Shown: positions 1-32,853 of the stretch, piece by piece
Position numbering within the stretch: the first letter of the stretch is position 1
Layout of the letters: every line of letters starts with the position of its first letter
Source: Nocardioidaceae bacterium
GTDB taxonomy: Bacteria > Actinomycetota > Actinomycetes > Propionibacteriales > Nocardioidaceae
Direction: 5' to 3'
DNA length: 32,853 bases
Assembly: GCA_030655315.1 (NCBI GenBank)
Contig: JAURVT010000030.1
Span: 1 to 32,853, forward strand
Position numbers and translations under genes: made by a program
The notes under the pieces: generated by a model
What the model was told of the DNA's origin: nothing
Database searches by the model: none
What the model saw: the letters and a program-made list of their open reading frames with translations, nothing else

Positions 1-730
1 CCTCGGCCGCGGCGGGGTCGGCGGCCGGACCGGCGGCGCGGCCGGCACCCCGGCGGGTCCGGGTGCGGGTGGGGGGCGTGACGGTCTCGGGAGCCTGGAA
101 CAGCGGCGCGGCGGCGGCCGCTGCTGCCTCGGCGGCGACGGCTGCCTCGGCCTCGGCGGTGGCGGCGGCCTCGATCGCGGCCTCCTCCTCCTCGTCGGAC
201 GCCGTCTCGGCCGGAGCCGGGTCGGTGGGCGCGGTCTCGGCGGCCGAGAACGGTGCGGCCAGCGGCGCCGCGGTGGGCCGCGACGCGCGACGTCGGCGGG
301 TGCTGGTGGTGACGACCGGAGCCTCCGCCGCGGGCTCCTCGACCGGGGCCTCGGCCACGGGGGTCTCGGCCACGGGGGTCTCGACGGCCGGCGTCTCGAC
401 CGCGGGAGCCTCGGCGGCCGGGGTCTCGGCGGGCGCCTCGTCGGGCACGGGCGCCTCGTCGGCCGGGGCGGCCTTGCGCTTGCGGGGGGTGGTGGCCTTC
501 TTCGCCGTCTTCTTGGCGGCGGCCTTCTTGGCGGTCTTCTTGGCCGGCGCCGCGGTCTCGGCCGGCGTCTCGGTGGTGTCGGCCGGCGCGTCGGGCGTGG
601 CGGCCGGCGGACCGGCGGGCCTCGAGACGGCGCGGCGGCGGGTGCGGACGGCCGGGGCGGGGGTCTCGGACGTGGGGTCCGGACCGCCGTCGGTGCCGTG
701 GGAGTCGGTGGTGGTGTCGTCGTCGAGCAC
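1..730 (-). CDS. rne: Ribonuclease E/G, N-terminal part (partial at window edge)
   Basis: Only the first ~243 codons are in the window; the catalytic S1/RNase E domain would lie beyond position 1. What is visible is a low-complexity N-terminal extension: an acidic start (MLDDDTTTDS), then basic Lys/Ala blocks (AKKTAKKAAAKKTAKK), then runs of VETP/VAETP/EAPA units, Arg-rich TRRRRASR, and Glu/Ala tracts. Actinobacterial RNase E proteins carry such disordered extensions, and the gene directly follows the TIGR03936 gene as is usual in these genomes, so the identity rests on context plus composition. The protein acts in mRNA turnover and rRNA/tRNA processing. I chose the GTG at 730 because GAGGAG sits 6 nt upstream; an in-frame GTG at 754 is an alternative. 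The plus strand is open across this stretch but its product is only an antisense image of the repeats. Confidence 0.7.
   Translation of the reverse strand, partial: MLDDDTTTDSHGTDGGPDPTSETPAPAVRTRRRAVSRPAGPPAATPDAPADTTETPAETAAPAKKTAKKAAAKKTAKKATTPRKRKAAPADEAPVPDEAPAETPAAEAPAVETPAVETPVAETPVAEAPVEEPAAEAPVVTTSTRRRRASRPTAAPLAAPFSAAETAPTDPAPAETASDEEEEAAIEAAATAEAEAAVAAEAAAAAAAPLFQAPETVTPPTRTRTRRGAGRAAGPAADPAAAE
336..470. repeat. 15-bp tandem repeat (VNTR-like) inside rne
   Basis: On the plus strand, units close to TCGGCCACGGGGGTC repeat with a 15-bp period; the copies at 351-365 and 366-380 are identical and flanking copies diverge by a few bases. On the coding (minus) strand each unit gives a pentapeptide of the VAETP/VETPA kind. 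Perfect adjacent copies suggest slippage could change the copy number without breaking the frame. Confidence 0.7.
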
Positions 731-844
731 GGTGCTCTCCTCGCCCCCGGGCACCGTTCCTGGTGCCGCACGGGAGCCTGTCGGGTGCCCGGCACGGCGG
801 CCCCGGAGGACCTCGTGCACGGACAGCAAGCCTGCGGAAGGTCT

Positions 845-859
845 CGGGGCGGCGCCCCG
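845..859. other. GC hairpin in the rne leader region
   Basis: CGGGGC (845-850) can pair with GCCCCG (854-859) across a 3-nt loop. It lies in the 240-bp gap between the TIGR03936 stop and the rne start, a region that would be the rne 5' untranslated leader if rne has its own promoter or is co-transcribed. A second small dyad, GCCTG-TCA-CAGGC, lies just further upstream in the transcript sense. In E. coli the rne leader mediates autoregulation; whether this one does is unknown. Confidence 0.25.
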
Positions 860-970
860 GTCCCTCGACGTCGCCCTCCGTTGCTGCCGGCCTGTCACAG
901 GCGGCCCGTGCACACCCGCCGCGGTCAGCGTCGTCGGCTCCGATCGACCCTGTAGGGCGTCAGCGGTGAC

Positions 971-1744
971 CTACGACGCGTCGCGGCCGGAGGCGAACGG
1001 ATCGCCGACCGTGCCGGTCCCGGCGTCGAGCGGGCCCTGGGCGAGGCGGTTCACGCGGGGCGTGACCGGCAGCTCGAGCCGCCCGACGGACCGGAGTCCG
1101 GCGAGGACATCGTCGGGTCGCACGGACGGCACGCCGTGTCGTACGACCAGGGTCAGTATCGCACACGACACGCCGTCGACGTCCCGGGACGCGCTGGACA
1201 GGCTCACCGTGGCGGCGCGGGCGTCGAACGTGCGCATGCCCTTCTTGCCCATCCGCTCGACCTCGACGGACGTCTCGGCCAGGAAGCGGTCGGCCGCCTC
1301 GCGGGCGTGGGAGAGGTCGACGCCCGGCAGCACCATCTCCCACACGCTCGCCTCGAGCAGGTCCGCGAGCGAGCCCGTCCCGGGCTCGGCGGGGACCACG
1401 CGCACCAGGTCGAGGTCGGGCGGCAGGGAGTCGTCGAGCCGTCCGCGCAGGTCGTCGGGATCGCAGACCTGCGTGAGCGCGACCTCGAGGTACTCGGCCT
1501 CGCTGGCCGCCCCCGTGGGGGCCGCGCCGGCGTACGAGATGCGCGGGTGCGGGCTGTAGCCCGAGGAGAACGCGATCGGGACGCCGGAGCGTCGGACGGC
1601 GCGCTCGAACGCCCGTCCGAAGTCGCGGTGGCTGATGAAGCGCAGGCGCCCCCGCTTCGTGTACTGCACGCGCAGCCGCTGCACGACCGGGAGCTGGGGG
1701 TTCGGCGCCTCGGGGTTGCCGGCGGTGCCGGGCGGGTGGGTCAC
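971..1744 (-). CDS. TIGR03936 family (DUF2344) radical SAM-associated protein
   Basis: A 257-residue protein with the family hallmark near the N-terminus: LRVQYTKRGRLRFISHRDFGR, followed by RAVRRSGVPIAFSSGYSPHPRISY (about residues 24-70). The molecular function of DUF2344 is not established. It is regularly found beside or fused to the B12-binding radical SAM protein TIGR03960 and upstream of rne, which suggests an RNA- or translation-related maturation role, but that is inference. Here TIGR03960 is 2.6 kb away at 4340-6301, separated by two unrelated genes. Start: GTG at 1744; there is no Shine-Dalgarno sequence, but a TAGGTT hexamer ends 7 nt before it, so a leaderless mRNA is likely. rne follows 240 bp downstream on the same strand. 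Confidence 0.88.
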   Translation of the reverse strand: MTHPPGTAGNPEAPNPQLPVVQRLRVQYTKRGRLRFISHRDFGRAFERAVRRSGVPIAFSSGYSPHPRISYAGAAPTGAASEAEYLEVALTQVCDPDDLRGRLDDSLPPDLDLVRVVPAEPGTGSLADLLEASVWEMVLPGVDLSHAREAADRFLAETSVEVERMGKKGMRTFDARAATVSLSSASRDVDGVSCAILTLVVRHGVPSVRPDDVLAGLRSVGRLELPVTPRVNRLAQGPLDAGTGTVGDPFASGRDAS

Positions 1745-1751
1745 GGCGACG

Positions 1752-1757
1752 AACCTA
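1752..1757 (-). promoter_or_regulatory. Candidate leaderless -10 box for the TIGR03936 gene
   Basis: TAGGTT on the minus strand, with 7 nt between it and the GTG at 1744. No Shine-Dalgarno sequence is present, so transcription would start at or next to the start codon. No convincing -35 is seen. Confidence 0.5.
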
Positions 1758-1775
1758 CCCGCCCGGCACCCGTGG

Positions 1776-3008
1776 TCACGACGCCAGCGCGGTGGCCCCG
1801 AGGTACCCGTTCGGGTCCAGCACGAACTTCTCGGCGACGCCGGAGTCGAACTGGGCGTAGCCCTGCGGCGCGTCCTGCAGCAGGATCGGGCGTGCGTTGA
1901 CGGCCTTGGCGATCTGCACGCGGTCGTGCAGGATCGCCATCATCAGGCCACGGTGGTACTTCATCACCGGGCACTGGCCGGTCGCCAGGGTGTGCGACTT
2001 GGCCCAGCCGAGCCCGAGCCGGATCGACAGCGAGCCCTCCTTGGCGGCGTCGTCGACGGCGCCGGGGTCGCCGGTCACGTAGAGCCCGGGGATGCCGAGC
2101 CCTCCGCCGGCGCGGGTCACGGTCATCAGCGAGTTGAGCACCGCGGCGGGCTGCTCCTCCCCCGACCCGGCACCGTGGCCACGGGCCTCGAAGCCCACGG
2201 CGTCGACGCCGCAGTCGACCTCGGGCGTGCCGAGCAGCTCGGCGATCTGGTCGCCCACGTCGCCCTTGGACACGTCGACGGTCTCGCAGCCGAAGCTGCG
2301 GGCCTGCGCGAGACGCTCCTCGTTCAGGTCGCCGACGATGACGACGGCCGCGCCGAGCAGCTGGGCCGACGCGGCGGCGGCGAGGCCGACGGGCCCGGCT
2401 CCCGCGACGTAGACCGTCGAGCCGACGCCGACACCGGCGGTGACGCAGCCGTGGAAGCCCGTCGGGAAGATGTCGGACAGCATCGTGAGGTCGAGGATCT
2501 TCTCGAGCGCCTGGTCCTTGTCGGGGAAGCGCAGGAGGTTCCAGTCGGCGTAGGGCACGGCGACGTACTGCGCCTGCCCGCCGACCCAGCCGCCCATGTC
2601 GACGTAGCCGTAGGCCGATCCCGGCCGCTCGGGGTTCACGTTCAGGCAGATGCCGGTGGCGCGCTCCTTGCAGTTGCGGCAGCGTCCGCACGAGATGTTG
2701 AAGGGCACCGACACCAGGTCGCCGACCTTCGTGAACTCGACCCCGGGGCCGACCTCGACGACCTCGCCGGTGATCTCGTGGCCGAGGATCAGCCCCTCGG
2801 GGGCGGTGGTGCGGCCGCGCACCATGTGCTGGTCGCTGCCGCAGATGTTGGTGGCGACGGTCTTGACGATCGCCGCGTGGGGCAGCTGACGTCCCACGTT
2901 GTCCGGGTTGACCCCGGGCCCGTCCTGGAGCTCGAAGGTCGGGTAGTCGATCTCCTGGACCTCGACCTTCCCCGCTCCGGCGTAGGCCACTGCACTGTTG
3001 CCGCTCAT
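1776..3008 (-). CDS. fdhA: Glutathione-independent formaldehyde dehydrogenase (zinc ADH family)
   Basis: A 410-residue medium-chain zinc dehydrogenase. Visible features are catalytic-zinc ligands in TNICGSDQH (Cys56) and LGHE (His77/Glu78), the structural-zinc cluster CGRCRNC...C (Cys107, 110, 113, 121), and a Rossmann motif VAGAGPVGLAAAA in the middle third. The long insert containing NVNPERPGSAYGYVDMGGW and the ending PNGYLGAT match the Pseudomonas putida-type formaldehyde dehydrogenase, which holds NAD tightly and oxidises formaldehyde (in some cases dismutating aldehydes) without glutathione. Length fits the family (~400). ATG at 3008 has AGGAGG 6 nt upstream. The gene is divergent from the MFS permease gene and lies between two genes usually adjacent to each other, so it may be a lineage-specific insertion. 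A related alcohol dehydrogenase with another aldehyde substrate cannot be excluded. Confidence 0.87.
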   Translation of the reverse strand: MSGNSAVAYAGAGKVEVQEIDYPTFELQDGPGVNPDNVGRQLPHAAIVKTVATNICGSDQHMVRGRTTAPEGLILGHEITGEVVEVGPGVEFTKVGDLVSVPFNISCGRCRNCKERATGICLNVNPERPGSAYGYVDMGGWVGGQAQYVAVPYADWNLLRFPDKDQALEKILDLTMLSDIFPTGFHGCVTAGVGVGSTVYVAGAGPVGLAAAASAQLLGAAVVIVGDLNEERLAQARSFGCETVDVSKGDVGDQIAELLGTPEVDCGVDAVGFEARGHGAGSGEEQPAAVLNSLMTVTRAGGGLGIPGLYVTGDPGAVDDAAKEGSLSIRLGLGWAKSHTLATGQCPVMKYHRGLMMAILHDRVQIAKAVNARPILLQDAPQGYAQFDSGVAEKFVLDPNGYLGATALAS

Positions 3009-3058
3009 CTGGTCCTCCTGCTGGTGGTCCGTGTGGTCCGAGTCACACCTGTCCCCCG

Positions 3059-3087
3059 ACCGTAGGCACCGACCCACCGCGCCACAA
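3059..3087 (-). promoter_or_regulatory. Candidate sigma-70-type promoter for fdhA
   Basis: On the minus strand TTGTGG (3082-3087) and TACGGT (3059-3064) are separated by 17 bp, about 50 bp upstream of the fdhA ATG, leaving a leader that includes the strong AGGAGG ribosome-binding site. This lies in the 121-bp divergent gap shared with the MFS gene. Confidence 0.5.
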
Positions 3088-3129
3088 CCCGAGACCCGGG
3101 GCGCGGACGTCGTCTGCCAGATTGGTTCG

Positions 3130-4338
3130 GTGAGCACCGCAACCGACCGCCCCGCCGCGTCCTCGACCCGCACCGGACGGGTCGTCGTCCTCGTCGCCGT
3201 CGTGCTCCTCGCGGCCAACCTGCGCGCGTCGGTGGGCAGCCTCGGCGTGCTCCTGACGACGGTGCGCGACGACCTCGGCATGTCGACGACCGTCGGCGGC
3301 GTGCTCACCACGCTCCCCGTGCTGTGCTTCGCGGTCTTCGGCGCGGTGAGCGGCGACGTCGCCCGGCGGGTGGGCCTGCACCGCACGGTGGCGGCGTCGA
3401 TGGCGCTCGTGGTGGTCGGCCTCGCGGGGCGGGCCGCGGTCGACACGACTCCCCTGTTCCTGCTGCTGTCCGGGATCGCGCTGGCCGGCGGCGCGGTGGG
3501 CAACGTGCTGCTGCCGGCCCTGGCCAAGGAGCACTTCCCCGACCGGCTCGGCCTGGTCAGCTCGATCTACGGCGCCACGCTGCTGGGCGGCGCGGCCGTC
3601 TCGTCGTGGACGAGCGTCCCGATCGCCGACGCGTTCGGCAGCTGGCGGGCCGGGCTGGCGGCATGGGCCGTGCTCGCCGCGGTGACGCTGGTGCCGTGGC
3701 TGGCGCTCAGCCTGCGCGACGTCCGGGCCGACCTCGCGGCGGCCCGCTACCCCCTGTCACGCGTCGCGCGCTCCCCGCTGGCGTGGGTGATGGGCCTGTT
3801 CTTCGCGGCGCAGTCGGCGCAGGCCTACGCGCAGTTCGGCTGGTTCCCCGAGATCCTGGGTGACGCCGGCATCGGCGCGGGCGAGGCCGCGCTCGTCCAG
3901 GGCGTGATCTTCGGCGTCGGCATCCCGACAACCCTGGCCCTGCCCGTGATCATGCGCCGCCTCGGCGACCGTCCGGTGCTGCCGCTGGTGTTCGGCACGG
4001 TGACGGTGGTCGGGTGGGCCGGCGTCCTGCTCGTCCCGACGGCCGCGCCGTGGCTGTGGGCCGCGCTGCTCGGCGTGGGCGGTGCCGCGTTCACCTGGGT
4101 GCTCGCGATGCTCGGCATCAAGTCGCGCACGGCCGCCGGGACCGCCGGGCTGTCCAGCTTCGTGCAGGGACTGGGCTACCTCCTGGCCGCGGTGGGCCCC
4201 TTCGGCACCGGCTTCCTGCACGACGTCACCGGCTCGTGGTCGACGCCGATCGTCGTCCTGATGGTGATCGCCGTGGTCATGGCGGTGCTGGGCGTCCTGA
4301 TCTGCCGCAGCGCCCCATTCGAGGACGACCTGCGCTGA
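3130..4338 (+). CDS. MFS transporter, CynX/NimT family
   Basis: A 402-residue integral membrane protein with about 12 hydrophobic helices. The N-terminal sequence VVVLVAVVLLAANLRASVGSLGVLL and the cytoplasmic-loop motif GDVARRVGLHR after helix 2 are typical of the CynX/NimT (cyanate / 2-nitroimidazole) branch of the major facilitator superfamily. Substrates of this branch are poorly defined, so I assign none. Start: GTG at 3130; there is no Shine-Dalgarno sequence, but a weak -10-like CAGATT ends 6 nt upstream, consistent with a leaderless message. Divergent from fdhA with a 121-bp shared gap, and convergent with the radical SAM gene, whose stop lies 1 bp beyond this TGA. The shared control region may link it to fdhA, for example for efflux or uptake of a small metabolite, but that is inference. 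Confidence 0.85.
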   Translation: MSTATDRPAASSTRTGRVVVLVAVVLLAANLRASVGSLGVLLTTVRDDLGMSTTVGGVLTTLPVLCFAVFGAVSGDVARRVGLHRTVAASMALVVVGLAGRAAVDTTPLFLLLSGIALAGGAVGNVLLPALAKEHFPDRLGLVSSIYGATLLGGAAVSSWTSVPIADAFGSWRAGLAAWAVLAAVTLVPWLALSLRDVRADLAAARYPLSRVARSPLAWVMGLFFAAQSAQAYAQFGWFPEILGDAGIGAGEAALVQGVIFGVGIPTTLALPVIMRRLGDRPVLPLVFGTVTVVGWAGVLLVPTAAPWLWAALLGVGGAAFTWVLAMLGIKSRTAAGTAGLSSFVQGLGYLLAAVGPFGTGFLHDVTGSWSTPIVVLMVIAVVMAVLGVLICRSAPFEDDLR

Positions 4339-4339
4339 G

Positions 4340-6301
4340 CTAGGACGTCCCCGCGATCGGGAGCAGCGTCCGACCGGTGGGGCCGACCTGGATCTCGGTG
4401 TCCATCTGCGGGCACACGCCGCAGTCGAAGCACGGCGTCCAGCGGCAGTCCTCGACCTCGATGGCGCCGTCGGGCTCGAGGGCGTCCTGCCAGTCCTCCC
4501 AGAGCCAGTCGCGGTCGAGCCCTGCGTCGAGGTGGTCCCAGGCGAGCACCTCGGCGTAGTCGCGCTCGCGGACGGTGTACCAGTCGAGGTCGACGGGCTC
4601 GTCGGCCAGCGCCGTCTCGCACGCGCGCGCCCAGCGGTCGTAGGAGAAGTGCTCGCTCCAGCCGTCGAGTCGCTGGCCGTCGCGCCAGGCCGCCTCGATG
4701 ACGCGGCCGACGCGACGGTCGCCGCGTGACAGCAGTCCCTCGATCGCGCCGGGCTTGCCGTCGTGGTAGCGGAAGCCGATCGAGCGGCCGTACTTCTTGT
4801 CGGCCCGGACCGAGTCGCGCAGCTTCTGCAGGCGCGCGTCGGTGGTCTCGTGGTCGAGCTGGCTGGCCCACTGGAACGGCGTGTGCGGCTTGGGCACGAA
4901 CCCGCCGATCGAGACGGTGCAGCGGATGTCCTTGCGGCCGGACACCTCGCGGCCGGTCTCGATGACGCGCCGCGCGAGCTCGCCGATCTGCATGACGTCC
5001 TCGTCGGTCTCGGTGGGCAGGCCGCACATGAAGTACAGCTTCACCTGGCGCCAGCCGTGCGAGTACGCGGCGGCGACCGTCTGGATCAGGTCGTCCTCGG
5101 TGACCATCTTGTTGATCACCTTGCGCAGCCGCTCGCTGCCGCCCTCGGGCGCGAACGTGAGGCCCGAGCGACGTCCGTTGCGGCTGAACTCGTTGGCCAG
5201 CGTGATGTTGAAGGCGTCGACGCGGGTGGACGGCAGCGAGAGCGACGTGTTGGTGCCCTCGTAGCGGTCGCCGAGGCCCTTGGCGACCTCGCCGATCTCG
5301 GAGTGGTCGGCGCTCGAGAGCGAGAGCAGGCCCACCTCCTCGAACCCGGTCTTCTCCAGGCCGTTCTTCACCATCTCGCCGATGCCGGTGATGCTGCGCT
5401 CGCGCACCGGGCGGGTGATCATCCCGGCCTGGCAGAAGCGGCAGCCGCGCGTGCAGCCGCGGAAGATCTCCACCGAGAAGCGCTCGTGCACGGTCTCGGC
5501 GAGCGGGACCAGCGGCGTCTTGGGGTACGGCCAGGCGTCGAGGTCCATCAGGGTGTGCTTGGCGACGCGCCACGGCACCCCGGGGCGGTTGGGCACCACG
5601 CGCTGGATGCGGCCGTCGGGCAGGTAGGTCACGTCGTAGAACTTGGGGACGTAGACGCCGCCGGACTTCGCCAGGCGCAGCAGCACCTCGTCGCGTCCGC
5701 CGGGGCAGCCCTCGTCCTTCCACTCGCGGACCACGTCGCTGACGGCGAGCACGATCTGCTCCCCGTCGCCGAGCACCGCGGCGTCGATGAAGTCCGAGAC
5801 GGGCTCGGGGTTGAAGGCGGCGTGCCCGCCGGCGAGGACGATCGGGTCCTCGTCGGTGCGGTCGACCGCGTGCATCGGGATGCCCGCGAGGTCGAGCGCC
5901 GTCAGGAGGTTGGTGTAGCCGAGCTCGGTGGCGAACGAGACGCCGAGCAGGTCGAACGCACGGACCGGACGGTGCCCGTCGACGGTGAACTGCGGGATCG
6001 CGTGCTCGCGCATCACCGCCTCCATGTCGGGGAACACCGCGTAGGTGCGCTCGGCGAGGAGCCAGTCCCGCTCGTTGAGGATCTCGTAGAGGATCTGCAC
6101 GCCCTGGTTGGGCAGGCCGACCTCGTAGGCGTCGGGGTACATGAGCGCCCACCGCACCCGGGCGCTCCCCCACTCCTTGACCGTGGAGTTCAGCTCGCCG
6201 CCCACGTACTGGATCGGCTTGCCCACGCCGGGCAGGAGGGGCTCGAGCCGCGGGAAGAGCGACGCGGGCTCCGGGGACGTCTCGACCGCTGCGATACCCA
6301 T
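4340..6301 (-). CDS. TIGR03960 family B12-binding domain radical SAM protein
   Basis: A 653-residue protein. The N-terminal half holds a B12-binding-like domain (YVGGELNSTVKEW, DAYEVGLPNQGVQILYEILN, and VLAGGHAAFNPEP near residues 165-180). The radical SAM core follows with the [4Fe-4S] motif Cys283-x3-Cys287-x2-Cys290 in RGCTRGCRFCQAG, and GLTFAPEGGSERLR further on. The C-terminus has extra cysteines in CRWTPCFDCGVCPQ, possibly another iron-sulfur site. The reaction is not established; the family travels with DUF2344/TIGR03936 and rne. ATG at 6301 has no Shine-Dalgarno sequence; TACCCT ends 7 nt before it, suggesting a leaderless transcript. Its stop is 1 bp from that of the convergent MFS gene. 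The separation from its usual partner TIGR03936 is unusual. Confidence 0.9.
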   Translation of the reverse strand: MGIAAVETSPEPASLFPRLEPLLPGVGKPIQYVGGELNSTVKEWGSARVRWALMYPDAYEVGLPNQGVQILYEILNERDWLLAERTYAVFPDMEAVMREHAIPQFTVDGHRPVRAFDLLGVSFATELGYTNLLTALDLAGIPMHAVDRTDEDPIVLAGGHAAFNPEPVSDFIDAAVLGDGEQIVLAVSDVVREWKDEGCPGGRDEVLLRLAKSGGVYVPKFYDVTYLPDGRIQRVVPNRPGVPWRVAKHTLMDLDAWPYPKTPLVPLAETVHERFSVEIFRGCTRGCRFCQAGMITRPVRERSITGIGEMVKNGLEKTGFEEVGLLSLSSADHSEIGEVAKGLGDRYEGTNTSLSLPSTRVDAFNITLANEFSRNGRRSGLTFAPEGGSERLRKVINKMVTEDDLIQTVAAAYSHGWRQVKLYFMCGLPTETDEDVMQIGELARRVIETGREVSGRKDIRCTVSIGGFVPKPHTPFQWASQLDHETTDARLQKLRDSVRADKKYGRSIGFRYHDGKPGAIEGLLSRGDRRVGRVIEAAWRDGQRLDGWSEHFSYDRWARACETALADEPVDLDWYTVRERDYAEVLAWDHLDAGLDRDWLWEDWQDALEPDGAIEVEDCRWTPCFDCGVCPQMDTEIQVGPTGRTLLPIAGTS

Positions 6302-6308
6302 GCGCCCC

Positions 6309-6314
6309 AGGGTA
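6309..6314 (-). promoter_or_regulatory. Candidate leaderless -10 box for the TIGR03960 gene
   Basis: TACCCT on the minus strand, 7 nt before the ATG at 6301. It sits next to the dyad repeats at 6331-6415. No clear -35 element is seen. Confidence 0.4.
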
Positions 6315-6330
6315 GGTCGTCCCGCCCGCC

Positions 6331-6415
6331 CGGCGGTGCCTCACCCACCACCGGCTCGGCGCGGCGGTGCCCCACCCACCACCTCGACCCCGAGAGTGGT
6401 GGCTCACGCACCGCG
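6331..6415. repeat. Intergenic dyad repeat cluster (GCGGTGC-N5-CCACCAC)
   Basis: Two direct copies of a 22-bp unit, 6331-6352 and 6362-6383, differ at one base (31-bp period). A third, inverted copy at 6396-6415 reads GTGGTGG-CTCAC-GCACCGC. Copies 1 and 3 have complementary 7-bp outer and inner arms (GCGGTGC/GCACCGC and CCACCAC/GTGGTGG), so a large interrupted hairpin is possible. The cluster fills most of the 125-bp gap between rodA and the TIGR03960 gene, both on the minus strand, and may end rodA transcription or be an interspersed repeat. Confidence 0.6.
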
Positions 6416-6426
6416 GGCCGGGAACC

Positions 6427-7644
6427 TCAGAACCGGGACCGCTCCAGGCGGGTGCGGACGACGGGGCCGGAGCCGGAGGGGCGGACGGCGCCGCTGCGGC
6501 GGTGGATGGAGAGGAGCAGGCCGACGGCCATGAGGGTGGCGAACATCGAGGTTCCGCCGTAGGACACCAGGGGCAGCGGGACGCCGGTGACGGGCATGAT
6601 GCCGAGGCACATGCCGATGTTCTGGAAGGCCTGGAACCCGAACCAGCAGCAGACGCCGACGGCGGCGAGCTGGCCGAACAGGTCGGCGGACCGGCGGGCG
6701 ATGAGCAGGGCGCGCCAGAGCACGATCGCGACGAGGACGATGATCGCGCCGGCCCCGAGGAGGCCGAGCTCCTCGCCCGCGACGGTGAAGACGAAGTCGG
6801 TGTGCTGCTCGGGCACGAAGCCCGCCTGGGTCTGCGACCCGTGGAACAGTCCCTGCCCGGTGACGCCGCCGTTGCCGATGGCGATGCGTGCCTGGATCGT
6901 GTTGTAGCCGGCGCCGCGCGGGTCGAGGGACGGGTCGGTGAAGGCCTGGAACCGCAGCAGCTGGTACTCCTTCAGCACCCCCGTCGTGATCGCCACGGCG
7001 ACGACGGTGACCGCGCCCGCGGCCAGCGCGAGCATCCAGCGGCGCCGCGTCCCGGCCATCGCCAGGACGCCGACCACGATCGCGGTCATCACCATCAGGG
7101 TGCCGAGGTCGGGCTGGCCGAGGATGAGCAGCGCGGGGACGGCGGCGATGCCGAGCACCGGCAGCAGGTCGGAGTCCTTCATGCCGGTGCGCAGGCCGGC
7201 CTCGGTGCGCTCGGCGAGCACGAGCGCCATGCCGCAGACGACGCCCAGCTTGGCGAACTCCGCCGGCTGCAGGGAGAGCCCGCCGAGCAGCAGCCAGGAG
7301 TGCGAGCCGTTGATCGTGGCCCCGACGCCGGGGATGAAGACGCAGAGCAGCCCGACGATCGAGCCGGTGTAGATGATCGGCGCCCAGAGCCGGATCTGGC
7401 GGTGGTCGGTGCGCGCGACGAGCCAGCCCAGGACCGCGCCGATCGCGATGTTGACGCCGTGGCGCTGGAGGTAGGCGGTGCCGTCGCCCCCCGTGAGGTC
7501 CTCGCGGGACTGCGTGGCCGACCACACGAGCAGCGAGCCGACGACCAGCAGGGCCCCCACCGCGCCGATGAGCCACCAGTCGGTGCCGGCCCAGGCGCGC
7601 AGGCCCCGGGGCCGCCGCGGCGGCGGCGTGACGAGCGCGCTCAC
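6427..7644 (-). CDS. rodA: Peptidoglycan polymerase RodA (SEDS family)
   Basis: A 405-residue, very hydrophobic protein with about 10 membrane helices. Family signatures include GSLLVWSATQS after the first helix, INGSHSWLLLGGLSLQPAEFAKLGVV in the middle, NTIQARIAIGNGGVTGQGLFHGSQTQAGFVPEQHTDFVFTVAGEE, and the C-terminal PVTGVPLPLVSYGGTS motif that marks FtsW/RodA/SpoVE proteins. RodA is the glycosyltransferase of the elongation complex and acts with its cognate class B PBP on lipid II at the outer membrane face. Its ATG overlaps the mrdA stop by 4 bp, so the two are translationally coupled. As the last gene of the mreBCD-mrdA-rodA cluster it is assigned RodA, not FtsW, which in actinobacteria usually lies in the division/cell-wall (dcw) cluster. 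Confidence 0.93.
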   Translation of the reverse strand: MSALVTPPPRRPRGLRAWAGTDWWLIGAVGALLVVGSLLVWSATQSREDLTGGDGTAYLQRHGVNIAIGAVLGWLVARTDHRQIRLWAPIIYTGSIVGLLCVFIPGVGATINGSHSWLLLGGLSLQPAEFAKLGVVCGMALVLAERTEAGLRTGMKDSDLLPVLGIAAVPALLILGQPDLGTLMVMTAIVVGVLAMAGTRRRWMLALAAGAVTVVAVAITTGVLKEYQLLRFQAFTDPSLDPRGAGYNTIQARIAIGNGGVTGQGLFHGSQTQAGFVPEQHTDFVFTVAGEELGLLGAGAIIVLVAIVLWRALLIARRSADLFGQLAAVGVCCWFGFQAFQNIGMCLGIMPVTGVPLPLVSYGGTSMFATLMAVGLLLSIHRRSGAVRPSGSGPVVRTRLERSRF

Positions 7645-9749
7645 GAGCCGGCTCCTGCGACGGGCGCCTCGATGGAGCCGTCGGCGGCGAAGGTCGGCAG
7701 CGCCGCCGGTGCCTTCGCCCCCGGCAGCAGTGCCTTCGAGCGGTCGACCTTGCCGTCGGTGATGCCGTAGAGCTTCTCCCAGATGGCGCGGACGGAGTCG
7801 CCCGAGCTGCCCGAGCCGGTGCCGCCCTGCTCGATCATCATCACGACGACGTAGTTCTCGTCGTAGGTGGCGACCCAGCCGGTGGTCTGCTTGCCCTGCA
7901 CCTCCGCGGTACCCGTCTTGGCGCGGATCTTGACGTCGTCGAGCGGGAAGTCGCCGAACTTCCAGGCGATCGTCCCGCCCGGACGCGCGGTGCCCTGCAG
8001 CGCCGTGTCGATGTACTTCAGGCGCTTCCTGCTCACGGGCACCCGGCCCTCGGCCTCGGGCTCGATCTCGCGGACCGTGGACCCGTCCTGGCTGACGACG
8101 GCCTTGGCCGCGCGCGGCTTCCAGAGCGTGCCGCCGTTGGACAGGGCGCCGTAGGCGGTGGCGAGCTGGATCGGGGTGACCATCGTGTCGCCCTGGCCGA
8201 TCGCGAAGTTCACCGCGTCGCCGGCCCGGTAGTACCAGCCCTCGGCGCAGAACTCGCGGGCGAAGAGCCCGGCGAAGTCACGCTCGCTGGACGTCTTGGC
8301 CTGCTCGCAGTAGTAGTCCCTGTTCTGCTCCCAGTACGACCGACGCCACTCGCGGTCGGCGATGCGACCGGGAGCCTCGCCGGGGAGGTCGACGCCGGTG
8401 GTGCTGCCGAACCCGAACGACTGGGCCATCTTCACCAGCGGGTCCTCGGCGTCGACGTCGGTGGGGTTGCCGCCGTGCTCGAGGTACTCGCCGTAGGCGA
8501 CCCGGTAGAAGAACGTGTTGCACGAGACCTGGAGCGCCTTGTCGAACCCGATCGACCCGTAGGCACCTGACTCGAAGTTCTTGAACGAGCGGTTGCCCAC
8601 CTGGAAGCTGCTCGAGCAGTTGAGCCGGGTGGACGTCTTGTAGCCGTTCTCCAGCGCACCGGCGGTCATGAACGGCTTGAACGTCGATCCCGGTGCCAGC
8701 TGGGCCTGCGTCGGACGCGAGAGCAGGGGCTCCCCCGCCTTGGTGGAGTAGAGCCGCTTGAGCTGCTTGGCCGAGATGCCACCGGCCCACACGCCGGGGT
8801 CGTAGGACGGGTAGCTGGCCGACGCGATCAGGCGCCCGGTCTTGGGGTCGAGCACGATCGCGGCGCCCGACGACGCCTCGTAGTCGCGGCCGGTGATCTT
8901 GTCGCGCGTGCCGCGGGCCGTGAGGATCGACTTCTCCAGCTCGGACTCGACGAACGACTGCACCTTGGCGTCGATGCTCGTGACGACGGTGTCGCCCGGG
9001 GTGGGCGCCGTCGCGTCGCCCTCGCCGATCACGCGGCCGCCCGAGTCGACCTGCTTGCCGGTGGTGCCGGGGATCCCCCGCAGGATCGAGTCGTAGGAGC
9101 GCTCGAGCCCGGAGCGCCCGACCAGCGACGACGCGTTCAGCGTCGTGTCGCGGTCCTTCAGGGCCTGGTCGTACTCGTCCTCGGTGACGCCGCTGACGTA
9201 GCCGAGCACGTGGGCGGCGTTGACGCCGTCGGGGCCGGGGTAGGACCGCACGTTGCGCTCCTCGGCGCTAACGGCCGGGAAGTCCTCGGCCCGCTCCTGG
9301 ATCGAGAGCGCGACGTCGTCGGCGACGTCCTGAGCGACGGGCACGGGCTCGTAGGGCGAGCCGTTCCAGCACACGGGCGGCTCGGGGGCACCCTCCTCGC
9401 CGCAGAGCTTGGTGCGCTGCAGGAGGCCGTCGTAGGAGGTGTCGAGCACCCGGGCGAGACGCGTGAGGACGTCGCGCTGCTCGGTCTCGGGCTGCTGGCC
9501 GAGCGCGGACCGGTCGACCGTCACGACCCACGCCTGACGGTTCGCCGCGAGCACCCGGCCCATGTCGTCGACGACGAGCCCGCGCTGGGGCTGCACGACG
9601 ACGTCGCGCACGGCGTTGTCGGCGGCCTGCGCCTGGTAGGACTCGCCCCCGACCACCTGGAGGAACCACAGGCGCCCGAGCAACGTGCAGAACAGGGCGA
9701 GGACCAGCACCTGGACGACGACGAACCGGCCGCTGGTGAGGCGGCTCAT
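7641..9749 (-). CDS. mrdA: Penicillin-binding protein 2 (elongation transpeptidase)
   Basis: A 702-residue class B PBP. One N-terminal membrane anchor (VVVQVLVLALFCTLLGRLWFLQVV, about residues 9-32) is followed by a dimerisation/pedestal region starting RGLVVDDMGRVLAANR, then the transpeptidase domain with the three active-site motifs: STFK (Ser355-Lys358), SCN (Ser409-Asn411) and KTGT (Lys611-Thr614). It cross-links peptidoglycan during cell elongation and is a beta-lactam target. Four cysteines in the extracytoplasmic part (LCGEEG, PVCWNG, YYCEQ, EFCAEG) could form disulfides, an inference from their paired spacing. The stop overlaps rodA by 4 bp and the start overlaps the mreD stop by 4 bp, which indicates one operon. 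Confidence 0.93.
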   Translation of the reverse strand: MSRLTSGRFVVVQVLVLALFCTLLGRLWFLQVVGGESYQAQAADNAVRDVVVQPQRGLVVDDMGRVLAANRQAWVVTVDRSALGQQPETEQRDVLTRLARVLDTSYDGLLQRTKLCGEEGAPEPPVCWNGSPYEPVPVAQDVADDVALSIQERAEDFPAVSAEERNVRSYPGPDGVNAAHVLGYVSGVTEDEYDQALKDRDTTLNASSLVGRSGLERSYDSILRGIPGTTGKQVDSGGRVIGEGDATAPTPGDTVVTSIDAKVQSFVESELEKSILTARGTRDKITGRDYEASSGAAIVLDPKTGRLIASASYPSYDPGVWAGGISAKQLKRLYSTKAGEPLLSRPTQAQLAPGSTFKPFMTAGALENGYKTSTRLNCSSSFQVGNRSFKNFESGAYGSIGFDKALQVSCNTFFYRVAYGEYLEHGGNPTDVDAEDPLVKMAQSFGFGSTTGVDLPGEAPGRIADREWRRSYWEQNRDYYCEQAKTSSERDFAGLFAREFCAEGWYYRAGDAVNFAIGQGDTMVTPIQLATAYGALSNGGTLWKPRAAKAVVSQDGSTVREIEPEAEGRVPVSRKRLKYIDTALQGTARPGGTIAWKFGDFPLDDVKIRAKTGTAEVQGKQTTGWVATYDENYVVVMMIEQGGTGSGSSGDSVRAIWEKLYGITDGKVDRSKALLPGAKAPAALPTFAADGSIEAPVAGAGS

Positions 9750-10279
9750 CGAGCCCCCGCCAGGGTGGGCAGGCCGCGGCGACGCGGCTCGAGCCCGTCG
9801 AGCAGGCGTGTCAGCGGTCGCAGGACGAGCAGCCCGACGGCGACGTCGTAGGCCACCGCCACCGGGACGACGAGCAGCACGGCCGCGACCGAGACGCCGG
9901 GATCACCCAGCGCCAGGCCCGACAGCGCGAAGATCGAGGTGCCCACGAAGGCGCATGCGGCGACGAGCACCGCGGACGCCGGCAGCGAGCGGCGGGCGTC
10001 CTGGCGCACCGACCCGGCGAGCCACCCGACGACGACGAGCGCGAGCGCCCAGCGTCCGAGGGTGTGGTCGGCCGGCGGCGCCGCGTCGAGCAGCAGGCCG
10101 GCCACCAGCCCGGTGGCCGCACCGCTCTCGGGTCCGCGCACGAGGGCCACCGCGACCACCACCACGAGGACGAGGTCGGGGACGACGCCGGCCAGCGACA
10201 GGTGCGGGAACAGCCCCACCTGGAGCGCCACGGCGACGACGAGCACGAGCGCGACGACCAGCAGCCGGGGGATCCTCAC
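9746..10279 (-). CDS. mreD: Rod shape-determining protein MreD
   Basis: A 177-residue protein with about five hydrophobic segments, starting MRIPRLLVVALVLVVAVALQVGLFPHLSLAGVVPDLVLVVVVAVAL, with the typical PDLVL and GLLLDAAPP stretches. MreD is the small membrane partner of MreC that helps couple cytoplasmic MreB filaments to RodA/PBP2. The family is weakly conserved in sequence, so the call leans on its position between mreC and mrdA. Start: GTG at 10279, one base after the mreC stop codon; its stop overlaps the mrdA start by 4 bp. A C-terminal basic tail (PRRRGLPTLAGAR) is probably cytoplasmic. Confidence 0.87.
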   Translation of the reverse strand: MRIPRLLVVALVLVVAVALQVGLFPHLSLAGVVPDLVLVVVVAVALVRGPESGAATGLVAGLLLDAAPPADHTLGRWALALVVVGWLAGSVRQDARRSLPASAVLVAACAFVGTSIFALSGLALGDPGVSVAAVLLVVPVAVAYDVAVGLLVLRPLTRLLDGLEPRRRGLPTLAGAR

Positions 10280-10280
10280 G

Positions 10281-11177
10281 TCACTCCCCCTGCGCCTGGG
10301 AGGTGGTGGTGGCGGCGTTGCCGACGACGACGCCGACGACGTCGAGCGAGGAGAAGTCGACGTAGGGCGCGACGGTGATGCTGCGCGTCTGCTGCCGGGG
10401 CGAGGACGACACCTTCTCCACCCGGCCCACGGGGACGCCCGCGACGTAGGGGACGGCGCCGGGCGAGCCCCACGAGACGACGGAGTCGCCCACGTCGGGG
10501 GCGACCTGCGAGTCGACGGTGGTGAGCGTGAGGCGTCCGGCGCCGGCGAGCGAGCCGTCGCCGCGCAGGAAGCCGAGCTCGTTGTCCGAGCCCAGACGGC
10601 CGCCGACGGTGGACCCCTTGTCGACCAGCAGCAGCACGGTGGCGTGCGAGGCGGTGGCGCGCAGGACGCGGCCGACGAGGCCGTCGGCGCTCAGCACGGT
10701 CATGTCGCGGCCGACGCCGTCGTCGGTGCCCTTGTCGATGGTGGCGGTGCGCGAGAAGGACTGGGCGCCCCCGAGACCGACGACGCGCGCCTGCACGGTC
10801 TGCAGGCCGCCGTCCGACGTGGAGGCCGCGAGCCCGTCGTACTCGGCCAAGCGGTTGCGGTCGACGTCGGCACGACCGAGCTGGTCGCGCAGCCTCGCGT
10901 TCTCGGCCTCGAGCGCGGCGTTGCGCTCGCGGAGCGTGCCGCGTCCGGTGGTGAGGTCGCCGATCGCGCGGACCGGTGCGAGCAGGCCGCTGGCGCCGCC
11001 CTCGGCCGGGCCGAGGACCGTGCCGGCGGCCCGGCGGACGGGGTCGGACACCGCTCCGGGTCCGAGGCCGGCGTCGAGGCTGAGCACTGCAAGCGCGGTG
11101 AGGAGGAGCAGGACGAGCACGCGGGGCGAGCGCCGGCCGTCGGGCTCGCGCGGGGAGGGGGGCACGGCCGGGCTCAC
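10281..11177 (-). CDS. mreC: Rod shape-determining protein MreC
   Basis: A 298-residue protein: a short Pro/Arg-rich cytoplasmic tail, one membrane helix (VLVLLLLTALAVLSL, about residues 20-35), a coiled coil rich in Glu/Arg/Leu heptads (RERNAALEAENARLRDQL, roughly 75-100), then the beta-rich periplasmic-type domain with DKGTDDGVGRDMTVLSADGLVGRV and GVPVGRVEKV near the end. MreC is the extracytoplasmic scaffold that activates PBP2/RodA. Start: GTG at 11177, whose GTGA overlaps the mreB TGA stop (11174-11176). The frame is open far upstream into mreB, but that extension has mreB antiframe composition and no MreC homology, so the overlap start is preferred. Confidence 0.9.
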   Translation of the reverse strand: MSPAVPPSPREPDGRRSPRVLVLLLLTALAVLSLDAGLGPGAVSDPVRRAAGTVLGPAEGGASGLLAPVRAIGDLTTGRGTLRERNAALEAENARLRDQLGRADVDRNRLAEYDGLAASTSDGGLQTVQARVVGLGGAQSFSRTATIDKGTDDGVGRDMTVLSADGLVGRVLRATASHATVLLLVDKGSTVGGRLGSDNELGFLRGDGSLAGAGRLTLTTVDSQVAPDVGDSVVSWGSPGAVPYVAGVPVGRVEKVSSSPRQQTRSITVAPYVDFSSLDVVGVVVGNAATTTSQAQGE

Positions 11178-12214
11178 CGTCTCGCGTCGGCGGTCAGGAC
11201 CTGGCGCAGCGCCTCGAACTCCTCGACGCACTTGCCGGCCCCGATGGCGACCGAGTGCAGCGGGTCGTCGGCGACGTGCACGGGCATCTGGGTCTCGTGG
11301 CGCAGCCGCTCGTCCAGGCCGCGGAGCAGCGCGCCGCCGCCGGTCAGGACGATGCCTCGGTCCATGATGTCGCCGGCCAGCTCGGGCGGCGTCTTGTCCA
11401 GGCAGGCGATGACCGCGTCGACGATGTCGTGGACGGGCTCCTCGAGGGCCTTGCGGACCTCGGCGCTGCCGAGGGTGACGGTGCGCGGCAGACCGCTCAC
11501 CATGTCGCGCCCGCGGACCTCGACGTCGGTCTCCTCGAGCAGGGGGAACGCCGAGCCGACCGCGATCTTGACCTCCTCGGCGGTGCGCTCGCCGAGCATG
11601 AGGGAGTGCTCCTTCTTGCACCAGGCGGTGATCGCGGCGTCGAGGTCGTCGCCCGCGGTGCGGATCGACAGGCTCGTGACGATGCCGCCGAGCGAGATGA
11701 CCGCGACCTCGGTGGTGCCGCCGCCGACGTCGACCACCATGTTGCCGGTGGCCTCGTGGACGGGGAGGTCGGCGCCGAGGGCGGCCGCCATGGGCTCCTC
11801 GACGATGAACACCTGGCGCGCGCCGGCCTGGTAGCCGGCCTCGGTGACGGCCCGCTGCTCGACCGAGGTGATGCCGCTCGGCACGCACACGACGAGGCGG
11901 GGCTTGGCGAAGTAGCGACGACGGTGCACCTGCTGGATGAACAGGCGCAGCATCTGCTCGGTGGACTCGAAGTCGGCGATCACGCCGTCGCGCATGGGCC
12001 GGATCGCGGTGATGGCCTCGGGCGTGCGCCCGATCATCCGCTTGGCCTCGGACCCGACGGCGAGGATCTCGCGGGTCTGGGAGTTGAGCGCGACGACAGA
12101 CGGCTCGTTGAGCATGACGCCGCGGCCGCGCACGTACACGAGCGTGTTGGCGGTACCGAGGTCGACCGCCATGTCACGTCCGATGACGTGCCGTCCGGGG
12201 AAGGAGGACGACAT
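11174..12214 (-). CDS. mreB: Rod shape-determining protein MreB (actin homologue)
   Basis: A 346-residue actin-fold ATPase. Visible signatures are the phosphate-1 loop DLGTANTLVYVRGRG near residue 15, RPMRDGVIADFE, the phosphate-2 region VVDVGGGTTEVAVISLGG, and the adenosine motif GIVLTGGGALLRGLDERL near the C-terminus. MreB forms membrane-associated filaments that position the elongation synthases. Length matches the family (~345). ATG at 12214 lacks a Shine-Dalgarno sequence, but TACCGT ends 6 nt before it, so a leaderless message is plausible; the internal MAVDLG methionine is a less likely start. First gene of the five-gene mre/mrd/rod operon on the minus strand, divergent from the PTS IIB gene with a 61-bp gap. 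Confidence 0.95.
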   Translation of the reverse strand: MSSSFPGRHVIGRDMAVDLGTANTLVYVRGRGVMLNEPSVVALNSQTREILAVGSEAKRMIGRTPEAITAIRPMRDGVIADFESTEQMLRLFIQQVHRRRYFAKPRLVVCVPSGITSVEQRAVTEAGYQAGARQVFIVEEPMAAALGADLPVHEATGNMVVDVGGGTTEVAVISLGGIVTSLSIRTAGDDLDAAITAWCKKEHSLMLGERTAEEVKIAVGSAFPLLEETDVEVRGRDMVSGLPRTVTLGSAEVRKALEEPVHDIVDAVIACLDKTPPELAGDIMDRGIVLTGGGALLRGLDERLRHETQMPVHVADDPLHSVAIGAGKCVEEFEALRQVLTADARR

Positions 12215-12220
12215 GCAGGA

Positions 12221-12226
12221 ACGGTA
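12221..12226 (-). promoter_or_regulatory. Candidate leaderless -10 box for mreB operon
   Basis: TACCGT on the minus strand, 6 nt before the mreB ATG. The whole divergent gap to the PTS IIB gene is only 61 bp, so the promoters of both genes must be packed here or extend into the opposite gene. Confidence 0.45.
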
Positions 12227-12263
12227 AGCGGGTGCCGCCGTCCGTCCCGGTTCCGACACGCAG

Positions 12264-12269
12264 CACAAT
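12264..12269 (+). promoter_or_regulatory. Candidate leaderless -10 box for the PTS IIB gene
   Basis: CACAAT on the plus strand, 6 nt before the ATG at 12276. A GAGG lies only 2 nt before the ATG, too close to be a normal ribosome-binding site. Confidence 0.4.
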
Positions 12270-12275
12270 GAGGCA

Positions 12276-12584
12276 ATGACCACCGTGAACGGCGCCCAGG
12301 TCCACAAGCTCGTCATCGCCTGCGACGCCGGGATGGGCACGAGCGTCATGCTCGCCAGCGCTCTGCGCGGTGAGTTCGCGGGCACCGACGTCCAGGTGGA
12401 GCACACGACGGTCACCTCGATCCCGACCGACGCCGACCTCGTGCTCTGCCACGACTCGATCGCCGAGCGCGCCCGCGGCAACACCCCCGGCGTGCCCGTT
12501 GTCGGCTTCCGCGACTTCCTGGGCGACCCGCTCGTGCAGCGCGTCGTCGACGCGATCAAGGACCACCGCGACATCGAGGGCTGA
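12276..12584 (+). CDS. PTS EIIB protein, mannitol/lactose-type fold
   Basis: A 102-residue stand-alone IIB domain. The active-site loop VIACDAGMGTSVMLAS places the phosphorylated Cys at residue 16 and matches the mannitol-type IIB loop (CDAGMG(S/T)); SIPTDADLVLCHDSIAERA and the C-terminal FRDFLGDP are consistent with the fold. IIB accepts phosphate from IIA and passes it to a sugar bound by IIC. The IIA gene follows 5 bp downstream, but no IIC membrane gene is in the window, so the transported sugar (mannitol or another polyol) is unproven and a regulatory role is possible. Divergent from mreB. Confidence 0.85.
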   Translation: MTTVNGAQVHKLVIACDAGMGTSVMLASALRGEFAGTDVQVEHTTVTSIPTDADLVLCHDSIAERARGNTPGVPVVGFRDFLGDPLVQRVVDAIKDHRDIEG

Positions 12585-12589
12585 GCCCC

Positions 12590-13027
12590 GTGTCGGACGT
12601 GCCGGCCGGCCTGCTGACCGCGGACGCCGTCCGCCTCGACGTCGCCGTCCCCGATCGCGACACCGCGATCCGCGTGGTCGGACGGCTGCTGGTCGAGGTG
12701 GGCGCCGTGCAGGAGGCCTACGTGGGGTCGATGCTGCAGCGAGAGCGCACCACGACCACCAACCTGGGTCGCGGGTTCGCGATCCCCCACGGCAGCGAGG
12801 GCTCGCAGGCACTGGTGCGGCGCGACGCGCTGTGCGTCGTCCGGTTCGCCACGCCGGTGCCGTGGGGCGACTCCGACGTCGACGTCGCCGTCGGCATCGC
12901 CGCGCGGGGCGACGCCCACGCACCCGCGCTCGGACGCCTCGCGCGGATCATCGGCGACGCCGAGCAGGCGGCGGCCCTGCGGGCCGAGACCGACCCCGAG
13001 GCCGTCGTCCGCCTGCTCGTCGGCTGA
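12590..13027 (+). CDS. PTS EIIA protein, mannitol/fructose family
   Basis: A 145-residue stand-alone IIA domain of the mannitol/fructose/nitrogen-PTS family. The phosphorylatable histidine is His67 in GRGFAIPHG, and VVRFATPVPWGDSDVDVAVGIAARG matches the conserved second half. It would receive phosphate from HPr (ptsH at 16683) and pass it to the IIB protein encoded 5 bp upstream. Start: GTG at 12590. Its stop is 12 bp from that of the convergent ptsI. No IIC is linked here. A PtsN-like regulatory role is possible, but the IIB partner argues for a transport chain. Confidence 0.87.
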   Translation: MSDVPAGLLTADAVRLDVAVPDRDTAIRVVGRLLVEVGAVQEAYVGSMLQRERTTTTNLGRGFAIPHGSEGSQALVRRDALCVVRFATPVPWGDSDVDVAVGIAARGDAHAPALGRLARIIGDAEQAAALRAETDPEAVVRLLVG

Positions 13028-13039
13028 CGCCGGACCCGC

Positions 13040-14704
13040 TCAGGACGCGAGCGCGGCCTCGGCGGCGACGCGGGCGGCCTGCGGGTCGGCCGCACCCAGC
13101 GCGGCCCCGGCCGCGGACTGGCACTGGGCCAGCGTGTGCTGCCCGAGGCGCGCGCCGACGGCGGGCGCCGCGGTGCTGGCCGAGGACAGCGACGTGATGC
13201 CGAGCCCGGCGAGGACGCAGCCGAGCAGCGGGTCGGCCGCGGCCTCGCCGCAGACGCCCACGGGCTTGCCCGCGACCTGGCCGGCGCGGGCCACCATCGC
13301 GACGAGGGCCAGCAACGCGGGCTGCCAGGGGTCGGTGAGGTCGGCGAGCGTCGGGGCCATCCGGTCGGCGGCCATCGTGTACTGGCTGAGGTCGTTGGTG
13401 CCGATCGACACGAAGTCGAGGTGGGTGAGCAGCCGCTCGGCGAGCAGCGCCGCGGCCGGGACCTCGATCATCGCGCCGGGCACGAGGCCCCGTGCGCGCA
13501 CGCGGTCGGCGAACCACTTCGCCTCGGACTCGGTGGCGACCATCGGCGCCATCACCCACACGGTGCCGGCCGACTCGCCCGCCGCACGCGCGATGGCGTC
13601 CAGCTGGCGGTCGAGCATCTCGGGGTCCCTCAGGCCGATCCGCAGCCCGCGCACGCCGAGGGCGGGGTTGGGCTCGTCGGGGATGGTGGCGAACGCGAGC
13701 GGCTTGTCCGACCCGGCGTCGAGGGTGCGCACGACGACCTTGCGCTCCCCCATCGCGGCCAGGACCTCGCCGTAGATCGAGGCCTGCTCGTCGACGGTCG
13801 GCTCGCTCTCGCGGTCGAGGAAGCACAGCTCGGTGCGGAACAGGCCCACGCCCTGCACGGGCGTGCCCGACGCGCGGCGGGCGCCGGCGCCGTCCTGCAC
13901 GTTGGCGAGCACCTCCACGCCGTGGCCGTCGGAGGTGGCTCCGGGGCCCGTCCAGCCGGCCGCGGCCTCGGCGAAGGCGCGGGCGGCGTCGCCGCGCTCG
14001 GCGACCATCGAGGCGGGCGGGTCGAGCACGACCTCGCCGGTGGAGCCGTCGACCAGCACCGGGGTGCCGGCGGCGACGTCGTCGAGGCCCTGGACGGCCA
14101 CGACGCAGGCGATCCCGAGCTGGCGGGCGATGATCGCGGTGTGGCTGGTGGCGCCGCCGAGCGACGTCGCGATCGCGACGATCCGCGCGGGGTCGAGACC
14201 GGCGGTGTCGGCGGGCGCGAGGTCGTCGGCGCACAGCACCGACGGCTCGTCGGGCGTGGGGATGCCGGGCTCGGGCTGCCCGGTGAGCTCGGCGACCACC
14301 CGGTCGCGGACGTCGCGCAGGTCGGTGACGCGCTCGGCCATGACGCCGCCGGCGGCCATGAACATCGCGCTGAGCTCCTCGATCGCCCCCGCGGTGGCCG
14401 TCGCGGGGCCCTGGCCCTCGGCGAGGCGCTTGGACACGAAGGTGGCCAGGCCGCGGTCGCGGGCCAGCGCCGCGGTGGCCATCAGGACCTCCGAGGCGGA
14501 GCCGGTGCTCTGCTCGCCACGACCCGCGAGGCGGTCGGCCACGGTGGCGGCCGCGGCGGCGAAGCGCTCCTCGCCCTCCTGCGGCGTCGCGGCGGCGGGC
14601 TCGTCCGCGGGGACCGTCGGACGGGGCGCGGGACGGACCACGGGTCCGGCTCCGATGCCGGGGACGACGGCGGTGCCGCGGACGACGGTCAGGGGCTCGG
14701 ACAC
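13040..14704 (-). CDS. ptsI: PTS enzyme I (phosphoenolpyruvate-protein phosphotransferase)
   Basis: A 554-residue enzyme I. The N-terminal swivelling domain carries the phosphorylated His188 in SLGGATSHTAIIARQLG; the C-terminal PEP-binding barrel has GVGLFRTELCFLDR, TLDAGSDKPLAF, PNPALGVRGLRIGL, SIGTNDLSQYTMAADR and the catalytic Cys485 in VGVCGEAAAD. It takes phosphate from PEP and transfers it to HPr. Length fits (~550-575). Start: GTG at 14704 with AGGAGG 7 nt upstream; the upstream in-frame open stretch is antisense to deoR/fruK and is rejected. Divergent from the deoR-fruK-ptsH unit across a 202-bp AT-richer gap, so the general PTS proteins are probably co-regulated there. Confidence 0.95.
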   Translation of the reverse strand: MSEPLTVVRGTAVVPGIGAGPVVRPAPRPTVPADEPAAATPQEGEERFAAAAATVADRLAGRGEQSTGSASEVLMATAALARDRGLATFVSKRLAEGQGPATATAGAIEELSAMFMAAGGVMAERVTDLRDVRDRVVAELTGQPEPGIPTPDEPSVLCADDLAPADTAGLDPARIVAIATSLGGATSHTAIIARQLGIACVVAVQGLDDVAAGTPVLVDGSTGEVVLDPPASMVAERGDAARAFAEAAAGWTGPGATSDGHGVEVLANVQDGAGARRASGTPVQGVGLFRTELCFLDRESEPTVDEQASIYGEVLAAMGERKVVVRTLDAGSDKPLAFATIPDEPNPALGVRGLRIGLRDPEMLDRQLDAIARAAGESAGTVWVMAPMVATESEAKWFADRVRARGLVPGAMIEVPAAALLAERLLTHLDFVSIGTNDLSQYTMAADRMAPTLADLTDPWQPALLALVAMVARAGQVAGKPVGVCGEAAADPLLGCVLAGLGITSLSSASTAAPAVGARLGQHTLAQCQSAAGAALGAADPQAARVAAEAALAS

Positions 14705-14785
14705 GGGGGATCCTCCTCGATCGGGCCGGTGCTCGGGTGAGGGGACCAGTCTGTGACCCACCTCACCGACCCGGCCCGGCGAGGG

Positions 14786-14814
14786 TTGACGATACACCGA
14801 TTCGGGCGTAAAAC
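14786..14814 (+). promoter_or_regulatory. Strong candidate promoter for deoR-fruK-ptsH
   Basis: TTGACG (14786-14791) and TAAAAC (14809-14814) are spaced by exactly 17 bp, the best sigma-70-type match in the window. It would start transcription about 85 bp before the regulator gene's GTG. Confidence 0.65.
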
Positions 14815-14820
14815 AATACT
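14790..14820 (-). promoter_or_regulatory. Candidate overlapping promoter for ptsI
   Basis: On the minus strand TTGTTT and TATCGT are separated by 16 bp, overlapping the plus-strand promoter almost exactly. Binding of polymerase or a repressor here would affect both transcription directions. Confidence 0.4.
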
Positions 14821-14906
14821 CGATCGCCGCTAAATCCACACATAGCCACGTAATCGCAGACCGCTCGATCCGGGCGGGCTGCTCGGACGTCAGGACAGGG
14901 GCCGCC

Positions 14907-15674
14907 GTGTACGCCGCCGAACGCCACGAACGCCTGGCCGAGCTGCTCCGCGAGGACGGGCGGCTGGCCGTCGCGGACGTGGCCGACATGTTCGGGGTGT
15001 CCGGCGAGACCGTCCGCCGCGACCTCGCGGTGCTCGAGCGGCACGGCATCGCCCGCCGGGTGCACGGCGGGGCCGTGGCCGCGCACGGCCTGCGCGTCCT
15101 CGAGCCGGGGCTCGGGCAGCGGAACGCGTCGCGCGTCGAGGCCAAGAACCGGATCGCGGAGGCGGCGCTGGCGTTCCTGCCTCCCGCGGAGGGGAGCATC
15201 GCGCTCGACGCGGGCACCACCCTGAGCCAGCTGGCCGACCGCATCCCCACCGACCGCGACCTGACGGTCGTCACCCACGCGGTGCCGATCGCGGCCAAGC
15301 TGACCGGCGCGCCGGGGATCGTCCTGCACGTGCTCGGCGGTCGGGTGCGCGGCATCACCGCCGCGTCCGTCGGCTCGGGCACCGTCGCCGCGATCGAGCG
15401 CCTGCAGGTGGACGTCGCGTTCATGGGCACCAACGCGCTCTCGCCCGAGCACGGCCTGAGCACCCCCGACGGGGACGAGGCCGCCGTCAAGGCCGCCCTG
15501 GTGCGGTGCGCCCGCCACGTGGTGGTGCTGGCCGACTCGAGCAAGCTCGACGTCGACCACCTGTTCCGGTTCGCCGCCATCGAGGACGTCGACGTCCTCG
15601 TCACCGACCACGACGCCGATGCCCTGCAGGTCGGCGTCCTCGAGGACAAGGGGATCGAGGTCGTGCTCGCATGA
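14907..15674 (+). CDS. DeoR/GlpR-family transcriptional regulator (FruR-like)
   Basis: A 255-residue regulator. An N-terminal DeoR winged helix-turn-helix (residues 1-57: AERHERLAELLREDGRLAVADVADMFGVSGETVRRDLAVLERHG) is followed by the sugar-phosphate-binding domain with ALDAGTTLSQLADRIP, VTHAVPIAAKL, VLGGRVRG and VAFMGTNALSPEHGLSTPD. Such regulators sense phosphorylated sugars; next to fruK the likely effector is fructose-1-phosphate or fructose-1,6-bisphosphate. Start: GTG at 14907 with AGGGG about 6 nt upstream. Its TGA overlaps the fruK ATG (ATGA), indicating co-transcription. It probably represses this unit and perhaps ptsI across the shared control region (inference). Confidence 0.92.
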   Translation: MYAAERHERLAELLREDGRLAVADVADMFGVSGETVRRDLAVLERHGIARRVHGGAVAAHGLRVLEPGLGQRNASRVEAKNRIAEAALAFLPPAEGSIALDAGTTLSQLADRIPTDRDLTVVTHAVPIAAKLTGAPGIVLHVLGGRVRGITAASVGSGTVAAIERLQVDVAFMGTNALSPEHGLSTPDGDEAAVKAALVRCARHVVVLADSSKLDVDHLFRFAAIEDVDVLVTDHDADALQVGVLEDKGIEVVLA

Positions 15675-16615
15675 TCGTCACGCTCACGCCCAACCCGAGC
15701 ATCGACCGCACCGTCGTGCTGCCCGGTGCGCTGGAGCGCGGGGAGGTGCAGCGCTGCACCGACACGTTCGACCACCCCGGCGGCAAGGGCGTCAACGTCG
15801 CCGGGGTCGTCCACCACGGGGGCGAGCGGGCGCTCGCGGTGCTGCCCGGTGACGACGCCGACCCGTTCGTCGCGCTGCTGCGCGGCACCGGTCTGCCCCA
15901 CCGCAGCGTGCCGGTCGGCGGGAGCGTGCGCGTGAACCTGACGGTGAGCGAGCCGTCCGGCGTCACCACCAAGATCAACGCGGCCGGCCCCGTGCTCGAC
16001 GAGGCGCTGCGCGAGACGCTGGCCGTCGAGGTCGAGACGAGCGCCCGCGACGCGCGCTGGGTCGTGCTGTGCGGCTCGCTGCCCCCGGGGGCGCCCGACG
16101 ACTGGTACGCCCAGCTGGTGGCGCGCCTGGCCCGACCGGGGCTCGAGGTCGCCGTCGACACCTCGGGCGCCGCGCTCGTGGCCACGCTCGGCACCGACGG
16201 ACCGCTGCCGTCGCTGGTCAAGCCCAACGGCGAGGAGCTCGCGTCCGTCGCGGGCGGCGACGCCGAGGAGATCGAGGCCGACCCGCGGGCCGGGGTCGCC
16301 GCGGCCCGTCGCCTGCTCGACCGAGGCGTGGGGCGTGTGCTCCTCACCCAGGGTGGGCACGGCGCCGTCCTCGTGACGCCCGAGGGTGCGTGGCGTGCAC
16401 CGGTCCCCCGCATCACCCCGCGCAGCACCGTCGGCGCGGGCGACTCCGCGCTCGCCGGCTACCTGCTGGGCGACCTGCGGGGCCTCCCCGAGCCCGAGCG
16501 GCTGGCCCTGGCCGTGGCCTACGGGAGCGCGGCCGCGTCGCTGCCCGGCTCCCAGACGCCGACCCCGCGCGACCTGCCCGAGCCGACCGTCGCCGAGGCC
16601 GTCGAGTCTCCCTGA
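15671..16615 (+). CDS. fruK: 1-phosphofructokinase
   Basis: A 314-residue PfkB-family sugar kinase. The N-terminus MIVTLTPNPSIDRTVVLPG and DHPGGKGVNVAGVV are typical of 1-phosphofructokinases, as are VKPNGEELAS and the ATP/anion-hole motif TVGAGDSALAGYL with the catalytic base Asp258. It converts fructose-1-phosphate, the product of PTS fructose uptake, to fructose-1,6-bisphosphate. Its ATG overlaps the regulator's stop by 4 bp; ptsH follows after 67 bp. The fructose permease gene (fruA) that commonly follows in actinobacteria is not in the window. Tagatose-6-phosphate kinase (LacC) is related, but the PTS/DeoR context favours FruK. Confidence 0.92.
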   Translation: MIVTLTPNPSIDRTVVLPGALERGEVQRCTDTFDHPGGKGVNVAGVVHHGGERALAVLPGDDADPFVALLRGTGLPHRSVPVGGSVRVNLTVSEPSGVTTKINAAGPVLDEALRETLAVEVETSARDARWVVLCGSLPPGAPDDWYAQLVARLARPGLEVAVDTSGAALVATLGTDGPLPSLVKPNGEELASVAGGDAEEIEADPRAGVAAARRLLDRGVGRVLLTQGGHGAVLVTPEGAWRAPVPRITPRSTVGAGDSALAGYLLGDLRGLPEPERLALAVAYGSAAASLPGSQTPTPRDLPEPTVAEAVESP

Positions 16616-16682
16616 GCGGGCTGGCGACGATGCAGTACGTTCGTCTGCACCGCACCCCCCGAACGCACCTGAGGATGGACCC

Positions 16683-16940
16683 ATGCCGAGCAAGACCGTG
16701 ACCGTCGGATCCTCGGTCGGGCTGCACGCCCGTCCCGCCGCCCTCATCGCCCAGGCCGCCGCGGCCGGCGCCACCCCCGTCACCCTCGCGACCGCCGGCG
16801 GCTCCCCCATCGACGCCGGCTCCGCGCTGATGATCATGACCCTCGGCGCCAAGCAGGGCGACGAGATCACCGTCGACGGCGCCGACCAGGCCCTCGTCGA
16901 CTCCATCGCCGACCTCGTCTCCCAGGACCTCGACGCCTGA
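16683..16940 (+). CDS. ptsH: Phosphocarrier protein HPr
   Basis: An 85-residue HPr. The phosphorylated histidine is His15 in SSVGLHARPAA with Arg17 behind it. The regulatory-serine position is Ser47 in DAGSALMIMTLGAKQGDEI; whether it is phosphorylated depends on an HPr kinase not seen here. HPr carries phosphate from enzyme I (ptsI, encoded divergently) to IIA proteins such as that at 12590. ATG at 16683 has GAGGA 7 nt upstream. Last gene of the deoR-fruK-ptsH unit, followed by a gene-free repeat element and the convergent ndk. Confidence 0.95.
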   Translation: MPSKTVTVGSSVGLHARPAALIAQAAAAGATPVTLATAGGSPIDAGSALMIMTLGAKQGDEITVDGADQALVDSIADLVSQDLDA

Positions 16941-17002
16941 CCCCTCCCCCCACCCCTCCCGCCGAGCGGCGCAAGTTCGGGGTCGACACGCGGTCGGCGG
17001 CC

Positions 17003-17042
17003 CGGATTTGCGCCACTCGGTCGCGGATTTGCGCCACTCGGT
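17003..17042. repeat. Perfect 19-bp direct repeat pair
   Basis: CGGATTTGCGCCACTCGGT at 17003-17021 and again at 17024-17042, a 21-bp period (two DNA turns). It shares its TTGCGCCACTCGG core with the right arm of the flanking inverted repeat. Confidence 0.8.
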
Positions 17043-17102
17043 GGCCCGGGGCGAGCGTCTGGGTGAGCCCGGCCAGGGCGGTGCAGGGGAAGAGCTAGTA
17101 CT

Positions 17103-17127
17103 CGGGCAGACGACATCCGTCTGCCCG
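17103..17127. terminator. Central hairpin, possible bidirectional terminator
   Basis: CGGGCAGACG (17103-17112) pairs perfectly with CGTCTGCCCG (17118-17127) over a 5-nt loop. There is no T tract, which is common in high-GC actinobacteria. It lies between the convergent ptsH and ndk genes, a natural place for a terminator serving both strands. Confidence 0.45.
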
Positions 17128-17307
17128 GCGTCGGCCGTCGACGTGCGAGGACACCGCCGCGCCACGTCGAGTGGCGCAAACCCGGTTCCGAGAGGCGCAA
17201 ATTCGGGCCGAACAGCGCGTGTCGACCCCGAACTTGCGCCACTCGGCGCGAGGAAGGCGGAGTGTGCTCGTCCGCCGAGGCGGCGGGCAACGGCGCCGTG
17301 GGCGTGC

Positions 17308-17721
17308 TCAGGCGGTCAGGGAGGGGAACCAGAGGGAGATCTCGCGGGAGGCGGACTCGGGTGAGTCCGAGCCGTGGACGAGGTTCTCGCGGTTCGACAG
17401 GGAGAGGTCGCCGCGGATGGAGCCGGGGGCGGCCTTGCGGCCGTCGGTGGCGCCGTTGAGGGCGCGGACGGCCTCGATGGCCTCGTCGCCCTCGAGGACC
17501 AGCGCGACGAGCGGGCCCGAGGTGACGAAGGCGCGCAGCGGCGGGTAGAAGTCCCGCTCGACGTGCTCGGCGTAGTGGGCGTCGGCCTGCGCGGCGTCGA
17601 TGGTGCGCAGCTCGAGCGCGACGATCGCGAGGCCCTTGGCCTCGTAGCGCGACAGCAGGTCACCGACGAGGCCGCGGCGGACGGCGTCGGGCTTGAGCAG
17701 GACCAGGGTGCGTTCGGACAT
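17308..17721 (-). CDS. ndk: Nucleoside diphosphate kinase
   Basis: A 137-residue Ndk. Start MSERTLVLLKPDAVRRGLVG, the RDFYPPLRAFVTSGPLVALVLEG stretch and the active-site histidine His116 in SRENLVHGSDSPESA are all present. It transfers the gamma-phosphate between NTPs and NDPs. The length matches bacterial Ndk. ATG at 17721 has no Shine-Dalgarno sequence, but TAGGGT ends 7 nt upstream and contains the TAG stop codon of the DUF4233 gene, so ndk may have its own leaderless transcript in addition to read-through from folC-DUF4233. Confidence 0.96.
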   Translation of the reverse strand: MSERTLVLLKPDAVRRGLVGDLLSRYEAKGLAIVALELRTIDAAQADAHYAEHVERDFYPPLRAFVTSGPLVALVLEGDEAIEAVRALNGATDGRKAAPGSIRGDLSLSNRENLVHGSDSPESASREISLWFPSLTA

Positions 17722-17728
17722 GCCCCGA

Positions 17729-17734
17729 ACCCTA
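17729..17734 (-). promoter_or_regulatory. Leaderless -10 box of ndk overlapping the DUF4233 stop codon
   Basis: TAGGGT on the minus strand, 7 nt before the ndk ATG. Its first three bases are the TAG stop of the upstream gene. Confidence 0.5.
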
Positions 17735-18082
17735 GGCCACGTCGCCCTCGGCCTCGGCCGCCCACCGGGCGCGGTCGGTCTCGATGCGCCGGCCGATCAG
17801 GTGGGCCGCGATCCACAGGGCCGCGAACATCGCGCCGACGAAGAACATGGCCGGCACCAGGAAGCCCATGGCGACGGCGCCCACCTGGACGGCGTGGCCG
17901 ACCACGAAGCCGCCGGGACGCCGCAGCATGCCGGCCGCGACGATCGCGAGGACGGCGAGGCCGAGGCCCACGACCAGCGCGAGCGCGACGGGGACGTCCT
18001 CGACCGCGATCATCACCGGCGTCGCGAGGGCGATGACGACGGCCTCGAAGCCGAGGGTGGCGGCGCAGAGGCGTGCGCGCAT
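17732..18082 (-). CDS. DUF4233 membrane protein
   Basis: A 116-residue protein with about four hydrophobic segments (e.g. LGFEAVVIALATPVMIA, ALALVVGLGLAVLAIVAAGML, AVAMGFLVPAMFFVGAMFAALWIAA) and a charged C-terminus. It matches DUF4233, a family of unknown function that in actinobacteria regularly sits between folC and ndk, as here. The start ATG (18080-18082) shares one base with the folC TGA (TGATG), so it is translationally coupled to folC. No function is assigned. Confidence 0.85.
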   Translation of the reverse strand: MRARLCAATLGFEAVVIALATPVMIAVEDVPVALALVVGLGLAVLAIVAAGMLRRPGGFVVGHAVQVGAVAMGFLVPAMFFVGAMFAALWIAAHLIGRRIETDRARWAAEAEGDVA

Positions 18083-19437
18083 CAGAACCCCTCGGCGTCG
18101 GGGCCGTCGAGGACGCCGAGCATCGAGCGCGCCTCGCCCACCGTCACGACCGACCCGGTGACGAGCACGCCGCCGCTGCCCATCGACTCGGCCTGCGGGT
18201 CGCCCTCCTCGGCGAGCTGCACGGCGACGGCGATCGCGTCGGAGAGGTGCCGCACGAGGTGCACGCGCTCGGAGCCGAAGATGCCCTCGGCGACGTCGGC
18301 GAGCTCGGCGGCGGGCATCGAGCGGTCCGAGCCGTTCTGGGTGCACACGATCTGCCCCATCACCGGCTCCATGACGTGGAGGATCTCGTCGACCTCCTTG
18401 TCGGCCATCACCGCGACCACGCCGACCAGGGGGCTGAAGGAGAACTCCTCCTGCACCGCGTTCATCGTCGCCTCGGCGCCGGCGGGGTTGTGCGCGGCGT
18501 CCAGCAGCACGGTCGGGCTGCGACGCGCCACCTCGAGCCGGCCGGGCGACGTGACGCGGGCGAAGGCCTCGCGCACGAGGTCGGAGTCGAGCTCCTCGCC
18601 GCCGACGAACGACTCGACGGCCGCGAGCGCGACCGCGGCGTTCTGCGCCTGGTGGGCGCCGTGCAGCGGCAGCAGGATGTCGGAGTGGGTGGTGCCGAGA
18701 CCCTGCAGCGTCAGCACCTGGCCGCCGACGGCGACGAGCCGGTCGGCGACGCCGAAGTCGACGCCCTCGCGGACGGCCGTGGCCCCCACCTCGGCGATCC
18801 GCTGGCCGAGCACGTCGGCGACGTCGGGGTCCTGCAGCGCGAGCACGGCGGCGGCGCCGGGCTTGATGATGCCGGCCTTCTCCTGGGCGATGCCGTCGAG
18901 GCTGTCGCCGAGGTACTGCGAGTGGTCCATCCCGATCGGGGTGACGACGGCGACGCGGCCGTCGACGACGTTGGTCGCGTCCCACGTGCCACCCATGCCC
19001 ACCTCGACCACGGCGGCGTCGACGGGTGCGTCGGCGAAGGCGGCGTACGCCATCGCGACCATCGTCTCGAAGAACGAGAGCGGGTGGGGCTGCGAGTCGT
19101 CCACGACGCGCGCGTAGGCGGCGACGTCGGAGAACGCGTCGACGAAGAGCTCCTCGGTGAGCGGGAGCCCGTCCAGGCTGATCCGCTCGGTCATCGAGGT
19201 GAGGTGCGGGCTGGTGAAGCGGCCCGTGCGCAGCCCGAGGGTGCGCAGCAGCGAGTCGACCATCCGGCTGACCGACGTCTTGCCGTTGGTGCCGGTGAGG
19301 TGGATGACGGGGTAGGCGGCCTGCGGGTCGCCCATCAGGTGGCACAGCGCGCGGATGCGGTCGAGCGAGGGCTCGAGCCTGGTCTCGGGCCACCGCGCCA
19401 GCAGGGCGGCCTCGACCTCGGGGTACGACGGTCTCAT
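18082..19437 (-). CDS. folC: Bifunctional folylpolyglutamate / dihydrofolate synthase
   Basis: A 451-residue Mur-ligase-type enzyme. The P-loop LTGTNGKTSVSRM (Gly49-Ser55), TSPHLTSMTERI, VVEVGMGGTWDATN, GMDHSQYLGDSLDGIAQEKAGIIK and the C-terminal DAAHNPAGAE motif are all present. It adds glutamate to folates and, in the bifunctional form, to dihydropteroate. The length suits the actinobacterial family. ATG at 19437 has no clear Shine-Dalgarno sequence; GATAGT ends 7 nt before it. First gene of the folC-DUF4233-ndk run and divergent from valS across 78 bp; in other actinobacteria valS and folC are usually consecutive on the same strand, so the divergent order is worth noting. Confidence 0.94.
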   Translation of the reverse strand: MRPSYPEVEAALLARWPETRLEPSLDRIRALCHLMGDPQAAYPVIHLTGTNGKTSVSRMVDSLLRTLGLRTGRFTSPHLTSMTERISLDGLPLTEELFVDAFSDVAAYARVVDDSQPHPLSFFETMVAMAYAAFADAPVDAAVVEVGMGGTWDATNVVDGRVAVVTPIGMDHSQYLGDSLDGIAQEKAGIIKPGAAAVLALQDPDVADVLGQRIAEVGATAVREGVDFGVADRLVAVGGQVLTLQGLGTTHSDILLPLHGAHQAQNAAVALAAVESFVGGEELDSDLVREAFARVTSPGRLEVARRSPTVLLDAAHNPAGAEATMNAVQEEFSFSPLVGVVAVMADKEVDEILHVMEPVMGQIVCTQNGSDRSMPAAELADVAEGIFGSERVHLVRHLSDAIAVAVQLAEEGDPQAESMGSGGVLVTGSVVTVGEARSMLGVLDGPDAEGF

Positions 19438-19444
19438 TGGTCCC

Positions 19445-19450
19445 ACTATC
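19445..19450 (-). promoter_or_regulatory. Candidate leaderless -10 box for folC
   Basis: GATAGT on the minus strand, 7 nt before the folC ATG, in the 78-bp divergent gap shared with valS. Confidence 0.4.
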
Positions 19451-19503
19451 GCAGGTGGGTCGTCGGTGCCGACGCCGCGCGCGGGCACCGGTGCGCGACT
19501 CCC

Positions 19504-19509
19504 TAGACT
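19504..19509 (+). promoter_or_regulatory. Candidate leaderless -10 box for valS
   Basis: TAGACT on the plus strand, 6 nt before the valS ATG. No Shine-Dalgarno sequence and no T-box-like leader are possible in so short a gap. Confidence 0.5.
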
Positions 19510-19515
19510 CGCCCC

Positions 19516-22110
19516 ATGAGCAACGTCCCCGAGAAGCCCGTGCTGGAGGGCCTGGAGGCCACGTGGTCGCAGGCCTGGGAGGAGCAGGGCACCTACCGCT
19601 TCGACCGGTCCAAGACCCGCGACCAGGTGTACTCCATCGACACCCCGCCACCGACGGTCTCGGGGTCCCTGCACATCGGGCACGTCTTCTCCTACACCCA
19701 CACCGACGTGGTGGCGCGCTACCAGCGGATGACGGGCAAGGAGGTCTTCTACCCCATGGGGTGGGACGACAACGGCTTGCCCACCGAGCGCCGGGTGCAG
19801 AACTTCTACGGCGTCCGCTGCGACCCGAGCCTGCCCTACGACGAGGGCTTCGAGCCGCCGGAGAAGCCGGACCCGAAGAAGCAGGTGCCGATCAGCCGCC
19901 GCAACTTCATCGAGCTGTGCAACCAGCTGGTCGAGCAGGACGAGAAGGTCTTCGAGGCGCTGTGGCGCACGCTCGGCCTGTCGGTCGACTGGACGCAGAC
20001 CTACACCACCATCGGCGACCACGCGCGGGCCACGAGCCAGCGCGCGTTCCTGCGCAACCTCGCCCGCGGCGAGGCCTACCAGCAGGACGCCCCCACGCTC
20101 TGGGACGTCACCTTCCAGACCGCCGTCGCCCAGGCCGAGCTGGAGGCCCGTGACTACCCCGGCGCCTACCACCGCATCGCGTACCACGGCTCCGACGGCC
20201 CGGTCTTCGTCGAGACCACCCGTCCCGAGCTGGTCCCGGCCTGCGTCGCCCTGATCGCCCACCCCGACGACGAGCGCTACCAGGGACTGTTCGGCACCAC
20301 CGTCCGCTCGCCGCTGTTCGACGTCGAGGTGCCCGTCCTGGCGCACCCGGCCGCCGAGCGCGACAAGGGCGCGGGCATCGCGATGTGCTGCACCTTCGGC
20401 GACCTCACCGACGTCCAGTGGTGGCGCGAGCTGCAGCTGGCCAACCGCACCGTGATCGGTCGCGACGGGCGCCTGCTGCGCGAGGTCCCGGCCTGGATCA
20501 CGGGCGAGGCCGGCCAGGCCGTGTACGCCGAGCTCGGCGGCAAGACCGTGTTCTCGGCCCGCGAGGTCGTCGTCGACGCCCTGCGCGCGTCGGGCGACCT
20601 CGACGGCGAGCCCAGGCCCACCCAGCGGATGGCGAACTTCTTCGAGAAGGGCGACAAGCCGCTGGAGATCGTCTCGACCCGCCAGTGGTACATCAAGAAC
20701 GGCGGCCGCGACGCCGAGCTCCGCGGCCAGCTCGTCGGGCGCGGCAGCGACATCGCCTGGGCGCCGGAGTACATGAAGCACCGCCTCACCAACTGGATCG
20801 ACGGCCTCAACGGCGACTGGCTCGTCTCGCGCCAGCGGTTCTTCGGTGTCGCGTTCCCGGTCTGGTACCGCCTCGACGCCGACGGCCAGCCCGTCCACGA
20901 CGACCCGATCGTCCCCGACGAGTCCCAGCTGCCCGTCGACCCGGCGTCGCAGGCACCCGACGGCTTCGAGGAGTCCCAGCGCGGTGAGCCCGGCGGGTTC
21001 GTCGCCGACCCCGACGTCCTCGACACGTGGGCGACCTCGTCGCTGACCCCGCACATCGTCGGCGGCTGGGAGATCGACCCCGACCTGTTCGCGCGCGTCT
21101 TCCCGATGGACCTCGCCACCCAGGCGCACGACATCATCCGCACCTGGATGTTCTCGCGCGTCGTCCGCTCGCACCTGGAGAACGGCTGCGCCCCGTGGAC
21201 GCACGCCATGGTCTCGGGCTTCGTGGTCGACCCCGACCGCAAGAAGATGTCCAAGTCCAAGGGCAACGTCGTCGTCCCCGACGAGATCCTCGAGAAGTTC
21301 GGGGCCGACGCCGTCCGCTGGCGGGCCGCGCTCGCGCGACCGGGTGCGGACTCGCCGTTCGACGAGACCCAGATGAAGGTCGGACGCCGCCTCGCGATGA
21401 AGGTGCTCAACGCGAGCCGGTTCGTCCTCGCCACCGACTCGTTCGGCATCGGCGCCGACGTCGCCGACATCTCGCCGCGCCTGGTCACCGAGCCGGTCGA
21501 CCTCGCGATGCTTGCCCGCCTGCGCGGCGTGGTCACCGAGGCCACCGCCGCGTTCGAGGCCTACGACTACACCACCGCGCTGGAGGTCAGCGAGCGCTTC
21601 TTCTGGGCGTTCTGCGACGACTACCTCGAGCTGGTCAAGGAGCGCGCGTACGGCAACCGCAACGAGCCCGCCGCGGTCCAGTCCGCCAAGTCGGCGCTCG
21701 CGTCGGCGCTCAGCGTCCAGCTGCGGCTGCTCGCGCCGTTCCTGCCCTACGTGACCGAGGAGGTCTGGTCGTGGTGGCAGGAGGGGTCGGTGCACCGCTC
21801 GCGCTGGCCGCACCCGGCCGAGGACCTCGCCACCGCCGACGCCGACCCCACGCTGCTCGACGTCGCCGCCGAGGCGCTCGCCGGCATCCGCGGGGCCAAG
21901 TCGACGGCCAAGGTCAAGATGAAGACGCCGGTCACCGCGGTGCGCGTCAGCGGTCCGCAGGCCCGGCTCGACCTCCTCGCGCTGGCCCTGGGCGACGTGA
22001 AGGCGGCCGGTGCCGTGGTGGGTGAGGTCGTCCCCACGGCCACCGAGGGCGGTCGCGAGCTCGTCGTCGAGGCCGACGTCGAGACGCCGGAGCCCGCGCC
22101 GGCCGGCTAG
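19516..22110 (+). CDS. valS: Valine-tRNA ligase, type 2 (archaeal-like)
   Basis: An 864-residue class I synthetase. The HIGH motif is His53-Ile-Gly-His56 ([15 protein letters not shown]) and KMSKS is Lys577-Ser581 ([16 protein letters not shown]). The segment [24 protein letters not shown] replaces the VGTDHAGIATQ-type segment of E. coli-like ValS and marks the archaeal/Rickettsia/actinobacterial type 2 enzyme. The editing (CP1) domain lies about residues 200-340 and the anticodon-binding domain after about 640. It charges tRNA-Val. ATG at 19516 is preceded by TAGACT and no Shine-Dalgarno sequence. Its TAG stop overlaps the stop of the convergent reductase gene within one CTAG. Confidence 0.95.
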
Positions 22111-23249
22111 TCCAGCTGCCGGAAGAAGTCGAGGCGCCGGGACAGGGCGTCGCCCATCGCGACGGCGGTGGTGACCTGCCCGGCGACGTCGGGCAGGTCG
22201 TCGAGGGCCAGGCAGAGCGCGGACTCGCCGAGCATCCGGGCCGTCTCGGTGTAGCCGGGGTCGCCGCCGGAGACCTCGGTGGTGACGGTCTCGCCGCCGC
22301 CCTCGCCGACGAAGCGCACCCGGAACCAGGACCGCGCACGCTTGTCCTCGCTGGGGCCCGCCCCCTGGGCGCGGACCTTGAGCAGCAGGTCCCGCCCGGG
22401 CGGGAGCTGGCTGACGGCGAGCACGGCGCCCGCGCCCGCGGCGGTCGCCGCCATCATCGGCAGACCGCCGAACAGCGCGTAGTGGCCGTAGGAGAAGTCC
22501 GGGCCGTAGGCGGGCAGGGCCCGGGCCGACCGACGGACGATGACGGGATCGATCGTCGGCAGCGGGAGCGCCCAGCCGCGCCCGCCGGGGCCACGCTCGG
22601 GGCGGGACGGGAGCGCCCGCACGCGGCGTCCAGGCTCGCGGCCCTCGGTCTTGCGACGCTCGGCCGCGACCCGTCCGGACTGGCGCACCCGTGACAACGC
22701 CCGCACGGCCGAGTGGTAGGTGCCGCCGGAGAAGTCGGCACTGGCCGTGACGTAGCCGCGGACGGTGAGGGGCACGTCGTCCGGCAGCAGCGCGACGGTC
22801 TGCTGCACGCCGAGGTCGTGGGGCACGGAGTCGAAGCCGCACGCGTGCACCAGCCTGGCCCCCGTCTGCTCGGCGCGGCGGTGGTGCGCGAGCCACGTCC
22901 GGTCGACGAACTCGGGCTCACCGGTGAGGTCGCAGTACGCGGTGCCTGCATGGGCGCACGCGGCCACCGCCGGCTCACCGTGCTCGACGTAGGGGCCGAC
23001 CGTCGTGGCGAGGACGCGCGTGCTCTCGGCCAGGGCACGCACCTGCCGGGTGTCGGTGATGTCGGCGACCTCGATCTCGGGCACCGCTCCCCCGGCGTCG
23101 GCGACGCGCTGCGCGACCGCCTCGAGCTTGGCGCGGCTGCGTCCGGCCACGGCCCACGACGCGCCCTCGGGGACGTGCCCGCCCAGGTAGTCGGCGGTCA
23201 GGCCGCCGGTGAACCCGGTCGCGCCCAGCAGGACGATGTCGTGAGCCAT
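22107..23249 (-). CDS. Saccharopine dehydrogenase NADP-binding-domain protein (enoyl-reductase-like)
   Basis: A 380-residue protein with an N-terminal Rossmann fold ([19 protein letters not shown]), [14 protein letters not shown], and the conserved [31 protein letters not shown] and [13 protein letters not shown] stretches. These match the saccharopine-dehydrogenase-like family that includes mycobacterial trans-acting enoyl reductases (Rv2449c/Rv2953-type). Members reduce or rearrange lipid-linked substrates, but the actual substrate here is unknown. ATG at 23249 has no Shine-Dalgarno sequence; TAGGGT ends 7 nt upstream and includes the stop codon of the preceding gene. Its stop shares CTAG with that of valS. 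Confidence 0.85.
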
Positions 23250-23256
23250 GCGCCAG

Positions 23257-23262
23257 ACCCTA
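23257..23262 (-). promoter_or_regulatory. Leaderless -10 box overlapping the dioxygenase stop codon
   Basis: TAGGGT on the minus strand, 7 nt before the ATG at 23249; the TAG is the stop codon of the upstream dioxygenase-like gene. Same arrangement as ndk. Confidence 0.5.
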
Positions 23263-24192
23263 GCCGGGTGGCGGGCCTGACGGCGGCTCGCCGCCGGCGC
23301 CGCCCCCACCGGACGGGGACGACCCACCGGTGGGCTGGGTCGAGGTGTCGACGGGGACCGTCAGCGTCGCCGTGTAGCCCTCCTCGACGCTCCCGGTGAC
23401 GGCGGCCATCTGGTGGGCGCCTGAGTCGTCACCGAACACGTTGTCGCCCGCGAGCGAGACGTCGGCGAGGTTCCCGACCGACCGCTCGTAGCCGTCGGTG
23501 GCGTAGACGGCCGTCAGGACCTTCTTGGGCAGCGCCAGCTGCGAGGTCGCGATGGCGTGGGTGGAGTCGTCGATGGCATTGACGTCGGGGTAGACCTCGA
23601 AGTGGACGTGCGGCCAGCGGCCGGCGTAGCAGGCGGGGAAGATGCTGGTGAAGGACACCTTGCCGTCGGCGTCGGCGACCTGGACGCCGCGCAGGTAGTT
23701 CTGGTCGGCGATGCCGTCGGAGTACATCGAGTAGCTCCCGTCGCGGTCGCAGTGCCACGCGTACACCGCGACGCCCGCGAAGGGGGCGCCGTCGTCGGTC
23801 ATGTCGAGCACGGTCAGCTCGAACTCGAAGGCGACGCCCTCGGCGGTTCCCGACGCGTCGCCGAAGCTGCTGCGGATGTCGCTGCGGACGATCCCGGACT
23901 CCTCGAGCACGTCCGGTCCGTTGGACCCGTCGCCGGGGTAGGGCCCGGCCGTCTCGTCGGGGATCTCGGTCAGGCCCGAGGCCGACCTCGCGGCGGAGGA
24001 GCCCGTCCCCGAGGCCGACGACGTCGACGACCCTCCGCAGGCCGCGAGGGCCAACGAGCCGGCGCCGGCACCGGCCAGACCGAGGATCCGGCGACGGGTC
24101 AGCAGGGTGGTGACGTCGAACGCGAGGCCCTGGTCCTCGACGTCCTCGTGCGGGCGGGGCAGCTCACGGCCCTGGAAGAATGACTTGCGCAT
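23260..24192 (-). CDS. Intradiol ring-cleavage dioxygenase-like Tat lipoprotein
   Basis: A 310-residue protein. After a 31-residue leader comes a twin-arginine signal ([21 protein letters not shown]) with a lipobox ending at Cys52, so it is probably exported folded and lipid-anchored. A Ser/Gly linker leads into an intradiol dioxygenase domain: [20 protein letters not shown], then [15 protein letters not shown]. The four Fe(III) ligands of this fold are accounted for by a Tyr near residue 157, Tyr189, His195 and His197. The C-terminus is a Gly/Pro/Ser-rich tail. Cytoplasmic relatives open catechol or protocatechuate rings; secreted ones are less understood. Substrate unknown; no other aromatic-degradation gene is nearby. 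ATG at 24192 has no clear ribosome-binding site. Confidence 0.85.
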
Positions 24193-24256
24193 GGCTCGAT
24201 CGTGCGCGAGCGACCTCGGAGGGAAGTCGCAGGAACCTGTGGGGTCCCTGTGAGCG

Positions 24257-25531
24257 TCAGGAGGCCTTCTTCTTCGTCGACGCCTCGTGCGGGACCAGTG
24301 TCGGGTTGACGTTGTCGCGCACCACCTCGTCGGTCACGATCACCTTGGCGACGTCGTCGCGCGAGGGCACCTCGTACATCACGTTGAGGAGCACCTCCTC
24401 GATGATCGCGCGCAGGCCGCGGGCGCCGGTGCCACGCAGCATCGCGAGGTCGGCCATCGCCTCGACCGCGTCGGGCGTGAACTCCAGCTCGACGTCGTCG
24501 ATCTCGAAGAGCTTGCCGTACTGCTTGGTCAGGGCGTTGCGCGGCTTGGTGAGGATCTCGACGAGCGCCTCCTTGTCGAGGTTGTCGACCGTCGCGATCA
24601 CGGGGAGGCGACCGACGAACTCGGGGATCAGGCCGAACTTGAGCAGGTCCTCGGGCATGACCTGGCTGAAGATCTTGTCGCGCATGGTGTGCCGGTCGGT
24701 GACCGACTTCTCGACGTTGAAGCCGAGCTTCATCTTGCCCGCGCGACCCTCGATGATCTCCTCGAGGCCGGCGAACGCGCCACCCACCACGAACAGGATG
24801 TTGGTGGTGTCGATCTGGATGAACTCCTGGTGCGGGTGCTTACGCCCGCCCTGCGGCGGCACCGACGCGGTCGTGCCCTCGAGAATCTTGAGCAGCGCCT
24901 GCTGGACGCCCTCGCCGGAGACGTCGCGCGTGATCGACGGGTTCTCGCTCTTGCGGGCGATCTTGTCGACCTCGTCGATGTAGATGATCCCGGTCTCGGC
25001 CTTCTTCACGTCGTAGTCCGCGGCCTGGATCAGCTTGAGCAGGATGTTCTCGACGTCCTCGCCGACGTAGCCCGCCTCGGTGAGCGCGGTGGCGTCGGCG
25101 ATGGCGAACGGGACGTTGAGCATCCGGGCGAGGGTCTGCGCGAGGTAGGTCTTGCCGCAGCCGGTGGGCCCGACCATCAGGATGTTGGACTTGGCGAGCT
25201 CGACGGCGTCGTCCTTGTGACGACCCGACGCGGCGCCGGCCTGCACCCGCTTGTAGTGGTTGTAGACCGCGACCGCCAGCGACCGCTTGGCGGAGTCCTG
25301 GCCGATCACGTACTCGTTCAGGAACTCGAAGATCTCGCGGGGCTTGGGCAGCTCGTCGAGGCTGACCTCGGCGCCCTCGGACAGCTCGTCCTCGATGATC
25401 TCGTTGCAGAGGTCGATGCACTCGTCGCAGATGTACACGCCGGGTCCGGCGATCAACTTCTTGACCTGCTTCTGGCTCTTCCCGCAGAAAGAGCACTTCA
25501 GCAGGTCGCCGCCGTCACCGATGCGTGCCAC
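24257..25531 (-). CDS. clpX: ATP-dependent Clp protease ATP-binding subunit ClpX
   Basis: A 424-residue AAA+ unfoldase. The N-terminal zinc-binding domain has Cys13, Cys16, Cys35 and Cys38; Walker A is VGPTGCGKT (residues 120-128); Walker B is [20 protein letters not shown] is the sensor region. The ClpP-docking loop carries LGF ([11 protein letters not shown]) in place of the enterobacterial IGF, as in other actinobacteria. It unfolds substrates and feeds them to ClpP1P2. Start: GTG at 25531 with GGAGAAGG about 9 nt upstream. A 123-bp gap separates it from clpP2; it contains the palindrome CCCCGCGCGGGG followed by TACGGT on the minus strand, so clpX may have its own promoter. Confidence 0.96.
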
Positions 25532-25654
25532 TGTGGCTCACCTTCTCCTCTGCCCCCGCGGACGCGGGTGGCGCTGTGCCTGTGCTGTGCCTGACCGTAC
25601 CCCGCGCGGGGCCCGCACGTCGTGGACTCGCCACGGCCCGCGAGCCCCGATCGG

Positions 25655-26299
25655 TCAGGTGGCCGGGACCTTGAGGGTCTCGAGGACCTGGTCGACCAGG
25701 CCGTACTCCACGGCCTGCTCGGCCGTCAGGATCTTGTCGCGCTCGACGTCGCGGCTGACCTCCTCGGCGGACTTGCCCGAGGCGTCGGCCAGCATCTTCT
25801 CGAGCAGCGCGCGCATCCGGAGGATCTCGTTGGCCTGGATCTCCAGGTCGGAGATCTGGCCGCCGGTGCCCTCGGTGTAGGGCTGGTGGATCAGGATGCG
25901 GCTGTTGGGCAGCGCGAGGCGCTTGCCGGGCGAGCCGGCCGCGAGGAGCACGGCCGCGGCGGAGGCCGCCTGGCCGAGGCACACGGTCTGCACGTCGGGC
26001 TTGAGGTAGCGCATCGTGTCGTAGATCGCCGTCAGCGCGGTGAAGGAGCCACCGGGGCTGTTGATGTAGATGCTGATGTCGCGGTCGGGGTCCATCGACT
26101 GCAGGCACAGCAGCTGCGCCATGACGGCGTTGGCGACCTCGTCCGAGATCGGGGTGCCGAGGAAGATGATGCGGTCCTCGAACAGCTTGGCGTAGGGGTC
26201 GATGCGGCGGACGCCGTACGACGTCCGCTCCTCCCACTGCGGGATGTAGTAGTTCATGTTCGGCGCGGTCTGCTGGTGCAGCGGCGTGAAGTCGTTCAT
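25655..26299 (-). CDS. clpP2: ATP-dependent Clp protease proteolytic subunit ClpP2
   Basis: A 214-residue serine peptidase subunit from the chosen start. Catalytic Ser113 lies in LGQAASAAAVLLAAG and His138 in RILIHQPYTEG; the family stretch NYYIPQWEERTSYGVRRIDPYAKLFEDRIIFLG is conserved. Together with ClpP1 it forms the hetero-tetradecameric Clp protease of actinobacteria. Two starts are possible: ATG 26299 (MNDFTPLH), with GAGGAG 5 nt upstream, which I prefer; and ATG 26347 (MTASYVD), which overlaps the clpP1 stop as ATGA and has GGAGG 4 nt upstream, giving 230 residues. Either way it is co-transcribed with clpP1. Confidence 0.94.
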   Translation of the reverse strand: MNDFTPLHQQTAPNMNYYIPQWEERTSYGVRRIDPYAKLFEDRIIFLGTPISDEVANAVMAQLLCLQSMDPDRDISIYINSPGGSFTALTAIYDTMRYLKPDVQTVCLGQAASAAAVLLAAGSPGKRLALPNSRILIHQPYTEGTGGQISDLEIQANEILRMRALLEKMLADASGKSAEEVSRDVERDKILTAEQAVEYGLVDQVLETLKVPAT

Positions 26300-26343
26300 C
26301 TGGTCTCCTCGGGCGGCGGAGTGGAGGTCGACGTACGAGGCGG

Positions 26344-26979
26344 TCATGCGTCCTCCGGTCCGCTCGTGATGGATGCGCCGACGTCGCCGCGGGCGATGAC
26401 GCGGTCGATCAGGCCGTAGCCGACGGCCGCCTCGGCGGTGAACCAGCGGTCGCGGTCGGAGTCGAGCTCGATCTGCTCGATGGTCTGGCCGGTGTGGAGC
26501 GACTGCAGCTCGTTGAGCCGCTTCTTGAGCAGCAGGCTCTGCTCGGCCTGGATCTTGATGTCCGAGGCGGAGCCGCCAATGCCGCCCGAGGGCTGGTGCA
26601 TCATGATGCGCGCGTTGGGCAGGGCGTACCGCTTGCCCGGCGTGCCGGCGGCGAGCAGGAACTGGCCCATCGAGGCGGCCAGGCCCATGCCGACGGTGGC
26701 GATGTCGTTGGAGATCAGCTGCATGGTGTCGTAGATCGCCATGCCGGAGTCGACCGAGCCGCCGGGGCTGTTGATGTAGAGCCGGATGTCGGCCGTGGGG
26801 TCCTCCGCGTTCAGCAGCAGCATCTGCGCGCAGATCGCGTTGGAGTTCTGGTCGCGCACCTCGGAGCCGAGGAACACGATGCGCTCACGGAGCAGACGCT
26901 GGTAGATGTGGTCGTCGAGGCCGGCGGGGGCACCCTCTCCGGCCATCCGCGGGTGGGACTGCGAGTTCGTCGGGGTCAC
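26344..26979 (-). CDS. clpP1: ATP-dependent Clp protease proteolytic subunit ClpP1
   Basis: A 211-residue ClpP from the chosen start, with catalytic Ser103 in [16 protein letters not shown] and His128 in [10 protein letters not shown]. It pairs with ClpP2. I prefer GTG at 26979 (MTPTNSQSH) because TAGGGT ends 7 nt before it, the recurring leaderless pattern of this window; the in-frame GTG at 27015 would add 12 residues and lie upstream of that -10 box. The stop overlaps the upstream clpP2 start candidate (ATGA). A ClgR-like dyad at 27034-27044 is about 60 bp upstream. In related genomes tig directly precedes clpP1; here a SRPBCC gene and a lipase gene intervene. Confidence 0.93.
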
Positions 26980-26986
26980 GTGCTCG

Positions 26987-26992
26987 ACCCTA
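26987..26992 (-). promoter_or_regulatory. Leaderless -10 box for clpP1P2
   Basis: TAGGGT on the minus strand, 7 nt before the GTG at 26979. It argues for the shorter ClpP1 start. Confidence 0.5.
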
Positions 26993-27033
26993 TCGGGGGT
27001 GACCGGCTTAGCCACGCGACACCCGCCCGTGTT

Positions 27034-27044
27034 CGCTACGGGCG
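27034..27044. promoter_or_regulatory. ClgR-like operator upstream of clpP1
   Basis: CGCTACGGGCG fits the actinobacterial ClgR consensus CGC-Y-N-A-N-R-GCG at every defined position except the central A. It lies about 60 bp upstream of the predicted clpP1 transcription start; ClgR activates clpP1P2 in Corynebacterium, Mycobacterium and Streptomyces. The clgR gene itself is not in the window. Confidence 0.45.
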
Positions 27045-27055
27045 CACGGAGGCCC

Positions 27056-27535
27056 TCAGGCCGCGCGCGGCACGGACGCCGACTCGACCTCGGCCTTGAG
27101 GCGGCGCAGGGTGCGCTCCATGCCGCGGCGCAGCTCGACCTCGAAGCCCTCGGTCCCGCCCATGACGTGGTCGGTGAGCAGGTGCGACAGGCGGGTGATG
27201 CCGTGGGGGGCCTCGCGCCGCTCGGTCACCCGGGTCCCGGTGGCGGTGGGCTCGAGCTCGTAGGTCCAGACCGTGCCGTTGACCGGGATGCGGAAGGCGA
27301 GGGCACGCTCGGGCTCGAGGCGCACGACGCGCGCGGTGGTGGGCCACACCAGCAGGCCCTGGCGGTTGAGGTTGACCGCACGGGCACCGAGGCGGACGTC
27401 CCCGAGGACGAGCATCCGCCGGCACTGCGGGCTCCACTCCCCCATCCGCCGCAGGTCGGACACGACCCGCCAGACGTCGCGGGGCTCGGCGTCGACGTCG
27501 ATCTCGACCTCGATCGGGTGGCTGGGGTGGTTCAC
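27056..27535 (-). CDS. SRPBCC-fold (polyketide cyclase/START-like) protein
   Basis: A 159-residue protein with the SRPBCC helix-grip pattern: [33 protein letters not shown], then [29 protein letters not shown] and a long C-terminal helix. This fold binds hydrophobic ligands in its cavity; no catalytic role can be read from the sequence. Start: GTG at 27535 with GGAGGG about 6 nt upstream; its GTGA overlaps the stop of the upstream lipase-like gene, so the two are coupled. Ligand and role are unknown; a lipid or fatty-acyl ligand is suggested only by the lipase partner. Confidence 0.83.
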
Positions 27536-28815
27536 GACGTCCCTCCGGGGCGGTGCGTGGGAGCGGCGGGCAGGGCGGCGACGGCACGGGGGCGCAACCA
27601 GGCCACGAGCCAGTCGCCCACCTGCGGATGGTCGAGGAGCGCGAAGTGGCCGGCCGAGCCGACGTGGCTGGTGGTGGCGTGCGGCACGACGGGATCGCCA
27701 CGGCGGGGACGACCGTGCGCCGACGAGACGTCGACCAGGAGGTCGCCGAGCAGCAGGCTCAGCGGGTGCCACGGCGACGCGGCGAGGGTGCCGGCCACGA
27801 AGTGGTAGTCGGCATGGGCGAGCGGCGCCACCGCCCGGCGGTCCAGCCCCCACTTGGCGGTGAGGTCCTGGCCGTCCCACTCGTCGCGCGTCACGTAGCC
27901 GTGGCGGAGGTCGACGATGCCCGGCGAGCGGGTGGTGAGGATGCGCTGGAACGGCGCCGACTCGGGCACGAGACCGAGCGCCTGCCCGCCCAGGTGGGCC
28001 ACCTTCTCGAGGTTCGCGCCGAGGTGCGGCGTGCCGAGGCAGACCACCTGGCGCACCAGGCCGGGCCACGCCAGGCCCTGGGCCAGCGCGTGGTGCGTCG
28101 CCGCCCGCGCGACGAGCCCGCCCATCGAGTGGCCGACGAGGTCGACGCGCGTCACGCGGACGGGCCAGGCCTCCACCAGCTCGTCGACGAGACGAGCCAG
28201 CTCCACGCCGTTGTCGGAGACGTGCAGGCCCGAGTTGTAGCGCAGCAGGAGCGCGGAGGCACCGACCTCGTCCTCGACGCGCTCGGGGTAGCCGCCGCGC
28301 GCGTCCTGCGTCTCGCGGCTCCAGGACTCGTCGCTCTCGACCAGGCCGTGCAGGAAGACGACGAGGTGCCCGCTCGGGGACGGGAAGGCCGCTGCGAGCG
28401 CGGCCGTCGTGACGGGCACGTCGCGGTCGTCGCGGCGCACCGCCATGGTGATGGCGGACGGGTCGCCCGCGTCGTGCAGGTCGGCCCCGATGAGCCCGTT
28501 GGTGATGGCTCGGAGCCGACGTCCGCCGGCGCCGTCCTCGATGGGGGCGCCCATCCCGCGGCCGGCCAGGCCGCGCAGGGCTCCGCCGCCGCCGCGCAAC
28601 GCCGCCGACAGGCCCGTGTAGACGGCCTCGCTGACGGTGTCGTGCACCGCCTGCGGGAGGCGGCCGCCGATCAGCCGCAGCGGCCGGAACATCCTCGAGG
28701 CGACCGCGCGGTGCACGTCACGGGTGGTGCCGAGCAGCACGCGGTCGCCGTACTCGAGGGCGAGCGCGGCCGCGTGCGTGGTGCGCGGGACCTCGGTGGC
28801 GACGGTGGTGGACAC
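27532..28815 (-). CDS. Alpha/beta-hydrolase, lipase-like
   Basis: A 427-residue hydrolase. The oxyanion/beta-sheet region LVVFLHGLVESDESW and the nucleophile elbow VDLVGHSMGGLVARAA (Ser230) are clear, followed by VVCLGTPHLGANLEKVAHLGG, typical of triacylglycerol-lipase/PGAP1-like esterases. A C-terminal His in GSAGHFALLDHPQVGDWL probably completes the triad. There is no obvious signal peptide, so it is likely cytoplasmic. The ~125-residue N-terminal part (RDVHRAVASRMFRPLRLIG...) resembles no domain I recognise. GTG at 28815 has GAAAG directly before it, a poor ribosome-binding site. It overlaps the SRPBCC gene by 4 bp. Substrate unknown. Confidence 0.85.
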   Translation of the reverse strand: MSTTVATEVPRTTHAAALALEYGDRVLLGTTRDVHRAVASRMFRPLRLIGGRLPQAVHDTVSEAVYTGLSAALRGGGGALRGLAGRGMGAPIEDGAGGRRLRAITNGLIGADLHDAGDPSAITMAVRRDDRDVPVTTAALAAAFPSPSGHLVVFLHGLVESDESWSRETQDARGGYPERVEDEVGASALLLRYNSGLHVSDNGVELARLVDELVEAWPVRVTRVDLVGHSMGGLVARAATHHALAQGLAWPGLVRQVVCLGTPHLGANLEKVAHLGGQALGLVPESAPFQRILTTRSPGIVDLRHGYVTRDEWDGQDLTAKWGLDRRAVAPLAHADYHFVAGTLAASPWHPLSLLLGDLLVDVSSAHGRPRRGDPVVPHATTSHVGSAGHFALLDHPQVGDWLVAWLRPRAVAALPAAPTHRPGGTS

Positions 28816-28854
28816 CTTTCACATGCTGCCGGTATCCGACCACCGACGCCAGGG

Positions 28855-30240
28855 TCAGGACTCGTCTGTGTCCGGGGTCTCGTCCTGCTCGGCGTCGTCG
28901 GCCTCGTCGGAGTAGGTGCCGTCGGCCTGCAGGCGGGCGAGCTCGACGACGTCGCCGGACTGGTCCTTCACCGTGGCGGCCTCGACGACCGACGCGAGCG
29001 CCTTGCCGCGGACGACCTCGGAGACGAGCTGGGGCACGTGGTTGTGCTCCATCGCGTGCTGGGCGTACTCCTGCGGGTCGGTGCCGGCCTGCTGGGCGCG
29101 ACGCAGGATGTGCTGCGTCAGCTCGGACTCCTCGAGGCCGATCTCGTCGCGCGCGGCGACCTCGTCCAGGACGAACTGCGCGAGCAGCGAGTCGCGCACG
29201 CGCTTCTCCAGGTCGGCCTCGAACTCGTCGACGGTCTGCTCCTCGGTGTCGAGGTACTGCTCCATCGTCATGCCCGCGTAGGCCAGCTGCTGGGTGATCT
29301 GGTCGCGACGGGCGGTGAGCTCCTCGGCGATCAGGCTGTCGGGGACCGGGGCGTCGATCTTCTCGAGGACGGCCTCCAGGACGGCGTCACGGGCGGCGTT
29401 GGCCTGCTCCATGCGCTTGCCGCGGGTGACGCGCTCGACGACGTCGGCACGCAGCTCCTCGACGGTGTCGAACTCCGAGGCGGTCTGGGCGAACTCCTCG
29501 TCGAGCTCGGGGAGCACCTGCTCCTTGACCGCGGTGACGGTGACGTCGACGTCGACCTCGTCGCCGGCGAGGTCGCCGCCGACCAGGGTGGTGGAGAAGG
29601 TGGCCGACTCGCCGGCGGACAGCCCGGTGACGGCGTCGTCGAGGCCGTCGAGCATGACCTGCTTGCCGATCTGGTAGGTCATGCCCTCGGCCTGCGCGGC
29701 CTCGATCTTCTCGCCGTCCTTGTCGGAGGCGGACAGGTCGAGGGTGACGACGTCGCGGTCGGCCGCGGCACGCTCGACGTCCTTCAGCTCGGCGAAGCGC
29801 TCGCGGAGCGCCTCGAGCTGGGTGTCGACGTCCTCGTCGCTGACGGTGGCGTCCTCGACCTCGACCTCGATGGTGGAGAAGTCGGGGAGCTCGATCTCGG
29901 GACGCACGTCGAGCTCGGCGCTGAACTCGAGGAGCTCGCCGTCCTCGAGGCGGGTGATGTCGATCTCGGGCTGGCCGAGCGGCTGGAGCTCCTGCTCCTG
30001 GATCGCCTGGCTGTACAGGCCGGGGAGGGCGTCGTTGATCGCCTGGTCGAGGACCGCGGGGCGGCCGACGCGCTGGTCGACGATGCGCGCGGGCACCTTG
30101 CCCTTGCGGAAGCCGGGCACCTGGATCTGGGACCCGATGGTCTTGTAGGCCGCGTCGAGGCTCGGCTTGAGCTCCTCGAAGGGCACCTCGATGGTGAGCT
30201 TGACCCTCGTGGGGCTCAACGTCTCGTGGGCGCTCTTCAC
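28855..30240 (-). CDS. tig: Trigger factor (ribosome-associated chaperone / PPIase)
   Basis: A 461-residue trigger factor. The ribosome-binding N-domain starts KLTIEVPFEELKPSLDAAYKTIG and includes the signature GFRKGKVP; the FKBP-like PPIase domain follows (about residues 155-245, DRDVVTLDLSASDKDGE); the C-terminal chaperone domain is helical and charged, ending in a very acidic tail (DEADDAEQDETPDTDES). It binds nascent chains at the ribosome exit. Start: GTG at 30240 with AGGAG about 11 nt upstream, a rather long spacing. tRNA-Pro lies 44 bp upstream on the same strand. Downstream come the lipase/SRPBCC pair and then clpP1P2-clpX. Confidence 0.95.
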   Translation of the reverse strand: MKSAHETLSPTRVKLTIEVPFEELKPSLDAAYKTIGSQIQVPGFRKGKVPARIVDQRVGRPAVLDQAINDALPGLYSQAIQEQELQPLGQPEIDITRLEDGELLEFSAELDVRPEIELPDFSTIEVEVEDATVSDEDVDTQLEALRERFAELKDVERAAADRDVVTLDLSASDKDGEKIEAAQAEGMTYQIGKQVMLDGLDDAVTGLSAGESATFSTTLVGGDLAGDEVDVDVTVTAVKEQVLPELDEEFAQTASEFDTVEELRADVVERVTRGKRMEQANAARDAVLEAVLEKIDAPVPDSLIAEELTARRDQITQQLAYAGMTMEQYLDTEEQTVDEFEADLEKRVRDSLLAQFVLDEVAARDEIGLEESELTQHILRRAQQAGTDPQEYAQHAMEHNHVPQLVSEVVRGKALASVVEAATVKDQSGDVVELARLQADGTYSDEADDAEQDETPDTDES

Positions 30241-30284
30241 GTGGATGACTCTCCTAGGTAGGCGTTCGTCGGCGGTACGGACGG

Positions 30285-30358
30285 TCGGGATGACAGGATT
30301 TGAACCTGCGACCCTCCGCTCCCAAAGCGGATGCGCTACCAAGCTGCGCCACATCCCG
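30285..30358 (-). tRNA. tRNA-Pro (anticodon TGG)
   Basis: 74 nt on the minus strand. The acceptor stem CGGGATG pairs with CATCCCG, the D-arm is GCGCAGCTTGGTAGCGC, the anticodon arm is TCCGC-TTTGGGA-GCGGA with anticodon TGG, and the T-arm is GCAGG-TTCAAAT-CCTGT, followed by discriminator A. The 3' CCA is not encoded. Location just before tig is common in actinobacteria. Confidence 0.96.
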
Positions 30359-30394
30359 GGGTGCACCTCCCGGCTGCGACCGGGCGTCCGATCG

Positions 30395-30425
30395 AGTCTA
30401 GGGGACGACGGCGGCGGTGCGTGAA
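30395..30425 (-). promoter_or_regulatory. Candidate promoter of tRNA-Pro
   Basis: TAGACT (30395-30400 on the minus strand) lies about 37 bp before the tRNA 5' end; TTCACG at 30420-30425 would be a -35 with a long 19-bp spacer. The region is shared with the divergent kinase-like gene. Confidence 0.35.
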
Positions 30426-30443
30426 TCGCCTCATGATGGAGCC

Positions 30444-31094
30444 GTGACCGTCCTGGCCCTCGTCGACCTCGCCGCCGCGCTGGCCTCGTCCGAGCCGCGT
30501 GCCGGGACTACCCGCGTCGTCGCGGTCGACGGTCCGAGCGGGTCGGGCAAGACCACCCTCGCGCGGCGCCTGCGCCGGCACCTGCGCTGCCGCTCGATCC
30601 ACATGGACGCCCTGTACCCCGGGTGGGACGGCCTCGCCGCCGCCCCGGGCCTGCTCGTCGGCGGCGTGCTGCGTCCGCTGGCCGAGGGCCGGCCGGCGGC
30701 GTTCCGGCGCTGGCACTGGGGCGAGGGCCGGTGGGCCGAGTCGCACGACGTGCGTCCCGCGCCCGTCCTGCTCGTCGAGGGGGTGGGCAGCGGCGCGCTC
30801 GCGTGCGCCCCCTACCTGTCGACGCTGCTGTGGGTGGAGGCACCCACCGACGAGCGCTTCCGGCGTGGCATGGAGCGCGACGGCGACACCTACCGGCCGC
30901 ACTGGCAGCGCTGGGCGGCGCAGGAGGCGGTGATGTTCGCCGCCGACGGCACCCGGGGGCGGGCCGACGTGGTCGTCGACGGCGCGTCCACGGAGACGCA
31001 CGACCCGGCGACGCAGGTCGTGCTGCTCGCGGGGGCGGTCGGTCCGCCCCACCAGCACCACGTGGCACGGAGGACCGACGGCGCGAAGCGGTGA
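30444..31094 (+). CDS. P-loop nucleoside/uridine kinase-like protein
   Basis: A 216-residue P-loop kinase. The Walker A motif is GPSGSGKTT (residues 30-38), the usual pattern of the uridine-kinase/(d)CMP-kinase-like P-loop group, followed by IHMDALYPGWDGL (a DxxYxxW substrate-site pattern), VLLVEGVGSGA, LWVEAPTDERFRR and a lid-like Arg-containing segment ERDGDTYRPHWQRW. The substrate is not determined; annotation in related genomes is usually 'uridine kinase' or 'AAA family ATPase'. Start: GTG at 30444, chosen because CATGAT ends 6 nt upstream and a 9-codon-longer open stretch has no start signal. Divergent from tRNA-Pro/tig. Confidence 0.8.
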   Translation: MTVLALVDLAAALASSEPRAGTTRVVAVDGPSGSGKTTLARRLRRHLRCRSIHMDALYPGWDGLAAAPGLLVGGVLRPLAEGRPAAFRRWHWGEGRWAESHDVRPAPVLLVEGVGSGALACAPYLSTLLWVEAPTDERFRRGMERDGDTYRPHWQRWAAQEAVMFAADGTRGRADVVVDGASTETHDPATQVVLLAGAVGPPHQHHVARRTDGAKR

Positions 31095-31111
31095 GCCGCG
31101 CGGGCGGGGTC

Positions 31112-31405
31112 TCAGGCGTCGATGGGGCGCAGCGGGTGGATGGCCGGGGGCTCGGTGAGGTGGCCGTCGGCGGCGGCGAGCGCCGTCTGCACGTGGGAGG
31201 TCTGCAGGTGCGTGCCGAGGTCGGCCTCGGCGCTCCACTCCTCGACCGTGATGAACGCGCCGGGCGCGGCCGACGACTCCGACAGGGAGTACGACAGGCA
31301 GCCCTCCTCGGCGCGGGTGGGGGCGACGAGGTCGGTGAGGGCGGCGCGGACGACGTCCTCCGAACCCGGCTTGGCGGTGATGACGGCGACGACCTGGATG
31401 CTCAT
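31112..31405 (-). CDS. Putative quinol monooxygenase (ABM fold)
   Basis: A 97-residue protein of the antibiotic-biosynthesis-monooxygenase dimeric ferredoxin-like fold: VVAVITAKPGSEDVVRAALTDLVAPTRAEEGCLSYSL, then FITVEEWSAEADLGTHLQTSHVQTAL. The EEGCLSY and EEW motifs and the histidine pair are typical of YgiN-like quinol monooxygenases, which act without cofactors or metals. Substrate unknown. ATG at 31405 has TAGGTT 6 nt upstream and no Shine-Dalgarno sequence, so a leaderless message is likely. Convergent with the kinase-like gene (17-bp gap). Confidence 0.87.
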   Translation of the reverse strand: MSIQVVAVITAKPGSEDVVRAALTDLVAPTRAEEGCLSYSLSESSAAPGAFITVEEWSAEADLGTHLQTSHVQTALAAADGHLTEPPAIHPLRPIDA

Positions 31406-31411
31406 GGGGCG

Positions 31412-31417
31412 AACCTA
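31412..31417 (-). promoter_or_regulatory. Candidate leaderless -10 box for the ABM gene
   Basis: TAGGTT on the minus strand, 6 nt before the ATG at 31405. Confidence 0.5.
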
Positions 31418-31473
31418 GGCCAGGTGGGGGCGCTGTGCCAGAATGATGCCGCTGCCAGGCACGACGGCGGCGC

Positions 31474-31544
31474 GCGGGTGTAGCTCAATGGTAGAGCCTC
31501 AGTCTTCCAAACTGATCACGCGAGTTCGATTCTCGTCACCCGCT
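31474..31544 (+). tRNA. tRNA-Gly (anticodon TCC)
   Basis: 71 nt on the plus strand. GCGGGTG pairs fully with CACCCGC; the D-arm is GCTCAATGGTAGAGC; the anticodon arm TCAGT-CTTCCAA-ACTGA gives anticodon TCC; the T-arm contains GTTCGATTC; discriminator T. CCA is not encoded. It reads GGA/GGG codons. Confidence 0.95.
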
Positions 31545-31554
31545 CCCCTTCGAA

Positions 31555-31583
31555 TTGCGAGCAGCCTCCCCGGCCGATAGACC
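31555..31583 (+). promoter_or_regulatory. Candidate promoter of the repeat-peptide / cupin unit
   Basis: TTGCGA (31555-31560) and TAGACC (31578-31583) are separated by 17 bp, starting 11 bp after the tRNA-Gly gene. It would give a leader of about 40 nt that includes a hairpin and the strong ribosome-binding site. Confidence 0.45.
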
Positions 31584-31592
31584 GGTCCTGAC

Positions 31593-31609
31593 GGCACCGT
31601 CCCGGTGCC
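31593..31609 (+). other. Leader hairpin before the repeat-peptide gene
   Basis: GGCACCG (31593-31599) pairs with CGGTGCC (31603-31609), loop TCC, 20 nt before the ATG at 31630. It could be the tRNA-Gly terminator or a leader structure of the peptide mRNA; it leaves GGAGGA free. Confidence 0.4.
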
Positions 31610-31629
31610 CACGACCACACGGAGGAAGC

Positions 31630-31860
31630 ATGAGCGAGTCCACGACCGAGGGTCCGGCTGACGGCGGCGCCGAGGGCGTTCCCGGCGTGCAGGACGGTGG
31701 CGCCGACGGCGGCGCCGAGGGTCCCGCCGACGGCGGCGCGGACGGCACGCCCGGTGTCCAGGACGGTGGCGCCGACGGCGGCGCCGAGGGTCCCGCCGAC
31801 GGCGGAGCCGACGGCACGCCCGGCGTCCAGGACGGCGGCGCCGACGGCGGCGCTTCGTGA
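31630..31860 (+). CDS. 76-residue acidic triple-repeat peptide, function unknown
   Basis: After MSESTT the protein is three 23-residue units in a row (residues 7-29, 30-52, 53-75) and a final Ser. Each unit begins EGPADGGA, has PGVQ in the middle and ends DGGADGGA; units 2 and 3 are identical in protein sequence and unit 1 differs at two residues. It has no Lys, Arg, His, Cys or aromatic residue, so it is strongly acidic and surely disordered. GGAGGA ends 3 nt before the ATG, and third-position G/C fits a real gene. The stop TGA overlaps the GTG start of the cupin oxygenase gene (GTGA), so they are coupled. Possible roles: a substrate (RiPP-like precursor or carrier) of the oxygenase, or a Ca2+-binding acidic repeat. 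I recognise no family. Confidence 0.8.
   Translation: MSESTTEGPADGGAEGVPGVQDGGADGGAEGPADGGADGTPGVQDGGADGGAEGPADGGADGTPGVQDGGADGGAS
31648..31854 (+). repeat. Three tandem 69-bp repeats (in-frame)
   Basis: Units 31648-31716, 31717-31785 and 31786-31854 encode the 23-residue repeats. The DNA copies differ mainly at synonymous third positions, which points to selection on the protein repeat and not just recent slippage. A shorter ADGG/DGGADGG sub-repeat is nested in each. Confidence 0.9.
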
Positions 31861-32853
31861 CGCAGCAGCACCTCGTCGGAGCGCCCGGGCAGCTGCCCGG
31901 GCGCTCCGCGCTGCAGCGCCTGGTCGCGTGCGACCCCGACACCTTCGCCGAGCGCCACTGGGGTCGTGAACCGCTGCTGTCGCGGGCCGCGGACCTCCCC
32001 GGCGGGTTCGACGACCTGTTCTCCGAGGCCGCTGTCGACGAGCTCGTCTCGACCCGCGGCCTGCGCACGCCGTTCCTGCGCGTCGCCAAGGAGGGCACCA
32101 CCCTCGGCGACCGCGCCTTCACCGCGCCCGGCGGCGTCGGGGCCGGCATCGCCGACCAGGTGAGCGACGACAAGCTCGCCGTCCTGTTCGCCGACGGCGC
32201 CACCCTCGTCCTGCAGGCGCTGCACCGCACCTGGCCCGCGCTCGTCGACCTCGCGTCCGAGCTGGCCACGGAGCTGGCGCACCCCGTCCAGGTCAATGCC
32301 TACGTCACGCCGCCGCAGAACCGCGGCTTCGACGACCACTACGACGTGCACGACGTGTTCGTGCTGCAGGTGGCGGGCGAGAAGCGCTGGCGCATCCACG
32401 AGCCCGTCCACCCCTCCCCCCTGCGCGACCAGCCCTGGACCGCCCACCGCGAGGCCGTCGCCGCCGAGGCCGCACGGCCCCCGTGGCTGGACGAGACGCT
32501 CCGCCCGGGTGACTGCCTCTACCTGCCGCGCGGCTACCTCCACGCCGCGACCGCCCTCGGCGGCGTCAGCACCCACCTCACGGTCGGCGTCCACACCTGG
32601 ACGCGCCAGCACCTCGCCGAGAAGGTCGTCGCCGAGCTCCTGGCCGCCACCGCCGAGGACCCCGACGTCCGCGGGTCGCTCGGCCTCGGGGTCTCCCCCG
32701 ACGACGCGCCGGCCACCGCCGACGACCTCGCGCTCGTGGTCCAGCGGCTCACCGCGGCGCTCGGACGGGTCGAGCCCGATGCCGTCGCCGACCGGATGGC
32801 CGGGCCGGTCCGCGCCGCGGGCCGCGCGGAGCCCGTGGGCCCGCTGGCCCGGC
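31857..32853 (+). CDS. JmjC/cupin-4 family 2-oxoglutarate oxygenase (partial)
   Basis: 332 codons are visible; the 3' end lies beyond the window. Start GTG at 31857 overlaps the peptide gene stop. The protein has an N-terminal FAERHWGREPLLSR segment, then the double-stranded beta-helix with the Fe(II) triad His161-x-Asp163 (GFDDHYDVHDVFVLQVAGEKRW) and distal His229 (LPRGYLHAA). This is the cupin_4/ribosomal-oxygenase pattern of E. coli RoxA (YcfD) and human MINA53/NO66, which hydroxylate Arg or His in ribosomal proteins using 2-oxoglutarate and O2. The actinobacterial members' substrates are not known to me. Coupling to an acidic repeat peptide suggests that peptide as a candidate substrate. 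Confidence 0.85.
   Translation, partial: MTQQHLVGAPGQLPGRSALQRLVACDPDTFAERHWGREPLLSRAADLPGGFDDLFSEAAVDELVSTRGLRTPFLRVAKEGTTLGDRAFTAPGGVGAGIADQVSDDKLAVLFADGATLVLQALHRTWPALVDLASELATELAHPVQVNAYVTPPQNRGFDDHYDVHDVFVLQVAGEKRWRIHEPVHPSPLRDQPWTAHREAVAAEAARPPWLDETLRPGDCLYLPRGYLHAATALGGVSTHLTVGVHTWTRQHLAEKVVAELLAATAEDPDVRGSLGLGVSPDDAPATADDLALVVQRLTAALGRVEPDAVADRMAGPVRAAGRAEPVGPLAR

Follow-up and report, generated by a model that had tools for sequence, protein, structure and literature searches.

Two genes at the end of the window (the whole stretch of 32,853 nucleotides analyzed here) are, by comparison of sequences, the first two genes of a widespread actinobacterial cassette, in which a gene for a repeat peptide is followed by a gene for a JmjC_2 oxygenase and usually by a gene for a Suc_Fer thioredoxin-like ferredoxin. 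The peptide is very probably a target of the oxygenase. It is rather probable that the two form a RiPP-like pair, in which an iterative Fe(II)/2-oxoglutarate (2OG) hydroxylase modifies a multi-core substrate and Asp is the likeliest target.

The gene pair in the window

The peptide gene begins with an ATG at 31630 and ends with a TGA stop at 31858-31860, and the GTG start of the oxygenase gene at 31857 forms a GTGA overlap with this stop (Table 1). The first-pass annotation had described a 76-residue reading frame with a strong Shine-Dalgarno sequence, a short start followed by three 23-residue units, and a GTGA overlap, all of which can be read directly from the sequence. The start takes up 6 or 7 residues depending on the phase in which the units are read. 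The units are rich in Gly, Asp, Ala, Glu and Pro, and are identical pairwise in 57-62 of their 69 bases. Each of the 11 Asp residues (11/11) is followed by Gly. The annotation had also called the peptide free of Cys, Lys and aromatic residues, and this is borne out by the 76-residue translation, from which Cys, Lys, Phe, Trp and Tyr are absent, Arg and His being missing too. The peptides match no Pfam or NCBIfam family at the curated cut-off, and a single Pfam match with an E value of 0.7 was discarded.

Table 1. Coordinates of the cassette features and of the upstream neighbor in the window
Feature	Position	Strand	Basis
tRNA-Gly(TCC), upstream neighbor outside the cassette	31474..31546	+	
Shine-Dalgarno sequence GGAGGA of the peptide gene	31621..31626	+	sequence read
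76-aa Asp/Gly/Ala repeat peptide, proposed substrate (precursor)	31630..31860	+	ORF, upstream relatives, codon-position test
Repeat unit 1 (GPADGGAEGVPGVQDGGADGGAE)	31651..31719	+	
Repeat unit 2	31720..31788	+	
Repeat unit 3	31789..31857	+	
GTGA start-stop overlap, likely translational coupling	31857..31860	+	sequence read
JmjC_2 (cupin_4) Fe(II)/2OG oxygenase, truncated at the contig end	31857..32853	+	PF08007, E 4e-27; NO66 alignment

The peptide is translated

The aligned codons of the Nocardioidaceae class A peptides (the classes are described below) differ 910, 725 and 4830 times at codon positions 1, 2 and 3, respectively, and those of 10 Streptomyces 151, 177 and 2135 times. In class B, where the amino acids diverge too, the corresponding numbers are 20103, 20338 and 30918. 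Since the differences among relatives sit mainly at third codon positions, the peptide is translated, and the coding test together with the conservation identifies a ribosomal precursor gene of the kind that RiPPs have.

It could be supposed that the peptide is a chance product, namely a low-complexity reading frame in GC-rich DNA adjoining an ordinary cupin, since repeats of high GC content leave several frames open and long antisense frames do occur here. The probability of this is negligible, and the conservation tests already refute it. An ORF finder gave scores of at least 0.6 at 74 of 76 related cassette oxygenases (it missed L083 and L105) but at only 1 of 608 random places in the same loci, which rules out chance; the substitutions follow the third-position pattern, and the repeat peptide is found at none of 25 lower-scoring JmjC_2 genes.

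The cassette in Nocardioidaceae

Among 149 genomes of the family, the oxygenase is found at E <= 1e-15 in 77, the window's own included, and an Asp-rich repeat peptide lies directly upstream in all 77 cassette oxygenases (at L083 it is seen as a tail at the contig edge, and at L105 it is frame-broken). Beyond the window's own, 77 matches were inspected, of which 76 lie in cassettes; the remaining one, L106 (31%), is a second homologue within one genome and has neither the repeat peptide nor Suc_Fer. Conversely, when these 149 genomes are searched with a class A peptide (E <= 1e-6), matches come only from the 20 class A genomes, in each of which the peptide adjoins the oxygenase, and from a relic in genome G124. 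Taken in both directions, these searches place a dedicated, putatively modifying enzyme alongside the precursor, as in RiPPs. The first-pass annotation had asked for the peptide beside cupin_4 homologues in Nocardioidaceae and for variation in the copy number of the 23-residue unit, and both exist, the unit being present in 2-4 copies in class A. It had also held that homologues never accompanied by a repeat peptide would speak against the pair; within the clade the opposite is the case, and it is the lower-scoring JmjC_2 genes (25/25) that do without the peptide. The pairing of substrate and enzyme is thus strongly supported by co-occurrence wherever the sequence suffices, by the variable copy number and by a peptide type that tracks the oxygenase tree.

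A Suc_Fer-like match follows downstream in 73 of the 73 loci of other genomes that have room for it (L046, L065 and L066, which end at a contig edge, are left out of this count). Its start lies anywhere from 72 bases ahead of the oxygenase stop to 79 bases behind it, L105 with its broken frame being the exception at 553. Neighbor clustering, which covered 67 of the 77 loci (10 were dropped), revealed no other gene as widely conserved beside the cassette. Many RiPP classes, but not all, have a protease or an exporter in the cluster; in the same 67 loci no conserved protease or transporter/exporter was found. In several class B cassettes, among them L107, L112 and L113, another gene, which looks like one for imidazolonepropionase (HutI), terminates a short way ahead of the peptide gene.

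Peptide types and the oxygenase tree

The class A peptides (20 genomes) consist of 2-4 units of the type EGPADGGAxGxPGVQDGGADGG. Class B (57 genomes) has an acidic leader, e.g. PLxDDD(I/M)xTT, and units such as DGDATDTTDGD and GGDADGTD. In L075 and L077, class A units follow the leader MLDDDDMTT, a combination that points to a relationship between the two types. Oxygenases of both classes occur together in none of the 149 genomes searched (random chance 2.7e-5 when relatedness is ignored). A decayed single class A unit (L292, G124:C4:483006-483089) is present in a class B genome, with no oxygenase in the adjoining stretch that was read, and is perhaps a relic of cassette replacement.

Statistics were collected on 149 peptides, excluding L083, L105, L106 and 15 class-wide loci; the starts of the peptides were set by a script, in some cases at an internal position (e.g. 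L128, L130, L163). The mean composition is 29% Gly and 20% Asp. Of the 2631 Asp residues, 1516 precede Gly, and the L046 peptide contains no DG at all. His is present in 87 of the 149 peptides, often just ahead of DGG. With regard to the layout of leader, core and RRE known from RiPPs, a strict acidic leader pattern is found in 60 of the 149 peptides and no leader is common to all, while the βββ-ααα domain of the oxygenase is equally that of the ribosomal-oxygenase winged helix.

The oxygenase tree contains 65 sequences, of which 44 belong to cassettes (8 of 19 class A, 15 of 57 class B and 21 of 80 named oxygenases) and 21 are lower-scoring oxygenases, four of the original 25 having been removed by a motif filter. 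The 44 cassette oxygenases fall into one group (95/91), which also holds L244 and L245, two oxygenases without the cassette that are perhaps placed there by long-branch attraction. The oxygenase of L074, from Nocardioidaceae, groups with those of Streptomyces, Kocuria, Arthrobacter and Flexivirga, and its leader is Streptomyces-like (NPNDPNETEG vs NPEQDPNQHEG). The L075 and L077 oxygenases are placed with those of Blastococcus, Geodermatophilus and Pseudonocardiaceae; the leader at these two loci, of the DDD(I/M) type, resembles theirs. In L074, L075 and L077, leader type and oxygenase tree go together. Such agreement supports the partnership without proving it, because co-transfer of the operon alone could produce it. 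The cassette probably moves horizontally among actinobacteria.

Occurrence outside the family

A scan of named genomes gave at least 567 confirmed relatives, the best 80 of which were examined. These 80 include Streptomyces, Arthrobacter, Kocuria, Terrabacter, Humibacillus, Kineosporia, Blastococcus, Actinokineospora, Agreia, Cellulomonas and others, and some of them share genomes with other loci in the comparison (e.g. L061/L120). The repeat peptide lies upstream in 74 of the best 80, the remaining six having fewer than 270 bases upstream of the match. BLAST finds Suc_Fer downstream in 61. Of the 19 loci without such a match, two stop too early, which leaves 78 with room; at 17 of these 78 (Terrabacter, Humibacillus, Intrasporangium and a few more) the available stretch gives no BLAST match and also lacks the CxHxxHDxCC motif.

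In a class-wide search of 393 genomes, 72 places reach 275 bits or more, and 52 of these lie beyond Nocardioidaceae. Of these 52, 15 were chosen by hand; the peptide is present at all 15 and Suc_Fer at 14 (not at L236). In a hand-chosen sample of 25 lower-scoring JmjC_2 loci, the repeat peptide is found at none of the five loci of 215-270 bits and at none of the 20 weaker ones; the highest peptide score at the lower-scoring loci is 0.47, against a lowest score of 0.80 on the other side of the comparison. When plasmids were searched for an annotated copy of the cassette, the matches listed were all JmjC_2 genes of a more distant kind.

The lower-scoring JmjC_2 genes are often preceded by another small peptide gene (12 of 20 by eye: L255-L259, L261, L263-L267 and L269), and acidic small peptides of this kind also occur on the Streptomyces plasmids of L270 and L271. 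They carry Asp-Gly or similar acidic motifs close to their ends, e.g. ...SDGTDSSSDFI and ...GRSDGND, and one type is followed by an aldo/keto reductase gene. These look like further undescribed JmjC_2-peptide pairs. At L263 and L264, a distant JmjC_2 gene and an acidic DDDL...DPDGSDG peptide have a Suc_Fer-like gene nearby on the opposite strand (recognized by Pfam at L263, the one locus of the two compared with Pfam), which on the face of the sequences is a second association of parts of the repeat-peptide/JmjC_2/Suc_Fer type. Upstream of the JmjC_2 gene of L246 there is a small Cys/Asp-rich reading frame, MAETKTLKMDEIQ...NPNYCY, which may be another type of precursor.

The oxygenase

The first-pass annotation had assigned the second gene to the cupin_4 family with an intact HxD...H iron site, and the PF08007 match and the HxD...K...H pattern in the alignment with NO66 confirm this. 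H161-x-D163, K176 and H229 of the window oxygenase align with the residues of NO66 that bind the metal and 2OG, and all four are invariant across 21 aligned oxygenases. The protein thus possesses a JmjC_2 domain with the HxD...H metal site and the 2OG-binding Lys. Class A oxygenases are 54-72% identical to that of the window; for class B oxygenases, two comparisons give 37-48% and about 34-46%. The nearest solved proteins by sequence are NO66, MINA53, YxbC and YcfD.

As the window copy is cut, a structure model was made for the intact orthologue L142 (412 aa, pLDDT 89.9). A Foldseek search matches the model to the peptide and protein hydroxylases NO66, MINA53 and YcfD. Its C-terminal part consists of strands followed by three helices (βββ-ααα), an order found in RREs and equally in the winged helix of ribosomal oxygenases. 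The C-terminal winged helix is recognized, by secondary structure and Foldseek, in the L142 model only; the Pfam ROXA-like_wH model matches neither L142 nor L042.

The contig break and the third gene

The window is a complete contig (G000:C47) that ends inside the oxygenase gene. Contig C17 of the same genome, read from its end, opens with an 84-residue oxygenase C-terminus, which is overlapped by a Suc_Fer-like gene (PF06999, E 5e-18) encoding 321 residues from the first ATG. The ends of C47 and C17 probably lie next to each other in the genome, some residues being lost from between; judged against L059, the gap between the two contigs, which were not joined, has probably cost only a few residues. 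The suggestion of the first-pass annotation that the gene pair continues to the right therefore holds, in that the gene for a thioredoxin-like ferredoxin comes next on C17, rather than one for the transporter or protease that it had thought of.

The Suc_Fer-like protein has the PF06999 domain and the thioredoxin-like ferredoxin fold: its model (pLDDT 91) matches thioredoxin-like [2Fe-2S] ferredoxins with a Foldseek probability of 1.00, although the best E value is only 2e-3. In an account of Apd1 and Aim32 (PMC8482512), which share the PF06999 domain, the fold and the CX8C...HX3 part with the cassette protein, the cluster ligand motif of these thioredoxin-like ferredoxins is given as CX8CXnHX3H. 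In the 21 aligned Suc_Fer proteins CX8C and the first His are invariant, whereas the second His is replaced by Asp in 20 and by Cys in one; the copy in the window's genome has Asp. It is possible that Asp (or Cys) in place of the second His constitutes a new [2Fe-2S] ligand set. The cassette protein further differs from Apd1/Aim32 in being bound to the cassette.

Upstream DNA

In the 130 bases upstream of 146 cassette peptides, a stress-sigma-like pattern (G[GT][TGA]T, 14-18 bases, GGGTA), modeled on the sigma B/F consensus, occurs in 23 of 146 sequences on the forward strand, against 2 of 146 when the opposite strand is read and no more than 4 in 20 single-base shuffles. It is missing upstream of the window peptide. 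Two sigma-70-type patterns occur in none of the 146 upstream sequences. A box for the iron regulator IdeR was rejected, as its best match in 74 sequences has 8 mismatches of 19.

Proposed function of the cassette

The features observed are the conserved gene order, the tight spacing, the coding character of the peptide, the variable number of its units, the intact 2OG-oxygenase site and the co-occurrence of the genes. By combining them, it is possible to outline how the cassette may work. The oxygenase would bind the peptide by its N-terminal leader and/or by the repeats, perhaps through the C-terminal winged helix, and would then hydroxylate the repeats iteratively, most likely at Asp in [A/T/S/H/Q]-D-[G/A] contexts. 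Asp is proposed because this is the reactive context common to the peptide types. Hydroxylation of the peptide is plausible; Asp as the hydroxylated residue, which the first-pass annotation had also proposed, is a reasoned guess. The ferredoxin-like protein might handle electrons or iron, for example by re-reducing the iron center. The product would be a polyhydroxylated acidic peptide with a possible role in the binding of metal ions or under stress.

As a rule, 2OG hydroxylases work without a ferredoxin, so that plain hydroxylation would not call for the third gene. The conserved redox partner suggests that more may take place, and the oxygenase might modify the peptide elsewhere than at the β-carbon of Asp, at Gln/His, Pro, Val, Ala or Gly, or might carry out a desaturation, a crosslink or a ferredoxin-helped cleavage. 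JmjC relatives do act on Orn and, by the names of PDB entries, on His or Arg, and the His found ahead of DGG in many peptides points the same way. This alternative is nevertheless unlikely, as the window peptide has neither His nor Arg, the class B peptides lack an H/Q-DGG site, and Asp is the reactive side chain common to every type. Hydroxylation of His as the general reaction was rejected, the window peptide and the class B peptides that were read having no His at such a site. More improbable still is that the peptide is an acidic partner of the oxygenase (a chaperone, an inhibitor or a translation-coupled regulator) and that the enzyme in reality acts on a ribosomal or some other protein. 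Among solved structures, its nearest relatives are indeed ribosomal oxygenases, and start-stop overlaps are frequent in operons of many kinds. A housekeeping ribosomal modifier, however, would hardly be limited to about half of the genomes of the family (77/149) or have diverged as far as the class B oxygenases. Furthermore, expansion and loss of units is the behavior of a multi-core substrate, and other JmjC_2 genes of Actinomycetes adjoin different small Asp-Gly peptides.

It is also conceivable, if somewhat doubtful, that the peptide is a hydrophilin-like stress protein, in which hydroxylation tunes the binding of metal or water and which is never cleaved, and thus not a RiPP in the strict sense. 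The composition, rich in Gly and Asp and presumably disordered, agrees with this, as do the absence of a conserved protease or exporter from the neighbor clustering and the strand bias of the stress-sigma-like pattern; the window itself is without that pattern, and many peptide types have a leader-like N-terminus. Except for the cleavage, a hydrophilin-like protein is compatible with the iterative hydroxylation of a multi-core substrate favored here. Taken further, and with no greater confidence, the cassette may make a stress-induced poly-β-hydroxyaspartyl (Asp-Gly) peptide by means of one iterative JmjC_2 hydroxylase and a dedicated ferredoxin. Such a peptide, spread horizontally across Actinomycetes, might bind Ca2+/Fe3+ or water inside the cell or after secretion, the other Asp-Gly peptides adjacent to JmjC_2 genes being further branches.

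Relation to known systems and implications

NO66, MINA53 and YcfD (RoxA) share PF08007 and HxD...K...H with the cassette oxygenase, as well as the C-terminal winged helix seen in the orthologue model. The cassette oxygenase differs from them in being tied to a repeat peptide, and usually to Suc_Fer, and in being present in only part of the related genomes.

Two reports (PMC12707348, PMC12257519) describe BipG and PbsQ, JmjC/cupin hydroxylases whose target is Orn in RiPP precursors; BipG, BpmG and PbsQ of the biphenomycin-type RiPPs thus likewise hydroxylate a residue of a ribosomal precursor peptide. As described there, one Orn is modified within a many-enzyme pathway, whereas the cassette has, apart from the redox-type protein, no conserved modifying enzyme other than the oxygenase, and the precursor offers many near-identical sites. 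PMC12710340 describes RRE-like βββ-ααα domains fused to PF08007 in fish and algal proteins, an order of strands and helices also seen in the L142 model, and places the closest bacterial JmjC homologues in RiPP-like contexts; in the passages considered here, the cassette of repeat peptide and ferredoxin is not mentioned. No description of the cassette was found in the literature searched, the coverage of which leaves out most subscription journals. An annotation of the Streptomyces copies as 'BatC protein' was not confirmed in the literature.

If the proposed function is correct, the cassette would produce a family of modified peptides not described before. Many actinobacterial species, probably hundreds in view of the at least 567 confirmed relatives (the best 80 examined), would make an unrecognized, multiply hydroxylated Asp-Gly peptide. 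A clade of JmjC_2 proteins would gain a natural substrate and a bacterial Suc_Fer protein a redox role, and the oxygenase would be an iterative peptide hydroxylase for many near-identical sites. This would suggest that the ribosomal-oxygenase fold serves dedicated small peptides too.
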